This document shows, one piece after another, positions 1-64,000 of a DNA stretch of 64,000 nt. Under the pieces are notes generated by a model. It had not been told where the DNA came from. It was given only the letters and a program-made list of their open reading frames with translations, and ran no database searches. The stretch's first letter is position 1, and every line of letters begins with the position of its first letter. The translations under genes were made by a program, and so were the position numbers. The DNA is taken from contig CAJXSO010000011.1 of the NCBI GenBank assembly GCA_913061505.1, positions 1-64,000 of the forward strand, given 5' to 3'. This DNA is from an uncultured Lutimaribacter sp. (GTDB lineage: Bacteria > Pseudomonadota > Alphaproteobacteria > Rhodobacterales > Rhodobacteraceae).

Positions 1-2
1 CT

Positions 3-30
3 AAAAAGGCACGCTTTGCGTGCCTTTTTT
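3..30 (-). terminator. Rho-independent terminator after pcs
   Basis: A perfect hairpin (arms GGCACGC and GCGTGCC, TTT loop) has an A-run on one side and a T-run on the other, so it can work in both directions. It lies a few bases past the pcs stop codon on the minus strand. Confidence 0.85.
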
Positions 31-34
31 CTGT

Positions 35-736
35 TCAGCTGGGGGTGGCGCGCGCGGGGATCAGTTGCTGCATAATCCCCACGCCCAGCAAATACAGGCT
101 GGTGGCCACCAGCCCCCAATGCGCCCAGCTGCCGGGGTGAAAATCAACCCATGCGGCCCAGCCTGCAAAAATTGTCCAGGCCAGTGCCACGGGCAGCGAC
201 AGGCGGCGCCACCGCTGCGTGCGCACGGGATGGATGAATTTCAACGGTGTGAACATGGCAATCGCCAACAGCGCCACCAGCCCCACGATGACATAGAAAT
301 TGGGCTGCACAGCAAACAAGACCAGCACCAGCATGTTCCAGCATCCGGGAAAGCCCGAGAATGAATTGTCTTTTGTTTTCATTCGGTTGTCTGCAAAATA
401 CATGGCGCTGGCAAAGGTGATGACGATGATGGCAAACCAGCCCGTCCAGCCCGGCAACAGCCCCGATTTGAACAGCGCATAGGCGGGCACGAAAACATAA
501 GTCAGGTAATCGATGATCAGATCCAACAATACCCCGTCAAATTCGGGGGCGTTGGTTTTGACGTCATATTTGCGCGCCAATGGGCCATCGATCCCATCGA
601 CGGCAAAGGCCACGACCAGCCATAAAAACATCAAGCTCCACTTTTCCTCGACCGCGGCCAGCATGGCCAGCATGGCAAAAACTGCGCCCGTCGCGGTGAG
701 CAAATGCACCAATAACGCTTTGAATTGGATCGACAA
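35..736 (-). CDS. pcs: Phosphatidylcholine synthase
   Basis: This 233-residue membrane enzyme condenses free choline with CDP-diacylglycerol to make phosphatidylcholine in the inner membrane. The CDP-alcohol phosphotransferase signature is complete: D50-G51-x2-A54-R55, then 12 residues, then G68-x3-D72-x3-D76. The 12-residue spacing is that of the Pcs family. The rest is about eight hydrophobic segments. The start is a TTG preceded by AAAGGTAGG; no better ATG fits the conserved N-terminus. It follows xerC by 6 bases, so DUF484-xerC-pcs probably form one transcript. Its substrate, choline, is imported by choXWV at the other end of this window. Confidence 0.93.
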   Translation of the reverse strand: MSIQFKALLVHLLTATGAVFAMLAMLAAVEEKWSLMFLWLVVAFAVDGIDGPLARKYDVKTNAPEFDGVLLDLIIDYLTYVFVPAYALFKSGLLPGWTGWFAIIVITFASAMYFADNRMKTKDNSFSGFPGCWNMLVLVLFAVQPNFYVIVGLVALLAIAMFTPLKFIHPVRTQRWRRLSLPVALAWTIFAGWAAWVDFHPGSWAHWGLVATSLYLLGVGIMQQLIPARATPS

Positions 737-742
737 AATGAC

Positions 743-1684
743 CTACCTTTCAGAATTCGTCGCGCGCGCCCGGGGGTGGGTGGCCTCGTAGACCTGCAGC
801 AGGCGGGCGGTGTCTACGGCTGTATAGGCCTGCGTTGTAGAAAGCGAGGCATGCCCCAGCAATTCCTGAATGGCGCGCAAATCGCCGCCCGCATCCAGCA
901 AATGGGTGGCAAAGCTGTGGCGCATGGCATGGGGTGTGGCAGTGGCGGGCAGGCCCAGCTGCAGGCGCGCCTGTTCTACCACTTTTTGGATGGCGCGCGG
1001 GCCCAAGGGGCCACCCCGCACGCCAAGAAACACAGCGCCATCGGCCGCCACCGGGTGTGGCAACAGGCGCAGATACTGCGCCATGGCCTGTTGGGCGGCA
1101 GGCAAAACGGGCACCAACCGCTCTTTGCCGCCCTTGCCGATGATGCGCAGCATATCGCCCAGGGGCACATCGGCCCCGCGCAGCGAAAGCGCCTCGGATA
1201 TGCGCAAACCGCAGCCGTAAAGCAGCGTGACAACCGCCAGATCGCGCGCTGCCACCCAAGGTGCCGGGGCTTGTAATTCAACCCGGTCCAGCATGGCGCG
1301 GGCGGCATCCACAGCCAGGGGGCGGGGCAGTTTTTTCTGAAACTTCGGGCTGCGCGTGGCCAAGATTGCGGTGGGGTCAAACCCGTCACGTTCGGCCAGC
1401 CAGCGAACAAAGCTTTTGACGGCCGACAGTTTGCGCGCCAGCGAACGCGGGCCGATGCCCTGCGCGCGTTCATGCGCCATCCAGGCGCGCATGTCGCTGG
1501 TTTGCACCCCGCCCAAGGCCATGCAGCCCGGCGCCTGCCCCAAATGCTGGCCCAAAAACCCCAAAAACCCTGCCACATCATGGCGATAGGCGGCAATTGT
1601 GTTATCGGCCGCGCCCTTTAGCGCGCTTTGACGATCCAGCCAATCGGCCATGGCTTGCGTGGCACCGGGTGAGACATGGCTCAT
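743..1684 (-). CDS. xerC: Tyrosine recombinase XerC
   Basis: XerC acts with XerD at dif to resolve chromosome dimers. The N-terminal SAM-like DNA-binding domain covers about residues 10-100 and the catalytic domain the rest. All catalytic residues are visible: R161 (in GCGLRISEAL), K184 (IIGKGGKERLVP), H252 and R255 (PHAMRHSFATHLL), H278 (LLGHASLSTTQ) and Y287. I chose the ATG that overlaps the DUF484 stop as ATGA; an in-frame ATG nine bases upstream would add three residues. DUF484 followed by xerC is a common bacterial pairing, so this is the housekeeping XerC and not an integron or phage integrase. Confidence 0.93.
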   Translation of the reverse strand: MSHVSPGATQAMADWLDRQSALKGAADNTIAAYRHDVAGFLGFLGQHLGQAPGCMALGGVQTSDMRAWMAHERAQGIGPRSLARKLSAVKSFVRWLAERDGFDPTAILATRSPKFQKKLPRPLAVDAARAMLDRVELQAPAPWVAARDLAVVTLLYGCGLRISEALSLRGADVPLGDMLRIIGKGGKERLVPVLPAAQQAMAQYLRLLPHPVAADGAVFLGVRGGPLGPRAIQKVVEQARLQLGLPATATPHAMRHSFATHLLDAGGDLRAIQELLGHASLSTTQAYTAVDTARLLQVYEATHPRARATNSER

Positions 1685-2388
1685 GACAGCCAACGGCGCA
1701 TCACCCTTTCAAAGACGCCTGCGAAAAATGTCAGCAAATCAACGCCTTGGCTGGGTGAAAACTGATGTGGGTCTTCGGCACCCATCAACAACATGCCGGG
1801 CAGGCGCCCGCTGCCGAAATCCAGCCGCAAACAGGCCTCGGATCGCAACCACCCCGAGGCCTCGCCATAAACTGCGGCGCTGCCCTCGCGGATTTGGCGC
1901 AACACCACCGGGCGCACGGGCGTGCCGCGCCCGCCGGTCAGATAATCATCGACAAACCCAGGCCCCGCCACATGCAGCACATTGCCCAGTTTTTCCGAGG
2001 CCGGCGCGCCATCTGGCTGGGCACTTTCCAGCACCAAGCGGATGGTATCCACACGCAAAATGGCCGCAACCTCGCTGCCGAGGTTGCGCAAAAACCCTTC
2101 GAAATCAATCGGATCTAGCATGCACAAAATGGCGCGATGCACCTGGTTTGTGCCCGCCAGGTTTTCGTAGGCGGCAGCGATCACGTTGCGATGGGTATCT
2201 TCCAGCCGGGTCAGGCGCGCCTCTAGCCGCTCCATCGCAAGGCCGCGCAGATCCACGATATTGCTGCCCATGGCGCGGTCATTGGCCATGACCAAGGCGC
2301 GCATCAAATCGGCATCTTCCAGCACCACATCGGGCTGGGCCAAGATTTGGTCGCGTACCGCCTCGTCAATTTTCGGCTTGGTGGTCAT
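1681..2388 (-). CDS. DUF484 family protein
   Basis: A 235-residue soluble protein of the DUF484 family, which resembles GAF domains and has no established function. The N-terminal third is acidic and helical; the C-terminal two thirds carry the GAF-like core, ending in a segment with LLMGAEDPHQFSPSQGVDLLTFF. It overlaps xerC by four bases, and the family is usually found beside xerC, which suggests translational coupling but no proven functional link. No signal peptide or membrane segment is visible. Confidence 0.82.
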   Translation of the reverse strand: MTTKPKIDEAVRDQILAQPDVVLEDADLMRALVMANDRAMGSNIVDLRGLAMERLEARLTRLEDTHRNVIAAAYENLAGTNQVHRAILCMLDPIDFEGFLRNLGSEVAAILRVDTIRLVLESAQPDGAPASEKLGNVLHVAGPGFVDDYLTGGRGTPVRPVVLRQIREGSAAVYGEASGWLRSEACLRLDFGSGRLPGMLLMGAEDPHQFSPSQGVDLLTFFAGVFERVMRRWLS

Positions 2389-2501
2389 GCTTGCCTCGTG
2401 CCCCGGCTTTTGCGTTTGTCGGGAAGCTTATCAAAGCTTTCCCCGGTTTTCTGCTATTTTTTCCGGTTTCTGCGGGATCAGGCGGGGTTTTGTCAATGAA
2501 G

Positions 2502-2526
2502 AAGGCCCGCCCCTAGGGCAGGCCCT
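2502..2526 (-). terminator. Probable terminator after the transaldolase gene
   Basis: On the minus strand an 11-base stem (AGGGCCTGCCC paired with GGGCGGGCCTT, two G-U pairs) is followed by a short T-rich tail. It lies about 50 bases past the transaldolase stop. The tail is weak, so termination may be partial. Confidence 0.45.
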
Positions 2527-2574
2527 GCGCGCCCAAAGGCGTGTGGGTTTCGCAAGCGGGCGGTTTGCGCCGGC

Positions 2575-3228
2575 TTAGACGATTTTAATGCCCGCGCTTT
2601 CCGCGTCTTTCAAAAACTGCGCCAGGCCTGCATCGGTCAGCGGGTGCTGTGCCAGTTTCTTGATCACTTCGGGCGGTGCGGTCATGACATCGGCCCCAAT
2701 TTTCGCGGCATCCGACACGTGATTAACCGTGCGGATCGAGGCGGCCAAGATTTGGGTTTCAAAGCCGTAGTTGTCGTAAATCTCGCGGATATCGGCGATC
2801 AGTTCCATGCCATCAAGGTTGATGTCGTCCAGGCGCCCGATGAACGGGCTGATGAATGTGGCGCCCGCTTTGGCGGCCAACAGGGCCTGATTGGCCGAGA
2901 AACACAAGGTGACATTGATCATATGCCCCTCGGAGGACAGGGTTTTGCAGGCTTTCAGCCCGTCCCATGTCAGCGGCAGTTTGATGGCAATATTGTCGGC
3001 AATCGCGGCCAGCTTGCGCCCTTCGGCGATCATGGCGCTGGCGTCGGTGGCGACAACTTCGGCGCTGACCGGGCCATCGACCAAAGCGGCGATTTCTTTG
3101 GTAACTTCCAAAATATCGCGGCCTGATTTTTTGATCAGCGAGGGGTTTGTGGTAACGCCATCGACGATTCCAAGATCGTTCAGTTCGGAAATGGCGGCGA
3201 TGTCGGCGGTGTCCACGAAGAATTTCAT
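2575..3228 (-). CDS. tal: Transaldolase, TalC/FSA-type
   Basis: A 217-residue TIM-barrel aldolase of the short transaldolase/fructose-6-phosphate aldolase family. It starts [10 protein letters not shown], and the Schiff-base lysine is K83 in [12 protein letters not shown]. At the site where E. coli fructose-6-phosphate aldolase has Tyr131, this protein has Phe129 (FISPFIGR). Phe is the transaldolase state, so I favour transaldolase of the pentose phosphate pathway over true fructose-6-phosphate cleavage. It is divergent from priA, with about 90 bases between the starts. Databases often name this family fsa by default. Confidence 0.85.
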
Positions 3229-3317
3229 GGCTGGCTCCTATGGCAGTGGGCTTGCTCCGCCCCGCCTTTACCCCATAGGACTGGAAGTCGAAACCGAAAA
3301 CTGCGGGGCATGTCGGC

Positions 3318-5507
3318 GTGAGCGCATTCTTTGAACAAGGGGCATTGGTGGCGGTGCTGACAGCCGAGCCGCTGGACCGCCTGCTTGATTACCGCGCGCC
3401 CGAGGGGGGCTGCATGCTGGGGGCCTTTGTGCAGGTGCCGCTGGGGCCACGCCGGGTTTTGGGCGTGGTGTGGGGCCCGGGCGAGGGGCGGTTCGACCCG
3501 GCCAAGATACGCGCGGTGCACAAACTGCTTGATGTGCCGCCGATGCGCGAAGAATTGCAAGAATTTCTGACGCGGGCGGGCGAATATACGCTAACCCCCC
3601 TGTCGCAAATGCTGCGGCTTGCCACGCGCGCGCCGGGCTTGGGTGATCCGCCCGCGATGCGCAAGATATACCGTTTGGGCGCCCAGCCCCCCGCCCGCCT
3701 GACCGAGGCGCGCGCCCGCGTTTTGCAAGTGCTGCAAGACTATGGCGGCTTGGCCTTTACCATGGGCGAGCTTTCGGCCAGCGCGGGCGTGACCAGCAGC
3801 GTGATCAAGGGGCTAGTGGCCCAAGGCGCGCTGCGCGAAGAGGACAGCCCACGCGATCTGCCCTTTCAGCGGCTAGATCCGGGCCATGGCGCCCGCGCCC
3901 TGACCGCGGCACAGGACGAGGCCGCGCAGCTGCTGGTGGCGGGGCTGCGCGCGGGGGGCTATGGCACCACGCTTTTGCATGGTGTCACCGGTTCGGGCAA
4001 AACCGAGGTCTATCTCGAGGCGGTGGCCGAATGCCTGCGGATGGGGCGCCAGGCGCTGGTTTTGCTGCCTGAAATCGCCCTGACGCAAGAATTTTTAACC
4101 CGGGTCGAGGCACGCTTTGGCGCGCGCCCCGCCGAATGGCATTCGGGCGTCACCCTGACCGAACGGCGCCGGGTGTGGCGCATGGCCGCCGAGGGCGGTG
4201 TGGGGCTGGTGGTGGGCGCCCGATCGGCGCTGTTTTTACCCTATCAAAACCTGGGGCTGGTTGTGGTGGATGAAGAACACGACACCTCGTATAAGCAAGA
4301 GGAAGGCGTGATTTATAACGCCCGCGATATGGCGGTGCTGCGCGCCAGTATTTGCGGCGCGCGGGTGGTGCTGGCCTCGGCCACGCCCAGTTTGGAAACT
4401 TGGGCCAATGCCGAGGCGGGCAAATACCAAAAGCTGGTCTTGGCCAACCGCTTTGGCGCCAGTGTGCTGCCCCAGATGCAGGCCATCGATATGCGCGCCG
4501 AAACCTTGCCGGCGCAGCGCTGGATTTCGGCGCCGCTGCAGGGGGCGGTAAACGCGCGTATTGCGGCGGGCGAACAGGCGCTTTTGTTCATCAATCGCCG
4601 TGGCTATGCGCCGGTCACGCTGTGCCGGGCCTGTGGCCACCAGATCGGCTGCGATCACTGCGATGCGCGGATGGTCGAGCACCGGTTTTTGAAACGCCTT
4701 GTGTGCCACCAATGCGGCGAAACCAAACCCATGCCCGATGCCTGCCCCGCCTGCCATGTCGAGGGGCGATTGGCCGCTGTTGGCCCCGGGGTCGAGCGGC
4801 TGGGCGAAGAGGCGGCCGCACTTTTCCCGCATGCGCGTATTGCCACGCTTAGCTCGGATATGTTTGGCAGTGCGCGCGCGCTCAAGGCGCAGATTGCCGC
4901 CATCGCTGCGGGCGAGGCCGATATCATCATTGGCACCCAGCTGGTGGCCAAGGGGCATAATTTTCCCCGCCTTACGCTGGTGGGGGTGATCGATGCCGAT
5001 CTGGGGCTGCAAGGATCAGATTTGCGCGCCGCGGAACGCACCTTTCAGCTGATGCGCCAGGTGGCGGGCCGCGCAGGCCGGGCCGAACGCGCAGGCGTGG
5101 CCATGTTGCAAACCTATCAGCCCGAACACCCGGTGATCCGCGCCATTTTGGGTGGTGACGAGCAGGGGTTTTGGCAGGCCGAGGCCGCGCTGCGCCAGCA
5201 GGCCGGCGTGCCGCCCTATGGGCGTATGGCCGGTATCATCATTTCCGCCCCAAACCCGCAAGCGGCCTTTGATCTGGGCCAGGAACTGGCCCGGCGCACG
5301 GGCCCTTTGCTGCGCGTGGGCGCGCAGGTTTTCGGGCCTGCGCCCGCACCCATTGCGCGCATTCGGGGGCGCCACCGCGTGCGGTTATTGGTCAAGGCCG
5401 ATCGCGGCGTGGCGCTGCAGCCGGCGCTGGCGGCTTGGGTGGGGCAGCTGCGCCTGCCTGCACAAGTGCGGCTGGCCATCGACATTGACCCGCAAAGCTT
5501 TTTCTAG
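3318..5507 (+). CDS. priA: Primosomal protein N' (PriA helicase)
   Basis: PriA reloads the replisome at repaired forks. The 729-residue protein has an N-terminal DNA-binding region, Walker A (VTGSGKTEVYLEA, about residue 222), a DEEH box (about 317) and two zinc-binding clusters made of four CxxC pairs at about 435-480 (CRAC, CDHC, CHQC, CPAC). The helicase C-terminal motifs follow (GTQLVAKGHNFP; QVAGRAGRAER). Translation starts at GTG. It is convergent with the sulfur-transporter gene, with only 20 bases between them and no obvious terminator. Confidence 0.95.
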   Translation: MSAFFEQGALVAVLTAEPLDRLLDYRAPEGGCMLGAFVQVPLGPRRVLGVVWGPGEGRFDPAKIRAVHKLLDVPPMREELQEFLTRAGEYTLTPLSQMLRLATRAPGLGDPPAMRKIYRLGAQPPARLTEARARVLQVLQDYGGLAFTMGELSASAGVTSSVIKGLVAQGALREEDSPRDLPFQRLDPGHGARALTAAQDEAAQLLVAGLRAGGYGTTLLHGVTGSGKTEVYLEAVAECLRMGRQALVLLPEIALTQEFLTRVEARFGARPAEWHSGVTLTERRRVWRMAAEGGVGLVVGARSALFLPYQNLGLVVVDEEHDTSYKQEEGVIYNARDMAVLRASICGARVVLASATPSLETWANAEAGKYQKLVLANRFGASVLPQMQAIDMRAETLPAQRWISAPLQGAVNARIAAGEQALLFINRRGYAPVTLCRACGHQIGCDHCDARMVEHRFLKRLVCHQCGETKPMPDACPACHVEGRLAAVGPGVERLGEEAAALFPHARIATLSSDMFGSARALKAQIAAIAAGEADIIIGTQLVAKGHNFPRLTLVGVIDADLGLQGSDLRAAERTFQLMRQVAGRAGRAERAGVAMLQTYQPEHPVIRAILGGDEQGFWQAEAALRQQAGVPPYGRMAGIIISAPNPQAAFDLGQELARRTGPLLRVGAQVFGPAPAPIARIRGRHRVRLLVKADRGVALQPALAAWVGQLRLPAQVRLAIDIDPQSFF

Positions 5508-5527
5508 CCACCCCGCCTGTCTGGCCA

Positions 5528-6595
5528 TTATGCCAGCAGGCCTGCGCGCTGGCCGCGTTGATCTAGAACGAAATCCGTGGCCATGGCGCCCAGCCACATG
5601 CAAAACAGCGCCAGCCAGGCCGTGCCCGCAAAAACCGATCCGCCAGTCACGCCTGCACCAATGGCGCAGCCCCCCGCCAGCATGGCGCCAAAGCCCATCA
5701 GCACCGCCCCAAACATCGACCGGCGCATGGTTGCGGCATCGCTGAAGCCTTCGAATTTAAACTCGCCCATCACCACCGCGCTGCTGAACGAGCCCAGCAC
5801 AACCCCGGGCACCAGCCCCACCGAGAATTGCATCACCTCGTTGCGATCCAGAAAAAACATCAGCGTATGGGCCGATGGGCCTGAAAACGTGACGCTTTCC
5901 ACTGTCACCGGGTCAAAGGCCAGCTGCGACAAAGCATGGGTGCTGACCCAGCCCACCGCCACGGCAAAGCCCACGCCCGCGCCAAAAATGATTCGCATCA
6001 CCGGGATTTGGTTGCGCCATGACAAAACCAAGGCCAGCACCGCAAACACCACCCCAATGGCCAACCCGCCCCAATCTGGCAGGCCAAAAGCGCCCAACAG
6101 ATCTAGATTGCGCCCCCCTTGCGTGACCCAAAGCGCGGCCAGCGTGTTGCGGCTGTCTGCCAAAATGCCGGCCAGGCTCATCTGTGCCACCACCGCAAAC
6201 ACTAGCCCCGCCACCACCGATCGCAGGTTGCCCGTGGCCGCCAGCACCAGCAAACGCCCCGAACAGCCGCGTGCCAGCACCATGCCCACGCCAAAGATCA
6301 ACCCGCCGATAATGGCCCCAGACCAGCTGCCGGGAATGGCCATTTGGCGGGCGTTTGCGGCATCAAAAAGCCCCAGTAACTGCGCGGCCTGCACCCAAAC
6401 CACCGCTGTGGAAAAGGTTAAAAACCACACCGCCACTTTATCGCCCATCTGGCGGCGGGCAAATTCCACCGTGGCCGCGCGCAGGCAAAACCGCGAGCGC
6501 TGCGCCGACACGCCAAAAATAACGCCGGTGGCCAGGCCCAATAGCGCTGCGGTTTCCGGCTCGCCCAGGGTTTCTACAAGCGACAGCAAATCCAT
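5528..6595 (-). CDS. YeeE/YedE family transporter, TsuA-like (thiosulfate)
   Basis: A 355-residue polytopic membrane protein of the YeeE/YedE family, whose best-known member, TsuA, takes up thiosulfate. The family's three conserved cysteines are present: C37 (SRFCLRAA), C111 (LARGCSGRLL) and one near 310 (LAGGCAIGAG). In TsuA they pass thiosulfate through the channel by transient S-H-S hydrogen bonds. I set the start at MDLLSLVETL because AAAGGAG lies seven bases upstream; an upstream in-frame start would add 27 non-conserved residues. It is divergent from the MFS gene, with an anaerobox-like site between them. The exact substrate is an inference. Confidence 0.85.
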   Translation of the reverse strand: MDLLSLVETLGEPETAALLGLATGVIFGVSAQRSRFCLRAATVEFARRQMGDKVAVWFLTFSTAVVWVQAAQLLGLFDAANARQMAIPGSWSGAIIGGLIFGVGMVLARGCSGRLLVLAATGNLRSVVAGLVFAVVAQMSLAGILADSRNTLAALWVTQGGRNLDLLGAFGLPDWGGLAIGVVFAVLALVLSWRNQIPVMRIIFGAGVGFAVAVGWVSTHALSQLAFDPVTVESVTFSGPSAHTLMFFLDRNEVMQFSVGLVPGVVLGSFSSAVVMGEFKFEGFSDAATMRRSMFGAVLMGFGAMLAGGCAIGAGVTGGSVFAGTAWLALFCMWLGAMATDFVLDQRGQRAGLLA

Positions 6596-6649
6596 CTGCG
6601 GCTCCTTTGTGTTTCGGGGGTATATGCGGCTATGCGCAGCTCGCCTGCC

Positions 6650-6663
6650 TTGATTCAGATCAT
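6650..6663. promoter_or_regulatory. Candidate FNR/FnrL box
   Basis: TTGATTCAGATCAT matches the FNR-type consensus TTGAT-N4-ATCAA at 9 of 10 positions. It sits about 55 bases upstream of the sulfur-transporter start and 83 bases upstream of the MFS start, inside their shared promoter region. FnrL and related CRP/FNR regulators bind such sites in Rhodobacterales. Confidence 0.55.
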
Positions 6664-6745
6664 ATTGGCCGATCACCCCGCTACTGCCCGCCTACCGTAG
6701 TGTTGCGCTCTTACCAAAGGCGGGGAAAAGGCGTATGGGCAAAGC

Positions 6746-7978
6746 ATGAAAACCATCACCCTTGCTCAGGCCCAGGGCCTGCCGTTTTGGCGCCGTCCTA
6801 TCGCGCTGCTGTTTTGCATGGCGTTGGGTATGCCGATTGCCTTTAACACCTGGTCGGCGCTGCTGAATAACTTTGTGATCGAGGTGGCAGGGTTTGATGG
6901 TGCCGATATTGGCCTGTTGCATACCGTGCGCGAGATACCGGGCTTTTTGGCGGTGGGCGTGATCGCGGTGCTGCTGCTGATGCGCGAGCAGGTCTTGGGG
7001 CTGGTTTCGCTGTTTATGCTGGGTGTGGCCACCGCCGTTACCGCGTGGTTCCCCACGATGGGCGGCATCCTGACCATCACGATGCTCAGCTCGATCGGGT
7101 TTCACTATTACGAAACCGTCAACCAATCGCTGCAGTTGCAATGGTTGCCCAAAGACCGTGCGCCGCAAATTCTGGGCTGGCTGCTGGCGGCGGGTTCGGC
7201 GGCAACGCTGGTGGCCTATGGGCTGATCGTGATGACATGGCGCGCCTTTGATCTGTCTTATGATCTGGTCTATCTGGTGTCTGGCGGTATCACCGCGGTG
7301 ATCGCGGTGATCTGTTACCTGCTCTACCCGCAATTCGAGGCGCCAAACCCGCAGAAAAAGCGCCTGATCCTGCGCCGCCGCTATTGGCTGTATTACGCCT
7401 TGCAATTCATGGCAGGCGCCCGGCGACAGATCTTTATCGTCTTTGCCGGCTTCATGATGGTCGAGAAATTTGGCTTTGACGTGCACGAGGTGACGGCGCT
7501 GTTCATGATCAACCTGGTGATCAATATGGGGCTTGCCCCGGTCTTTGGTCGTGCTGTGGCCCGGTTTGGCGAGCGTAATACGCTGGTGTTTGAATATAGC
7601 GGGCTGGCGATTGTATTTCTGGCCTATGGCGGGCTTTACTGGTTTGGCTGGGGCGTGGTGCTGGCCTCGGTTTTATATGTGGTGGATCACATGCTGTTTG
7701 CGCTGGCTTTGGCGCTGAAAACCTATTTCCAAAAAATCGCCGATCCGGCCGATATCGCCCCCACGGCGGCTGTGGCCTTTACCATCAATCACATCGCGGC
7801 GGTGGGCCTGCCTTGGGCCTTGGGGCTGATGTGGCTGGTGTCACCCACCGCGGTGTTTGTGCTGGCGGCGGCTATGGCCACCACCTCGCTGGGCTTGGCG
7901 CTGTGCATTCCGCGCCACCCCGAACCGGGGCGGGAAACCATTTTCACCCGCACCGTGCTGGCCAGCCCGGCCCAATAA
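6746..7978 (+). CDS. MFS transporter
   Basis: A 410-residue polytopic membrane protein with about 12 hydrophobic segments and an MFS-like arrangement: two six-helix halves joined by a basic loop around residue 205-215 (NPQKKRLILRRRYW). I recognise no substrate signature. Candidates such as TGTARTVREIPG-type signatures are absent, but a VREIPGFLAVG segment lies in helix 2-3. It runs with the MATE gene downstream (18-base gap) and is divergent from the TsuA-like gene. An anaerobox-like site upstream hints at oxygen-responsive expression. Confidence 0.75.
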   Translation: MKTITLAQAQGLPFWRRPIALLFCMALGMPIAFNTWSALLNNFVIEVAGFDGADIGLLHTVREIPGFLAVGVIAVLLLMREQVLGLVSLFMLGVATAVTAWFPTMGGILTITMLSSIGFHYYETVNQSLQLQWLPKDRAPQILGWLLAAGSAATLVAYGLIVMTWRAFDLSYDLVYLVSGGITAVIAVICYLLYPQFEAPNPQKKRLILRRRYWLYYALQFMAGARRQIFIVFAGFMMVEKFGFDVHEVTALFMINLVINMGLAPVFGRAVARFGERNTLVFEYSGLAIVFLAYGGLYWFGWGVVLASVLYVVDHMLFALALALKTYFQKIADPADIAPTAAVAFTINHIAAVGLPWALGLMWLVSPTAVFVLAAAMATTSLGLALCIPRHPEPGRETIFTRTVLASPAQ

Positions 7979-7996
7979 CACCAGATTGGATCTGAA

Positions 7997-9349
7997 ATGG
8001 ATAAGTCGGCAAAATTCTTGACCGGGTCCACGATGCGCCATGTCGTGGTCATGACGCTGACCGGCTCGCTTGGCCTAAGCTTTATGTTTTTGGTCGATTT
8101 CCTGGCGCTCTACTGGATCAGCCGCCTGCAAGACGAGCATCTGATCAGCGCCGTGGGCATTGCCGGCACCATACAGTTTTTCGTGGTCTCCGTGGCCATC
8201 GGCATGATGATCGCGGCGGTGGCGCTGGTGGCGCGGGCCTTGGGGCAGGGCAACCCCGACCGTGCCCGCCGCGTGGCGGTTTCGGCGTTGATATATGTCA
8301 CCACGCTGCAAAGCGCGATTGCGGTTGTGGTCTATTTCTGGCGCTTCGAAATTTTGGCCTGGTCCGGCGCCGAGGGCGAGGTGCTGCGGGTGGGGGCGCA
8401 GTTTTTGCAAATCTCGCTGCCTTCGCTGCCGCTGATTGCCATGGCAATGACATCCAGCGCAGTGCTGCGCGCCGCGGGCGAGGCGTGGCGCTCGATGATG
8501 GTAACATCTGTGGGCGGGCTGGTGGCGCTGGTGATTGACCCGATTTTGATCGTGGTTTTGGGCTGGGGTGTGCCGGGGGCAGGGCTGGCCATTGTAATTT
8601 CACGCGGCGTTATGGCGGGGTTTGGCCTGTATTGGGTCACGCGCCAAGGCCTGATGGGCCGGCCCAGCCGGGCCGATCTGGCGCATATCTGGCGCCCGTT
8701 TTTTGCCATTGCCGTGCCGGCTGTTGCCACCCAGGTTTCCACCCCCTTTGGCAATTGGGTGTTGATCAAGGCCATGGCGGCCCATGGCGAAAGCGCGGTG
8801 GCGGGTTTGGGTGTGGTGGCGCGCCTGCAGATCTTGGGCTTTGGCGGCATCTTTGCCCTATCGGGCGCCATTGGCGGCATCATCGGCCAAAACTATGGCG
8901 CGGGCCTGCATGACCGCGTGCGCCAGGCCTATGTGGATGCTTTGAAATTCTGCGCGATTTACACCGCGGTTGTCTGGGCTTTGATGGTGGTATTTGCCGA
9001 TTATCTGGCCCGCGCTTTTGGGCTTGGGGCCGATGGCGCGCAGGTGGTGCATTGGTTTGCCTGGATCGGTGCGGGCAGTTTCGTGTTCACCGGCGCGCTG
9101 TTTGTGGCCAATGCCGCCTTTAACAATTTGGGCCGCCCGGTTTGGGCAACAGCGGCCAATTGGGCGCGCGATGGCCTGCTGATGGCGCCTTTGGCCTTTG
9201 GCCTGGGGGCGATTTGGGCCGGGTTTGGCGTGATCGTCGCGCAGGCGCTGGCCAATGTGCTGGTAGGGGCATTGGTGGCCTGGGCGGGCTGGCGCTTTGT
9301 TGTGCGGGGCGCGCGCGCCGGGCTTGACCCTGCGGTGCATCGGGCCTAA
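7997..9349 (+). CDS. MATE family efflux transporter
   Basis: A 450-residue membrane protein with the MATE fold: 12 hydrophobic segments in two homologous halves (about 15-225 and 235-440). It starts MDKSAKFLTG and has the family's G-rich segments such as GIAGTIQFFV and GFGGIFALSGAIGGIIGQNYGAG. MATE proteins expel cationic drugs or metabolites using Na+ or H+. The substrate cannot be told from sequence. The ribosome-binding site is weak (GGATCTGAA), consistent with coupling to the MFS gene 18 bases upstream. It is only distantly related to the second MATE protein in this window. Confidence 0.85.
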   Translation: MDKSAKFLTGSTMRHVVVMTLTGSLGLSFMFLVDFLALYWISRLQDEHLISAVGIAGTIQFFVVSVAIGMMIAAVALVARALGQGNPDRARRVAVSALIYVTTLQSAIAVVVYFWRFEILAWSGAEGEVLRVGAQFLQISLPSLPLIAMAMTSSAVLRAAGEAWRSMMVTSVGGLVALVIDPILIVVLGWGVPGAGLAIVISRGVMAGFGLYWVTRQGLMGRPSRADLAHIWRPFFAIAVPAVATQVSTPFGNWVLIKAMAAHGESAVAGLGVVARLQILGFGGIFALSGAIGGIIGQNYGAGLHDRVRQAYVDALKFCAIYTAVVWALMVVFADYLARAFGLGADGAQVVHWFAWIGAGSFVFTGALFVANAAFNNLGRPVWATAANWARDGLLMAPLAFGLGAIWAGFGVIVAQALANVLVGALVAWAGWRFVVRGARAGLDPAVHRA

Positions 9350-9379
9350 CGCCAAGGCGCAGCCATTAAGGAGCATACC

Positions 9380-10249
9380 ATGCCCACGTTCACAGCCATC
9401 ACCACCCTAGCAGGGCAAGACCAGGCCGAGGCGCTGGGCGCCGCGCTGGAAAACCTGGTGCCCGAACCCATCGGTGTTGGGGTCTACGAGATCGAAGATG
9501 GATCGGGCCTGCGCGAGGTGGCGTGCTATTTCGTCGAGGCGCCTGATGACCTGGGCCTGGCGCTATTGGCCAAGGCGCATGGGGCCAAGCCCTTTGTCGT
9601 GTCAGAACTGCCCGAAACCGATTGGGTGGCCAAGGTGCGCCGCGAATTAACACCCGTGGTTGCGGGGCGCTTTTTTGTCTATGGCAGCCACGATGCCGAT
9701 AAAGTGCCCGCCGATTGCCAGCCCTTGCTGATCGAGGCGGCGATGGCCTTTGGCACCGGCCATCATGGCACCACGCTGGGCTGCTTGCGCGCGGTTGACC
9801 GGCTGGATACGGCCGGTTTTCGTGGCCAGCGCGTGGTGGATATTGGCTGTGGCACGGCGGTTTTGGCCATGGCCGCTGCCTGCATGTGGCCGGGCGAAGT
9901 GCTGGCCAGCGATATCGATGCTGTCGCTGTCGAGGTGGCCGAGGCCAATGTGGCGGCCAACGGGCTGCAAGGCCGCGTGCGCTGCCTCGAGGCGGTGGGT
10001 TTCGAGCATGACGCATTGAAAGCGGCCGCGCCCTTTGATCTGGTTTTTGCCAATATTCTCAAAGGCCCGCTGATCGCCCTGGCCCCCGATATGGCGCAAT
10101 ATACCCAGCCCCAAGGCAAGATCATTCTATCGGGCATCTTGAACGAGCAGGCCGATGAAGTGGCGCAAGTTTACGCCGATAACGGTATGGCGCTAGAGCA
10201 CCGCGAAGAAATTGGCGAATGGACAACCCTGACGTTGCAGCGCCAATAG
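9380..10249 (+). CDS. prmA: Ribosomal protein L11 methyltransferase
   Basis: PrmA trimethylates ribosomal protein L11 using S-adenosylmethionine. The 289-residue protein has an N-terminal substrate-recognition domain (about 1-90), the AFGTGHHGTT segment, motif I VVDIGCGTAVLAMAAA (about 152-167) and the FANILKGPL catalytic motif near 222-230. It follows the MATE gene by 30 bases with a good AAGGAG site. A strong hairpin terminator follows it and is shared with the convergent DUF1127 gene. Confidence 0.92.
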   Translation: MPTFTAITTLAGQDQAEALGAALENLVPEPIGVGVYEIEDGSGLREVACYFVEAPDDLGLALLAKAHGAKPFVVSELPETDWVAKVRRELTPVVAGRFFVYGSHDADKVPADCQPLLIEAAMAFGTGHHGTTLGCLRAVDRLDTAGFRGQRVVDIGCGTAVLAMAAACMWPGEVLASDIDAVAVEVAEANVAANGLQGRVRCLEAVGFEHDALKAAAPFDLVFANILKGPLIALAPDMAQYTQPQGKIILSGILNEQADEVAQVYADNGMALEHREEIGEWTTLTLQRQ

Positions 10250-10275
10250 GCGTGTAACAGCCTCATTTGAAACGC

Positions 10276-10310
10276 AAAAAAGGCCGCGCATCGCTGCGCG
10301 GCCCTTCTTT
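10276..10310. terminator. Bidirectional terminator between prmA and the DUF1127 gene
   Basis: The arms GGCCGCGCA and TGCGCGGCC enclose a TCGC loop, with an A-run before and a T-rich run after. It lies between two convergent genes and serves both. Confidence 0.85.
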
Positions 10311-10339
10311 CGTGCCGGTAACCCGCCTGAACGAGGGGG

Positions 10340-10531
10340 TCAGGACTGGCGCGACACGTAGTCGATATCGCCGCGGCAAAGACCGATGTCTTCCAGCTCG
10401 CGGTCGGTCAGCCGCGACAGCGCAGTGCGGGTCACGCGCGCATCGTTCCAGCTGATTACAGCGGCAATAAGTGCCGAAAAGAAGCCGCCAACGGGGGTGG
10501 CTTGGGTGCGGGTTGTTTCAAAAATAGCCAT
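10340..10531 (-). CDS. Small DUF1127 protein
   Basis: A 63-residue basic peptide that starts MAIFETTRTQ and ends in the DUF1127 core (SRLTDRELEDIGLCRGDI). The start is fixed by CAAGGA eight to nine bases upstream. DUF1127 peptides are abundant in alphaproteobacteria and some affect RNA turnover or stress responses; in Rhodobacter sphaeroides a relative (CcaF1) is linked to CcsR small RNAs. No CCUCCUCCC-type RNA follows this copy: the terminator comes almost at once. Its function here is unknown. Confidence 0.85.
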   Translation of the reverse strand: MAIFETTRTQATPVGGFFSALIAAVISWNDARVTRTALSRLTDRELEDIGLCRGDIDYVSRQS

Positions 10532-10860
10532 GTTCTGGTCCTTGCGATGATATTCTAGGCGGGTTGTGAACCACTCGGTGTGCGGCGCATCTAAGGCCGG
10601 GTGCCTCTTTGCGCAAGTTCCATTTTTTGCATGTGCGGCATGCTTTGTGTGCATAGGTCGCTTTTGGCACTTTAGCCAATAAACAAAGGGATGTCAGCCG
10701 GGTGCGCATATGTCGTTTTTGCGCGGCGCCACGGCGAATTTCGGCAGGAAAATGCTGCTATGCAGCAAAAAAGCCCGCCGCCGCCATGTTGGTTTCAGCT
10801 TGGCGTTTGTTCGCGTTTCGTGCTAGTGCGTCTTTAAAGCAACAATGTTCGGGGGCGGTG
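10532..10860. other. Intergenic region between the DUF1127 gene and ruvC
   Basis: This 329-base stretch holds the divergent promoters of the DUF1127 gene and the ruvCAB operon. I see no credible gene. A short hairpin (TGCTGC/GCAGCA, 10753-10767) and a LexA-like site near its right end are the only features that stand out. An in-frame extension of ruvC to 10702 is open but not conserved in character. Confidence 0.5.
10809..10823 (+). promoter_or_regulatory. LexA-like box upstream of ruvCAB
   Basis: GTTC-N7-GTGC differs by one base from the alphaproteobacterial SOS box GTTC-N7-GTTC. It lies 38 bases before the ruvC start codon, where a repressor could block the promoter. ruvCAB is an SOS operon in several relatives. 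Confidence 0.4.
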
Positions 10861-11367
10861 ATGCGGGTTTTGGGGCTGGATCCAGGCCTACGCAACCTTG
10901 GTTGGGGGGTGATTGATGTGCAAGGGAATCGCCTGAGCCATGTTGCCAATGGCATTTTGCACTCGGTCGGTGGCGATTTGGCGCTGCGCTTGCTGTCGCT
11001 TTACCAGCAATTGGGCGAGGTTGTTGACCATTACCAGCCCAACACCGCCGCGGTAGAGCATACATTTGTCAACAAAGATGGCGCCGGAACGCTGAAACTG
11101 GGCCAAGCGCGGGCAATCGCGCTGCTGGTGCCGGCGAAATTTGGCATTCCGGTGGGCGAATATGCCCCAAATGCGGTGAAAAAAACCGTGGTTGGCGTGG
11201 GCCATGCGCAAAAGGGGCAAATCGAGCATATGGTGCGCATGCAGCTGCCGGGGGCGCAGATCAACGGCGCCGATGCCGCCGATGCGCTGGCAGTGGCGAT
11301 TTGCCATGCGTATCAGGGGGCATCGGCCACAAAGCTGGCAGATGCGGTGAAAAGGGCAACGGCATGA
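10861..11367 (+). CDS. ruvC: Holliday junction resolvase RuvC
   Basis: RuvC cuts Holliday junctions in the RuvABC complex. The 168-residue protein has the four catalytic acids at the E. coli positions: D7 (GLDPG), E66 (AVEHTF), D138 and D141 ([10 protein letters not shown]). I start it at MRVLGLDPG, which is the family N-terminus; a longer frame upstream is open but not conserved. It overlaps ruvA by four bases (ATGA), which indicates translational coupling in a ruvCAB operon. Confidence 0.95.
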
Positions 11368-12053
11368 TTGGGAAAATCGCGGGGCGGCTGGAATATCGTG
11401 CCGATGACCATGTTTTGGTCGATGTGCGCGGCGTGGGCTATCTGGTTTTTTGCAGCGATCGCAGCCTGGCCCAGCTGCCCGGCCCCGGGCAGGCGGTGGC
11501 GCTTTATACCGAATTGCTGGTGCGCGAAGATCTGCTGCAGCTTTACGGCTTTTTGACGCTGTTGGAAAAGGAATGGTTCCGCCTGCTGTTAACCGTGCAG
11601 GGCGTGGGGGCCAAGGCGGCCTTGGCCATTTTGGGGGCGTTGGGGGCCGAGGGCACCAGCCGTGCCATTGCGCTGGGCGATGTGGCGGCCATCAAGGCGG
11701 CCAAGGGTATTGGCCCCAAAACCGCACAGCGCGTTGTGATCGAGCTGAAAGATAAGGCGCCCACGCTTATGGCCATGGGGGCAGGGGCGGGGGCTGCGGC
11801 CCCCCTGCCTGCGGATGTGCTGGATGATGGCGATATCGCCGAGGCGCCCAAAGCACCGCCAAAAGCGCCTGCCACAGCACCCGCCCATGCCCAGGCCGCC
11901 GCACAATCCGAGGCGCTTTCGGCCCTGTCTAACCTGGGCTATGCCCCTGCCGAAGGTGCGGCCGCCGTGGCGCAGGTGGCAACCGATGCGCCCGATGCCG
12001 ATACCGCCACGCTGATCCGCGCTGCCCTGCGCCTGCTGGCCCCAAAAGGATAA
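11364..12053 (+). CDS. ruvA: Holliday junction DNA helicase subunit RuvA
   Basis: RuvA binds the four-way junction and loads RuvB. The 229-residue protein starts [12 protein letters not shown] and has the N-terminal OB-fold (1-62), two helix-hairpin-helix motifs ([25 protein letters not shown], about 70-125), an Ala/Pro-rich linker (about 140-180) and the C-terminal RuvB-contact domain. The linker is longer than in E. coli, in keeping with the G+C-rich host. It overlaps ruvC by ATGA and is followed by ruvB after three bases. Confidence 0.95.
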
Positions 12054-12056
12054 GCC

Positions 12057-13082
12057 ATGCCCAGCCCTGATCCCACGCTGCGCCCCGCCCCCTTGCCCGA
12101 AGACGCCGACCGCGCGCTGCGCCCGCAGGGCCTGGATGAATTTATCGGCCAGGCCGAGGCGCGCGCCAATTTACGCGTGTTCATCCAATCGGCCCGCCAG
12201 CGCGGCGAGGCGATGGACCATACCTTGTTTCATGGCCCCCCCGGCCTGGGCAAAACCACGCTGGCGCAGATCATGGCCAAGGAGCTGGGGGTTGGGTTCC
12301 GCATGACCTCGGGGCCCGTGCTGGCCAAGGCGGGTGATCTGGCCGCGATCCTGACCAATCTGGAAGCGCGCGATGTGTTGTTTATCGATGAAATTCATCG
12401 CCTGAACCCGGCGGTGGAAGAGGTGCTTTACCCCGCGATGGAGGATTTCGAGCTTGATCTGGTGATCGGTGAAGGCCCCGCCGCGCGCACCGTTCGTATC
12501 GAATTGCAGCCCTTTACGCTGGTGGGCGCCACCACCCGCATGGGCCTGCTGACCACGCCGCTGCGCGACCGTTTTGGCATTCCCACGCGGCTGCATTTTT
12601 ATACCCAAGCCGAATTGCACCAGATCATCTCGCGCAATGCACAGCTGATGGGGGCGCCTGCCGATGAGGATGGCGCCGCAGAAATTGCCCGCCGCGCCCG
12701 CGGCACGCCGCGCATCGCGGGGCGGCTTTTGCGGCGCGTGGTCGATTTCGCGCTGGTCGAGGGCAATGGCCGGGTGACACAGGCCATCGCAGATCACGCG
12801 CTGACGCGGCTGGGGGTTGATAAGCTGGGCCTTGATGGGGCCGACCGGCGCTATTTGACGCTGATTGCCGAAAACTATCAGGGCGGCCCGGTGGGCATTG
12901 AAACCTTGTCTGCCGCCCTGTCCGAAAGCCGCGATAGCCTGGAAGAGGTGATCGAACCCTTCCTGCTGCAACAAGGCCTGATCCAGCGCACCCCGCGCGG
13001 CCGGATGCTGGCGCAAAAGGGCTGGGCGCATCTGGGGCTGGCCGCGCCGCAGCCCCCCGCACAGCAAGGATTGTTTGAATAA
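12057..13082 (+). CDS. ruvB: Holliday junction branch migration ATPase RuvB
   Basis: RuvB is the hexameric motor of branch migration. The 341-residue AAA+ protein has Walker A ([11 protein letters not shown], about 62-72), Walker B with the sensor region ([10 protein letters not shown], about 110-119), an arginine-finger region ([17 protein letters not shown]) and the C-terminal winged helix with RTPRGR. Length is normal for the family. It closes the ruvCAB operon; 55 bases with no clear signal separate it from the next gene. Confidence 0.96.
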
Positions 13083-13137
13083 TCGCGCCCGCGCCCGCAT
13101 AAGGCCCTGAAAACGCGACAACCAAAGGCCCAATACC

Positions 13138-13770
13138 ATGATCGCCGACGAGATTACCCCGCTGTTCACCCGCGCCGATGGGCAATTTCTGTTTGCCCGC
13201 TGGGGCCGGCCAATTGCCCCGGTGGTTTTTGGCACCGAAGAGGGCACGCTGAGCGTGATCAAAGGCGCGTTCGAGGCCGTTTGTGCGCTGGCCGGCCATG
13301 AAATGGTGGAAACCGACCCGGAACTGGGCGCCAACCTGATGGTGTTTTTCCTGCGCGACTGGGCCGAACTGCCCGATGTGCCCAATCTTGATCGGTTGAT
13401 CCCCGATCTGGGGGCGCTGGTCGCCCGGTTAGCGGCGGCCGATGCCAACCAATACCGTGCCTTTCGTTTCGATGCCGAGGGCGCGATCAAGGCCGCCTTT
13501 GTTTTTGTGCGCATGGATGCGCAGCTGTCCAAGGTTTCGGCCGAGGTGCTGGCCCTGTCGCAGGCGGTGCAAACCATTTTGCTCTGGTCAGATCGCGCCT
13601 TTACCGATCGCTCGGCCCTGGCGCAGGCGGGCGGGCATACCGTGCTGCGCCCCGATATTGCAGCGCTGATCCGCGCCAGTTACGACCCGGTTTTGCCCGC
13701 AATCAGCCAAGACCCCAGCATCGCATTGCGCCTGGCGGCCCGCATTGCGGCTGCGGCACAGCCCAGCTGA
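13138..13770 (+). CDS. Conserved hypothetical protein upstream of thpR
   Basis: A 210-residue soluble protein I cannot assign to a named family. It has no signal peptide, membrane segment or metal-binding motif. The first half is mixed (FARWGRPIAPVVFG; FFLRDWAELPDV), the second half is Ala/Leu-rich and probably helical. It sits between ruvB and thpR and its stop overlaps the thpR start by one base (TGATG), so the two are translationally coupled. That coupling is the only clue to function and suggests a link to RNA metabolism or simply a housekeeping operon. Confidence 0.7.
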   Translation: MIADEITPLFTRADGQFLFARWGRPIAPVVFGTEEGTLSVIKGAFEAVCALAGHEMVETDPELGANLMVFFLRDWAELPDVPNLDRLIPDLGALVARLAAADANQYRAFRFDAEGAIKAAFVFVRMDAQLSKVSAEVLALSQAVQTILLWSDRAFTDRSALAQAGGHTVLRPDIAALIRASYDPVLPAISQDPSIALRLAARIAAAAQPS

Positions 13771-14336
13771 TGCGGGCCTTTCTGGCAATTCCGATGCCAC
13801 AGCATGTGGCCGATGATTTGGCAGCGCTCACCGCGCATTTGCGCACCGGGCGCGCGGTGGCGTCTGACGACATGCATCTCACCTTGGCCTTTCTGGGCGA
13901 TGTCACTTTGGCGCAGCTAGACGCGCTGCATATGTCTTTGGAAATGCTGCATGTGGCCCCTTTTTCGCTGCGTTTGGCCGGGCTTGATCTGCCCGATCCC
14001 ACCGCCCCCCGGTCGGTTTATATCCGTGCCCAGGGCGGCGCGCCCCTGGCCGATCTGCAGGCCCGCGTTCAGCGTGCCGTACGCAGCGCCGGCATCGATC
14101 TGGCGCGCAGCCGGTTTCGCCCGCATGTCACACTGGCCCGGTTTGGCCGCCATCCGGGGCCACAGGCGCTGTCGCAGCTGGGTGATTTTCTGGCCGCGCG
14201 CGGTGATACGGCGCTGGCCCCTTTCAGCGTGGCAGGCTTTGCGCTTTATCGTGCGATCTTGCACCAAGACGGGGCGGAATACGAAATTTTGGAAACCTAC
14301 CCGGTGCCCCTTGCTGCCGGGCCAAACTGGGCCTAG
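13770..14336 (+). CDS. thpR: RNA 2',3'-cyclic phosphodiesterase
   Basis: A 188-residue enzyme of the 2H phosphoesterase superfamily (LigT/ThpR) that opens 2',3'-cyclic phosphate RNA ends in vitro. Both HxTx motifs are present: H36-L-T38 in MHLTLAFLG and H119-V-T121 in PHVTLARFG, about 80 residues apart as in the family. It overlaps the upstream unknown gene by one base and ends 10 bases before ybgC, so it may be read with the tol-pal genes. Confidence 0.88.
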   Translation: MRAFLAIPMPQHVADDLAALTAHLRTGRAVASDDMHLTLAFLGDVTLAQLDALHMSLEMLHVAPFSLRLAGLDLPDPTAPRSVYIRAQGGAPLADLQARVQRAVRSAGIDLARSRFRPHVTLARFGRHPGPQALSQLGDFLAARGDTALAPFSVAGFALYRAILHQDGAEYEILETYPVPLAAGPNWA

Positions 14337-14345
14337 CGTGCCAGC

Positions 14346-14732
14346 ATGAGCGAGACACCCCAAGTTTTCACCCTGCCTGTGCGCGTGTATTACGAAGACA
14401 CGGATATGGCCGGTATTGTCTATTACGCCAATTACCTGCGCTATATCGAACGTGGGCGCAGCGAATGGGTGCGCGCCGTGGGGCTTGACCAAAACCATAT
14501 GAAAGATGTCGAGGGCATCGTTTTCGCCGTGCGCCGGGTCGAGGCTGATTACCTGGCGCCTGCGCGGCTGGATGACCTGTTAGAGGTGGCCACCTGGGTG
14601 GCAGAAAAGCGCCCCGCGCGCATGGTGATGGGCCAGGAAGTGCGCCGCGATGGCCAGGTGCTGTTTCGCGCCATGGTCACGGTTGTCTGCATGAGCACCA
14701 CCGGCCGCCCCGTGCGCCTGCCGCAATGGTAA
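14346..14732 (+). CDS. ybgC: Tol-Pal-associated acyl-CoA thioesterase YbgC
   Basis: A 128-residue hotdog thioesterase. The catalytic Asp is D20 in YYEDTDMAGIVYYANYL, matching D18 of E. coli YbgC. The family hydrolyses acyl-CoA or acyl-ACP and is nearly always the first gene of the tol-pal cluster, with a proposed role in phospholipid supply to the envelope. Here, too, it is followed by tolQ after 133 bases that hold a small hairpin (GAAAGG/CCTTTC, about 14782-14799). Confidence 0.92.
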   Translation: MSETPQVFTLPVRVYYEDTDMAGIVYYANYLRYIERGRSEWVRAVGLDQNHMKDVEGIVFAVRRVEADYLAPARLDDLLEVATWVAEKRPARMVMGQEVRRDGQVLFRAMVTVVCMSTTGRPVRLPQW

Positions 14733-14865
14733 TGTGCCCAGCCCCACCAGCAGGAAACCGCCCGTGCCGGCAATGTGATCTGAAAGGGCGTGGCCTTTCA
14801 TAGCCAAATGCGATAACCTGCCCTGCAAAAGCGCCGGAAAACCGGGCGAAACAACGAGCAGGCAA

Positions 14866-15561
14866 ATGGAAGCAGAAACCCTTGCGCTGGCCCAAGAGAT
14901 TGATTTCTCTATGTGGTCGCTTTTCGCGCGCGCCACGATTACCGTTAAACTTGTGATGCTCATGCTGGTGGGCGCCTCGTTTTGGTCGTGGTCGATCATC
15001 ATTCAAAAAACCCTGGCCTATCGCCGCGCCCGGGCCGAGGCGGCAGTGTTTGACCGGGCCTTTTGGTCGGGCGAGCCGCTGGACGAGCTGTTTCAGCAAA
15101 TCGGCCCCGAACCAGCGGGGGCCTCGCAGCGGGTCTTTGCTGCGGGCATGATCGAATGGCAGCGCAGTTTGCGCACCGATGGTGGCTTTATCGCCGGCGC
15201 ACAGGCGCGCATCGATCGCTCGATGGATGTGGCGATCGCGAAAGAGGCCGAAACCCTGCAAAGCGGCCTGCCGGTTTTGGCCACGGTGGGCTCGGTCACG
15301 CCGTTTGTGGGGCTGTTTGGCACGGTTTGGGGGATCATGCATTCCTTTATCGGTATCGCCGAGCAGCAAAATACCAACCTTGCCGTGGTGGCCCCCGGCA
15401 TTGCCGAGGCGCTATTGGCCACAGGGCTGGGCCTGTTGGCGGCCATTCCGGCGGTGATTTTTTATAACAAACTATCGGCTGACAGCGACAAGATCGTGGC
15501 CGGATACGAGGCCTTTGCCGACGAGTTTGCCACCATCCTCAGCCGCCAGCTGGATGCCTAG
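14866..15561 (+). CDS. tolQ: Tol-Pal system subunit TolQ
   Basis: TolQ is the proton-motor stator subunit of the Tol-Pal machine in the inner membrane. The 231-residue protein has three membrane segments (about 25-45, 140-160 and 175-195) and the family signature in the second and third (TVGSVTPFVGLFGTVWGIM; VAPGIAEALLATGLGL). It belongs to the ExbB/MotA family; the adjacent tolR, tolA, tolB and pal identify it as TolQ and not ExbB. TolR begins three bases after its stop. Confidence 0.95.
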   Translation: MEAETLALAQEIDFSMWSLFARATITVKLVMLMLVGASFWSWSIIIQKTLAYRRARAEAAVFDRAFWSGEPLDELFQQIGPEPAGASQRVFAAGMIEWQRSLRTDGGFIAGAQARIDRSMDVAIAKEAETLQSGLPVLATVGSVTPFVGLFGTVWGIMHSFIGIAEQQNTNLAVVAPGIAEALLATGLGLLAAIPAVIFYNKLSADSDKIVAGYEAFADEFATILSRQLDA

Positions 15562-15564
15562 GCC

Positions 15565-16041
15565 ATGGGCGCGGGTGTGATGCAAAAAGAGGCGGGGGGC
15601 GGGTCGCGCCGCCGCCGCCGCGGGGGCCGGGCGCGGCCGATGTCGGAAATCAACGTCACACCTTTCGTGGATGTGATGTTGGTGTTGCTGATTATTTTCA
15701 TGGTGGCAGCCCCCCTGATGGTGGTGGGTGTGCCGGTCGAGCTGCCCAAAACCGCAGCCAGCAGCCTGCCTGGCGAACAAGAAGAGCCGCTGTCTGTCAC
15801 CCTAACCGCCGATGGCCGGGTGATGATCCAAACCACGGAAGTGGCGCGCGATGCGCTGGTGGCGCGCCTGGCGGCTATTGCGGCCGAACGGCAGGGCGAC
15901 AGGGTGTTTTTGCGCGCCGATGGCGCGGTGCCCTATTCATCTGTGATGGAGGTTATGGGCGCGCTGAACAGCGGTGGGTTTTCCAATATTGGGCTGGTCA
16001 CCGATACCGGCGGCCCACGGCTGGATGGGCAGGGTAACTAG
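15565..16041 (+). CDS. tolR: Tol-Pal system subunit TolR
   Basis: TolR pairs with TolQ to form the proton channel. The 158-residue protein has a basic cytoplasmic N-terminus (a run of arginines at 15-20), the single membrane helix with the essential acid D36 (NVTPFVDVMLVLLIIF) and a periplasmic domain that ends in GFSNIGLVTD. It starts three bases after tolQ and ends six before tolA. ExbD is the close alternative; the operon settles it. Confidence 0.94.
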   Translation: MGAGVMQKEAGGGSRRRRRGGRARPMSEINVTPFVDVMLVLLIIFMVAAPLMVVGVPVELPKTAASSLPGEQEEPLSVTLTADGRVMIQTTEVARDALVARLAAIAAERQGDRVFLRADGAVPYSSVMEVMGALNSGGFSNIGLVTDTGGPRLDGQGN

Positions 16042-16047
16042 GCTGCC

Positions 16048-17184
16048 ATGAATACCGGCCATGTCATATCGGGTGCAGGCCATATCGGGCTGATTGGCTG
16101 GTTGTTTTTCGGCGCCAATTTCGCCCCCACGCCCGAGCCTTTTCAGGTGAATGAGGTTGCCATGATCTCGGGCGCCGAATTCGAGGCGATGCTGGCTGGC
16201 ACCACCCCGCCCGAAGCGGTGACAGATATGGTGCTGCCCGTGCCGCCCGAAACGCCGCCCCCCCCGCAACCGGCACCTGCTGTCAGCCCGCCACCGGCCG
16301 CGGTGCCCGCGCCTGCGCCCAGCCCCGTGCCCAGCCCCGAACAGCCCCCCGTGCCGCCCGCAGCCCAGCCAATGCCGCCCAGCGATGTGCAAGACGCACC
16401 GCCCCAGATTGCCCCGCCCCCGCAAGAGCAGGCCGTGCTGGCGCCCGATATCTCGGATCGGCCCAGCCCGCGGCCCGCGCCGCGCGTGGCACCCGAACCC
16501 GTGGCAACCCCCGAACCTGACACCAAGGTTGATGATATCGTGCAAGAGGCCGCCACCCCGGCCCCCAGCCCCGATCCTGCCCAGCAAAAGCAAGAGGCCA
16601 CAGCGCCCGAAGCGGCCACCACAGAAATTGTGACCGAAGCGGCCGAAAAACCCAGTGCCGCGCCCGTCAGCTCTGTGCGCCCGCGCGCGCGGCCCAACCG
16701 CCCCGAGGCCACCGAGACCACCGAGGCCGTGGCCCAGCCCCAGCCCCAGGCCGAGGCCCCCGCGCCCGATACCACGCGCGATGCGGTGCAAGACGCGCTG
16801 CAACAGGCCATGGCCGATGCCGCAGCCACCGCCGATGCCGCGCAGCCCGCCTATTCCGGCCCGCCAATTTCGGCCGGCGAGCGTGATGCGCTGCGCGTGG
16901 CGGTGCAAAAATGCTGGAATGTCGGCTCGCTTTCCACCGATGCCTTGCGCACAACGGTTGTCGTTTCGGTTTCGATGACCGAAGATGGTAAACCAGTGGT
17001 GCCCAGTATTCGGATGCGGTCTTTTAGCGGCGGGTCGCAGGCATCGGCCCAGCAGGCCTTTGACAGCGCGCGCCGTGCCATTATTCGCTGCGGCACGCGC
17101 GGATATGACCTGCCGGCAGAAAAATATGCCCTTTGGCAAGAGATCGAGATGACGTTTAATCCCGAGAAGATGAGGATCAAGTGA
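16048..17184 (+). CDS. tolA: Cell envelope integrity protein TolA
   Basis: TolA bridges the inner-membrane TolQR motor and outer-membrane Pal. The 378-residue protein has one N-terminal membrane segment (about 8-25), a very long Pro/Ala/Glu-rich periplasmic linker (about 60-265) and a C-terminal TonB-like domain (about 270-378; [16 protein letters not shown] and the paired cysteine in [12 protein letters not shown]). In enterobacteria the linker is Ala/Lys/Glu helical; here it is proline-rich, as in many alphaproteobacteria. Its stop overlaps the tolB start. Confidence 0.9.
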
Positions 17185-18518
17185 TGCAACGCCTTCTGTC
17201 CCTTCTGTGTTGTTTGGCGCTGCTTGCCTTGGGCGCTGTGCCCGGGCAGGCCCAGCAGCAAAGCGGCCCGCTGCGGATTGAAATCACCGAAGGCGTGATC
17301 GAGCCGTTGCCATTTGCGCTGCCCAGTTTCGTGGCCGAAACCGCCGGCGCGCAGGATCTGGCCGATCAGATCTCGCGGGTGGTGGCGGCCGATTTGGTGG
17401 GCACGGGGCTGTTTCGGGAAATTCCCCAAACCGCCTTTATCAGCAGTCTCACCAGCTTTGCCAGCCCGGTGCAATTTGCCGATTGGCGCGCGATCAATGC
17501 CCAAGCGCTGATTGCAGGGGCCGTGGCTCTGGGCAGTGGCGGGCGGCTGACGGTGAAATTTCGCCTCTATGACGTGTTTGCAGGCCAGGAAATGGGCGAT
17601 GGCCTGCAATTTGATGGCACCCAAGAGGGCTGGCGCCGCATGGCGCATAAGGTGGCGGATGTGGTCTATTCCCGCATCACGGGCGAAGGCCCTTATTTCG
17701 ACAGCCGCGTTGTTTTCGTGGCCGAAACTGGCACCAAGGGCGAGCGTAAAAAGCGCCTGGCGATCATGGATTACGATGGCTTTGGCGCCAGCTACCTGAC
17801 CGATAGCGCCACAATCGTGCTGGCGCCGCGGTTTTCGCCCACGGGTGACCGGGTGCTTTACACCAGCTACGAAACTGGCTTTCCGCGCATTTACCTGTTG
17901 GATGTGGCCAATGTCGGGCGGCGCGAATTGCCCATTCCTGCGGGTGAAATGGCCTTTAGCCCGCGGTTCAGCCCCGATGCGCGCACGGTTGTGTTCTCGC
18001 TGACCCAAGGCGGCAATACCGATATCTGGCGCATGGATCTCAACGGGGCCAACCCCCAGCGCCTGACCAACGCGCCCTCGATCGAAACCGCCCCCAGCTT
18101 TAGCCCTGATGGTTCTCAGATCGTGTTTGAATCCGATCGCTCGGGCACGCAGCAGCTGTATATCATGCCCGCCACGGGCGGCGAGGCGCGCCGCATCAGT
18201 TTTGGGCAGGGGCGCTATGGCTCGCCCGTGTGGTCGCCGCGGGGCGATTTGATTGCCTTTACCAAGCAATCCAAGGGCCGGTTCCACATTGGTGTGATGC
18301 GGCTGGATGGCTCGGAAGAGCGGCTGTTGACCGCCAGTTTCCTGGATGAAAGCCCCAGCTGGGCGCCAAATGGCCGGGTGATTATGTTTACCCGCGAAAC
18401 CCAAGGGGCAGGCGGCATGGCCAGCCTTTATTCGGTGGATATCTCGGGGCGCAATCTGAAACGCGTGCGCACCGAAACCGGCGCCAGCGACCCGGCATGG
18501 TCGCCCCTGTTGCCATAA
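17184..18518 (+). CDS. tolB: Tol-Pal system protein TolB
   Basis: Periplasmic TolB binds Pal and links the Tol motor to the outer membrane. The protein has an N-terminal signal peptide of about 23 residues ending GQAQQ, an alpha/beta domain (about 25-165) and a six-bladed beta-propeller with repeated FSPDG-type motifs ([56 protein letters not shown]). I use the ATG that overlaps the tolA stop (TGATG); a GTG three bases upstream is also possible. Confidence 0.95.
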
Positions 18519-18638
18519 GCGGGGGCTTGCCATTGTGGGCCTGATCGCCCGAAGATTGATTAACAATGCTGCGCCCTTGTGTTAAGAGGGGCACAGACGA
18601 GCACAAAAACACCAAATCCAGAACAGGCGGATTTAACA

Positions 18639-19157
18639 ATGACACTTGCACTACGAACAGCGGGCCGGGCAGCCCTGTTTGGCACGATGATCGCACTGGC
18701 GGCCTGCAGCAGCCCCAGCCGCTTTGGCGCCGATGGCGCAGGGTTTGGCGGGGCAGGGGCCATGCAGCCCGGCAGCGCCAGCGACCCGGCATCGCCGCTT
18801 TATTTCCAGCAAACCGTGGGCGACCGGGTGCTGTTTGCGGTGGATCAATCTACCCTCGATACGCAATCGCGCCTGGTGCTGGATGGGCAGGCCAATTGGC
18901 TGGCTGCCAACCCTGATTATACCGCTGTCATCGAAGGCCATGCCGACGAACAGGGCACGCGCGAATATAACCTTGCCTTAGGCGCGCGCCGCGCCAATGC
19001 GGTGCAGGAATATCTGGTGGCGCGCGGCATCGATGCCAACCGCTTGCGCGTTGTCAGCTATGGCAAAGAGCGCCCGCTTGAGCTGTGCTCGGACGAGGCA
19101 TGCTATGCCAAAAACCGCCGCGCTGTTACGGTTTTGGCCGCGGGTCTTAGCGGCTAA
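18639..19157 (+). CDS. pal: Peptidoglycan-associated lipoprotein Pal
   Basis: Pal anchors the outer membrane to peptidoglycan. The 172-residue protein has a lipoprotein signal with lipobox ALAAC (C23 lipidated), a Gly/Ala-rich tether (about 25-55) and an OmpA-like domain that binds meso-diaminopimelate (IEGHADEQGTREYN; LGARRANAV). The start is the ATG of MTLALRTAGR; a longer open frame upstream lacks lipoprotein features. A 120-base gap after tolB with an inverted TTAACA/TGTTAA pair suggests that pal also has its own promoter. Confidence 0.95.
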   Translation: MTLALRTAGRAALFGTMIALAACSSPSRFGADGAGFGGAGAMQPGSASDPASPLYFQQTVGDRVLFAVDQSTLDTQSRLVLDGQANWLAANPDYTAVIEGHADEQGTREYNLALGARRANAVQEYLVARGIDANRLRVVSYGKERPLELCSDEACYAKNRRAVTVLAAGLSG

Positions 19158-19210
19158 TCTGGCGATTGGGGCATATGGGCATGGCACAGGGCAGCAAAAA
19201 GGGCCGTATG

Positions 19211-20050
19211 ATGCGTAATTTTGTGCACAGCACTGTCTTTGGGCTGGGCTTGGCCCTGGCCATGCCCGCCCATGCCCAACAAGCCGGCGATCAGACCTTG
19301 GCCGATATTCGCCAGGAATTAACCGTGCTTTATGTCGAGCTGCAGCGCCTGCAGCGCGAGCTATCCACCACCGGGGCGCCCAGCACCAGCGTGACAGGCC
19401 AAACAACCCTGGCGCGCCTTGATGCTATCGAGGCCGAATTGCAGCGCCTGACCGCCAAAACCGAACGGCTAGAGTTTCGGGTGGGCAGCGTGGTGCGCGA
19501 TGGCACCTCGCGTATTGGCGATCTGGAATTTCGGCTGTGCGAGCTTGAGCCCGCTTGCGACATCGCCAGTTTGGGCGAAACCCCGCTGCTGGGGGGTGTG
19601 CCTGCAGCCGAAGTGGCGCCTGCCGCCCCCGCAGCCCCGGCACCCACAGCGCCTGTGACGGAACTGGCCATTGGCGAGCAGGCCGATTTTGACCGCGCCC
19701 GCGCCCTGCTGGATGCGCAAGACTATCAGGCTGCTGCCCAGCAATTTGCCACATTTGCCGAAACCTACCCCGGCGGGCCCCTGGCCCCCGAGGCGCATTT
19801 GCGCCGTGGCGAGGCCTTGGATGGTTTGGGCCAGCCAACCCAAGCCGCGCGCGCCTATCTCGAGGCGTTCAGCGCCGATCAAACCGGGCCTTTCGCCCCC
19901 GAGGCACTCTATCGTTTGGGCGAAAAACTGGGGGCCTTGGGCCAAACCCAAGAGGCTTGCGTCACCTTGGGCGAGGTTGTGGCGCGCTTTCCGCAGGCAC
20001 CTGCCGTGGGGCTTGCGCTAGAGGCCAGCAACCGCATCGGCTGCCCATGA
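19211..20050 (+). CDS. cpoB: Tol-Pal system protein CpoB (YbgF)
   Basis: CpoB coordinates peptidoglycan synthesis with outer-membrane constriction in the periplasm. The 279-residue protein has a signal peptide (MRNFVHSTVF to PAHAQ), an N-terminal coiled coil (about 25-95), an Ala/Pro linker and three TPR-like repeats in the C-terminal half (FDRARALLDAQDYQAAAQQF; GPFAPEALYRLGEKLGALGQ). I chose the second of two adjacent ATGs because AAAAAGGG lies seven bases before it. Its stop overlaps tilS by ATGA. Confidence 0.88.
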   Translation: MRNFVHSTVFGLGLALAMPAHAQQAGDQTLADIRQELTVLYVELQRLQRELSTTGAPSTSVTGQTTLARLDAIEAELQRLTAKTERLEFRVGSVVRDGTSRIGDLEFRLCELEPACDIASLGETPLLGGVPAAEVAPAAPAAPAPTAPVTELAIGEQADFDRARALLDAQDYQAAAQQFATFAETYPGGPLAPEAHLRRGEALDGLGQPTQAARAYLEAFSADQTGPFAPEALYRLGEKLGALGQTQEACVTLGEVVARFPQAPAVGLALEASNRIGCP

Positions 20051-21306
20051 GCGACACCCAAGCGCAGCTGGCCTGCGCTTTGACGGCTCTTTTCGGCCCC
20101 ACCGCCCCGGAAAAACTGGGTGTCGCGGTGTCGGGTGGCAGCGATTCTTTGGCGTTGATGCATCTTTTGGCCCAGTGGGCGGCCCCCCGCGACGTGCGCC
20201 TTTTTGTGGCAACGGTTGATCACGGCTTGCGCCCCGGCTCGGCCGCTGAGGCCGCAGGCGTGGCCAAGGCTGCACAGGCCTTGGGGCTGGCGCATGACAC
20301 GCTGCTTTGGCAGGGCTGGCGGGGGCAGGGCAACTTACAAGATCAGGCCCGCCAGGCCCGCTATGGGTTGTTGGCAGATTGGGCCAAAAAACAGGGGCTC
20401 GCCGCTGTGGCCTTGGGCCATACGCTGGATGATCAGGCCGAAACCGTGCTGATGCAGCTGACGCGGGCTGCGGGCGTAGATGGGCTGGCGGCCATGCCCG
20501 CGCGGCGCGCGCGCCATGGGGTGGATTTTGTGCGCCCGCTGTTGGGCATTGGCCGCGCCGCCCTGCGGCAATGGCTGGCCGCACGGGGGCATGGCTGGGT
20601 TGATGACCCCAGCAACGATGATCCGCGGTTTCACCGTGTGCGGGTGCGCCAGGCCATGCCTGCCTTGGCGCAACTGGGCCTTGATGGTGCGGGGCTGGCG
20701 CGGGTGGCTGGGCATATGGCCCAGGCCCGCCATGCATTGGAGTGTTTCACCTCGCAAGCCGCGCGGGCGGTGTTGCGGCCCTTGGCGGGGAATTTGGTTT
20801 TTGACAGCGCAGCCTTTGCCGCGCTGCCCCCCGAGATCCAGCGCCGCCTGATGGCGCGGGCCGTGGCCCATATCGGCCAGGCACCCTATGGGGCGCGCGC
20901 CACAGCCATGCAGGCCATGGTGCAGGCGGTGTTGGCAGGGCAGGCAGGGGCCTTGCAAGGCTGTTTGCTGGTGGTGCATCGGGGGCGGATGCATCTGTGT
21001 CGCGAATATCAGCAGGTGGCGCAGCTGCGCGCCCAGCCGGGCCAGCCCTGGGATGGGCGCTGGCACTTTGCCCCAGATCCGGCGGCAGGGGCGGGGCAAT
21101 ATATTGCCGCCCACGGGCCAGATGGGCTGGCGCAGGTGGCGGGCTGGCGCCGGGCCGGGCTGCCCCGCGCGGCCGCTTTGGCGGTGCCGGCGCTGTGGCA
21201 AAATGACAGCGTTTTAGCCAGCCCCTTGGCGGAAAATGGCCCTGATTGGGCAAAAATTCTGGCGCCAGCAGCGGATGTTTTTGCCGATCCGCAAGATCTG
21301 GGGTGA
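20047..21306 (+). CDS. tilS: tRNA(Ile)-lysidine synthetase
   Basis: TilS converts C34 of the CAU-anticodon tRNA(Ile) to lysidine so that it reads AUA; the gene is essential in most bacteria. The 419-residue protein has the PP-loop ATP motif SGGSDS (about 27-32), the GHTLDDQAETVLMQL motif (about 125-139) and the VDDPSNDDPRFHRVRVR region. The C-terminal half is less conserved. The start overlaps the cpoB stop (ATGA). tilS followed by ftsH is a common arrangement. Confidence 0.93.
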   Translation: MSDTQAQLACALTALFGPTAPEKLGVAVSGGSDSLALMHLLAQWAAPRDVRLFVATVDHGLRPGSAAEAAGVAKAAQALGLAHDTLLWQGWRGQGNLQDQARQARYGLLADWAKKQGLAAVALGHTLDDQAETVLMQLTRAAGVDGLAAMPARRARHGVDFVRPLLGIGRAALRQWLAARGHGWVDDPSNDDPRFHRVRVRQAMPALAQLGLDGAGLARVAGHMAQARHALECFTSQAARAVLRPLAGNLVFDSAAFAALPPEIQRRLMARAVAHIGQAPYGARATAMQAMVQAVLAGQAGALQGCLLVVHRGRMHLCREYQQVAQLRAQPGQPWDGRWHFAPDPAAGAGQYIAAHGPDGLAQVAGWRRAGLPRAAALAVPALWQNDSVLASPLAENGPDWAKILAPAADVFADPQDLG

Positions 21307-21318
21307 TTGTCCATTGAA

Positions 21319-21357
21319 GAACCGGCCATGATGTCTATTTTAGGTCCATGCCGGTTC
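21319..21357 (+). other. Stem-loop between tilS and ftsH
   Basis: GAACCGG pairs with CCGGTTC and, after a one-base bulge, CATG with CATG, around a 16-base loop. No T-run follows, so it is more likely an RNA-stability or processing element than a terminator. It ends 38 bases before the ftsH start. Confidence 0.4.
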
Positions 21358-21394
21358 GTTATGACCTTGGCACCAAATTATTAGGAGAATTTCC

Positions 21395-23299
21395 TTGGGC
21401 AACGCGAGAAACATCGCCTTTTGGGTGGTCCTGTTCCTGCTGATCCTTGCGCTTTTCAATCTGTTCAGCGGATCTGGCTCTACCATGCAAAGCACCAGCA
21501 TCAGCTATTCCGATTTTGTGCAGCGCGTTGAGGCCGAGGAAGTCAGCCGCGTCACCTTGGATGGCGAGCGTGTGCGCTTCCGTGGTGAGGATGGCAAAGA
21601 CTATGTGACGATCAAGCCACAAGACGCCTCGATCACCGAATTGCTGCTGGATAAGAACATTCCAGTTACCGCCGAAAGCCAAGAGCAAAGCGGCTTTCAG
21701 GCCTTTATTCTGTCGCTCTTGCCCTTTGTTCTGCTGATCGGGATCTGGATTTATTTCATGAACCGCATGCAGGGCGGTGGCCGCGGTGGCGCGATGGGCT
21801 TTGGCAAATCGCGGGCCAAGTTGCTGACAGAAAAACATGGCCGCGTGACGTTCGAGGATGTGGCCGGCATCGACGAGGCCAAGGACGAGCTGCAAGAGAT
21901 CGTTGAATTCCTGCGCAACCCGCAGAAATTTAGCCGCCTGGGCGGTAAAATCCCCAAAGGTGCGCTGCTTGTTGGCCCCCCGGGCACCGGTAAAACCCTG
22001 TTGGCCCGCGCCATTGCAGGCGAGGCGGGCGTGCCCTTCTTTACCATCTCGGGGTCTGATTTTGTGGAAATGTTCGTGGGCGTCGGCGCCAGCCGCGTGC
22101 GCGATATGTTCGAGCAGGCCAAGAAAAACGCGCCCTGCATCGTGTTCATCGACGAGATCGACGCCGTGGGGCGCCACCGTGGCGCAGGCTATGGCGGCGG
22201 CAATGACGAGCGCGAGCAAACGTTGAACCAGCTGCTGGTGGAAATGGATGGTTTCGAGGCAAACGAAGGCGTTATCATCGTGGCCGCAACCAACCGCCGC
22301 GATGTGCTAGACCCGGCGCTGCTGCGCCCGGGCCGCTTTGACCGCCAGGTGACCGTGCCCAACCCCGATATCAAGGGGCGCGAGAAAATCTTGGGCGTGC
22401 ATGCGCGCAAAACCCCGCTTGGCCCCGATGTTGATTTGCGCATCATCGCGCGCGGCACCCCGGGCTTTTCGGGCGCCGATCTGGCCAACCTGGTGAACGA
22501 GGCCGCGCTGATGGCTGCGCGTGTGGGCCGGCGTTTCGTAACGATGGGCGATTTCGAAAGCGCCAAAGACAAGGTGATGATGGGGGCCGAGCGCCGTTCG
22601 ATGGTGTTGACCGCCGATCAGAAGGAAAAGACAGCCTATCACGAAGCGGGCCATGCTGTTGTGGGCTTGGCCTTGCCGAAATGCGACCCGGTTTACAAAG
22701 CCACCATCATTCCGCGTGGTGGGGCCTTGGGCATGGTTGTCAGCCTGCCGGAAATGGACCGCCTGAATTATCATAAATCAGAATGCGAACAGCGGCTTGC
22801 CATGACCATGGCCGGTAAAGCGGCAGAAATTCTGAAATATGGCGAAGACGAGGTTTCCAACGGCCCGGCCGGCGATATTCAACAAGCCAGCCAGCTGGCA
22901 CGCGCCATGGTGATGCGTTGGGGCATGTCTGACAAAGTGGGCAATATTGACTATGCCGAGGCGCATGAAGGCTATTCTGGCAACACGGCGGGGTTCTCGG
23001 TGTCGGCCCATACCAAAGAGCTGATCGAAGAAGAGGTGAAACGCCTGATCCAAGGCGGTTATGACCTGGCCCATAAAATCCTGGTCGAGAAGAAAGACGA
23101 ATGGGAACGTTTGGCCCAAGGGTTGTTGGAATACGAAACCCTGACGGGCGAAGAAATCAAACGCGTGATGAAGGGCGAACCGCCCCAATCTGGCCCTGAT
23201 GATGATGGCGAGGCGCAGCCAGTGGCATCGGTGACGGCGATACCGAAAACCAAGCCAAAGTCGAAGCCATCGGGTGATCTTAGCGCCGATCCGGCCTAA
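21395..23299 (+). CDS. ftsH: ATP-dependent zinc metalloprotease FtsH
   Basis: FtsH is the essential membrane-anchored AAA+ protease that degrades misfolded membrane proteins and regulators such as LpxC or RpoH. The 634-residue protein has two membrane segments (about 8-25 and 105-122), Walker A GPPGTGKT (about 194-201), Walker [12 protein letters not shown], a second-region-of-homology arginine segment ([13 protein letters not shown]) and the zinc motif HEAGH (about 416-420). It starts at TTG with AGGAG seven bases upstream; the resulting [16 protein letters not shown]-terminus is typical of Rhodobacterales. Confidence 0.96.
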
Positions 23300-23320
23300 T
23301 CTGGCCCATAACAGGCGAAC

Positions 23321-23354
23321 AAAACCCCGCGGGCCCCGTGCCACGCGGGGTTTT
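23321..23354 (+). terminator. Terminator after ftsH
   Basis: AAAACCCCGCG and CGCGGGGTTTT form a perfect 11-base stem around a 12-base loop, followed by ATTTTG. It lies 21 bases past the ftsH stop and can act on both strands. Confidence 0.85.
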
Positions 23355-23396
23355 ATTTTGCGCCCACTCCAATGCCATAGGCGCGCCAAGAGGGCC

Positions 23397-23425
23397 AAAA
23401 AAAACGCGCCCCTTGGGGCGCGTTT
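23397..23425 (-). terminator. Terminator after fadJ
   Basis: On the minus strand AAACGCGCCCC and GGGGCGCGTTT form a perfect 11-base stem with a tight AA loop, followed by eight T. It lies 23 bases past the fadJ stop. Confidence 0.9.
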
Positions 23426-23447
23426 GCTTTTTGGCAGGGGGCATGCC

Positions 23448-25649
23448 TTAGGCGGCTTGTGCACCGTTGGGGTTGAACCGCTGGTAAAAGCTTTCGCCGT
23501 TTTCCGCCATTTCACGCAGCAGCGGCGGGCAGGCGAAACGATCGCCAAAGGCGGCTTGCAGCTGGTCGCAGCGTTCGGCCGCATAAGCGGCGCCCAGCAT
23601 ATCGAGATAGGCAAAGGGCCCACCGGACCAGGGCGCAAAGCCCCAGGCCAGAATGGCGCCCACATCCCCCTCGCGGATATCTTCCAGCACGCCCTCTTCC
23701 AGCGCGCGCACGGCTTCTAGCACTTGGGCAAACATCAGCCGGTCTTTGACATCTTGCAGCGCGGGCAGCGTTTCGGCGGCGGGGAATTTATCGGTGACAC
23801 CCTGCCAATAGCCCAGGCGCTTGCCCGCCTCGTCATAATCGAAGAACCCTGCCTTTGATTTGCGCCCCAAACGGCCCTGCTCTTCCATCCAGAAAATCAG
23901 GTCGTCTGCGGGGCTGGCCGGATAGGCATTGCCCATTGCGGCCTTGGTGGCGCGGGCAATCTTTGCACCCAGATCGATCGATGTTTCATCGGTCAGCTGG
24001 ATCGGCCCCACCGGGAAACCCAGCTGCTGTGCGGCATGATCTACCATGGCAGCCGGCGTGCCTTCGGTGACGATGCGCATCGCCTCGTTCATATAAGGAA
24101 TGATGCAGCGGTTGCAGTAAAAGAAGCGCGCATCATTCACAACGATCGGTGTTTTGCGGATCTGGCGCACGTAATCCAGCGCCTTGGCCACCGCCCGTGC
24201 ACCGGTTTCCTTGCCCTTGATGATTTCCACCAGCAACATGCGCTCGACCGGCGAGAAGAAGTGAATGCCGATAAACTGATCTGGCTTGTCTGATGCCTTG
24301 GCCAAATCGGTGATGGGCAAGGTCGATGTGTTTGACGCATAAATGCAATCGTCCGGGATCACCGCCAGCGCCTTTTTCGTCACCTCGGCCTTCACGCCCA
24401 TATCCTCGAACACCGCCTCGATGATCAGGTCACAGCCCGCCAGCGCCGCATAATCGGTGGTTGGGGTGATCTGGCCCAAAACGGCAGCTTTCTTTTCTGC
24501 CGTCACGCGGCCGCGTTTGATGCCCTTATCCAAATAGGCCTCGCTATAGGCGCGCCCCTTTTCGGCGGCCTCTTGCGTGGCATCGATCAACACCACCTCG
24601 ATACCCGCCATGGCACTGACCAGCGCAATGCCAGCCCCCATCATGCCAGCGCCCAAGACGCCCAGCTTTTTCACCGATTGATCGGCAATGCCCTGCGGGC
24701 GCACGGCCCCTTTTTCCAACGCTTCCTTGTTCAGGAAAAGCGAACGGATCATCGCCGCCGACGAGGGGTTCATCAACACATGGGTGAACCAGCGCGCCTC
24801 GATTTTCAGCGCCGTGTCAAAGGGCACCAATGCGCCTTCGTAAACCGCAGATAGCAGCGCTTTTGGCGCAGGAAAGGCGCCCTTGGTTTTGCCATTCACC
24901 ATGGCGCTGGCGCCCACAAATGTCATAAACCCTGCGGGGTGGTAGGGGGCACCGCCGGGCATTTTATAGCCCTTTGCATCCCACGGCTTGACCAGATCAG
25001 CATCGGTGGCGCCCAGCACCCAAGCGCGGGCTGCCGCCACCGGGTCTGCCACCACCTCGTCGATGATGCCGGCTGATTTGGCTTTCTTGGGGTCAACCAT
25101 CTTGCCTTCCAGCAAAAAGCCAGATGCCGCCATCGCCCCCAGTTTGCGCACCAAACGCGTGGTGCCGCCGGCGCCCGGGAAAATGCCCACCAGAATTTCT
25201 GGCAGCCCCAGCTTGGCCTTGGGATTGTCAGCTGCGAAAATGCGATGCGTGGCCAAGGGCAATTCCAGCCCAATGCCGGCCGCCGTGCCAGGCAGGGCCG
25301 CAGCGATGGGTTTGCCGCCCTTTTTGGTTTTGAAATCCATCCCCGCCAGTTCGATTTTACGCAGCAGCGCATGCATTTGCATAATGCCGTCAAACAGCCC
25401 CTGCGCGGGGTTATCGCCCGCCTGCGCGCGCATATCGGCCAATACGTTTAAATCCATTCCCCCGGCAAAATCTTTCTTGCCCGAGGTGATCACAACGCCC
25501 TTTACCGCCGCATCGGCCAGGGCATCATCAATGCAGGCATCCAATTGCAACAGCGCCTCGGCGCTCATCACATTCATGCTTTTGCCAGGGCAATCCCAGG
25601 TGATCGTGGCAATGCCTTCGGCGTCTTTTGTAATGCTGAAATCGGTCAT
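23448..25649 (-). CDS. fadJ: Fatty acid oxidation multienzyme, FadJ/FadB type
   Basis: A 733-residue fusion of enoyl-CoA hydratase (about 1-190) and 3-hydroxyacyl-CoA dehydrogenase (about 310-700), catalysing steps two and three of beta-oxidation. The dehydrogenase part has the NAD motif GAGMMGAGIALVSAMAG (about 325) and the HFFSPVERM signature. The oxyanion region of the hydratase part is ALPGTAAGIGLELPLATH. I set the start at MTDFSITKDAEG; upstream residues are not conserved. It lies 10 bases after the thiolase gene, so the two form the classical alpha/beta pair. Confidence 0.93.
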   Translation of the reverse strand: MTDFSITKDAEGIATITWDCPGKSMNVMSAEALLQLDACIDDALADAAVKGVVITSGKKDFAGGMDLNVLADMRAQAGDNPAQGLFDGIMQMHALLRKIELAGMDFKTKKGGKPIAAALPGTAAGIGLELPLATHRIFAADNPKAKLGLPEILVGIFPGAGGTTRLVRKLGAMAASGFLLEGKMVDPKKAKSAGIIDEVVADPVAAARAWVLGATDADLVKPWDAKGYKMPGGAPYHPAGFMTFVGASAMVNGKTKGAFPAPKALLSAVYEGALVPFDTALKIEARWFTHVLMNPSSAAMIRSLFLNKEALEKGAVRPQGIADQSVKKLGVLGAGMMGAGIALVSAMAGIEVVLIDATQEAAEKGRAYSEAYLDKGIKRGRVTAEKKAAVLGQITPTTDYAALAGCDLIIEAVFEDMGVKAEVTKKALAVIPDDCIYASNTSTLPITDLAKASDKPDQFIGIHFFSPVERMLLVEIIKGKETGARAVAKALDYVRQIRKTPIVVNDARFFYCNRCIIPYMNEAMRIVTEGTPAAMVDHAAQQLGFPVGPIQLTDETSIDLGAKIARATKAAMGNAYPASPADDLIFWMEEQGRLGRKSKAGFFDYDEAGKRLGYWQGVTDKFPAAETLPALQDVKDRLMFAQVLEAVRALEEGVLEDIREGDVGAILAWGFAPWSGGPFAYLDMLGAAYAAERCDQLQAAFGDRFACPPLLREMAENGESFYQRFNPNGAQAA

Positions 25650-25659
25650 TTTCTGCCCC

Positions 25660-26871
25660 TTACACCCGTTCAATGATTGTCGCGGCACCCATGCCCGACG
25701 CAATACACAGCGTGGCCAGGCCCGTGCCCTTGCCGCTGCGCTCGAGCTCGTCAAGCAACGTGCCGATAATGATGGCGCCCGTCGCCCCCAGCGGGTGGCC
25801 CATGGCGATAGAGCCGCCATTCACATTGACCACGCTTGGATCAACATCAAAGGCCTGCATGAAACGCAGCACAACGGCGGCAAAGGCCTCGTTGACCTCG
25901 AACAGGTCAATGTCGCTGATCGACATGCCGCTATCGGCCAAGATTTTCTCGGTCACAGGCACCGGGCCTGTCAGCATGATGGTGGGGTCGGTGCCAATCT
26001 TTGCCGTGGCGCGAATGCGTGCACGCGGCTTGAGCCCCCATTTTTCGCCAAACTCCTTGTTGCCAATCAAAACGCCGGCCGCACCATCCACAATACCCGA
26101 GCTGTTGCCGGCATGGTGGATATGCTCGATCCGCTCTAAATGGGGGTATTTCAGCAGCGCCACCGCATCAAAGCCGGGCATCACCTCGCCCATATCTTTG
26201 AAACTGGCCTTTAGCGCCCCAAGCGACTGCATATCGGTGCTGGGGCGCATATATTCGTCATGGTCCAAAATCGTCAGGCCGTTTTGGTCCAGCACCGGCA
26301 CGACAGATTTGGCAAAACGGTTCTCCGCCCAAGCCTGCGCTGCACGGCGCTGCGATTCCACCGCCAGGGCATCGGCCTGGTCACGGCTAAAGCCATATTC
26401 GGTGGCGATAATATCGGCGGAAATGCCTTGGGGCACGAAATATTTCTCCATCGCCAGGCTGGGATCCACCGCGATGGCCGCGCCATCGCTGCCCATGGCC
26501 ACGCGCCCCATCATTTCCACCCCGCCGGCGATATAGGCCTGGCCCGCCCCACCGCGAATTTGGTTGGCGGCCAGGTTCACAGCCTCCATCCCGCTGGCGC
26601 AAAACCGGTTGATTGCCAGGCCTGGAATGCGCTCGTCCAGATCCGAGGCCAAAACCGCGCTGCGCGCTAAGCAGCCCCCTTGCTCCATCACCTGGGTCAC
26701 ATTGCCCCAAATCACGTCTTCCACCGCATGGCCCTGCAACCCATTGCGGCTTTGCAAAGCGTTTAACACATGCGCAGACAGGCGCAGCGATGTCACCTCG
26801 TGCAGGCTGCCATCCGGGCGCCCTTTGCCGCGTGGCGTGCGCACCGTGTCGTAAATATAGGCCTCAGTCAT
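25660..26871 (-). CDS. fadA: Acetyl-CoA acyltransferase (3-ketoacyl-CoA thiolase)
   Basis: A 403-residue thiolase that cleaves 3-ketoacyl-CoA in the last step of beta-oxidation. The nucleophile is C91 (INRFCASGMEAV); the C-terminal GHP motif (MGHPLGATGAI) and the second catalytic Cys (TLCIASGMG) are present. It is paired with fadJ (10-base gap), which makes degradation more likely than biosynthetic acetoacetyl-CoA formation. The GST gene ends 14 bases upstream, so all three are probably one transcript. Confidence 0.92.
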   Translation of the reverse strand: MTEAYIYDTVRTPRGKGRPDGSLHEVTSLRLSAHVLNALQSRNGLQGHAVEDVIWGNVTQVMEQGGCLARSAVLASDLDERIPGLAINRFCASGMEAVNLAANQIRGGAGQAYIAGGVEMMGRVAMGSDGAAIAVDPSLAMEKYFVPQGISADIIATEYGFSRDQADALAVESQRRAAQAWAENRFAKSVVPVLDQNGLTILDHDEYMRPSTDMQSLGALKASFKDMGEVMPGFDAVALLKYPHLERIEHIHHAGNSSGIVDGAAGVLIGNKEFGEKWGLKPRARIRATAKIGTDPTIMLTGPVPVTEKILADSGMSISDIDLFEVNEAFAAVVLRFMQAFDVDPSVVNVNGGSIAMGHPLGATGAIIIGTLLDELERSGKGTGLATLCIASGMGAATIIERV

Positions 26872-26885
26872 AGCGTTCTCCTTGC

Positions 26886-27515
26886 TCAGGCGCGATCAGA
26901 TGGGTTGCCGGGCATCAAATCATAAGGATGCGCCCAGCCTGGCATTGCGGCGATATTATCCAGCCAGCGGTTGATATTGGCCCAATCGCCGCGGTCAAAC
27001 CCGAAAGGTTCGGGGTAAAAAAGATAGCCGCAACAGGCGATATCGGCATGGGTTATCGCATCCCCCACCAGCCAATCACGCCCCGCGAGTGCGGCGTCCA
27101 AAGTGGCAAAGGCGGCCTTTAACCGACCTTGCGAAAAGGCGATAACCTCTTGCGGGCGCTTTTCAGGGGGCAGAAAATTCATCAAAAACCGGGTCATGCC
27201 CGCCTGCGAGGACATCTTGTGATTGTCCCAAAACATCCAGCGCATCACCTCGCGCGCCTCGGCCGGGGTTTGCCCACCAAATTTCCCGGTTTTTTCCGTC
27301 ACATACAGCTGGATGACCCCCGATTGCGTCAGAACCGTGTCGCCATCTTCCAGCACAGGCACCTCGCCCATCACGTTCTTTTGGCGAAAATCCCCGCCAC
27401 GGGTTTGGCCGCCGAAGAAATCAACATATTCAGCCTGCCATGGCAGCCCCGATAGTTGCAGCGCCAAAGCCGCCTTATAGGCATTTCCGCTTTCGCCAAA
27501 ACAATGCAGTTTCAT
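26886..27515 (-). CDS. Glutathione S-transferase family protein
   Basis: A 209-residue GST: thioredoxin-like N-terminal domain (1-80; MKLHCFGESGNAYK, with EVPVLEDGDTVLTQSGVI as the cis-Pro/glutathione motif) and an all-helical C-terminal domain (WLVGDAITHADIACCGYLF). The start is the third of three tandem ATGs because GGGAGAGG lies about six bases before it. It is the first gene of the GST-thiolase-fadJ unit. Substrate is unknown; detoxification of reactive acyl intermediates is one guess. Confidence 0.85.
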   Translation of the reverse strand: MKLHCFGESGNAYKAALALQLSGLPWQAEYVDFFGGQTRGGDFRQKNVMGEVPVLEDGDTVLTQSGVIQLYVTEKTGKFGGQTPAEAREVMRWMFWDNHKMSSQAGMTRFLMNFLPPEKRPQEVIAFSQGRLKAAFATLDAALAGRDWLVGDAITHADIACCGYLFYPEPFGFDRGDWANINRWLDNIAAMPGWAHPYDLMPGNPSDRA

Positions 27516-27545
27516 CATCATCCTCTCCCTCGCGTTTTGATGTCG

Positions 27546-27600
27546 CCGGCGGGGGTTTTGCACCCCCGCACCCCCGCAGAGTATTTTGGGCAAGATGAAG
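27546..27600 (+). repeat. Rhodobacterales dispersed element, copy 1
   Basis: A hairpin CGGGGG/CCCCCG (27550-27568), a C-rich stretch and then GAGTATTTTGGGCAAGATGA. Similar sequences are scattered through intergenic DNA in many Rhodobacterales genomes. It lies between the GST gene and the acyl-CoA dehydrogenase gene. Confidence 0.6.
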
Positions 27601-27740
27601 GGCTGATCTTCATCTGTCCTTAACCCCTTGTGGTGATCCTTTCCCTTGCGCAACAGGCTGGAGAGCCGATGGGCGCGCAAGGTGAAGCCCCACCGCCGGA
27701 CTGAAGCAAGCCTGCCCGTGCCGGTGGTGGGGTGTTTGTT

Positions 27741-27776
27741 TTTCATCTTGCCCAAATACTCCCGCCGGAGGCATCC
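27741..27776 (-). repeat. Rhodobacterales dispersed element, copy 2
   Basis: On the minus strand: a GATGCCTCCGGCGG lead followed by GAGTATTTGGGCAAGATGAA. It is in inverted orientation to copy 1, 140 bases away. Confidence 0.6.
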
Positions 27777-27835
27777 AACCTTTGTTCATAAAGCGGTGGG
27801 GCCAATTTTGGGCGGGGGTTTGGCTGGGCATTTGC

Positions 27836-29614
27836 TTAAAAGGCCTCGGCAGGCAAATCCATCACCGGTGCGGCGCCGCTGTTGATGCGGGTCAGGTGCA
27901 GCGCTGTGGCGGGTAGGCGGCGTTGCATATAGTAGCGCCCGGTGGCCAGTTTGGCCTGGTGGAATGCGGTGTCGCTGGTGCCTGCGGCCAAAGCGGCAAA
28001 AGAGGCTTTGGCAATTTGTGCCCACATCAGGCCCAGGCAGACATGGCCAAAGAGGTGCATAAAGTCATTCGAGCCGGCAAGCGCTGCATTGGGCGATTTC
28101 ATGCCGTTTTGCATGAAAAACATGGTGGCAGATTGCAGGTCTTTGCTGGCCGCTTTCAGCGGATCAAGGAATTGGGTTTTCAGATCTGCATGATCTTCGT
28201 TTTCTTTGATAAAGCTTTTGACCAAATCAAAGAAGGCCATCACGTGTTTGCCGCCATCGCTGGCCAGTTTGCGCCCCACCAGATCTAGGGCCTGAACGCC
28301 ATTTGCGCCTTCGTAAATCATGGCGATACGGGCGTCGCGGGTGAATTGGGACATGCCCCATTCTTCGATATAGCCGTGGCCGCCGTAGATTTGCTGGGCT
28401 TTGACCGTCATGTCATAGCCTTCATCGGTTAAAAACCCTTTGATCACTGGGGTAAGCAGGCTGACCAGCCCGTCGGCTGCACTATCATTGTTGCGATGCG
28501 CGCGATCGATCAGCGCGGCGCCCCACAGCATAAAGGCGCGCGCGGCTTCGGTGAAGCTTTTTTGATCCATCAGCGCGCGGCGGATGTCGGGGTGCACGAT
28601 CAGCGGGTCGGCGGGGCCATTGGGGTTTTCTGCGCCAGTCACCGCGCGGCCCTGCAGGCGGTCTTTGGCATAGGCCAGCGCGTTTTGATAGGCGACATCG
28701 GCCTGGGCCAGGCCCTGCATGCCCACGCCCAGCCGCGCCTCGTTCATCATGGTGAACATCGCGCGCATGCCTTTATGCGCCTCGCCCAGCAAATAGCCTG
28801 TGGCGCCGTCGTAATTCATGACGCAGGTGGAATTGCCATGGATGCCCATTTTATGTTCGATCTTGCCGCAGCTCAGGCTGTTGCGGGGGCCAAGGCTGCC
28901 GTCGTCATTGACCAGAAACTTGGGCACAATGAAAAGCGACACGCCTTTGATGCCTTCGGGGCCGCCGGGGATTTTGGCCAAGACCAGATGGATGATGTTT
29001 TCGGCCAGGTCATGTTCGCCCGAAGAGATAAAGATTTTCTGCCCGCTGATCTGGTAGCTGCCATCGGTTTGGGGTTCTGCGCGGGTGCGCATGAGCCCCA
29101 AGTCGGTGCCGCAATGGGGTTCGGTCAGGTTCATCGTGCCGGTCCATTGGCAGCTGACCATATTGGGCAGGTAGGTGTTTTTTTGTGCATCTGTGCCATG
29201 GGCCAGTATCGCCGAGGCCGCGCCATGGGTAAGGCCTTGATACATGGTAAAGGCCTGGTTGGCGGCGCTGAACATTTCGCCCACCGCAGTGCCGATGACA
29301 TGGGGCATGTTTTGCCCGCCATATTCGCTGGGCATGTCCAGCCCGGGCCAGCCGCCTTGGCGCATTTGATCGAAGGCGTCTTTAAACCCTGTCGGGGTGC
29401 GCACCACACCGTTTTCCAGCCTGCAGCCTTCGGCATCGCCCACGGCATTCAGGGGCGCCAGCACGTTTGAGGCAATTTTGCCGGCTTCTTCCAGGATGGC
29501 TGCGGTGAAATCTTGCTCTAATTCGGCATAGCCCGGCACATCTTGCTGCGCGATGTTAAAGACATCGTGCATCAGGAATTGCATGTCTTTCACTGGGGCG
29601 GAATAACTTGGCAT
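27836..29614 (-). CDS. Acyl-CoA dehydrogenase, DmdC-like
   Basis: A 592-residue FAD enzyme of the long acyl-CoA dehydrogenase class with an extra C-terminal domain (about 460-592). The core has [16 protein letters not shown] (flavin region), [12 protein letters not shown] and the catalytic base E435 in [11 protein letters not shown]. Roseobacter methylmercaptopropionyl-CoA dehydrogenases (DmdC) have this length and, as I recall, a catalytic Glu at the same number. Other enzymes of the class oxidise ordinary fatty acyl-CoA. No dmdA, dmdB or dmdD is nearby; the neighbours are beta-oxidation genes and MerR regulators. Class is certain, substrate is not. Confidence 0.88.
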
Positions 29615-29687
29615 TGGTGCACCTCTTTTGTGCCTGGTCTACTGAAAATCGCTTTGGTTGGCCGATTGCGCGGCCAGCATGCGGCGC

Positions 29688-30089
29688 TTATTCTGCGGCG
29701 CGCTTTTGTTGGTTGGCCGAGGCGATGATTTTCTCGCTCCATTTCATCTGCTCTTGCAGATCGGTGATTGCGGCGTTCAGCTCGTCGCGCTGGCGGATCA
29801 GATCATCGAGCCGCTTTTGGGCCAGTTCATAGGTGCGGGTCAGCTGGGTTTGTTGCTGGTCGCCCATATGATACAGATCCAGCAGCTGGCGGATTTCCTC
29901 GAGGCTGAAACCAAAGCGTTTGCCGCGCAAAATCAGCTTTAGGCGGGCGCGATCGCGGCGGGTGAACAGGCGTTTTTGCCCCTCGCGGATCGGAAAAAGC
30001 AGCTCTTTCGCTTCGTAAAAGCGCAAGGTGCGCGGGGTGACGTCGAAGGCGTCGCACATCTCGCGGATGGTCATTGTTTTTTCGGTCAT
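29688..30089 (-). CDS. MerR family regulator (first of two)
   Basis: A 133-residue MerR-type regulator: winged helix-turn-helix at about 5-75 (REMCDAFDVTPRTLRFYEAK) and a C-terminal dimerisation coiled coil (about 80-125; KRLDDLIRQRDELNAAITDL). It has no cysteine pair for metal, so it senses an organic ligand or acyl-CoA. It lies 73 bases before the acyl-CoA dehydrogenase gene on the same strand and probably controls it. The start is the ATG of MTEKTMTIREM; an internal ATG five codons later is possible. Confidence 0.88.
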   Translation of the reverse strand: MTEKTMTIREMCDAFDVTPRTLRFYEAKELLFPIREGQKRLFTRRDRARLKLILRGKRFGFSLEEIRQLLDLYHMGDQQQTQLTRTYELAQKRLDDLIRQRDELNAAITDLQEQMKWSEKIIASANQQKRAAE

Positions 30090-30160
30090 GATCGGCCCGT
30101 TGCAATTGATTTGCCACACAAACTGGTGTTCTGGGGCTGTATTACAATAGCCGGGCAAGT

Positions 30161-30200
30161 TGACGTATCTGCAACGTCACGTCACTTTGTTGGTTGACGT
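30161..30200. promoter_or_regulatory. Array of TGACGT half-sites (candidate MerR operator)
   Basis: TGACGT at 30161-30166 and ACGTCA at 30174-30179 form a palindrome with a 7-base spacer. A further CGTCACGTCAC overlap and a TGACGT at 30195-30200 follow. The array sits between the two MerR genes, upstream of the first. Confidence 0.5.
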
Positions 30201-30242
30201 TGGATCATCTTGCGTAAACCGGGGCCGATGGGGCGGGTTTGC

Positions 30243-30611
30243 CTATGACAGCTGATCGACCGTATCATCGCGCAGCTTGCGCAGCTCGGTTATGGCATCT
30301 TCCAGCTGCGCTTTTTGCTCGGCCAGTTCCACCAATTGCCTGTTTGCCATCTCGACCCAGGCATGCATTTGCGCCTCGGTGCCTTCTTTTTCATAGATCA
30401 GCAGCCATTGGCGAATTTCTTCCAGCGGAAAGCCGAATTTACGGCCGCGCAGAATCAAGGTCATGCGCGCGCATTCCTTGGCGCCGTAAAACCTTGCGCG
30501 CCCCTCGCGATGCGGGGACAGCAGTTCGATATATTCGTAATAACGCAAAGTTCGCGGTGTCACGTCGAACTTTGCGCACATCTCCTTGAACGATAGCCGC
30601 GTCTCTGCCAT
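30243..30611 (-). CDS. MerR family regulator (second of two)
   Basis: A 122-residue paralogue of the preceding regulator: helix-turn-helix MCAKFDVTPRTLRYYEYIEL, the shared ILRGRKFGFPLEEIRQWL segment and a C-terminal coiled coil (LVELAEQKAQLEDAITELRK). No metal-binding cysteines are visible. The start is the ATG after GCGAGGGAAG. It probably arose by tandem duplication and may heterodimerise or share operators with the first copy. MerR proteins of this type control fatty-acid or branched-chain acyl-CoA catabolism in proteobacteria. Confidence 0.87.
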   Translation of the reverse strand: MAETRLSFKEMCAKFDVTPRTLRYYEYIELLSPHREGRARFYGAKECARMTLILRGRKFGFPLEEIRQWLLIYEKEGTEAQMHAWVEMANRQLVELAEQKAQLEDAITELRKLRDDTVDQLS

Positions 30612-30679
30612 CTTCCCTCGCCCTTTTCCCACGGGCGACCTTACGCTTGTCTGCCGTGGCGTCAATGGGCCTGAACGGA

Positions 30680-31828
30680 TCAGTTTAGAAAATCAGGGAA
30701 AAACAGGTAAAACCCATAGCTGGCCAGCACCGCGGGAATGCCCGAATAAAGCGTGGCCAAAAGGGCCGCGCGTGGGTTCAGCGCGATTGCGGGAAACAGG
30801 GCGTCGCCATCGTTTGAGATGGCATTGCCAACCAATGCGGCAAAGGGCACGACGCCATTCAGATAAAGGGTCGTGACCAAAACCTGTGGGCCGCAGCCCG
30901 GGATAAACCCGACCAAAACCGCGATGAGCGGCACAAGGGGGGCGATGTTTTGGAAAAGAACGCCCAGCTCCAGCCCCAAAAAGGCGGCGGCGTATTCATA
31001 GGCCAGAAAGGCGCCAATCACCCAGACTGTGATAAACGATGTCTCCTCGGCCACGCGGGTGAGCGGGCTGTCGTGGCGGTTGCTCATCGCGCTCAGGTGC
31101 GAGCTGGCCCAAATGGCCAGGCCCAGGAAAACCCCCGCCAAACAAATGGCCTGCACCAGGCTGTGGGGCAACCATGTGGGTGGGGCGATATTGGCCAGAT
31201 CGGCCACGCCCAGGGCCAAACCGGGAATGGCCAGGCCCAGATAGGCAATATCGCGGCGGCGCAGGGCGCCCAGGCGCGGCGTCATGTGATCGGGGTGAAT
31301 GCTGGCGGCGGCAGGCGGGGCCACGCGCAGCCTGTCAACCGCCCAGCCCGATGCGATGCCCACCGCAAAAGACAACGGCAGCAACACCAATGCCGCATCG
31401 GGGCGGGTGGCGATCAGCAAAAAAGCGGCATCGCCCATTGTGGCGGTCAGCGTGGCCACCACGGCGCCAAAGCCCACATGCCCAGTGCCATAGGCAGCAA
31501 CCACCACCACCGCGCCACCGCAGCCCGGCAAGGCCCCCAGCGCCGCGGCGATGGGCACCTGCGCCCAGCGGGCTTGGCCCATCAGGCTGGGCAGGCTGAC
31601 GCCAAACCGGCGTTCGGCGGTGTAAAAAATCAGCAAGGTTGCAGCCACAAAGACCGATACCGCCATATAGGCATCTACCATCATGCTGCGCGTCACCCGG
31701 CCCAATTCGCCCGGTGCAAGCGCCAAAGCCACCAAAACCAGTGCCGCCCACAGCCGGCGCGGGTTGCGCGGTTGCAGCCAAATCTGGCCACTCGCGCTGT
31801 TTTGGTGCGGCGTGCTGTGAGATTGCAT
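30680..31828 (-). CDS. DUF2899-type membrane protein, putative manganese transporter
   Basis: A 382-residue polytopic membrane protein with about 10 hydrophobic segments. It is an internal duplication: a PGCG motif followed by an MGDAAFLL-type motif occurs in the first half (P101-G104, GALPGCGGAVVVVAAYGTG; then TMGDAAFLLIA) and again in the second (P310-G313, GFIPGCGPQVLVTTLYLNG; then DGDALFPAIA). This is the family annotated as putative manganese transporter (DUF2899/ArsP_2). The start is the ATG of MQSHSTPHQN; an upstream extension is open but lacks character. Direction of transport is not known. Confidence 0.75.
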   Translation of the reverse strand: MQSHSTPHQNSASGQIWLQPRNPRRLWAALVLVALALAPGELGRVTRSMMVDAYMAVSVFVAATLLIFYTAERRFGVSLPSLMGQARWAQVPIAAALGALPGCGGAVVVVAAYGTGHVGFGAVVATLTATMGDAAFLLIATRPDAALVLLPLSFAVGIASGWAVDRLRVAPPAAASIHPDHMTPRLGALRRRDIAYLGLAIPGLALGVADLANIAPPTWLPHSLVQAICLAGVFLGLAIWASSHLSAMSNRHDSPLTRVAEETSFITVWVIGAFLAYEYAAAFLGLELGVLFQNIAPLVPLIAVLVGFIPGCGPQVLVTTLYLNGVVPFAALVGNAISNDGDALFPAIALNPRAALLATLYSGIPAVLASYGFYLFFPDFLN

Positions 31829-31993
31829 GGTGTTACCCCGCTCTGCCCGATCCGGCCGAAGTTTTTGAGAATGGTTCGCAACAAGCAAGATAAGGCTTGA
31901 ACCTGCAAAGACAAGGCCGAATAAACACCTAAACGCCGGGCGTTGGTGGGTATCTGCCGGGCCGCTGGGGCGAAACCAAGCAGGGGTATGGGC

Positions 31994-32413
31994 ATGGACA
32001 AAGTAAAAATGGCGCGGCAGTTCATCGAGGCCATCCCCCATGCGCGCGAATTGGGTATGGAATTTACCGATATTGGCGACGGTGCCGCCACCATGCGTAT
32101 GCCCTATGACCCGCGCTTGGTGGGCGACCCGGAAACCGGGGTTTTGCATGGGGGGGCGGTTTATGCCTTGCTTGATACCACCTGTGGCGCCGCGGTGATT
32201 GCCCATCCATCAAACCCAGGGGGCACGGCCACGATTGGCCTGCGCGTCGATTATATGCGCGCCGCAACCGCAGGCCAGGCGCTGCGCACCCATGCGCAGT
32301 GTTATCACCTGACACGCAATGTGGCCTTTGTGCGCGCCACCGCCATGGATGACGACAGCGAAAACCCCGTGGCCGTGGCCAATGGCACCTTCACTGTGGA
32401 GGGGCTGAAATGA
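31994..32413 (+). CDS. PaaI family hotdog thioesterase (first)
   Basis: A 139-residue hotdog-fold protein. The family motif is GVLHGGAVYALLDTTCGAAV (about 53-72), where the His-Gly-Gly turn and the Asp on the helix form the active site. Members hydrolyse acyl-CoA, often phenylacetyl- or hydroxybenzoyl-CoA. The start is the ATG with AGGGG seven bases upstream; an ATG two codons earlier is also in frame. It overlaps the next hotdog gene by ATGA. Confidence 0.85.
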   Translation: MDKVKMARQFIEAIPHARELGMEFTDIGDGAATMRMPYDPRLVGDPETGVLHGGAVYALLDTTCGAAVIAHPSNPGGTATIGLRVDYMRAATAGQALRTHAQCYHLTRNVAFVRATAMDDDSENPVAVANGTFTVEGLK

Positions 32414-32919
32414 GCCGCCGCCGCCCCGAACCCGTGCAAGTGGTCAAGCAACGCCGCGATGCGGCCCTGCAGGCCTTGGTGCAGGGCGTGCCCTATGTGC
32501 AGTTTTTGGGCATTACATTCGATCGCCGCGGCGACGAGCTGACGGCAGTGTTGCCCTTTCACGAGCGGTTGATCGGCAACCCGATGCTGCCGGCCATTCA
32601 TGGCGGGGTCACGGCGGCGCTGTTAGAGGTGACAGCGGTCATCGGTCTGGCCTGGTCGGTTCTATGGGACGAGATCGAGGCCGGCCAGGTGGACGCCGAG
32701 CAACTGATCGCAGGCCGCCTGCCGCGCCTGCCGAAAACCATTGATTTCACGGTGGATTACCTGCGCTCGGGCCTGCCGCGCGATGCCTATGCGCGCGCGC
32801 AGGTCAACCGCTCGGGGCGGCGCTATGCCAGCGTGCATGTGGAAGCCTGGCAAGATAATCGCGCGCGTGCCTTTGCGCAGGCCACCGGGCATTTCTTGAT
32901 GCCCTCACCCCGTGGCTAG
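32410..32919 (+). CDS. PaaI family hotdog thioesterase (second)
   Basis: A 169-residue hotdog-fold protein, a divergent tandem paralogue of the first. The active-site turn is AIHGGVTAALLEVTAVIGLA, with Glu where the first copy has Asp. It carries an insert (about 88-110) with DEIEAGQVDAEQLIAGRL that the first lacks. It starts inside the preceding gene (ATGA) and overlaps the MATE gene start by eight bases. A two-subunit thioesterase is possible; two separate enzymes is the simpler reading. Confidence 0.8.
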   Translation: MSRRRPEPVQVVKQRRDAALQALVQGVPYVQFLGITFDRRGDELTAVLPFHERLIGNPMLPAIHGGVTAALLEVTAVIGLAWSVLWDEIEAGQVDAEQLIAGRLPRLPKTIDFTVDYLRSGLPRDAYARAQVNRSGRRYASVHVEAWQDNRARAFAQATGHFLMPSPRG

Positions 32920-34252
32920 CCCCAGCCCCGCACTGACCCACGGGCGCGTCTTGCGCATCGCGCTGCCCATTATGGCCGCCAACCTGACCGTGCCGATTTT
33001 GGGCGCGGTCGATACGGCAGTGGTGGGGCAAATGGGCCAGGCCGCCCCCATTGGTGCCGTGGGTGTCGGGGCGATTATTCTGTCGGCGGTCTATTGGATC
33101 TTTGGCTTTTTGCGCATGGGCACCACGGGCCTTGCTGCCCAAGCCCAAGGTCAGGGCGATCATGCCGAGGTGGCCGCCCTGCTGACACGGGCCCTGGCCA
33201 TTGGCCTGGCGGGCGGTGTGCTGGTGATTGCGCTGCAGGGGCTGGTGGTGTGGGGCGGCTTTGCCCTGTCGCCCGCCACCCCCGAGGTCGAGGCGCTGGC
33301 GGGCAGCTACATGCGCATTCGCATCTGGTCGGCCCCGGCGGCGATTGCGCTTTATGGGTTAACGGGCTGGCTGATTGCGCAGGAACGCACCCGGGCAGTG
33401 CTGGTGTTGCAACTATGGATGAACGGGCTGAATGTGGGTCTGGATCTGTGGTTTGTCATGGGGCTTGGCTGGGGCGTGCAGGGGGTGGCCTTTGCCACCT
33501 TTCTGGCCGAATATAGCGGGCTGTTTTTGGGCCTGTGGCTGGCACGCGGGGCCTTTGCACAGCCCGCCTGGCGCGACTGGGGCAGGGTGTTTGATGCGCT
33601 GCGCCTGCGTCATATGGCGGTTGTGAACACCGATATTTTGATCCGCTCGGCGCTGCTGCAGGGCATATTTGTGTCGTTTTTGTTGGTGGGGGCGCGGTTT
33701 GGCGATGTGACATTGGCAGCCAACCAAGTGTTGCTGCAGTTTTTGCATATCACAGGCTACGGCATGGATGGGTTTGCCTTTGCCGCCGAGGCGCTGGTGG
33801 GGCAGGCCTATGGGGCGGGCCGGGTGGCGCAGCTGCGCCAAAGCGCGCTGATGGCCAGCTTTTGGGGGGCGGTTGTGGCCTGCCTGATGGCGCTGGGGTT
33901 TTGGGCCTTGGGCCCCTGGCTGATCGATCTGATGACCACCGCCCCCGAGGTGCGCGCCGCCGCCCGCGCCTATATGCCATGGATGGTGGGCGCGCCGGTG
34001 ATGATGCTGGGGCTGGTGATGTTTGATGGTATTTTCATCGGCGCCACCCGCAGCGCGGATATGCGCAATATGATGGCGGTGGCCGCTGTGATTTATGCGC
34101 TGGCGGTGGCGGTGCTGATCGCGCCTTTGCAAAACCACGGGCTGTGGCTGGCCTTGCATATCTCGTTTCTGGCGCGCGGGCTGACACTGGCCTGGCGATA
34201 CCCCGCGCTCGAGCGTGCCGCCGCGCGCGCGGCGGCGCAGGCCCAAGCCTAG
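32912..34252 (+). CDS. MATE family efflux transporter, DinF-like
   Basis: A 446-residue MATE transporter of the DinF branch: ITLPIMAANL-like N-terminus (RIALPIMAANLTVPILG), GAVDTAVVGQMG in helix 1-2, then 12 helices in two halves. It starts with GTG eight bases before the hotdog stop, so it is coupled to the two thioesterase genes. Its stop shares the CTAG tetranucleotide with the stop of the convergent arsC gene. Substrate is unknown. Confidence 0.87.
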   Translation: MASPSPALTHGRVLRIALPIMAANLTVPILGAVDTAVVGQMGQAAPIGAVGVGAIILSAVYWIFGFLRMGTTGLAAQAQGQGDHAEVAALLTRALAIGLAGGVLVIALQGLVVWGGFALSPATPEVEALAGSYMRIRIWSAPAAIALYGLTGWLIAQERTRAVLVLQLWMNGLNVGLDLWFVMGLGWGVQGVAFATFLAEYSGLFLGLWLARGAFAQPAWRDWGRVFDALRLRHMAVVNTDILIRSALLQGIFVSFLLVGARFGDVTLAANQVLLQFLHITGYGMDGFAFAAEALVGQAYGAGRVAQLRQSALMASFWGAVVACLMALGFWALGPWLIDLMTTAPEVRAAARAYMPWMVGAPVMMLGLVMFDGIFIGATRSADMRNMMAVAAVIYALAVAVLIAPLQNHGLWLALHISFLARGLTLAWRYPALERAAARAAAQAQA

Positions 34253-34593
34253 CCCAGCAGCTCCAACACCAATTCCGGCGGGCGCCCGATGCGCGCCGCG
34301 CTTGCGGTTTGCGCCACGGGCCGCTCGATCAGTATCGGGTGGGCCGCCATGGCCGCGAAAAGCGCATCATCGCTGGCCTGTGCCAGCCCCATGCTTTTAT
34401 AAAGCGCCTCTTTGGTGCGCATCATGGCCCGCACGGGGCCGCCCAATTTGGCATGCAACGCGCGCAATTCGCCCTCGCTTGGCGGGTCTTGCAGATAAAG
34501 GCGCAGCTGCAGGCCGGGCTGGTTTTCCAGCAGCGCCAAAGCCTGGCGCGATTTCGAGCAGCGCGGGTTGTGCCAAAACGCAATCACAGCCAT
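34249..34593 (-). CDS. ArsC family (glutaredoxin-coupled) reductase
   Basis: A 114-residue ArsC/Spx-like thioredoxin fold. The active cysteine is C12 in [12 protein letters not shown], and [17 protein letters not shown] holds the conserved arginine region. The family includes glutaredoxin-dependent arsenate reductases and YfgD-like proteins of unknown role. No ars operon is nearby: it is the last gene of DUF952-pyrD-arsC, overlapping pyrD by 10 bases. I therefore do not claim arsenate resistance. Confidence 0.85.
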
Positions 34594-35642
34594 GCCCCCC
34601 GGCCGCTGCCCACCGCCTGCGCCACGCTGTCAAACCCGTCGCGTTCCAGCAAGCGATCCAGCCCGCGGGCAATCTCTGCGGCCAAGCCCAGCCCACCAAA
34701 GACCATGGCCGTATAAAGCTGCACCGCGCTGGCCCCAGCACGGATTTTTTCATAAGCCTGCTCGGCAGTGCCCACACCGCCCACGCCAATCAGCGGAATA
34801 CGCCCCTGCGTCAGCTGCGAAACCTGGGCCAGGATGCGCGTTGATTTTTCAAACAAGGGCGCGCCAGACAGCCCGCCTGCCTGCGTTTTATGCGCGCTTT
34901 GCAGCCCCTCGCGCGACAGCGTGGTATTGGTGGCAATGATCGCATCCACCCCGGCTGTTTGGGCCACCTGGGCCAGCTCGGCCAGCTCGTCATGGCCCAA
35001 ATCGGGGGCGATTTTCAAAAACACCGGAATGGGCCGGGCCAGGGCGCTGCGTGTCTCCATCACGCCCGCCAACAAGGCTGCCAGCGCCGCGCCACCCTGC
35101 AGATCGCGCAGTTTTTCGGTGTTGGGGCTAGAGACATTGACGGTGGCAAAATCCAGATAGGGGCCGCAATGGGCCAGAACGCGCGCGAAATCTTGAGCGC
35201 GGTCTGGGCTGTCTTTGTTGGCCCCCAAATTCAGCCCCAGCACCATGCCTTTTGGGCGTTTGGCCAGCCGGGCGGCAATGGCCTCCATCCCCTCGTTGTT
35301 AAAGCCAAAGCGGTTGATCGCGGCTTGGTCTTCGGTCAGCCGAAACAGCCGGGGGCGCGGGTTGCCAGGCTGGGGGCGCGGGGTGGCGGCGCCTACCTCG
35401 ATAAAGCCGAAACCGGCGCGCGCCAGCGGCGCCAGGGCTGTTGCGTTTTTGTCAAAGCCTGCGGCCAAGCCCACCGGGTTGGGCAGGGCCAAGCCCGCCA
35501 CCTGCGTGGCCAGCCGGGCCGAGCTGACAGGCCCGGGCAGTGGCGCCAAACCCGCCTGCAGCGCCCGCAACGCCAGCCCATGGGCGGTTTCAGGGTCAAA
35601 CTGGCGCAGCGCGGCCAGCCCCAAACGCTCGATCAGTTGCAT
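34584..35642 (-). CDS. pyrD: Dihydroorotate dehydrogenase (quinone)
   Basis: Class 2 PyrD oxidises dihydroorotate to orotate in pyrimidine synthesis and passes electrons to ubiquinone. The 352-residue protein has the N-terminal membrane-contact helices ([20 protein letters not shown]), the FMN barrel with [12 protein letters not shown], the catalytic-Ser segment [16 protein letters not shown] and the phosphate-binding [19 protein letters not shown]. The start is the ATG after AGAGGGTGTTTT. It overlaps DUF952 upstream and arsC downstream by 10 bases each. Confidence 0.95.
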
Positions 35643-35974
35643 AAAACACCCTCTGGAAAGACGTGCTGGCCCTGCACCAGCGGCAGGGGTTTGGCCCATG
35701 TCACATCGCTGATGCGGAATATGCGGTAAAGATGGGGAAATAATGCGCCGCCGCGCGATGGCTCCCAGCGCAGCTCGGCACCCATGGCAGCGGCGTCGCA
35801 GGCCAGCAAAACCAGCCCATCCTCGCCTGCGAAATGCTTTGCTGCGGTTTCCGCCACGGTTTCAGCGGTAGAGAAATGCACATAGCCATCAGCCAGATCT
35901 ACGGCTGCGCCCCGGGTTTCGCCGGCAGCTTGCATATCTGCCCATTCTTGGGCGCGGAATATTTTGTAAATCAT
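35633..35974 (-). CDS. DUF952 family protein
   Basis: A 113-residue protein of DUF952, a small beta-rich fold related to the glutathione-S-transferase-like/ADP-ribosyl-type pseudofamily of uncertain function. Visible conserved parts are [27 protein letters not shown] and [11 protein letters not shown]. No catalytic residue can be named with confidence. It is first in the DUF952-pyrD-arsC unit. I use the ATG that gives the usual MIYKIF start; two in-frame ATGs lie 3 and 21 bases upstream. Confidence 0.8.
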
Positions 35975-36059
35975 CATGGGCCAGCACATGCCCAAGCATC
36001 GCTTTTAGGTCAAGCGGTTTGGCGGCGCTGCTGCGCTATGGGCGCGATCTGTTAGGCCA

Positions 36060-36095
36060 AAACAAAAACAGGCAGGGCGCGCTATGGCCCTGCCT
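36060..36095 (-). terminator. Terminator after the FKBP gene
   Basis: On the minus strand AGGCAGGGC and GCCCTGCCT form a nine-base stem followed by GTTTTTGTTTT. It lies 22 bases past the FKBP stop. Confidence 0.85.
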
Positions 36096-36117
36096 TAAAG
36101 CGTGCAAAGCCGCAGCT

Positions 36118-36549
36118 TTACTGAACGATATCCATCAATTCGATGGCAAAGGTCAGATCGCGGCCCGCCAGCGGGTGGTTGGCATCTAGCGTCACTTCGG
36201 TGTCGGTCACTTCGGCCACAACCACCTGCATCACTTGGCCAGTGGGGGTTTGCACCTGCAATTGGGTGCCCAGATCCAGCGGGATATCGGCGGGAATTTC
36301 GCCGCGCGGCACCGCTTGGCGGGCGTTCGGATCGGCCTCGCCATAGGCTTGGGCGCAGGGCACCTCGACCACTTTTTTATCGCCCACTGCCATGCCCGGC
36401 AGTGCGATATCGAGGCCCGGGATGATCTGGCCGGACCCAACCGTAAATTCCAGCGGGTCGCGGCCAGCGCTGCTGTCAAAGGTCGAGCCATCCGCAAGGG
36501 TGCCGGTGTAATGAATGCGGACGGTATCGCCCGGTTTTACCTGCGTCAT
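36118..36549 (-). CDS. FKBP-type peptidyl-prolyl isomerase, SlyD-like
   Basis: A 143-residue SlyD-type isomerase and chaperone: FKBP core in two parts (about 1-65 and 122-143; DTVRIHYTGTLADGSTFDSS, GLDIALPGMAVGDKK) with an insert-in-flap domain between them (about 70-120; GTQLQVQTPTGQV). It lacks the His/Cys-rich metal-binding tail of E. coli SlyD. It has no signal peptide, so it acts in the cytoplasm. The start is the ATG of MTQVKPGDTV with an AGGA upstream. Confidence 0.9.
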   Translation of the reverse strand: MTQVKPGDTVRIHYTGTLADGSTFDSSAGRDPLEFTVGSGQIIPGLDIALPGMAVGDKKVVEVPCAQAYGEADPNARQAVPRGEIPADIPLDLGTQLQVQTPTGQVMQVVVAEVTDTEVTLDANHPLAGRDLTFAIELMDIVQ

Positions 36550-36729
36550 AAAAGGTCCTGTAATTTTCAGGGTGGGTTGCTGAGGCCACGCAGCGCGTGG
36601 GTTCTCGGGTGTGGGCACAGCCTAGCTGATTTGCGGGATGCATGCAAACAAGCGGGTGCCTGCCTGATTTTTGCCCTTTTCCCCGATGCTTGGCCGTGCC
36701 AGTCTGATTTTCCGAACGGGAGACAGGAT

Positions 36730-37416
36730 ATGACAATTAGCACCTGCGTCTTTGACGCCTATGGCACATTGTTTGATGTGGCCGCCGCCGCCCGGCAGGC
36801 CGCCGCGGAACCGGGTGGGGAAAAACTGGCGCAGATCTGGCCGCAGCTGGCCGAAGACTGGCGCGCCAAGCAGCTGCAATACAGCTGGCTGCGCGCGGTG
36901 ACGGGCGAGCACACCGATTTCTGGCGCGTCACCCAAGATGGGCTGGATTGGGCGCTAGATCTGCGTGGCCTGTCCGATGACAGCGCGCTGCGCGAGCGGC
37001 TGTTGTCGCTTTATTGGCAGTTGCAGGCCTATCCCGAGGTGCCCCAGATGCTGCGCCGCCTGAAAGCGGCAGGCATCAACACCGCGATTTTATCGAATGG
37101 CAGCCCCGATATGCTGCAAGGGGCCGTGCAATCGGCAAACCTGGCCGAGGTGTTGGATGATGTCTTGTCAGTTGAAAGCGTGGGGGTCTTTAAGCCTGCC
37201 CCGCAAGTTTATGATATGGTTTTGCAGCGCTTTGGCGTGGCCAAGCACCATGTTTTGTTTGTGTCCTCAAACGGTTGGGATGCAGCGGCCGCGGCCAGCT
37301 ATGGGTTTGTCACCGCATGGGTGAACCGCGCGGGCCTGCCGATAGACAGGTTGCCGGGCCAGCCAAATCATGTGCTGCAAGATCTCACCGACATTCCCAC
37401 CTTGGCCGGGCAATAG
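36730..37416 (+). CDS. Haloacid dehalogenase, type II
   Basis: A 228-residue HAD-superfamily hydrolase. The nucleophile is D9 in VFDAYGTLFD; the Ser of ILSNGSPDML, the Lys of GVFKPAPQVY and the acidic loop SSNGWDAAAAASYGF complete the active site. This set matches type II (L-2-haloacid) dehalogenases. Whether it acts on haloacids or on a phosphorylated metabolite cannot be decided from sequence. It is followed after 21 bases by the dehydratase gene and is probably cotranscribed with it. Confidence 0.88.
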   Translation: MTISTCVFDAYGTLFDVAAAARQAAAEPGGEKLAQIWPQLAEDWRAKQLQYSWLRAVTGEHTDFWRVTQDGLDWALDLRGLSDDSALRERLLSLYWQLQAYPEVPQMLRRLKAAGINTAILSNGSPDMLQGAVQSANLAEVLDDVLSVESVGVFKPAPQVYDMVLQRFGVAKHHVLFVSSNGWDAAAAASYGFVTAWVNRAGLPIDRLPGQPNHVLQDLTDIPTLAGQ

Positions 37417-37440
37417 CCGCCGGGCCGCTGGAGACGCATG

Positions 37441-38418
37441 ATGAATATTGACATGATCCGCGCCGCAAATGCCCGTTTGGTGGGCCAAAAGCGGGTAACG
37501 CCGATGCTGAGCTCGCCCTTTCTGGATCAGATCGCCGGGCGGCGCGTGTTTGTAAAGGCGGAATGCCTGCAACATACCGGCAGTTTCAAGTTTCGCGGCG
37601 GCTTTGCTGCGGTATCGGCGCTGCCCATGGCCCAACGGGCGCGGGGGGTGATTGCGTTTTCCAGTGGCAACCATGCGCAGGGTGTGGCGCTGGCTGCGCG
37701 CATGCATGGGGTGGCGGCCACGATCATCATGCCAGCCGATGCGCCGGCGATGAAAATTGCCAACACCCGCGCCTATGGCGCCGAGGTGGTGCTTTACGAT
37801 CGCGCAGGCGGCGAAAGCCGCGAAGAGATTGGCGCGCGCCTGACCGCAGAAAAGGGGCTGACACTGATCAAACCCTATGACGAGCCGCAGGTGATCGCAG
37901 GCCAAGGCACGGTGGGCCTGGAAATTGCCGCCCAAGCCGAAGAGCTGGGCATCGAGGCGGCCGAGGTGCTGGTGTGTTGTGGCGGTGGTGGGCTGACATC
38001 GGGTATCGCCGTGGCCCTGGCCGCAGACGCCCCGCAATTCTTGGTGCGCCCGGTCGAGCCAGAGGGGTTTGACGATACCGCGCGCTCGCTGCAAAGCGGG
38101 CAGATCGAAACCAATGCCGCCCCCTCGGGCGGGATTTGCGATGCGATTGTCACGCCCAGCCCGGGCCAGATCACCTTTCCCATCATGCAGGGGCTTTGCG
38201 GGGCGGGGCTGGTGGTTAGTGAAGACGAGGTGCTGCGCGCCATGGCGCTGGCTTGGGCGCGGCTGAAAATCGTGGTCGAACCGGGCGGCTGTGTGGCGCT
38301 GGCCGCGGCGCTGTTTCACAGCGAAAAAATCGACGGCGATAGCGTTGTGGCCGTGGCCACGGGTGGCAATGTGGATGCGGCGCTGTTTCAGCGCGCCTTG
38401 GCATTGCTAGAGGTGTAA
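37441..38418 (+). CDS. Threonine/serine dehydratase, PLP-dependent
   Basis: A 325-residue fold-type II PLP enzyme. The Schiff-base lysine is K50 in TGSFKFRGGF, and the phosphate loop is CCGGGGLTSGIA (about 178-189). It lacks the C-terminal regulatory domain of biosynthetic IlvA, so it resembles catabolic threonine dehydratase or a serine/hydroxyaspartate dehydratase-racemase. I use the second of two adjacent ATGs because GGAG is seven bases upstream of it. It is convergent with irr. Confidence 0.87.
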   Translation: MNIDMIRAANARLVGQKRVTPMLSSPFLDQIAGRRVFVKAECLQHTGSFKFRGGFAAVSALPMAQRARGVIAFSSGNHAQGVALAARMHGVAATIIMPADAPAMKIANTRAYGAEVVLYDRAGGESREEIGARLTAEKGLTLIKPYDEPQVIAGQGTVGLEIAAQAEELGIEAAEVLVCCGGGGLTSGIAVALAADAPQFLVRPVEPEGFDDTARSLQSGQIETNAAPSGGICDAIVTPSPGQITFPIMQGLCGAGLVVSEDEVLRAMALAWARLKIVVEPGGCVALAAALFHSEKIDGDSVVAVATGGNVDAALFQRALALLEV

Positions 38419-38444
38419 GTGCCGCCGATCTGGCGGCGCAGCGC

Positions 38445-38867
38445 CTAGGCCCGGCGCAGGCGGATCACCACATCGACGCTGGCAATTTCCGCCCCATCCG
38501 GCGCCTGTGGCAGGCGGGCGATTTCCAGCTGTTCTGTGGGCGCATCCATCAGCACGCCGGTATCTTCCCAGAAAAAATGCGGGTGGTCATGGGTGTTGGT
38601 ATCGAAATAGCTTTTGGTGCCATCCACCGTCACCTCGTGCATCAGCCCCGCATCGCAAAAGGCGCGCAACGTGTTGTAAACCGTGGCCAAAGACACGCTT
38701 TCACCGCTGTCGCGCGCATCGCTATACAGGCTTTCAGCGGTGACATGGCGGTGCTCGCCATCGCCCACCAGCAAACACGCCAGTGCCACGCGTTGCCGTG
38801 TGGGGCGCAGGCCCCCTTTCGACAACCAGTCTGTTCCGCGCTTCATGTGTTCGTCTGTGGTGGTCAT
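38445..38867 (-). CDS. irr: Iron response regulator Irr (Fur family)
   Basis: A 140-residue Fur-family regulator. The N-terminal winged helix (GLRPTRQRVALACLLVGDGE; SVSLATVYNTLRAF) and the HDHPHFFWEDTG segment, which replaces the canonical HHDH metal site, identify it as Irr. Irr is the main iron regulator in Rhodobacterales and Rhizobiales; it binds haem and acts under iron limitation. It is divergent from fabA, with 183 bases between the starts. The start is the first ATG, with AAGGAA upstream. Confidence 0.9.
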   Translation of the reverse strand: MTTTDEHMKRGTDWLSKGGLRPTRQRVALACLLVGDGEHRHVTAESLYSDARDSGESVSLATVYNTLRAFCDAGLMHEVTVDGTKSYFDTNTHDHPHFFWEDTGVLMDAPTEQLEIARLPQAPDGAEIASVDVVIRLRRA

Positions 38868-39050
38868 TGCAACATTTCCTTGACTTGACGATCAATATAG
38901 GGGGCGGGCGTGGTGAATTTCAAATGAAAACCTGTTGCTGCGCCAAATCGCGCGTTGAATTTGGGCTGTGCGATGGGTGCGGCAGGCTTGCGGCGGTGGG
39001 GATCTGGGTGATAAGCCTGCGCAAACCGTTAAAAGAGGGAGCCCGCTGTA

Positions 39051-39560
39051 ATGGCCCAATATCCGAGCAGCTTTGACAAAGACGACCTGTTGAAATGCGC
39101 CCGTGGCGAGCTTTTCGGCCCCGGCAATGCGCAATTGCCCGCCCCGCCGATGCTGATGATGGATCGCATCACCGAAATATCGGGCGATGGGGGGCTGCAT
39201 GGCAAGGGCCATGTGGTGGCCGAATTCGATATCACCCCGGATCTGTGGTTTTTCGACTGCCATTTCCCCGGCAACCCCATCATGCCGGGCTGCCTGGGCC
39301 TGGATGGGCTGTGGCAATTGACGGGCTTTAACCTGGGCTGGCGCGGCTGGCTGGGGCGCGGCTATGCTTTGGGTGTGGGCGAGGTCAAGCTGACAGGCAT
39401 GGTGCGCCCCGACCGCAAAATGCTGACCTACAAAGTGGACTTTACCAAAGCCATCCAAACCCGCCGCCTGACCATGGGCGTGGCCGATGGTATCGTCGAG
39501 GCCGATGGCGAGGTGATCTACCAAGTCAAAGACATGAAAGTGGCGCTGAGCGAAAGCTAA
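39051..39560 (+). CDS. fabA: 3-hydroxydecanoyl-ACP dehydratase/isomerase FabA
   Basis: FabA dehydrates 3-hydroxydecanoyl-ACP and isomerises the product, the committed step to unsaturated fatty acids. The 169-residue hotdog protein has catalytic H71 and D85 in the segment [21 protein letters not shown]. The fabA-fabB-fabI order is the classical anaerobic unsaturated fatty acid set. The Irr gene is divergent from it, an arrangement I recognise from other Rhodobacterales. Confidence 0.95.
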
Positions 39561-39566
39561 GCTGCG

Positions 39567-39592
39567 GGCGGGCCGGCCTGGCCCGCCTTTTT
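39567..39592 (+). terminator. Terminator or attenuator between fabA and fabB
   Basis: GGCGGGCC and GGCCCGCC form an eight-base stem with a five-base loop, followed by five T. It lies just past the fabA stop and would reduce read-through into fabB-fabI. Confidence 0.7.
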
Positions 39593-39664
39593 GCACGGCC
39601 TTAACCGCTTGCCCCGCCTTTCTGCCTGTCTTACACAGGCTGAAAGACTGTAAGGGAGGCGCCA

Positions 39665-40894
39665 ATGCGTCGTGTTGTTGTCACCGGTTTGGGGATCGTA
39701 TCGTCAATCGGAAATAACGCTGAAGAGGTGCTGGGCGCCCTGAAGGCGGGCAAATCGGGTATTACCGCCAATGCGGCCATGCAAGAACATGGGTTTCGCA
39801 GCCAGGTGGCGGGCGATATCAAGCTGGATGTGGCCGAACATGTCGATAAGCGCACGCTGCGCTTTATGGGGCCGGGTGCCGCCTATGCCTATATCGCCAT
39901 GGGCCAGGCCATTGCCGATGCGGGCCTGACCGAGGCCGATATCTCGAACGAACGCACCGGGCTGGTGGCCGGCTCGGGTGGGCCATCGACCAGCGCCATG
40001 CTGGCCGCCCACCAGGTGGTGCTGAATGCCGGCAGCCCCAAGCGCATTGGCCCCTTTGCCGTGCCAAAATGCATGTCGTCGACGATTTCGGCCAATCTAT
40101 CGACCGCGTATAAAATCAAGGGCATCAACTATTCCATCACCTCGGCCTGCTCGACCTCGCTGCATTGCATCGGCAATGCGGCCGAGCAGATCATGCTGGG
40201 CAAGCAAGACGTGATGTTTGCCGGTGGCGGCGAAGAGCTGGACTGGACGCTGTCGTGCCTCTTTGATGCCATGGGCGCGATGTCGTCGAAATATAACGAC
40301 ACGCCCGAACGCGCCAGCCGCGCCTTTGACGCCAATCGCGATGGGTTTGTCATTGGCGGCGGTGGCGGCATCGTGGTGCTGGAAGAGCTCAGCCACGCAT
40401 TGGCGCGCGGCGCCAAGATCTATGCCGAGGTGACAGGCTATGGCGCCACCTCGGATGGGCACGATATGGTGGCCCCCAGCGGCGAGGGCGGCGAGCGCGC
40501 CATGCGCATCGCGCTGGCGGGTTTGGGGGACGACCGCAAAGTAAGCTATATCAACGCCCATGGCACATCGACCCCGGTGGGCGATGTGGGCGAGGTAGAG
40601 GCGGTGCGCCGCGTCTTTGGCCAGGGCCAGACCCCGCTGATTTCCTCGACCAAATCGATGACCGGCCACAGCCAAGGCGCCACCGGTGCGCAAGAGGCGA
40701 TTTATTGCCTGCTGATGCTCGAGCATGATTTCATCGCCCCTTCGATCAATGTGGAAACGCTGGACCCGGCCATTCAGCCCGGTGAAATTGCCACATCTTT
40801 GGTGGAAAATGCCGGGCTGGATTCGGTGATGACCAATTCCTTTGGGTTTGGCGGCACCAATGGCTCGATGATCTTGTCGCGGTATCGGGGGTAG
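39665..40894 (+). CDS. fabB: 3-oxoacyl-ACP synthase I FabB
   Basis: FabB elongates unsaturated acyl-ACP. The 409-residue ketosynthase has the Cys-His-His set: Cys in [13 protein letters not shown] (about 163), His in [12 protein letters not shown] (about 300) and His in [14 protein letters not shown] (about 335). Adjacent fabA argues for FabB over FabF. GGGAGG lies at good distance before the ATG. fabI follows after three bases. Confidence 0.95.
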
Positions 40895-40897
40895 GCC

Positions 40898-41689
40898 ATG
40901 AGCACAGTTTTAAGCGGCAAACGCGGGCTGGTGATGGGCGTGGCCAACGAACGCTCGATCGCCTGGGGCATTGCCAAGGCCTGTGCCGAGGCGGGGGCCG
41001 AGCTGGCCTTTACCTATCAGGGCGAGGCATTTGGCCAGCGCCTGGCGCCCTTGGCGGCCTCGGTCGGGTCGGATTTCATGGTGGATGTCGATGTGACGGA
41101 TGATGCCTCGCTGGATGCGGCATTCGCCCAGCTGGGCGCGCGCTGGGACAGCCTGGATTTTCTGGTGCATGCCATTGCATTTTCAGACAAAAACGAATTG
41201 ACCGGCCGGTTTATGAACACCAGCCGCGCCAATTTCAAAAACTCGCTCGATATCTCGTGCTATTCGCTGATCGAGGTGACGCGCCGGGCGCATCCGATGC
41301 TGGTGAAAGCGGGGGGCACGGTGCTGACGCTGAGCTATCAAGGCGCGAACCGGGTGACGCCGTTTTATAACGTGATGGGCGTGGCCAAAGCGGCACTAGA
41401 GGCCACCGTGCGCTATATGGCCAATGATCTGGGCCCCGAGGGTGTGCGCGTGAATGCCATCAGCCCGGGCCCCATGAAAACCCTGGCGGGGGCTGCCATT
41501 GGCGGGGCGCGCAAGACCTATAAACACACCGATATGAACGCCCCCCTGCGCGCCAATGCCACGTTAGAGGCGGTAGGTGGCACGGCGGTTTATCTGATTT
41601 CCGATGCGGGCGCCTGCACCACCGGCGAAATTATCCGGGTGGATGGGGGCTATCACGTATTGGGCATGCCACAGCCCGAAAACCTGTGA
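40898..41689 (+). CDS. fabI: Enoyl-ACP reductase FabI
   Basis: FabI reduces enoyl-ACP with NADH, the last step of each elongation cycle. The 263-residue SDR-fold protein has the FabI cofactor region GVANERSIAWGIAKACA and the catalytic Tyr and Lys in TPFYNVMGVAKAALEATV. It is three bases after fabB. Triclosan-type inhibitors act on this family, but sensitivity cannot be read from sequence alone. Confidence 0.94.
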   Translation: MSTVLSGKRGLVMGVANERSIAWGIAKACAEAGAELAFTYQGEAFGQRLAPLAASVGSDFMVDVDVTDDASLDAAFAQLGARWDSLDFLVHAIAFSDKNELTGRFMNTSRANFKNSLDISCYSLIEVTRRAHPMLVKAGGTVLTLSYQGANRVTPFYNVMGVAKAALEATVRYMANDLGPEGVRVNAISPGPMKTLAGAAIGGARKTYKHTDMNAPLRANATLEAVGGTAVYLISDAGACTTGEIIRVDGGYHVLGMPQPENL

Positions 41690-41736
41690 CAGCACGGCCC
41701 CAACAGCGCCTTTGCCTTATGGTGGGCGGGGCATTT

Positions 41737-41758
41737 GAGTATTTGGGGCAAGATGAAG
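41737..41758 (+). repeat. Rhodobacterales dispersed element, copy 3
   Basis: GAGTATTTGGGGCAAGATGA plus two bases, nearly identical to the two copies near 27.6 kb. It lies in the 96-base gap between fabI and the YmdB-type gene. Confidence 0.6.
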
Positions 41759-41785
41759 GCCAGGCCGGCGGGGGGATAGGCTGAG

Positions 41786-42607
41786 ATGAGGCTGTTATTT
41801 CTAGGCGATGTGATGGGGCGCGCGGGCCGCGCGGCGGTAAGCGCGCGTTTGCCGGGGTTGCGCGCCGAATGGCGGCTGGATTTTGTGGTGGTGAACGGGG
41901 AAAACGCCAGCAATGGCGCGGGGTTGAGCGCTGAGCACGCCAAGCTGTTGTTGGCCTCGGGCGCCGATTGTGTGACTTTGGGCGATCATGCGTTTGACCA
42001 GCGTGACATGTTACAATTCATCGAGGCCGAGCCACGTATCTTGCGGCCGATGAATTTTGCCAAGGGCGCACCGGGGCGGGGGCACCGGGTGTTTCAGGAT
42101 GGGCGTGGGCGCAAGGTGTTGGTGGCCCAGGTGCTGGGGCAGGTGTTTATGAAACGCCCCTTTGACGATCCGTTTTCGGCGGTTGAGGGCGTGTTGCGCA
42201 CCCATCCCTTGGGCGGCATGGTGCAGGCCTGCGTGTTGGATGTGCATTGCGAGGCGACATCGGAAAAAATGGGGATGGGGCATTTTTGCGATGGCAAGGC
42301 CAGTTTGGTGGTGGGCACCCACACCCATGTGCCCACCGCTGATACCCAGATTTTGCCGGCCGGCACTGCCTTTCAAAGCGATGCGGGCATGTGCGGTGAC
42401 TATAACTCGGTCATTGGTATGGAAAAGGCCGAGCCGCTGCGCCGTTTCGTGACGGGCATGGGCAAGGGCCGCTTTACCCCTGCCACGGGCGAGGCCACGC
42501 TGAGCGGGGTTTTCGTGGAAACCGATGACCGCACGGGGCTGGCGGTGGATGTGCAGATGGTGCGTGTGGGTGGGCGGCTGGCGCAGGCAGGCCCAAACGC
42601 GCGCTAG
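41786..42607 (+). CDS. YmdB family metallophosphoesterase
   Basis: A 273-residue calcineurin-like phosphoesterase of the YmdB/TIGR00282 family, whose characterised members cleave 2',3'-cyclic nucleotides. Metal motifs are LFLGDVMGRAG (D8), VVNGENASNG, LGDHAFDQ, LDVHCEATSEK and VGTHTHVPTADTQ. Family members typically have Asn in GNHxxD; here it is Asp. Length is normal. No operon partner is evident: 41 bases separate it from the SLC13 gene. Confidence 0.87.
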   Translation: MRLLFLGDVMGRAGRAAVSARLPGLRAEWRLDFVVVNGENASNGAGLSAEHAKLLLASGADCVTLGDHAFDQRDMLQFIEAEPRILRPMNFAKGAPGRGHRVFQDGRGRKVLVAQVLGQVFMKRPFDDPFSAVEGVLRTHPLGGMVQACVLDVHCEATSEKMGMGHFCDGKASLVVGTHTHVPTADTQILPAGTAFQSDAGMCGDYNSVIGMEKAEPLRRFVTGMGKGRFTPATGEATLSGVFVETDDRTGLAVDVQMVRVGGRLAQAGPNAR

Positions 42608-42648
42608 GCTGCGCATCGGGCGTGGCCTGAGTTTAGGGTGGGATAGCG

Positions 42649-44427
42649 ATGCAGGTGTTCGAACTATCGCAAACGGGGCAGGCCTTGGTGGCTTTGGCTG
42701 TGGTTTTGGCGATGTTTGTGATGTTTGTGAAGGAATGGTACCCCACCGAGGTTGTGGCCATTGGCGGTGCCGGGGTGATGCTGGTTTTGGGCCTGTTGCC
42801 TTACGAGCGCGCCTTGGCGGTGCTGGCAAACCCTGCGCCCTGGACCATTGTGATGATGTTTATCGTGATGGGCGCGCTGGTGCGCACCGGCGCGTTGGAC
42901 GCATTGACAGGCTTTGCTGATCTGCATGCGCGCAGGCGCCCGAAACTGGCGATTGCCTTTTTGCTGGGCTTTGTGATTTTGGCCTCGGCGGTGATGAACA
43001 ACACCCCCGTCGTTGTTGTGATGATCCCGGTTTTTGTGCAGCTGTCGCGCAGCCTGGGGGTGCGTGCCAGCAAGCTGTTGATCCCGCTGAGCTATGCCGC
43101 GGTATTGGGCGGCACGCTGACATTGGTGGGCACCTCGACCAACCTGTTGGTGGATGGGGTGGCGCGGGCCAATGGGATTGCGGCGTTTTCGATCTTTGAG
43201 GTCACGCCCCTGGCGGCCATTCTGGTGGTGTGGGGCATGGTGTTTTTGGCGGTTTTGGGGCCTTGGCTATTGCCGGATCGCGACAGTATGGCGGCCATGC
43301 TTTCGGATCGTTCGAAGATGAAATTTTTCACCGAAGCGGTCATTCCACCAGATTCGAACCTGATCGGGCGCGAGGTGATGGGCGTGCAGCTGTTCAAACG
43401 CGACGGTGTGCGGTTGGTGGATGTGGTGCGCGGTGATCAATCGTTGCGGCGCAATCTTAGCGATGTGGTGTTGCAAACCGGCGATCGGGTGGTGTTGCGC
43501 ACGCAGATGACCGAATTGCTCAGCCTGCAAAACAACAAATCATTGCGCCGGGTTGATCAGGTAAGCGCGGTCGAGACCACCACGGTAGAGGTGCTGATCA
43601 CCCCGGGCTGCAAGATGGTGGGGCGCAATCTGGGCGGGTTGCGGTTGCGCCGGCGCTTTGGGGTTTATCCCTTGGCGGTGCACCGGCGAAACCAGAATAT
43701 CGGCCGGCAACTGGATGATCTGGTGGTGCGCGTGGGCGATACCTTGCTGCTAGAGGGGGCGCCCGCCGATATTCAGCGCCTGTCGCAAGAGATGCAGATG
43801 GTCGATGTCAGCCAGCCCTCGGCGCGGGCGTTTCGGCGTGGCCATGCGCCCATTGCGGTGTTGGCGCTGTTGGGCGTTGTGGCGCTGGCAGGGCTGGGGG
43901 TGGCGCCGATTTTGCCCCTGTCGCTGGTGGCAGTCGCGGTGGTGCTGCTGACGCGCTGCATTGATGCGGATGAGGCGTTTTCGTTCATCGACGGGCAGTT
44001 GCTGGCGTTGATTTTTGCCATGCTGGCGATTGGCGCGGCGTTAGAGCATACGGGCGCTGTGGCGCTGGTGGTGAATGCGGTGGCGCCGCTGTTGCAGGGG
44101 CTTGCGCCCTTTATGATTGTTTGGGCCATCTATTTGCTGACCAGCCTTTTGACCGAGATGATCAGCAATAACGCGGTGGCGGTGGTGGTCACGCCGGTTG
44201 CGATTGGGCTGTCGCAGGCCATGGGGGTGGATCCGCGGCCCTTGGTGGTGGCGGTGATGTTGGCGGCCAGCTGCAGCTTTGCCACCCCGATTGGCTATCA
44301 GACGAACATGATGGTCTATGGCCCGGGCGGTTACCGTTTTTCTGATTTTCTGCGCATTGGCGTGCCGCTGAACCTAAGTGTGGGGTTGTTGGCCTCGGTC
44401 TTGGTGCCGGTCTTCTTTCCGCTTTAG
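42649..44427 (+). CDS. SLC13 family permease with two RCK_C domains
   Basis: A 592-residue divalent-anion:sodium symporter-type protein. N-terminal helices (about 5-185) and C-terminal helices (about 400-590) frame two cytoplasmic RCK_C/TrkA-C domains (about 215-290 and 305-380). Signature segments are ASAVMNNTPVVVVMIPVF and the repeat-like LTEMISNNAVAVVVTPVAIG, the paired SNT/NNTP substrate motifs. Such proteins move sulfate, dicarboxylate or silicate-type anions. The two RCK domains suggest nucleotide or ligand gating. Confidence 0.87.
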   Translation: MQVFELSQTGQALVALAVVLAMFVMFVKEWYPTEVVAIGGAGVMLVLGLLPYERALAVLANPAPWTIVMMFIVMGALVRTGALDALTGFADLHARRRPKLAIAFLLGFVILASAVMNNTPVVVVMIPVFVQLSRSLGVRASKLLIPLSYAAVLGGTLTLVGTSTNLLVDGVARANGIAAFSIFEVTPLAAILVVWGMVFLAVLGPWLLPDRDSMAAMLSDRSKMKFFTEAVIPPDSNLIGREVMGVQLFKRDGVRLVDVVRGDQSLRRNLSDVVLQTGDRVVLRTQMTELLSLQNNKSLRRVDQVSAVETTTVEVLITPGCKMVGRNLGGLRLRRRFGVYPLAVHRRNQNIGRQLDDLVVRVGDTLLLEGAPADIQRLSQEMQMVDVSQPSARAFRRGHAPIAVLALLGVVALAGLGVAPILPLSLVAVAVVLLTRCIDADEAFSFIDGQLLALIFAMLAIGAALEHTGAVALVVNAVAPLLQGLAPFMIVWAIYLLTSLLTEMISNNAVAVVVTPVAIGLSQAMGVDPRPLVVAVMLAASCSFATPIGYQTNMMVYGPGGYRFSDFLRIGVPLNLSVGLLASVLVPVFFPL

Positions 44428-44514
44428 GGCGCATTTGCGCCGCGCAAAGCATTGCCCCCGCCGCAGCACTTTTGTAAAGACAGGCAACTCATTTCTTGCA
44501 AGGAGCAACGGCAC

Positions 44515-45255
44515 ATGGCTGGCCATTCAAAATGGGCGAACATCCAGCACCGCAAGGGGCGGCAGGATGCGGTTCGTGCAAAGCTGTTTTCGAAACTGTC
44601 CAAAGAGATCACCGTCGCCGCCAAAATGGGTGATCCCGACCCCGACAAAAACCCGCGTTTGCGTTTGGTGGTGAAAGAGGCGAAATCCAATTCGATGCCC
44701 AAAGAGAACATCGAACGCGCCATCAAAAAGGCCATCGGTGGCGAGGGTGATGCCTATGAAGAGATCCGCTACGAGGGCTATGGCCCCAATGGTGTGGCGG
44801 TGATTGTCGAGGCGATGACCGACAACCGCAATCGCACCGCGTCGAATGTGCGCTCGACCTTTTCCAAAAACGGCGGCAGCCTGGGCGAGACAGGCTCGGT
44901 CGGGTTTATGTTCGAGCGCAAGGGCGAGATCATCTATGGCGCGGGCGTGGGCGATAGCGACCATGTGATGGAAGCGGCCATCGAGGCGGGCGCCGAAGAC
45001 GTGGAAAGCAGCGACGAGGGCCACACGATCTGGTGCGCCGATACCGATCTGGCCGATGTGTCGAGCGCGTTGGAAACCAGCCTTGGGGAAAGTGAAAGCA
45101 CCAAACTGGTGTGGAAACCCACCACCACAACCGAGCTGGATCTGGACGGCATGCAAAAGCTGATGAAGCTGATTGATGCGCTGGAAGATGACGATGATGT
45201 GCAGCGCGTCACCACCAATTTCGAAGCCAGCGACGAGGTCATGGGCCAGCTTTAG
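44515..45255 (+). CDS. YebC/PmpR family regulator
   Basis: A 246-residue protein of the YebC/TACO1 family. It has the N-terminal [19 protein letters not shown] and the [19 protein letters not shown] segment. Older work calls it a DNA-binding regulator; recent work on this family points to relief of ribosome stalling at polyproline. AAGGAG lies upstream of the chosen ATG. A strong terminator follows. In many relatives it sits with ruvC; here it is far from the ruv operon. Confidence 0.93.
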
Positions 45256-45290
45256 CCCGGCATGCATGCAGGGTTGGCCTATAGCTATTT

Positions 45291-45321
45291 GCCCCGTCCT
45301 TTTTGGGCGGGGCTGTTTTTT
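45291..45321 (+). terminator. Terminator after the YebC gene
   Basis: GCCCCGTCC pairs with GGGCGGGGC (one G-T) around a five-base loop, followed by TGTTTTTT. It ends 11 bases before the LysE-type gene start, which helps fix that start. Confidence 0.85.
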
Positions 45322-45332
45322 GGGGGCATCTG

Positions 45333-45941
45333 ATGCAGGCTGACGCATTTGCCGCCGTTTGGGCGGGGTTTGGACTGGGGCTATCGCTGATTATGGCGAT
45401 TGGGGCGCAAAATGCCTTTGTGCTGCGCCAAGGCGTGTTGCGGGCCCATGTCTTGCCGGTTGTTTTGGCCTGTGCCCTGTCTGATGCAGTGCTGATTGCT
45501 GTGGGTGTGGCAGGCTTTGGTGCCCTGGCGCAGGCGCTTCCGTGGCTCGAGGGGGCGATGCGCTATGGTGGGGCGGCGTTTTTGCTGGCCTATGGGGCGC
45601 GCGCCTTTCTTGCCGCTTGGCGGGGCAGTGCGGGGCTGCAGGGCGGCCAGGCGGCGGGCAGCCTGGGGGCGGCGCTGGCCACCTGCCTGGCGCTGACATG
45701 GCTGAACCCGCATGTCTATTTGGATACGGTGGTGTTGCTGGGCTCGGTCTCGGCGCAATATCCACCCCTGCCTTTTGCCCTTGGGGCGATATGCGCCAGC
45801 TTTGTTTTCTTCTTCAGCTTGGGCTATGGGGCGGGGCTGTTGGCGCCGGTCTTTGCGCGCCCCAATGCGTGGCGGGTTTTAGACAGCTGTGTGGGGCTGA
45901 TCATGTGGGCCATCGCGCTTTTGTTGATATTGGGTGCTTAG
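45333..45941 (+). CDS. LysE/ArgO family amino acid exporter
   Basis: A 202-residue membrane protein with six hydrophobic segments. The family signature GLSLIMAIGAQNAFVLRQG is at about 17-35, and TWLNPHVYLDTVVLLG at about 130-145. Both match the LysE/ArgO branch (lysine and arginine export) better than the RhtB branch. I chose the ATG of MQADAFAAVW because the upstream alternative would begin inside the terminator. Confidence 0.88.
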   Translation: MQADAFAAVWAGFGLGLSLIMAIGAQNAFVLRQGVLRAHVLPVVLACALSDAVLIAVGVAGFGALAQALPWLEGAMRYGGAAFLLAYGARAFLAAWRGSAGLQGGQAAGSLGAALATCLALTWLNPHVYLDTVVLLGSVSAQYPPLPFALGAICASFVFFFSLGYGAGLLAPVFARPNAWRVLDSCVGLIMWAIALLLILGA

Positions 45942-45950
45942 GCCCTTGCA

Positions 45951-45964
45951 GTTAACCCGTTAAC
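45951..45964. promoter_or_regulatory. Paired GTTAAC palindromes before the DMT gene
   Basis: GTTAAC-CC-GTTAAC: two six-base palindromes two bases apart, 17 bases before the start codon of the DMT exporter gene. It may be an operator overlapping the promoter; no known regulator is assigned. Confidence 0.35.
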
Positions 45965-45980
45965 AGGTTTCATATAGGCC

Positions 45981-46886
45981 ATGACGCCTGAAATTCGCCC
46001 AACGCGCCCCGTTTTAGGGGTATTCTGGATGGTTGTGACCGGCCTGCTTTTTGTGGGCGTGACGGCGCTGGTCAAATACCTTGGCACCGATATTCCCGCA
46101 CCTCAGGCCGCCTTTATTCGCTACGCGCTGGGGCTGGTCTTTTTGCTGCCCATGATCCGCCCGATTTTGCGCGCCGATCTTAGCGCCAAGCAATGGGGCC
46201 TGTTTGCCGCGCGTGGGCTGGCGCATTCGATCGGTGTGGCGCTTTGGTTCTTTGCCATGGCGCGTATCCCGATTGCGGATGTCACAGCGATGAATTACCT
46301 GGCGCCGATTTACGTAACCATTGGTGCGGCGCTGTTTTTGGGCGAGCGGCTGGCGCTACGCCGGGTTTTGGCGGTGGTTGTGGCCCTGGTTGGGGCGTTG
46401 ATCATCTTGCGCCCGGGCTTTCGCGAGATCGGATCTGGCCATTTCGCCATGCTGGCCGCGGCGGTGGTGTTTGGTGCCTCGTATCTGCTGGCCAAGCTGC
46501 TGACCGACCAGACCAATGCGGTGATCGTGGTGGGGATGTTGTCGTTTTGGGTCACGCTGGGGCTGGCGCCGATGGCGGCCCATGTTTGGGTGACGCCAGA
46601 TCTGCACACCATATTGGTGTTGTTTGTGGTGGCCTGTTTGGCCACGGCGGGCCATTACACGATGACGCTGGCCTTTCGATCGGCGCCTTTGACGGTGACG
46701 CAACCGGTGACGTTTTTGCAGCTCGTTTGGGCGGTTAGCGTGGGCACGCTGTTTTTTGGCGAGGCGGTTGATCTCTGGGTGGTAGTTGGCGGGCTGGTTA
46801 TCTTGGGATCGGTCAGCTTTATGACTTGGCGCGAAGCGATGCTGAAACGCCAGATCACCCCGGCCATGCCAGAAACCAAGCTTTAG
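45981..46886 (+). CDS. DMT (EamA) family transporter
   Basis: A 301-residue protein with ten hydrophobic segments in two EamA repeats (about 10-140 and 155-290). It has the usual drug/metabolite-transporter features (AAFIRYALGLVFLLP; MNYLAPIYVTIGAALFLGE). The family exports amino acids, nucleobases and drugs or imports S-adenosylmethionine; substrate is not readable here. Its stop overlaps the stop of the convergent choV gene by four bases. Confidence 0.87.
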   Translation: MTPEIRPTRPVLGVFWMVVTGLLFVGVTALVKYLGTDIPAPQAAFIRYALGLVFLLPMIRPILRADLSAKQWGLFAARGLAHSIGVALWFFAMARIPIADVTAMNYLAPIYVTIGAALFLGERLALRRVLAVVVALVGALIILRPGFREIGSGHFAMLAAAVVFGASYLLAKLLTDQTNAVIVVGMLSFWVTLGLAPMAAHVWVTPDLHTILVLFVVACLATAGHYTMTLAFRSAPLTVTQPVTFLQLVWAVSVGTLFFGEAVDLWVVVGGLVILGSVSFMTWREAMLKRQITPAMPETKL

Positions 46887-47938
46887 GCGCTGTGGTCTTT
46901 GCCCGCCGCGCCGGGCTGCATAAGCCGGGCCATAACGGCATCGGCGCTGACCTGGCCCAGCACCTGCCCGTCAGGCCCCATCACCGCCAAAGGCGCGCCA
47001 TGGTCGTGCAGCGCGGCCATCACCTGGGTGATGGGCAGGCTGTGGGGCAGGGCGGTGCCACTTGGGGGCGCGCTGGCGCTAATGGGCTGCACCAAATCCG
47101 CCGCGCGCAGCACGCCCAGCGGGTTCATATGGGCCACGAAATCGGCCACATAGGCATTGGCGGGGGCGGTAAAAATTTCCTGTGGTGTGCCGCATTGAAC
47201 GATGCGCCCGCCCTCCATAATGGCGATGCGATTGCCAATTTTGAACGCCTCATCCAGATCGTGGCTGACAAAAATGATGGTGCGTTGCAGCTTTGTTTGC
47301 AGCTCTAGCAATTCGTCCTGCAGGCGGGTGCGGATGAGCGGATCGAGGGCGGAAAACGGCTCGTCCATCAGCAAGATCGGGGCGTTTGTGGCAAAGGCGC
47401 GCGCCAGGCCCACACGCTGCTGCATGCCGCCCGATAATTCGCCCACTTTGCGATCTGCCCAATCGGCCAGCCCCACCAGCGCCAATTGCGCGTTGGTGCG
47501 GTCCTCGCGCTGGGCCTTGGGCACGCCTGCCAATTCCAGCCCCAGCCATGTGTTTTCGCGCACGCTGCGCCAGGGCAACAGGCCAAATTGCTGAAACACC
47601 ATAGAGACGGTCTGTTGGCGGATCTGGCGCAAGCTGCGGGCATCGGTGTGGGTGATATCGATCATGCCCTTATCGGTGGCAATCTCGACCTTGCCGCGCA
47701 CCACCGGGTTCAGCGCGTTCACCGCCCGCAGCAGCGTGGATTTGCCCGAGCCTGACAAGCCCATCAACACCAGAATCTCGCCCGCCTCTACGCTGAGGCT
47801 GCAATCATGCACCCCCAGCACCTGGCCCGTGGCCTGCTGCACCTCGGCACGGGTTTTGCCCGCATCCATCAAGGGCAGGGCGCTGTGCGGATCCTCGCCA
47901 AAAACGATGGATACATTGTCAAAACGCACTGCGGTCAT
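46883..47938 (-). CDS. choV: Choline ABC transporter ATP-binding protein
   Basis: ATPase subunit of the choline importer. The 351-residue protein has the OpuA/ProV-type N-terminal extension, Walker A GLSGSGKST (60-68), signature LSGGMQQRVGLARAF, Walker B ILLMDEPFSALDPL and a C-terminal CBS-like domain (about 265-345) that may sense ionic strength. Flanking choW and choX identify the substrate as choline. The start overlaps the choW stop by four bases. Confidence 0.92.
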   Translation of the reverse strand: MTAVRFDNVSIVFGEDPHSALPLMDAGKTRAEVQQATGQVLGVHDCSLSVEAGEILVLMGLSGSGKSTLLRAVNALNPVVRGKVEIATDKGMIDITHTDARSLRQIRQQTVSMVFQQFGLLPWRSVRENTWLGLELAGVPKAQREDRTNAQLALVGLADWADRKVGELSGGMQQRVGLARAFATNAPILLMDEPFSALDPLIRTRLQDELLELQTKLQRTIIFVSHDLDEAFKIGNRIAIMEGGRIVQCGTPQEIFTAPANAYVADFVAHMNPLGVLRAADLVQPISASAPPSGTALPHSLPITQVMAALHDHGAPLAVMGPDGQVLGQVSADAVMARLMQPGAAGKDHSA

Positions 47939-48768
47939 TTCCGCTCGATCCTTAGCATCCGGTCCAAGATGATGGCCAAAACCACGATGACAAACCCCGA
48001 TTCAAACCCAAGCGCCGTGTTGACCTGGTTCAGCGCGCGCACAACCGGCACGCCCAGCCCATCAGCCCCCACCAGCGCCGCGATCACCACCATCGACAGC
48101 GACAGCATGATCGTCTGGTTCAGCCCTGCCATGATTTGGGGAAAGGCATAGGGCAGTTCCACCTTCCACAACAGCTGCCGCGGCGTGGCGCCAAAGGCCT
48201 GCGCGGCCTCGATCAGCGGTGTGGGGGTGGCGGTCACGCCCAAATGCGTCAGCCTTATGGGGGCGGGCAGCACGAAAATCACCGTGGCAATCAACCCCGG
48301 CACCATGCCGATGCCGAAAAAGACGATGGCAGGGATCAGATACACAAAAGTGGGCAGGGTTTGCATCAAATCCAGCACCGGGCGCATGGCGGCATATAGC
48401 CGGGGCCGGTGGGCGGCCATGATGCCGATGGGCACGCCAAGCCCCATGCACACAACACAGGCCGATAAAACCAGTGTCAGGCTTTCGGTGGTTTCCTCCC
48501 AATAGCCCTGGTTGAGGATAAACAAAAACCCGCACCCCACCAAGGCCGCGGCCCGCCAGCTGCGCTGCAACCCATAGGCCAGCGCCATGAAAAGGGCGAT
48601 AATGGCCAGGGGCGGTGGCGCCTGGAGCAGCCATAAAATGGCCTCGATCATCGCCTCTAGCGTGTCTGACAGGGCATCAAATGCAAACGAGAAGTTGCCC
48701 TGCAGCCAGTCAAACAGCGTGCGGGCCCATTTGCCGATGGGAATTTTGTGCTGGGTCAGCCACTCCAT
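47935..48768 (-). CDS. choW: Choline ABC transporter permease
   Basis: A 277-residue inner-membrane permease of the ProW type. It has seven or so hydrophobic segments and the cytoplasmic EAA-like loop EAAQAFGATPRQLLWKVELP (about 200-220) that contacts the ATPase. It overlaps choV by four bases and lies 71 bases after choX; the gap contains a strong hairpin. Confidence 0.92.
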   Translation of the reverse strand: MEWLTQHKIPIGKWARTLFDWLQGNFSFAFDALSDTLEAMIEAILWLLQAPPPLAIIALFMALAYGLQRSWRAAALVGCGFLFILNQGYWEETTESLTLVLSACVVCMGLGVPIGIMAAHRPRLYAAMRPVLDLMQTLPTFVYLIPAIVFFGIGMVPGLIATVIFVLPAPIRLTHLGVTATPTPLIEAAQAFGATPRQLLWKVELPYAFPQIMAGLNQTIMLSLSMVVIAALVGADGLGVPVVRALNQVNTALGFESGFVIVVLAIILDRMLRIERK

Positions 48769-48792
48769 CCGGGCCCCCTATCTTGTGTCAGG

Positions 48793-48830
48793 GGCTGGCC
48801 CGGCGCGCCCTGTGGCAGCGCGGGCCAGCC
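48793..48830 (-). other. Hairpin between choX and choW
   Basis: GGCTGGCCCG and CGGGCCAGCC form a perfect 10-base stem around an 18-base loop. No T-run follows. Such hairpins protect the upstream part of the message and raise the level of the binding protein over the permease. Confidence 0.6.
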
Positions 48831-48839
48831 TGTGGCCTA

Positions 48840-49763
48840 TCAAAGGCCCAATGCGGCCCGGGCGGCGGCCAGCGCATCGCCACCGTCTTTGGTGGTGACG
48901 CCGTCTAGCCAGGCGTTCAGCACCGTTGGGTTGGCCTTCAGCCAGGCGCTGGCTGCATCGGCAGGCTCGGTGCCATCGTTCAGGATCGCGCCCATGATTT
49001 CGTTTTCCATGGCCAGCGTGAATTCAAGATTGCCCAGCAATTTGCCCACATTCGGGCATTCGCTGACATAGCCCTGGCGGGTGTTGGTAAACACCTGCGC
49101 ACCGCCCAGGTTGGGGCCAAACCAATCGTCGCCCCCGGTCAGGTAGGACATCTGGAAATTGGCGTTCATCGGGTGCGGCTCCCAGCCCAGAAAGACCACC
49201 GGTTCGCCCTTGCGATCGGCGCGGGCCACCTGTGCCAGCATCCCCTGTTCCGAGCTTTCAACCACCTCGAACCCGGCCAAGCCAAAGGCGTTGTCTGCGA
49301 TCATATCCATGATCAGGCGGTTGCCATCATTGCCCGGCTCGATGCCATAGATCTTGCCTTCCAGCGCGTCTTTATGGGTGGCGATATCGGCAAAATCCTT
49401 GATGCCCAGATCGCTGGCTGCCTTGTTCACTGACAGCGTATATTTGGCGCCATCCAGGTTCATCCGCACGGTTTCTACGGTGCCGGCATCGCGATAGGGG
49501 GCGATATCGGCCTCCATCGTTGGCATCCAGTTGCCCAAGAACACGTCGATATCGCCATTTGCCATCGAGGTATATGTGACGGGCACCGACAACACCTTGA
49601 TATCTGTCTCATAGCCCAGTGCCTGCAGCACGGTTGTTGTGGCGGCGGTGGTGGCGGTGATATCCGTCCAGCCGACATCCGAGAAACGCACAGTGCCACA
49701 ATCGGCCAGGGCGGGGCTGGCGGCCAAAAGCGCCAGTGCGGAAAGGGTGGATTTAAAGGTCAT
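48840..49763 (-). CDS. choX: Choline-binding periplasmic protein
   Basis: A 307-residue substrate-binding protein with a signal peptide (1-20, ending SPALA before DCGTV). Aromatic residues that box the choline headgroup in ChoX relatives are visible: Trp in DVGWTDI, Trp in LGNWMPTME, Tyr in AKYTLSV and Trp in FLGWEPHPMN. It is the first gene of choXWV and faces betI across a 103-base promoter region with a BetI-type operator. Confidence 0.93.
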   Translation of the reverse strand: MTFKSTLSALALLAASPALADCGTVRFSDVGWTDITATTAATTTVLQALGYETDIKVLSVPVTYTSMANGDIDVFLGNWMPTMEADIAPYRDAGTVETVRMNLDGAKYTLSVNKAASDLGIKDFADIATHKDALEGKIYGIEPGNDGNRLIMDMIADNAFGLAGFEVVESSEQGMLAQVARADRKGEPVVFLGWEPHPMNANFQMSYLTGGDDWFGPNLGGAQVFTNTRQGYVSECPNVGKLLGNLEFTLAMENEIMGAILNDGTEPADAASAWLKANPTVLNAWLDGVTTKDGGDALAAARAALGL

Positions 49764-49804
49764 CGATTACTCTCCCTGTTTTTTGTTCCATCATCTGTTT
49801 ATTG

Positions 49805-49818
49805 ATTGACGAGTCAAT
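49805..49818. promoter_or_regulatory. BetI-type operator
   Basis: ATTGAC-GA-GTCAAT is a perfect 14-base inverted repeat midway between the choX and betI starts. It matches the ATTGA...TCAAT pattern of BetI operators. BetI lets go when choline binds, so both uptake and oxidation genes would be induced together. Confidence 0.7.
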
Positions 49819-49866
49819 AAAAAGATCTTTAGCGTGCAAATCTACCTTGGACCTTCGAGAAGCCCG

Positions 49867-50448
49867 ATGCCCAAACTTGGAATGGAGCCTATACGCCGAG
49901 ATGCCTTGGTGAAAGCGACGATTGCAGAAATCGGCGCAATTGGCACATTGGATGTGACGGTCAGCAAGATTGCGCGCAGGGCGGGCATGTCTTCGGCGCT
50001 GGCGCATCACTATTTTGGCGGGAAAGAGCAAATCTTGGTGGCCGCCATGCGCTATACCATGGGCGTTTACGCAGCCGAGGTGCGCGGTGCGCTGTCTATG
50101 GCTGCCACCCCCCAGGCGCGGATCGAGGCGATTGTGCGCGCCTCGTTCAGCCCGCGCAATTTTCGCCGCGACACGGTTGCGGCCTGGATGAATTTTTACG
50201 TGCTGGCCCAAGTCGCCCCCGAGGCGCGGCGCCTGTTGATGGTGTATCAACGCCGCTTGCGCGCCAATCTTTGCTATAATCTGCGCCCCATGGTGGGCGC
50301 GCGCGCCGTGGCGGTGGCCAACCGCATCGCCTCGTTGATCGATGGGGTGTATTTGCAGCAATCGCTGGGCCGCGACATGCCCGATCATGAAAAAGCCGTA
50401 GACGAAGTATTGGGCTATTTTGCCCTAGAGCTGGAAAAGAGCCACTGA
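49867..50448 (+). CDS. betI: Choline-responsive repressor BetI
   Basis: A 193-residue TetR-family repressor. It has the BetI N-terminus MPKLGMEPIRRDALV, the helix-turn-helix at about 28-52 (TVSKIARRAGMSSALAHHYF) and a ligand domain with WMNFYVLAQVAPEARRL. It represses the choline-to-betaine genes and is released by choline. The start is the ATG with the conserved MPKLGMEPIRR; the ribosome site is weak. Its stop overlaps betC by one base. Confidence 0.93.
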   Translation: MPKLGMEPIRRDALVKATIAEIGAIGTLDVTVSKIARRAGMSSALAHHYFGGKEQILVAAMRYTMGVYAAEVRGALSMAATPQARIEAIVRASFSPRNFRRDTVAAWMNFYVLAQVAPEARRLLMVYQRRLRANLCYNLRPMVGARAVAVANRIASLIDGVYLQQSLGRDMPDHEKAVDEVLGYFALELEKSH

Positions 50449-51962
50449 TGCCTGCACCCAACATCCTGATTTTTATGGTCGATCAGCTGAACGGCACGCT
50501 GTTTCCCGATGGCCCGGTTGACTGGCTGCATGTGCCAAACCTGCGCCAGCTGGCGGCGCGCTCGACCCGGTTTGCCAATGCCTATACCGCCTCGCCGCTT
50601 TGTGCGCCTGGGCGGGCTGCGTTTATGTCGGGGCAATTGCCCAGCCAAACGGGTGTTTATGATAACGCCGCTGAATTCGCCTCTAGCATCCCCACCTATG
50701 CCCACCATCTGCGGCGGGCGGGCTATCAAACCTGCCTGTCGGGCAAGATGCATTTCGTTGGCCCCGATCAGCTGCACGGCTTTGAAGAGCGGCTGACAAC
50801 CGATATCTATCCGCCCGATTTTGGCTGGACACCCGATTACCGCAAACCCGGCGAGCGTATCGATTGGTGGTATCACAACATGGGCTCTGTCACCGGGGCG
50901 GGGGTGGCGGAAATCACCAATCAGTTGGAATATGACGACGAGGTCGCCTATCACGCCCGCGCGCGCATCTACGATTATGCCCGCGGTGCTGATGCCCGGC
51001 CATGGTGTATGACCGTGTCCTTTACCCACCCGCACGACCCCTATGTAGCGCGGCGCAAATACTGGGACCTCTACGAGGATTGCGCCCATCTGAACCCGCA
51101 GGTGCCTGCCTTTGATTATGATCAGCACGATCCGCATGCCCAACGCATTTTTGATGCAAATGATTGGCGCAACTACACACTGAGCGATGACATGGTGCGC
51201 CGGGCGCGCCGGGCCTATTTTGCCAATATCTCGTATCTCGATGACAAGATTGGCGAAATTCTGCAGGTGCTGCGCGATACCCGGCAAGAGGATAACACCA
51301 TCATCCTGTTTGCCTCGGATCATGGCGATATGCTGGGCGAGCGCGGGCTTTGGTATAAGATGTGCTTTTTCGAAGGCTCGGCCCGGGTGCCGATGATGAT
51401 TTCTGCCCCGCAAATGCAGCCCGGTTTGGTGACTGTTCCGGTGTCCAATATCGATGTTTGCCCCACATTATGCCACCTGGCGGGCGTCAGCATGACCGAG
51501 GTGATGCCCTGGACCAGCGGCGAAAGCCTGGTGCCCCTGGGGCAGGGCGGCACGCGCCAAAGCCCGGTTGCCATGGAATATGCCGCCGAAGCCAGCTATT
51601 CGCCGCTGGTCTGCCTGCGTCAGGGGGCGTGGAAATACACCAATTGCGCGCTAGATCCCGAACAGCTGTTCAATCTGGAAACCGACCCGCACGAGCTGGA
51701 TAACCTGGCAGAAAACCCCGCCCATGCCGCCACGCTGGAACAGTTTCGCATCATGGCCGCGCAGCGCTGGGATCTGGAACGTTTCGACGCCGAAGTGCGC
51801 CAAAGCCAGGCGCGCCGCTGGGTGGTCTACGAGGCGCTGCGCAAGGGCGGGCATTTCCCGTGGGATTACCAGCCGTTGCAAAAAGCATCCGAGCGCTACA
51901 TGCGCAACCACATGGATTTGAACGTGCTCGAGGAAAGCAAGCGCTTTCCCCGGGGCGAATAA
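50448..51962 (+). CDS. betC: Choline-sulfatase
   Basis: BetC hydrolyses choline-O-sulfate to choline and sulfate. The 504-residue sulfatase has the metal Asp (D12 in MVDQLNG), the formylglycine motif C52-A-P54-G-R56 (SPLCAPGRAAFMSG), GKMHFVGPDQLHGF and the second metal site FASDHGDMLGERGLW. It needs a maturase to convert C52; none is in this window. Position within betI-betC-GST-betB-betA confirms the substrate. Confidence 0.94.
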   Translation: MPAPNILIFMVDQLNGTLFPDGPVDWLHVPNLRQLAARSTRFANAYTASPLCAPGRAAFMSGQLPSQTGVYDNAAEFASSIPTYAHHLRRAGYQTCLSGKMHFVGPDQLHGFEERLTTDIYPPDFGWTPDYRKPGERIDWWYHNMGSVTGAGVAEITNQLEYDDEVAYHARARIYDYARGADARPWCMTVSFTHPHDPYVARRKYWDLYEDCAHLNPQVPAFDYDQHDPHAQRIFDANDWRNYTLSDDMVRRARRAYFANISYLDDKIGEILQVLRDTRQEDNTIILFASDHGDMLGERGLWYKMCFFEGSARVPMMISAPQMQPGLVTVPVSNIDVCPTLCHLAGVSMTEVMPWTSGESLVPLGQGGTRQSPVAMEYAAEASYSPLVCLRQGAWKYTNCALDPEQLFNLETDPHELDNLAENPAHAATLEQFRIMAAQRWDLERFDAEVRQSQARRWVVYEALRKGGHFPWDYQPLQKASERYMRNHMDLNVLEESKRFPRGE

Positions 51963-51974
51963 AGGGGCTTTGGG

Positions 51975-52628
51975 ATGATCACTGTTTATGGGCGGGCGAC
52001 CTCGTCGAATGTGCAAATCGTGATGTGGACTTTGGCCGAACTTGGGCTGGCTCACACCCGGCTGGATTATGGCGATAGCTACGGGGGCACCAAAACGCCT
52101 GAATATCTGGCGATGAACCCGATGGGGCTGGTGCCCTGCCTGCGCGATGGCGATGTAACCCTGTTTGAAAGCGCGGCCATCCACCGCTATCTTTGCGCGC
52201 GCTACGCACAGGCGCCGTTTTGGCCCGCAGATCTGGGCCAGCGCGCGGCGCTGGATTGTTGGGCCGAATGGGTGAAAACCAGCTTTATGCCCGCGCTTTT
52301 GACCGGGCTTTTCTACCCGCTGGTGCGCCGCGATCCCGCAACCGTCACCGCAGACGAGCTGGCCCGGGGGGCTGCGGAAATGGCGCGTTTGGCCACAATG
52401 CTGGATGCGCGGCTGGGGCAGGGCCCTTGGCTGGGGGGCGAGGAATTCAGCTTTGCCGATATCTTGGCCGGTCACGGGCTTTATCGCTATTTCACCCTGC
52501 CGTTCGAGCGCCAAGACCTGCCCGCACTGGCCGCCTATTACCAGCGCCTGCGCACCCGCCCGGCCTATCTGGACCATGTCTGCGTGTCATATGAACCGCT
52601 ACGCTTTAAACCCGAGGACAAGAAATGA
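51975..52628 (+). CDS. Glutathione S-transferase within the bet operon
   Basis: A 217-residue GST: thioredoxin-like domain (1-80; [40 protein letters not shown]) and a helical C-terminal domain ([16 protein letters not shown]). It starts 12 bases after betC and overlaps betB by four bases (ATGA), so it is translationally coupled to betaine-aldehyde dehydrogenase. GSTs are not part of the standard bet set. It may remove a reactive aldehyde adduct or deal with thiol stress; no substrate can be assigned. Confidence 0.85.
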
Positions 52629-54079
52629 AAGCACAGCCCACCGCCAGCCATTTCATCAATGGCCGCTATGTCGAGGATAAAGCCGGGGCAGAAATGCCCG
52701 TCTATTACCCCGCCACAGGCGAGGTGATTGCCGTGGTGCACGAGGCAACGCCGGCCATTATCGATCAGGCGCTTTCCAGTGCAAAAGCAGCCCAGGCGCA
52801 ATGGGCGGCCATGTCGGGCACCGAACGGGGGCGTATCTTGCGCCGGGCAGCTGATATCATGCGCGCGCGCAATCACGATCTGTCGGTTCTCGAAACGCTG
52901 GATACGGGCAAGCCCTATCAGGAAACCAGCGTGGTCGATGCCACCTCGGGGGCGGATGCGCTAGAATATTTCGGCGGTTTGGCGGGCAGTTTGACGGGGC
53001 AGCATATACGCCTGCCCGATGGCAACTGGGCCTATACGATCCGCGAGGCGCTGGGCGTGTGCGTGGGCATTGGGGCGTGGAACTACCCCACCCAGATCGC
53101 CTGCTGGAAGGGCGCGCCGGCCCTGGCCTGTGGCAATGCGATGGTGTTCAAACCATCCGAGACCACGCCGCTATGCGCGCTGAAAGTGGCAGAAATCCTG
53201 CACGAGGCAGGCTTGCCCGCGGGGCTTTACAACGTGATCCAGGGGCGCGGTGGCGTGGGGGCACCGCTGGTTGCTGATGCGCGGGTGAACAAGGTGTCGC
53301 TGACAGGCTCGGTGCCCACGGGGCGCAAAGTATATGCCGCAGCCGCCGATGGCATGAAACATGTCACGATGGAGCTGGGTGGAAAATCGCCCCTAATCAT
53401 TTTCGATGATGCCGATCTGGAAAGCGCGGTGTCGGGTGCGATCTTGGGCAATTTCTATTCCTCGGGGCAGGTCTGTTCCAACGGCACGCGGGTCTTTGTG
53501 CAAAAGGGCATCAAGCAGGCGTTTTTGGCCCGCCTCAGCGAAAGGCTGCAAAACGCGCTTATTGGCGATCCGATGGACCCGGCCACCAATTTCGGCCCCA
53601 TGGTCAGCGAGGGGCAGCTGCAAATCGTGCTGAATTACATCGCCAAAGGCCAGGACGAGGGCGCGCGGCTGGTCTGCGGCGGGCAGCGGCTGGATAAGCC
53701 CGGCTATTGGATCACGCCCGCGGTGTTTGCCGATGTGACAGATAGCATGGCCATCGCGCGCGAGGAAATTTTCGGCCCTGTCATGTCGGTTCTGGATTTT
53801 GACACCGAGGCCGAGGCGCTGGCGCGCGCCAATGACACCGAATTTGGGCTGGCCGCTGGGGTTTTCACCAATGACCTGCAGCGCGCCCATCGCGTGGCCG
53901 AAGGGTTCGAGGCAGGCACCTGCTATATCAACACCTACAATGATGCGCCCGTCGAGGTGCCGTTTGGCGGCTCGAAAATGTCGGGTGTGGGGCGTGAAAA
54001 CTCGGCCGCTGCGATCGAGCATTACAGCCAGCTGAAATCGGTTTTCGTGCGCATGGGGGCGCTAGAGGCGCCGTTCTAG
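52625..54079 (+). CDS. betB: Betaine-aldehyde dehydrogenase
   Basis: BetB oxidises betaine aldehyde to glycine betaine with NAD(P)+. The 484-residue ALDH has the cofactor helix [10 protein letters not shown], the general base Glu in [13 protein letters not shown] (about 250) and the catalytic Cys in [14 protein letters not shown] (about 284). The [18 protein letters not shown] segment is typical of BetB. It overlaps the GST gene by ATGA and precedes betA by 34 bases. Confidence 0.94.
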
Positions 54080-54113
54080 GCAAGGGGCTGCAGCAGGCCA
54101 GATAGGAAAAGAC

Positions 54114-55772
54114 ATGCAAGCGGAATTCGTGATTGTTGGGGCAGGCAGCGCAGGCTGTGCCATGGCCTATAGGCTGGCCATGGCGGGCGCCAAGGTGATT
54201 GTGATCGAACATGGCGGCAGCGATGCGGGGCCATTGATACAAATGCCGGGCGCCTTGTCTTACCCGATGAACATGAAAATGTATGACTGGGGCTATCGTA
54301 CCGAACCCGAGCCGCATTTGGGCGGGCGCCGGCTGGCGTGCCCCCGTGGCAAGGTGATTGGCGGCTCGTCCTCGATCAATGGCATGATCTATGTGCGCGG
54401 CCATGCCCGCGATTTTGACCATTGGCGCGATCAAGGGGCCGATGGCTGGGGCTATGCCGATGTGCTGCCCTATTACAAGCGCATGGAAGATTGGCACGAT
54501 GGCGGCCATGGCGGCGATGCGGGCTGGCGCGGGCAGGGCGGCCCGCTGCATGTGACCCGCGGCAAGCGTGATAACCCCTTGGTGCAGGCCTTTGTGCAGG
54601 CCGGGGCCGAGGCGGGCTATCCGGTGACGGGCGATTATAACGGCCAGCAGCAAGAGGGGTTTGGCCCCTTTGACATGACGGTTTGGAAGGGGCGGCGCTG
54701 GTCGGCCGCCAGCGCCTATTTGAAACCGGCCTTGGCCACGGGCAATTGCACGCTGGTGCGTGCCTTGGCCCAGCGTGTGGTGATCGATCAGGGCCGCGCA
54801 ACGGGCGTCGAGGTGCTGCGCAACGGCGCCCGTCAGGTGATTTCCGCCACGCGCGAGGTGGTCTTGGCGGCCTCGTCGCTGAATTCGCCCAAGCTGCTGA
54901 TGCTGTCGGGCATTGGCCCTGCGGCGCATTTGGCAGACCATGGCATCGATGTGGTGGCAGACCGCCCCGGCGTGGGCCAAAACCTGCAAGACCATCTAGA
55001 GCTTTACATCCAGATGGCGGCCAGCCAGCCGGTGTCATTGTTCAAATACTGGAACATTTTTGGCAAGGCATGGGTGGGGCTGCAATGGCTTTTGGCCAAG
55101 CGCGGGCCGGGGGCCTCGAACCAGTTTGAAAGCGCGGCTTTCATCCGCTCGCAGGCGGGGGTGGATTACCCCGATATTCAATATCATTTCCTGCCCATCG
55201 CCGTGCGCTACGATGGCCAGGCCGCCGCCGAGGGGCATGGGTTTCAGGCCCATGTTGGGCCCATGCGGGCGAAATCGCGCGGCACGGTCAGCCTGCGCAG
55301 CGCCGATCCCGGTGCCGATCCGGTGATCCGGTTTAACTACATGTCAGATCCGCAAGATTGGGAAGATTTCCGCCGCTGCATCCGCCTGACCCGCGAGATA
55401 TTTGCCCAGCCCGCCTTTGCCCCCTACGTGCGCCACGAAATCCAGCCCGGGGCGCAGGCGCAAAGCGATGAAGCGCTTGATGCGTTTATCCGCGATCATG
55501 CCGAAAGCGCCTATCACCCCTGTGGCACCTGCCGCATGGGGCGCGCCGATGACCCCACAGCGGTTGTTGACCCGCAGGCGCGGGTGATCGGGGTGCAGGG
55601 GCTGCGGGTGGCAGATAGCTCGATTTTTCCACGTATCACCAATGGCAATTTGAATGCGCCATCGATTATGGTGGGTGAAAAGGTCAGCGATTTGTTGCTG
55701 GGCCGCGATCCGCTGGCGCCTGATAATGCGCAACCTTGGATCAACCCAAACTGGCAAGTGTCGCAGCGCTAG
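54114..55772 (+). CDS. betA: Choline dehydrogenase
   Basis: BetA is a GMC-family flavoprotein at the membrane that oxidises choline to betaine aldehyde. The 552-residue protein has the FAD motif [15 protein letters not shown] (about 7-21), the GMC signature region [18 protein letters not shown] (about 80-97) and the catalytic His in [11 protein letters not shown] (about 463). It is the last gene of the bet operon. A short AT-rich gap with TTAA motifs follows. Confidence 0.94.
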
Positions 55773-55845
55773 GGCGTAAGGCGCGTTAAGAAATTTTAAC
55801 CACCGCGGCAAAGCTTGGTTGATTTTCGGGGCATAGGATCCGAAA

Positions 55846-55860
55846 TTAACCAAATGTTAA
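55846..55860 (+). promoter_or_regulatory. CtrA-like site at the thermonuclease gene start
   Basis: TTAACCAAATGTTAA is an exact TTAA-N7-TTAA match to the CtrA consensus and overlaps the start codon of the next gene. A near match, TTAA-N6-TTAA, lies at 55786-55799. Binding by CtrA is inference. Confidence 0.35.
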
Positions 55861-56531
55861 GGATTTGTGCTGCATTCGTTCTCATTATGCTGGCCATGGT
55901 GCCCCCACCTGCGGCTGCGGCGCCGCAAGGTGTGGTGCGCGTGGTTGATGGCGATACCTTTGTGATTGGCGGGCAAAAGGTGCGCCTGCAGGCTGTTGAT
56001 GCGCCCGAAATGGCGCAAAGCTGCACCGAGAAATCCGGGCAAAAGCGGGTTTGGGCCTGTGGCGCTTGGGTTACGGCGCAGGCACGGGCGTTGTTTCAGG
56101 GGCAACGGGCCAGCTGCCAGGCCAGCGGCACTGATCGCTATGGCCGCGTGGTGGCGCGCTGCAGCGTGGGGGGCCAGGATATGGGCGCCACCCTTGTTGG
56201 CGCCGGGCTGGCCTTTGCCTATCTGCGTTTTGGCGATGACTATGCCCAGATCGAGCGTGCCGCGCGCAGCCAGGGGCGGGGTTTGCACGCCCATGATATG
56301 ATCGCGCCCGCCACCTATCGTGCCCAAGCGCGGGCCAAATCTGCGGGCACCGCCCCCACAGGCCGGGCCTGCGCAATCAAGGGCAATATCTCGGCCCAGG
56401 GCAGGCGGATTTTTCACAGCCCCGGCCAGGCCGATTATGCACGCACGGTGATCAGCCCGGAAAAGGGCGAGCGCTGGTTTTGCACCGCGGCCGAGGCGCG
56501 CGCGGCGGGTTGGCGGGCCGCGCGGCGTTAG
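55854..56531 (+). CDS. Secreted thermonuclease-like (SNase) protein
   Basis: A 225-residue exported nuclease-like protein. It has an N-terminal signal peptide (about 1-22, ending PPAAAA), an SNase OB-fold (about 25-150; GVVRVVDGDTFVIGGQKVRL, RLQAVDAPEMAQ, GTDRYGRVVARC) and a C-terminal domain with KGNISAQGRRIFHSPGQ and WFCTAAEARAAGWR that often ends such proteins. The catalytic Arg/Asp/Glu pattern is only partly clear. The chosen start is the ATG before LRICAAFVLI; no strong ribosome site is visible because CtrA-like bases overlap it. Confidence 0.82.
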   Translation: MLRICAAFVLIMLAMVPPPAAAAPQGVVRVVDGDTFVIGGQKVRLQAVDAPEMAQSCTEKSGQKRVWACGAWVTAQARALFQGQRASCQASGTDRYGRVVARCSVGGQDMGATLVGAGLAFAYLRFGDDYAQIERAARSQGRGLHAHDMIAPATYRAQARAKSAGTAPTGRACAIKGNISAQGRRIFHSPGQADYARTVISPEKGERWFCTAAEARAAGWRAARR

Positions 56532-56581
56532 CGGGGCGTCTTTGCGCTGGCCTTTGGCGGGCCAGCCGCTATCTTCGCGCC

Positions 56582-57148
56582 ATGGAAACCGAATTCGATC
56601 TGAACCTGCGCCAAGGCCTGCCCCCGCATCTGCGGGTGTTGGCCGATAAATTCCCCCGCACCACGTGGCAGGGGCATCCGAATTTTTCGCAGCTGACAGC
56701 CTTTTGGCTGGATCGCCATGTGATGTTTCGCCAGGTGCTGACAAAGCTGGTGGATGACACGCAGCTGCATTTGGATGGCAAATCAGGCCCGCGCTATGGC
56801 GCCGAGCTTAGCCGCTACACCGGGTTTTTTCTGGATCAACTGCACAGCCATCATGGCATCGAAGATCACCATTATTTCCCGCAGTTCAAACCGCTTGATG
56901 CGCGGGTTGCGCGTGCTTTTGACCTGCTTGATGGGGATCATCACGCGCTGGATGGGCATTTGCACCATTTGGCCGAGGCCACCAATGCGGTGCTGCGCGC
57001 CTTGCAATCAGGCCAGCCCAGCCGCGACAGCGCCGCCCAGCTTTTGGCCTGCCAAGAGGGGTTCACCCGCTTTCTTGACCGCCATTTATGCGACGAAGAA
57101 GAGGTGATTGTGCCGCTGGTGTTGGAATACGCCCCCGATATTGGCTAG
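56582..57148 (+). CDS. Hemerythrin-like domain protein
   Basis: A 188-residue four-helix protein with a hemerythrin HHE pattern: His/Glu ligands in HSHHGIEDHHYFPQF (about 91-105), DGDHHALDGHLHHLAE (about 117-132) and DRHLCDEEEVIVP (about 165-177). This suggests a di-iron centre that binds O2 or NO or stores iron. It ends about 30 bases before an FNR-like site. It has no partner domain and lies alone between the thermonuclease and DUF465 genes. Confidence 0.83.
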   Translation: METEFDLNLRQGLPPHLRVLADKFPRTTWQGHPNFSQLTAFWLDRHVMFRQVLTKLVDDTQLHLDGKSGPRYGAELSRYTGFFLDQLHSHHGIEDHHYFPQFKPLDARVARAFDLLDGDHHALDGHLHHLAEATNAVLRALQSGQPSRDSAAQLLACQEGFTRFLDRHLCDEEEVIVPLVLEYAPDIG

Positions 57149-57178
57149 GGTCGTTTTTTCGCGCCGCGCTGTGGGCTT

Positions 57179-57192
57179 TTGATCCGTGTCAA
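57179..57192 (+). promoter_or_regulatory. Candidate FNR/FnrL box upstream of the DUF465 gene
   Basis: TTGATCCGTGTCAA matches TTGAT-N4-ATCAA at 9 of 10 positions; the GTCAA half is common in rhodobacterial anaeroboxes. It lies 61 bases before the start codon, so an activator at about -41 would place the transcript start near 57227. Confidence 0.6.
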
Positions 57193-57253
57193 AGTGCGCG
57201 CCATGGCGGCCGGCTAGGGTGGCCATGGCAAGACACATAAAGGAGAGCGCGCC

Positions 57254-57493
57254 ATGTCAAACACCCCCCATGAACTGCACGAAGAATTCCCCGAACACGC
57301 GGAAAAGATCAGCCAGCTGAAAACATCCAACGCGCATTTTGCCAAATTGTCGGATGAATATCACACGATCAACCGCGCCGTGCACCGCGCCGAAACCGAT
57401 GTAGAGCCAACCGATGATGCGCATATGGTAGACATGCGCAAAAAGCGCGCGGCGCTGAAAGATGAAATCTACCGGATGCTTAGCGCGGCCTAA
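57254..57493 (+). CDS. DUF465 (YdcH-like) small protein
   Basis: A 79-residue acidic, helical cytoplasmic protein of DUF465. It contains HELHEEFPEHAEKISQLK and ends in the conserved LKDEIYRMLSA. A GGAG site precedes the ATG. Function is unknown. The FNR-like site upstream would place it under oxygen control, and a terminator follows at once, so it forms its own transcription unit. Confidence 0.87.
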   Translation: MSNTPHELHEEFPEHAEKISQLKTSNAHFAKLSDEYHTINRAVHRAETDVEPTDDAHMVDMRKKRAALKDEIYRMLSAA

Positions 57494-57521
57494 GGGCGCG
57501 TGATTGTTTTATGTGGGTGTT

Positions 57522-57547
57522 GGGCGGCTTTGGCCGCCCGTTTTTTT
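57522..57547 (+). terminator. Terminator after the DUF465 gene
   Basis: GGGCGGC and GCCGCCC form a seven-base stem with a four-base loop, followed by seven T. The T-run overlaps the stop codon of the convergent regulator gene. Confidence 0.85.
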
Positions 57548-58943
57548 AGCCCACCTGATAGGGCAGGATGCCGCGGGCGTTTGGCTCGATGCTGAGCTTG
57601 CGTTCCAGGGGTGGCACCGAGCGCTGGTGGCAATTTGTGCGCTCGCAGATGCGGCACGAGATGCCGATCGGCTCGAACGCGCGGGGGTTTGTCAGGTCGA
57701 GGTTATCGGCATAGACAAGGGTGTCGGCGTGGCGCACCTCGCAGCCCAAAGCGATGGCAAAGCGGCGCGTGGGCGCGCCATATGCGCCCCCGGGTTTCGA
57801 GACATCGCGCGCCAGGCTGATATAGCGCACGCCATCGGGGGTTTCGGCCAATTGCCGCAAAAACCGCCCCGGCGTTTCAAAGGCCCGGTGCACATTCCAC
57901 AAAGGGCAGGCGCCACCAAAGCGGGCAAATTGCAGGCGCGTGGCGGAATGGCGTTTGGTGATCGTGCCCGCCTGATCGACGCGCACAAAGAAAAACGGAA
58001 TGCCCTTGGCGCCCGGGCGTTGCAGGGTAGACAGGCGATGCGCCACCTGTTCGATCGAGGCCGAAAACCGGGTCGACAGGCGCTCGAGATCGTGACGCTC
58101 GGCTTGGGCGGCCTCGAGGAAGCGGGTATAGGGCATCAGGGCTGCGCCGGCGAAATAATTGGCCAGCCCGATCTTGGCGATGGCGCGCGCCTCGTCAGAT
58201 CGAAAACGCGCCAGATCCAGCGTGGCCTCGAACAGCTTGTCTTGTTTCAACAGCGCGATTTGCAGCAAGATCTGAAAGGTTTGGGTTTCAGGGGCGGCCC
58301 GGCTGGAAAGCGTCAGCGTGCGGGTGGCGGTATCGAAATGGCGCAATTGCGCGGCATCGGCGCGGCGCAGCGATATGCCCATCCGGTCGAGCAAGCTGGC
58401 CAGATAGGGGGCCAGTGGCCGGGTGCCGGCCTCGGCCACCATATGTTCAGCGGCGCGATCGACAGCATCGATGTAGTTGTCGCAATAATGAAAGAAATCG
58501 CGCACCTCGTCCCATGGGCTGGGCTGCAGGCGGGCCTCTTCGCGGCCCAGGGCCTCGTCTAGGCTGGCCAGGCGTTCGTGGGTTTGGCGATAGGCGCGGT
58601 GCAATTCCAAAAAGGCGCGTGCCAGGGCCGGTGCGTTCGAGGCGGTCAGCCGCAGATCGGCCAAAGGCGGGGTGGCATCTGCAAACACAGGGTCGGCCAT
58701 GGCCTCGCGCATGTCTGACACCAGCCTTTCGCTGTCGCCGGTGGATAGCTCGGTTACGTCAAAGCCAAATTCCTGCGCAAGCGACAGCACAACCGTGGTG
58801 GAAACCGGGCGGTTATTATTTTCCATCTGGTTCAGATAGGGCAGCGAAACACCCAGTTTCGTGGCGAAATCTTTTTGGGTCAGACCCAGGCGCTGGCGGG
58901 TTTCGCGCAGCTTGGCGCCAGCATAAAGTTTACGGTTGGCCAT
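57546..58943 (-). CDS. Short-chain acyl-CoA-responsive regulator, PccR/RamB type
   Basis: A 465-residue regulator: N-terminal XRE helix-turn-helix (about 8-62; RLGLTQKDFATKLGVSLPYL), a central domain of the ImmA/IrrE-related type (about 155-330) and a C-terminal DUF2083 domain with a conserved Cys cluster (ISCRICERTNCHQRSV). This architecture is that of RamB and of R. sphaeroides PccR, which control propionate, acetate or glyoxylate genes. Two TTTGCAAA boxes, the motif reported for PccR, lie in its own promoter. The start is the ATG of MANRKLYAGAK. Confidence 0.85.
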   Translation of the reverse strand: MANRKLYAGAKLRETRQRLGLTQKDFATKLGVSLPYLNQMENNNRPVSTTVVLSLAQEFGFDVTELSTGDSERLVSDMREAMADPVFADATPPLADLRLTASNAPALARAFLELHRAYRQTHERLASLDEALGREEARLQPSPWDEVRDFFHYCDNYIDAVDRAAEHMVAEAGTRPLAPYLASLLDRMGISLRRADAAQLRHFDTATRTLTLSSRAAPETQTFQILLQIALLKQDKLFEATLDLARFRSDEARAIAKIGLANYFAGAALMPYTRFLEAAQAERHDLERLSTRFSASIEQVAHRLSTLQRPGAKGIPFFFVRVDQAGTITKRHSATRLQFARFGGACPLWNVHRAFETPGRFLRQLAETPDGVRYISLARDVSKPGGAYGAPTRRFAIALGCEVRHADTLVYADNLDLTNPRAFEPIGISCRICERTNCHQRSVPPLERKLSIEPNARGILPYQVG

Positions 58944-58951
58944 GGGGCGCC

Positions 58952-58989
58952 TTTGCAAATTTGCGTATGCCCCATGATGCCTTTGCAAA
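58952..58989. promoter_or_regulatory. Paired TTTGCAAA boxes (autoregulatory candidate)
   Basis: TTTGCAAA occurs at 58952-58959 and 58982-58989, exactly 30 bases apart, between the regulator start codon and the uvrB stop. Both boxes are followed by TTTGC- or TTGC-like extensions. The second one overlaps the expected promoter. Confidence 0.6.
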
Positions 58990-59018
58990 TTGCCCGTTGC
59001 AAGGGCCCGGTTGTCGCC

Positions 59019-61202
<2,184 letters not shown>

Positions 61203-61617
61203 GATATTCTCCGAGATTCGGGGCTAACCTGATCTTATTTTGTTCCAGTTCAAGGCGCCATTCCGGGCTGGTTGTTTGCTTGGGCCAGAAAACAAAACAA
61301 TTTGCGGCAAAATGTCCTTTCATCTTTTGGGTCAAAGGCTTATTTCGCTAAATCGTTTTTTGTTTATTGCTCAAACAGCGGCGGTTTGCGGAATTTTCTT
61401 GCTGAATTTTGAAAACTATATCACCCTGAAACTGCAAGCAGCAGGGTTGGCTGCGGTGAGCGTCACAATCACCCACCCCTCGCTCCCCGTGGCGCCACCG
61501 CAGCCAACACCTTCTGTTTGTCGCCAATGCCCCCATTTGTTGTTTGAATTTAAGCGCTGCGGCCTTGCCCCGCTGCGTGTTTTCTTGGATAAGCAGAGCA
61601 GTTGAAGGAGTCTGCCG
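61203..61617. other. Intergenic region between uvrB and the NDUFS4-like gene
   Basis: This 415-base gap carries the divergent promoters of uvrB (left) and the complex I accessory gene (right) and is richer in A+T than its surroundings at the left. The only strong feature is the hairpin at 61446-61508. I find no tRNA, SRP RNA or 6S RNA signature. The open frames inside look non-coding. Confidence 0.6.
61446..61508 (+). other. Long stable hairpin, candidate structured RNA
   Basis: GTTGGCTGCGGTG (61446-61458) and CACCGCAGCCAAC (61496-61508) form 13 perfect pairs. After one bulged A, a further seven pairs (61460-61466 with 61489-61495, one G-T) extend the stem. The 22-base loop is C-rich on the plus strand (ACCCACCCCTCGCTCCCC). 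No T-run follows, so it is not a plain terminator. Confidence 0.5.
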
Positions 61618-61929
61618 ATGCGTGCCCGCATTTACCAACCTGCCAAAACTGCCATGTCCTCGGGGACAGCGAAATCGAAACATTGGGTGTTGGAATATGC
61701 CCCCGATCAGCCGCGCGAAGTTGACCCTTTGATGGGCTGGACATCCTCGGCCGATACCCAGTCGCAGGTGCGGTTGCGTTTCGATAGCAAAGAGGCGGCG
61801 GTGGAATATGCGCAGGCCCATGGGATTGACGCCCAAGTGCTGGAACCCAAGCCGCGCAAGCACAATCTGCGCCCCGGCGGTTATGGCGAAAATTTCGCCA
61901 CCGCACGCCGTGGTGCCTGGACCCACTAA
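61618..61929 (+). CDS. Complex I accessory subunit (NDUFS4-like)
   Basis: A 103-residue protein of the ETC complex I conserved-region family, the bacterial homologue of mitochondrial NDUFS4. Typical segments are [38 protein letters not shown] and the C-terminal [19 protein letters not shown]. It binds the peripheral arm of NADH:quinone oxidoreductase. AAGGAG lies eight bases before the ATG and a strong terminator follows, so it is a monocistronic unit away from the nuo genes. Confidence 0.92.
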
Positions 61930-61971
61930 ACCCAGCGCCGCGGCGCCCGTCTTGTGCGGATCATCGTAAAA

Positions 61972-62000
61972 GGGCGGCCCCCAAAGCCGCCCAATTTTTT
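61972..62000 (+). terminator. Terminator after the NDUFS4-like gene
   Basis: GGGCGGC and GCCGCCC form a seven-base stem with a seven-base loop, followed by AATTTTTT. Confidence 0.85.
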
Positions 62001-62041
62001 GCCCCGGGCCAGCCAGCCAGAGCCCCAGCAGGAGCGTTAAG

Positions 62042-62962
62042 ATGAGCATCACCCATCTTGTTACCCATTCCGGCGGGTTTCATGCAGACGAGCTGCTGTC
62101 AACCGTGGTGCTGAGCCAGCTGTTTCCAAAGGCCACGCTGGTGCGCAGCCGCGACGCCGAAATGACCAGCCCGGGCGCAGGCAAGCTGATTTACGATGTC
62201 GGGCGCGCCTATGATGCCGCGGCGGGTATTTTCGATCATCACCAGCGCCCCAACCCGCTGCGCCCCGATGGCCAGCCCTACAGCTCGTTCGGGCTGATCT
62301 GGGCGCATTTCGGGCGTGCCTTTTTGCAGGCCTTGGCGGTGCCCGACGCCGATATCGAGGCTTTGCATCTGGCCATTGACGAAAGTTTTGTTCTGCCCAT
62401 CGATCTGTTGGATAACGGCGCGCTAGAGCCATCGGGGGCGGGGCCGCTGGCGGGATTGTTGCTGCCGACATTGCTGGAAACCCTAAAGCCTGTGTTCGAT
62501 GATCGTGGCCCCGGCCGCGACGACGCGGCGTTTCAAGCTGCCCTGCCTGTGGCGCGCGCCTTTCTAGAGGCGGCGGTGCGCACCAAAGCTGCCAAACGCC
62601 GGGCCGAAGCGGTGGTGCAACAGGCGATTGTGGCGGCAGGCACGGCAAGGGTGCTGGAATTGCCCATGGGCATGCCATTTCGCGCCGCGATCGAGCGGGC
62701 GGGCGCCGATCATTTGTTGTTTGTCGTACATCCGCGCGATGGCGATTGGGCGCTGAACACCATCCGCAAAGGTGGCGATACATTCGAAAGCCGGGCCGAT
62801 CTGCCCGCGTCTTGGGCCGGGCTGACCGATGCCGCGCTAGAACAGGCCAGCGGCGTGCCGGGGGCCAAGTTTTGCCACAACGCCCGGTTTATCGCCGTAG
62901 CCGACAGCCGCGATGCGGTGCTGGCCATGGCCGAAAAAGCCGTGGCTGCGGTTCAGGGCTAG
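62042..62962 (+). CDS. MYG1 family protein
   Basis: A 306-residue protein of the MYG1/GAMM1 family, related to DHH phosphoesterases. Metal motifs are visible: HSGGFHADELLS (H9, H14, D16), IYDVGRAYDAAAGIFDHHQR and SSFGLIWAHFG. Eukaryotic MYG1 is a 3'-5' RNA exonuclease of mitochondria and nucleus; bacterial members are little studied. AGGAG lies eight bases before the ATG. It is convergent with the ROK gene, with six bases between stops. Confidence 0.88.
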   Translation: MSITHLVTHSGGFHADELLSTVVLSQLFPKATLVRSRDAEMTSPGAGKLIYDVGRAYDAAAGIFDHHQRPNPLRPDGQPYSSFGLIWAHFGRAFLQALAVPDADIEALHLAIDESFVLPIDLLDNGALEPSGAGPLAGLLLPTLLETLKPVFDDRGPGRDDAAFQAALPVARAFLEAAVRTKAAKRRAEAVVQQAIVAAGTARVLELPMGMPFRAAIERAGADHLLFVVHPRDGDWALNTIRKGGDTFESRADLPASWAGLTDAALEQASGVPGAKFCHNARFIAVADSRDAVLAMAEKAVAAVQG

Positions 62963-62968
62963 CGCCTG

Positions 62969-64000
62969 CTACATCAGCTCGTATTCGGTGACGGCTTGAA
63001 AGGGCAATAGCGCGCTGCCCAGCGACCGGGCGCGCACGCCTATGTCGCCCGCAACAATATCAAAGGGTTTCAGCCCTCGGGTGTCGTGGCCGGGCAGGGC
63101 GGCGCGCACGGCTTGCACCAGTTGCGCGCGCATCCGGTCAGACAGGCTGGCATCCAGCACCATCGTATCCAGATCCAAAATTGCTTGGCCTGCCACAAAG
63201 GTAAAGGCAAGCGCTGGTGCGGCCCGGTTCATCCATGCGGTGAAACAGGCCTGTGCGGCGGCGCTGGGGGGCGCCTCGGCGTAAAACTCTTGCGGGTTTA
63301 CGCCGGCTTGGGCGGCGCTTTCCTCGAGATCGTGCAGCGAGGCCGCGCCGATCAGCTGTTGGCCCGCATCGCCCCCCTGCAACACCCGCATCGGCATCGA
63401 GCCCAATGCCCCCGCATTGCCCGATAGCCCTTCGTAGACCCGGCCATCAATTGCCAGGCCGCCCCCCGCAAAAGTGCCCACATAAAGATAAAGAAACGCG
63501 CGCGCAGTGGTGGCGCGGCCCAGTTTCAATGCGGCCAGGCAAGCGGCAGAGGCATCGTTCATGCGCAAAACGGGCAGCCCAAATGCCGCGGCCAGATCGG
63601 CGCGCAAGTCGCTGCTGGCCCAGTCGGCCATCGATCCTGCCGGCGCGCCGATGGTGCATTCCCAGCTTTCCAGCGCATCTGGTATCGCCAGCCCGATGCC
63701 CAGCAGCCGATGGGCGTGTTTTTGGGGCAAGGCTGTGATCATCTCTTCAGTGGCCCCGATGATCTGCTGGCGCACATCGTGGAAAACCGGGTAATCATAG
63801 CTGATGCGCTGATAGCTGCGGATCTGGTAATCAAACCCCATCACTGCGATTTCAGCCGATTGGCGCCCCACTTTGATGCCGATGCTGAATGCGCCCTCGG
63901 GATCGATCGTATAGGGGATCGAGGGCTGGCCCACCTTGCCGCGCACGCTGTCGCCTGCACGCAAAAGCCCCGTTGTTTGCAGCCGGTTCACGATATTGGT
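62969..64000 (-). CDS. ROK family transcriptional regulator (partial)
   Basis: The frame is open to the window edge, so the N-terminus is missing. What is present is the end of a winged helix-turn-helix (reading TNIVNRLQTTGLL) followed by a ROK sugar-kinase-like domain with NDASAACLAALKLG and YVGTFAGGGLAIDGRVYEG. The usual ROK zinc motif CxCGxxGC is not visible: the corresponding place reads LSGNAGALGSMPM. Such proteins repress sugar-uptake genes; the target operon would lie beyond the right edge. Confidence 0.85.
   Translation of the reverse strand, partial: TNIVNRLQTTGLLRAGDSVRGKVGQPSIPYTIDPEGAFSIGIKVGRQSAEIAVMGFDYQIRSYQRISYDYPVFHDVRQQIIGATEEMITALPQKHAHRLLGIGLAIPDALESWECTIGAPAGSMADWASSDLRADLAAAFGLPVLRMNDASAACLAALKLGRATTARAFLYLYVGTFAGGGLAIDGRVYEGLSGNAGALGSMPMRVLQGGDAGQQLIGAASLHDLEESAAQAGVNPQEFYAEAPPSAAAQACFTAWMNRAAPALAFTFVAGQAILDLDTMVLDASLSDRMRAQLVQAVRAALPGHDTRGLKPFDIVAGDIGVRARSLGSALLPFQAVTEYELM

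Follow-up and report, generated by a model that had tools for sequence, protein, structure and literature searches.

The cuckoo RNAs CcsR1–4 of R. sphaeroides carry a C-rich loop motif. In the excerpted text of their published description, they are processed from a transcript that also carries ccaF1 (DUF1127) and ends in a terminator (PMC10253847). NfeR1, or alpha-r14, of Rhizobiales is a trans-acting RNA whose ultraconserved C-rich motif stands unpaired on sequence-variable stems; it is made of three hairpins, each with CCUCCUCCC, according to the parts of the paper that treat its structure (PMC10746234). The HRC-8-4 motif of Rhodobacterales is placed mainly between ccoNOQP and ccoGHIS, and a U-run generally follows its stem, in the portion of the account drawn on here (Brewer et al. 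2021). StsR (RSs0827) is a 72 nt R. sphaeroides sRNA that is driven by RpoHI/RpoHII and binds UpsM, as summarized in part of PMC8307010. Conserved intergenic sRNAs of Paracoccus denitrificans have also been listed, in a paper seen here in excerpt (PMC5107571).

A hairpin that invites comparison with these RNAs lies in the window, which is the whole stretch of DNA analysed here (64,000 nucleotides from an uncultured Lutimaribacter sp.). It occupies a gap of 415 bases, as the sequence-only reading had put it, between uvrB (start 61202) and an NDUS4-family gene (start 61618). Our preferred reading, to which we give a probability of roughly 60%, is that the locus is a Rhodobacteraceae small RNA gene with a transcription unit of its own. 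Its product would act in trans with an anti-Shine-Dalgarno-like C-rich loop and would work in the manner of NfeR1. The features on which this reading is built are collected in the table.

Table. Features of the uvrB–NDUS4 region in the window
Feature	Position	Strand	Basis or remark
uvrB, divergent upstream neighbour	59019..61202	-	divergent upstream in 70 of 85 matches
Predicted -35 element TTGCTG	61399..61404	+	TTGC consensus upstream of box
Predicted -10 position, CACCCT (family consensus TAnnnT), 17 bases past the -35 hexamer	61422..61427	+	box-aligned consensus
Candidate small RNA, about 80–90 nt, 3' end a guess	61433..61521	+	covariance match, fold, tail
Conserved 5' box TGCAAGCAGC (family GGCAAGCAGC), putative transcript start	61433..61442	+	84-sequence conservation
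5' stem arm with bulged A at 61459	61443..61466	+	fold; 12 core pairs covary in relatives
C-rich loop, family core CCCACCCCTCGCTCCC at 61472-61487	61467..61488	+	loop-core conservation
3' stem arm	61489..61512	+	fold; covariation
Candidate separate NDUS4 promoter TTGCCC-N17-GATAAG	61565..61593	+	best match, simple scan of 61521-61612
NDUS4-family complex I subunit (PF04800), downstream neighbour	61618..61929	+	same strand downstream in 82 of 85 matches

The RNA shares with CcsR1–4 a place in Rhodobacteraceae and a C-rich loop. It differs in being single, in having a promoter-like signal of its own, and in being flanked in the window by uvrB and NDUS4, not by a DUF1127 gene. The likeness to NfeR1 is that of an alphaproteobacterial RNA with a conserved C-rich loop on a variable stem, as NfeR1 is portrayed in the passages cited (PMC10746234). 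Where NfeR1 has three hairpins in that account, the RNA described here has one long hairpin and a longer loop; moreover, the loop motif CTCCTCC of NfeR1 is found in none of 84 family loop regions, 68 of which have CTCCC. The best reading, by analogy, is that the RNA works like NfeR1 but does not belong to the NfeR1 family. HRC-8-4 differs in its neighbours, which are uvrB and NDUS4 here, and in its U-run, which is seldom present here; the distinction is one of location and tail, as given in the excerpted description of HRC-8-4.

The hairpin spans 61446-61508 and had been read from the letters as 13 pairs, a bulged A and seven more pairs. The coordinates are exact: 61446-61458 pair with 61496-61508, and 61460-61466 with 61489-61495, closing a loop of 22 bases. 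This loop, AATCACCCACCCCTCGCTCCCC, consists mostly of C and A, as had been noted (14 C, 4 A, 3 T and 1 G). Below the stem the predicted fold contains extra pairing, i.e. 61443-61445 with 61510-61512 and 61434-61441 with 61514-61521. Positions 61436-61520 of the plus strand fold at -49.4 kcal/mol, compared with a mean of -24.6 for 200 dinucleotide shuffles, none of which is as good (z -8.6); the minus strand reaches a z of -4.5. For the candidate RNA, 61433-61521, the predicted fold has -53.5 kcal/mol. One long hairpin dominates this RNA in the window and in the relatives folded, all with putative transcript ends, and the fold of one relative, L201, has no clean hairpin.

It was also proposed that an upstream GCAGCAG can compete for the GGCTGC arm, which would allow a switch. 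The GCAGCAG is present at 61438-61444, where it overlaps the conserved 5' box GCAAGCAGC, but the switch finds no support in the predicted fold, in which the box pairs mainly with the 3' tail and not with GGCTGC. That the box always pairs with the tail is weakly supported by duplex modelling (mean -7.8 versus -6.6 kcal/mol, p 0.009).

A DNA similarity search of 61 genomes matched four, two of them across about 60 bases that correspond to the 5' half and loop of the hairpin; matches are few because the stem changes quickly. Relatives were then sought by way of the neighbouring NDUS4 gene (80 named loci and 30 loci), and subsequently with a covariance model. The hairpin is at the same place in 24 chosen NDUS4 loci; its stem differs, its loop is again CCCACCCCTCGCTCCC or else a variant containing CCCACCCACACTCCC, and the 5' box GGCAAGCAGC is mostly retained. 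The first covariance model was built on these 24 loci, which had been picked for holding the loop motif and of which the window is one. The model matches the window at 61427-61520 with 84.1 bits. Within the genome of the window this corresponds to E 4.2e-15, the runner-up has an E of 0.78, and there is thus one strong copy. Among 198 genomes of the family, 85 have a match, a single one in each case (E up to 0.01). One of these, L202 (E 0.0012), is without a proper loop and is a likely false positive; it is kept in the counts on 85 and dropped from the counts on 84.

Of the 80 named loci, 15 are matched at E < 1e-6, several of which are seeds of the model; Lutimaribacter, Mameliella alba and Gemmobacter are among the names of matched loci. 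The Tropicibacter locus L061 gives a weak match (E 0.37), yet both box and loop are present. A second covariance model, which scored the window lower than the first, was applied to a class-wide draw of 385 genomes and found two matches, the genome of the window and another of the same family (E 0.0075). No match outside Rhodobacteraceae was seen in this draw, which is poor in family members (five among the 22 genomes listed, three of these without a match). Of 394 family genomes, 67 contain an exact box-to-loop pattern for the loop type TCGCT and none contains its reversed control; two of the 67 (G096 and G619) look like chance. On a poorly resolved NDUS4 protein tree, built from 156 rows and 103 columns, the presence of the RNA takes 23 gains or losses, compared with 49.2 in shuffles, and at least four of the 23 are forced by supported branches. 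This suggests clustering with repeated loss or transfer, and nothing beyond.

The compensatory base changes that a functional RNA should show in relatives are found. In the seed alignment of 24 loci, changes on both sides occur in 11 of 12 pairs. With 85 aligned matches, such changes are found at all 12 core pairs; the mean in shuffles is 11.0 and 124 of 500 shuffles reach 12, and therefore the pair count alone is weakly informative. Paired cells make up 91.7%, as against 69.0% in shuffles, and cells with changes on both sides number 220 as against 58.8. The covariation score is 0.697 versus 0.256 in shuffles, none of 500 reaching the observed value. When the partners are slid by 1–3 columns, paired cells fall to 24–40% and the score to 0.068–0.143. 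It should be pointed out that the alignment was fitted to the model and thus favours structure, yet the contrast with the shuffles is large. In addition, the stem cells of 84 sequences contain 95 G-U and 16 A-C combinations. This excess of G-U favours an RNA from the plus strand, as a minus-strand RNA would predict the reverse.

Twelve of the 18 columns of the loop core are 90–98% conserved in 84 sequences, whereas stem columns range from 51 to 89%; the loop conservation is in part a matter of selection, because only loci with the loop motif served as seeds of the model. Besides CTCCC, the loop regions have CCACCC in 73 of 84 cases. The middle of the loop varies, with TCGCTCC in 50 and ACACTCC in 10 of the 84. 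A coding function was considered and rejected: lengths modulo 3 are mixed (33, 28 and 23 of the 84 sequences), and the frames are open in 70, 59 and 60 sequences, with none open in all 84.

Eight consecutive positions of the 5' box are 89–98% identical in 84 sequences, and exact GCAAGCAG is found in 62 of them. In the 84 aligned upstream regions, the commonest bases at -34 to -31 from the box are T, T, G and C (85, 64, 61 and 49%), and a TTG starts within -42 to -34 in 75 regions, compared with 12 in the control stretch from -64 to -56. Closer to the box, T is found at -11 in 57%, A at -10 in 82% and T at -6 in 82% of the sequences. The family layout is thus TTGC-N19-TAnnnT at a fixed distance from the GGCAAGCAGC box. 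It resembles a sigma-70-like promoter whose spacer is 17 bases long and from which transcription would begin at this box or close to it. The CACCCT of the window is a weak -10, having retained only the A and the last T of TAnnnT. In a subset of upstream regions, a motif like ACCTTAAGG is present about 50 bases 5' of the box and is followed by a T-run before the -35; these may represent a regulator site or an UP-like element.

A pyrimidine-rich tail extends for about 10 bases past the stem. Column conservation ends after it, and therefore the 3' end is probably nearby. No intrinsic terminator is evident in the 84 sequences, where by eye a U-run is seldom seen in the tail. The length from box to stem end has a median of 72 nt and a range of 63–83.

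The sequence-only reading had the C-rich loop pair with Shine-Dalgarno sequences. This is plausible by analogy with NfeR1, and CTCCC is frequent in the family, but tests for targets give it no clear support. In 12 genomes, the 16-base complement of the loop, with up to two mismatches, is found 34 times besides the RNA's own copies and the reversed control 48 times; hence no excess is seen. When paired with 54 ribosome-binding sites predicted in the window, the loop reaches a mean energy of -15.0 kcal/mol and shuffled loops -14.7, with 34.5% of 200 shuffles as good. The excess of loop binding at ribosome-binding sites over coding controls reaches the 5% level in a test whose gene starts were picked by a score that favours Shine-Dalgarno pairing; the preference is mostly explained by C content. 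The window contains the 7-mer complement GGAGCGA twice, once as the RNA's own complement, which is fewer than the 7.06 expected. Two near-complements of the loop are alike in two genomes of the window's genus, one at G000:C1:96210-96225 and G001:C91:2969-2984, and the other at G000:C5:11898-11913 and G001:C480:5871-5886.

Since these pairing tests bring no proof, a protein partner stays a serious rival. The RNA might present its loop to a protein that binds single-stranded pyrimidines, and so titrate or target this protein, mRNA pairing being beside the point. We consider such a decoy a tentative alternative. It would account for loop-core columns conserved at 90% or more in greater number than one short mRNA seed needs, for long complements of the loop that show no excess, and for a ribosome-binding-site preference that is mostly composition. 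On the other hand, with a single match per genome the RNA would titrate poorly unless it is highly abundant, and a strict protein site would hardly allow the variation seen in the middle of the loop. A related and somewhat more doubtful view is that of a dedicated display hairpin, in which the variable stem only serves to offer an unusually long and almost invariant C-rich loop to one particular partner, e.g. a C-rich-RNA-binding protein not yet described or one essential RNA. A plain anti-Shine-Dalgarno would manage with a shorter loop, and the extra length leaves scope for a partner protein. If true, this view would make the RNA a Rhodobacteraceae-specific regulator without counterpart among known anti-Shine-Dalgarno sRNAs. 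It is unlikely that the RNA is StsR or another sRNA already described. A copy, L177, is present on the minus strand at about 676,695-676,788 in genome G075, which is probably R. sphaeroides 2.4.1; the RSs numbering, if ordered along the chromosome, of which we are unsure, would presumably place StsR elsewhere. The loop of this copy pairs with the stretch upstream of mraZ at -26.2, no better than shuffled loops (-25.6, sd 2.4), and UpsM was rejected as a partner. The length given for StsR in the excerpted text (PMC8307010) equals the median from box to stem end found here, but the same text has StsR driven by RpoHI/RpoHII and bound to UpsM, whereas the family promoter here looks sigma-70-like. 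StsR is set apart by what this part of its description says and by the mraZ pairing.

The position of the hairpin ahead of NDUS4 raises the question of whether it is a cis-acting leader, i.e. an attenuator or riboswitch-like element that controls expression of the complex I subunit. NDUS4 follows on the same strand in 82 of the 85 matches, and it lies within 300 bases of the RNA in 81 of these 82. A leader is nonetheless very unlikely, and the idea was dropped because of the neighbours in three loci, the uvrB–NDUS4 gaps and a pair of Mameliella loci. In L129 (G093:C88) a TauE/SafE-family gene (PF01925) stands between the RNA and NDUS4, and in L198 and L201 the RNA is present with no NDUS4 within the 900 bases downstream examined. 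With the RNA beside other genes in these two loci, either the RNA has moved or its neighbours were replaced. (The RNA of L198 adjoins an apparent SulP-type transporter, as read from the translation.) In named loci with uvrB upstream, the uvrB–NDUS4 gap has a median of 402.5 bases in the 14 with a match and 225 in the 43 without, and it is shorter than 300 bases in 26 of the 43 and in none of the 14; a gap is not defined for 22 of the 65 no-match loci, whose stretch has no divergent uvrB, and L061 is counted as without a match although its box and loop are present. The final 110 bases before NDUS4 align between the Mameliella loci L069 and L066, with a covariance match in L069 only, and L066 looks like a natural empty allele. 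A leader also accords poorly with the candidate promoter between RNA and NDUS4 in the window, and with the lack of any conserved column past the tail. As to the surroundings, plasmid records gave one 36-base match, at the NDUS4 start, and in two relatives the RNA is followed, at a distance of about 0.9 kb, by a tRNA gene (L122:2529-2602 and L140:2497-2570). A DNA-level element, such as a repeat, a MITE or a structured single-strand site, might be suspected from the near-perfect palindrome of the stem and from the fact that it is unannotated. This is scarcely credible in view of the one strong copy in the genome, the excess of G-U over A-C, a bias that is not expected of a DNA hairpin, and the promoter-like signal with a box at a fixed distance.

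Covariation, a conserved promoter-like signal and signs of independence from the downstream gene give strong support to the candidate small RNA proposed from the letters. Besides the conserved hairpin, loop, box and promoter-like signal, sequence comparison shows a strand bias, a single match in each genome and cases apart from NDUS4; transcription, the transcript ends and mRNA pairing as the way of working are what we infer. In the small RNA reading, RNA polymerase would be directed by the RNA's own sigma-70-like promoter to start at or near the GGCAAGCAGC box. The product would be an RNA of about 80–90 nt that forms a single long hairpin; compensatory changes maintain its stem, and the function of the hairpin would be to keep a C-rich loop of about 20 nt open. 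Through this loop (CCACCC...CTCCC) the RNA would pair with G-rich ribosome-binding sites of mRNAs, and this may lead to a block of translation or to altered mRNA stability.

Rfam 15 has no gathering-level match in the window; with E up to 5 allowed, only two microRNA models appear there, both scoring far short of their cut-offs. In six relatives no Rfam model matches the RNA; the hits there, away from the RNA, are two tRNAs and a third opposite one of the two. The loop letters CCACCCCUCGCUCC and CCACCCCTCGCTCC occur in none of the 5.39 million papers searched, a scope outside supplementary tables and most subscription papers. In the passages covered from the literature on Rhodobacter and related sRNAs, no RNA is described at the uvrB–NDUS4 place. 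With such tables outside the search, the RNA may be an unnamed entry in an RNA-seq list. It probably represents a new family within the known kind of C-rich-loop small RNAs, StsR and HRC-8-4 having been compared by description.

The finding is that of a strongly covarying RNA gene without an Rfam 15 match, spread through a large bacterial family and apparently found in the model organism R. sphaeroides too. With relatives that lack a match as apparent natural knock-outs, and with variant loops, its partner can be searched for by genome comparison. For the photosynthetic and marine Rhodobacteraceae, which are well studied, the RNA would be an additional regulator, and it would offer a clean case of sRNA evolution led by the loop.
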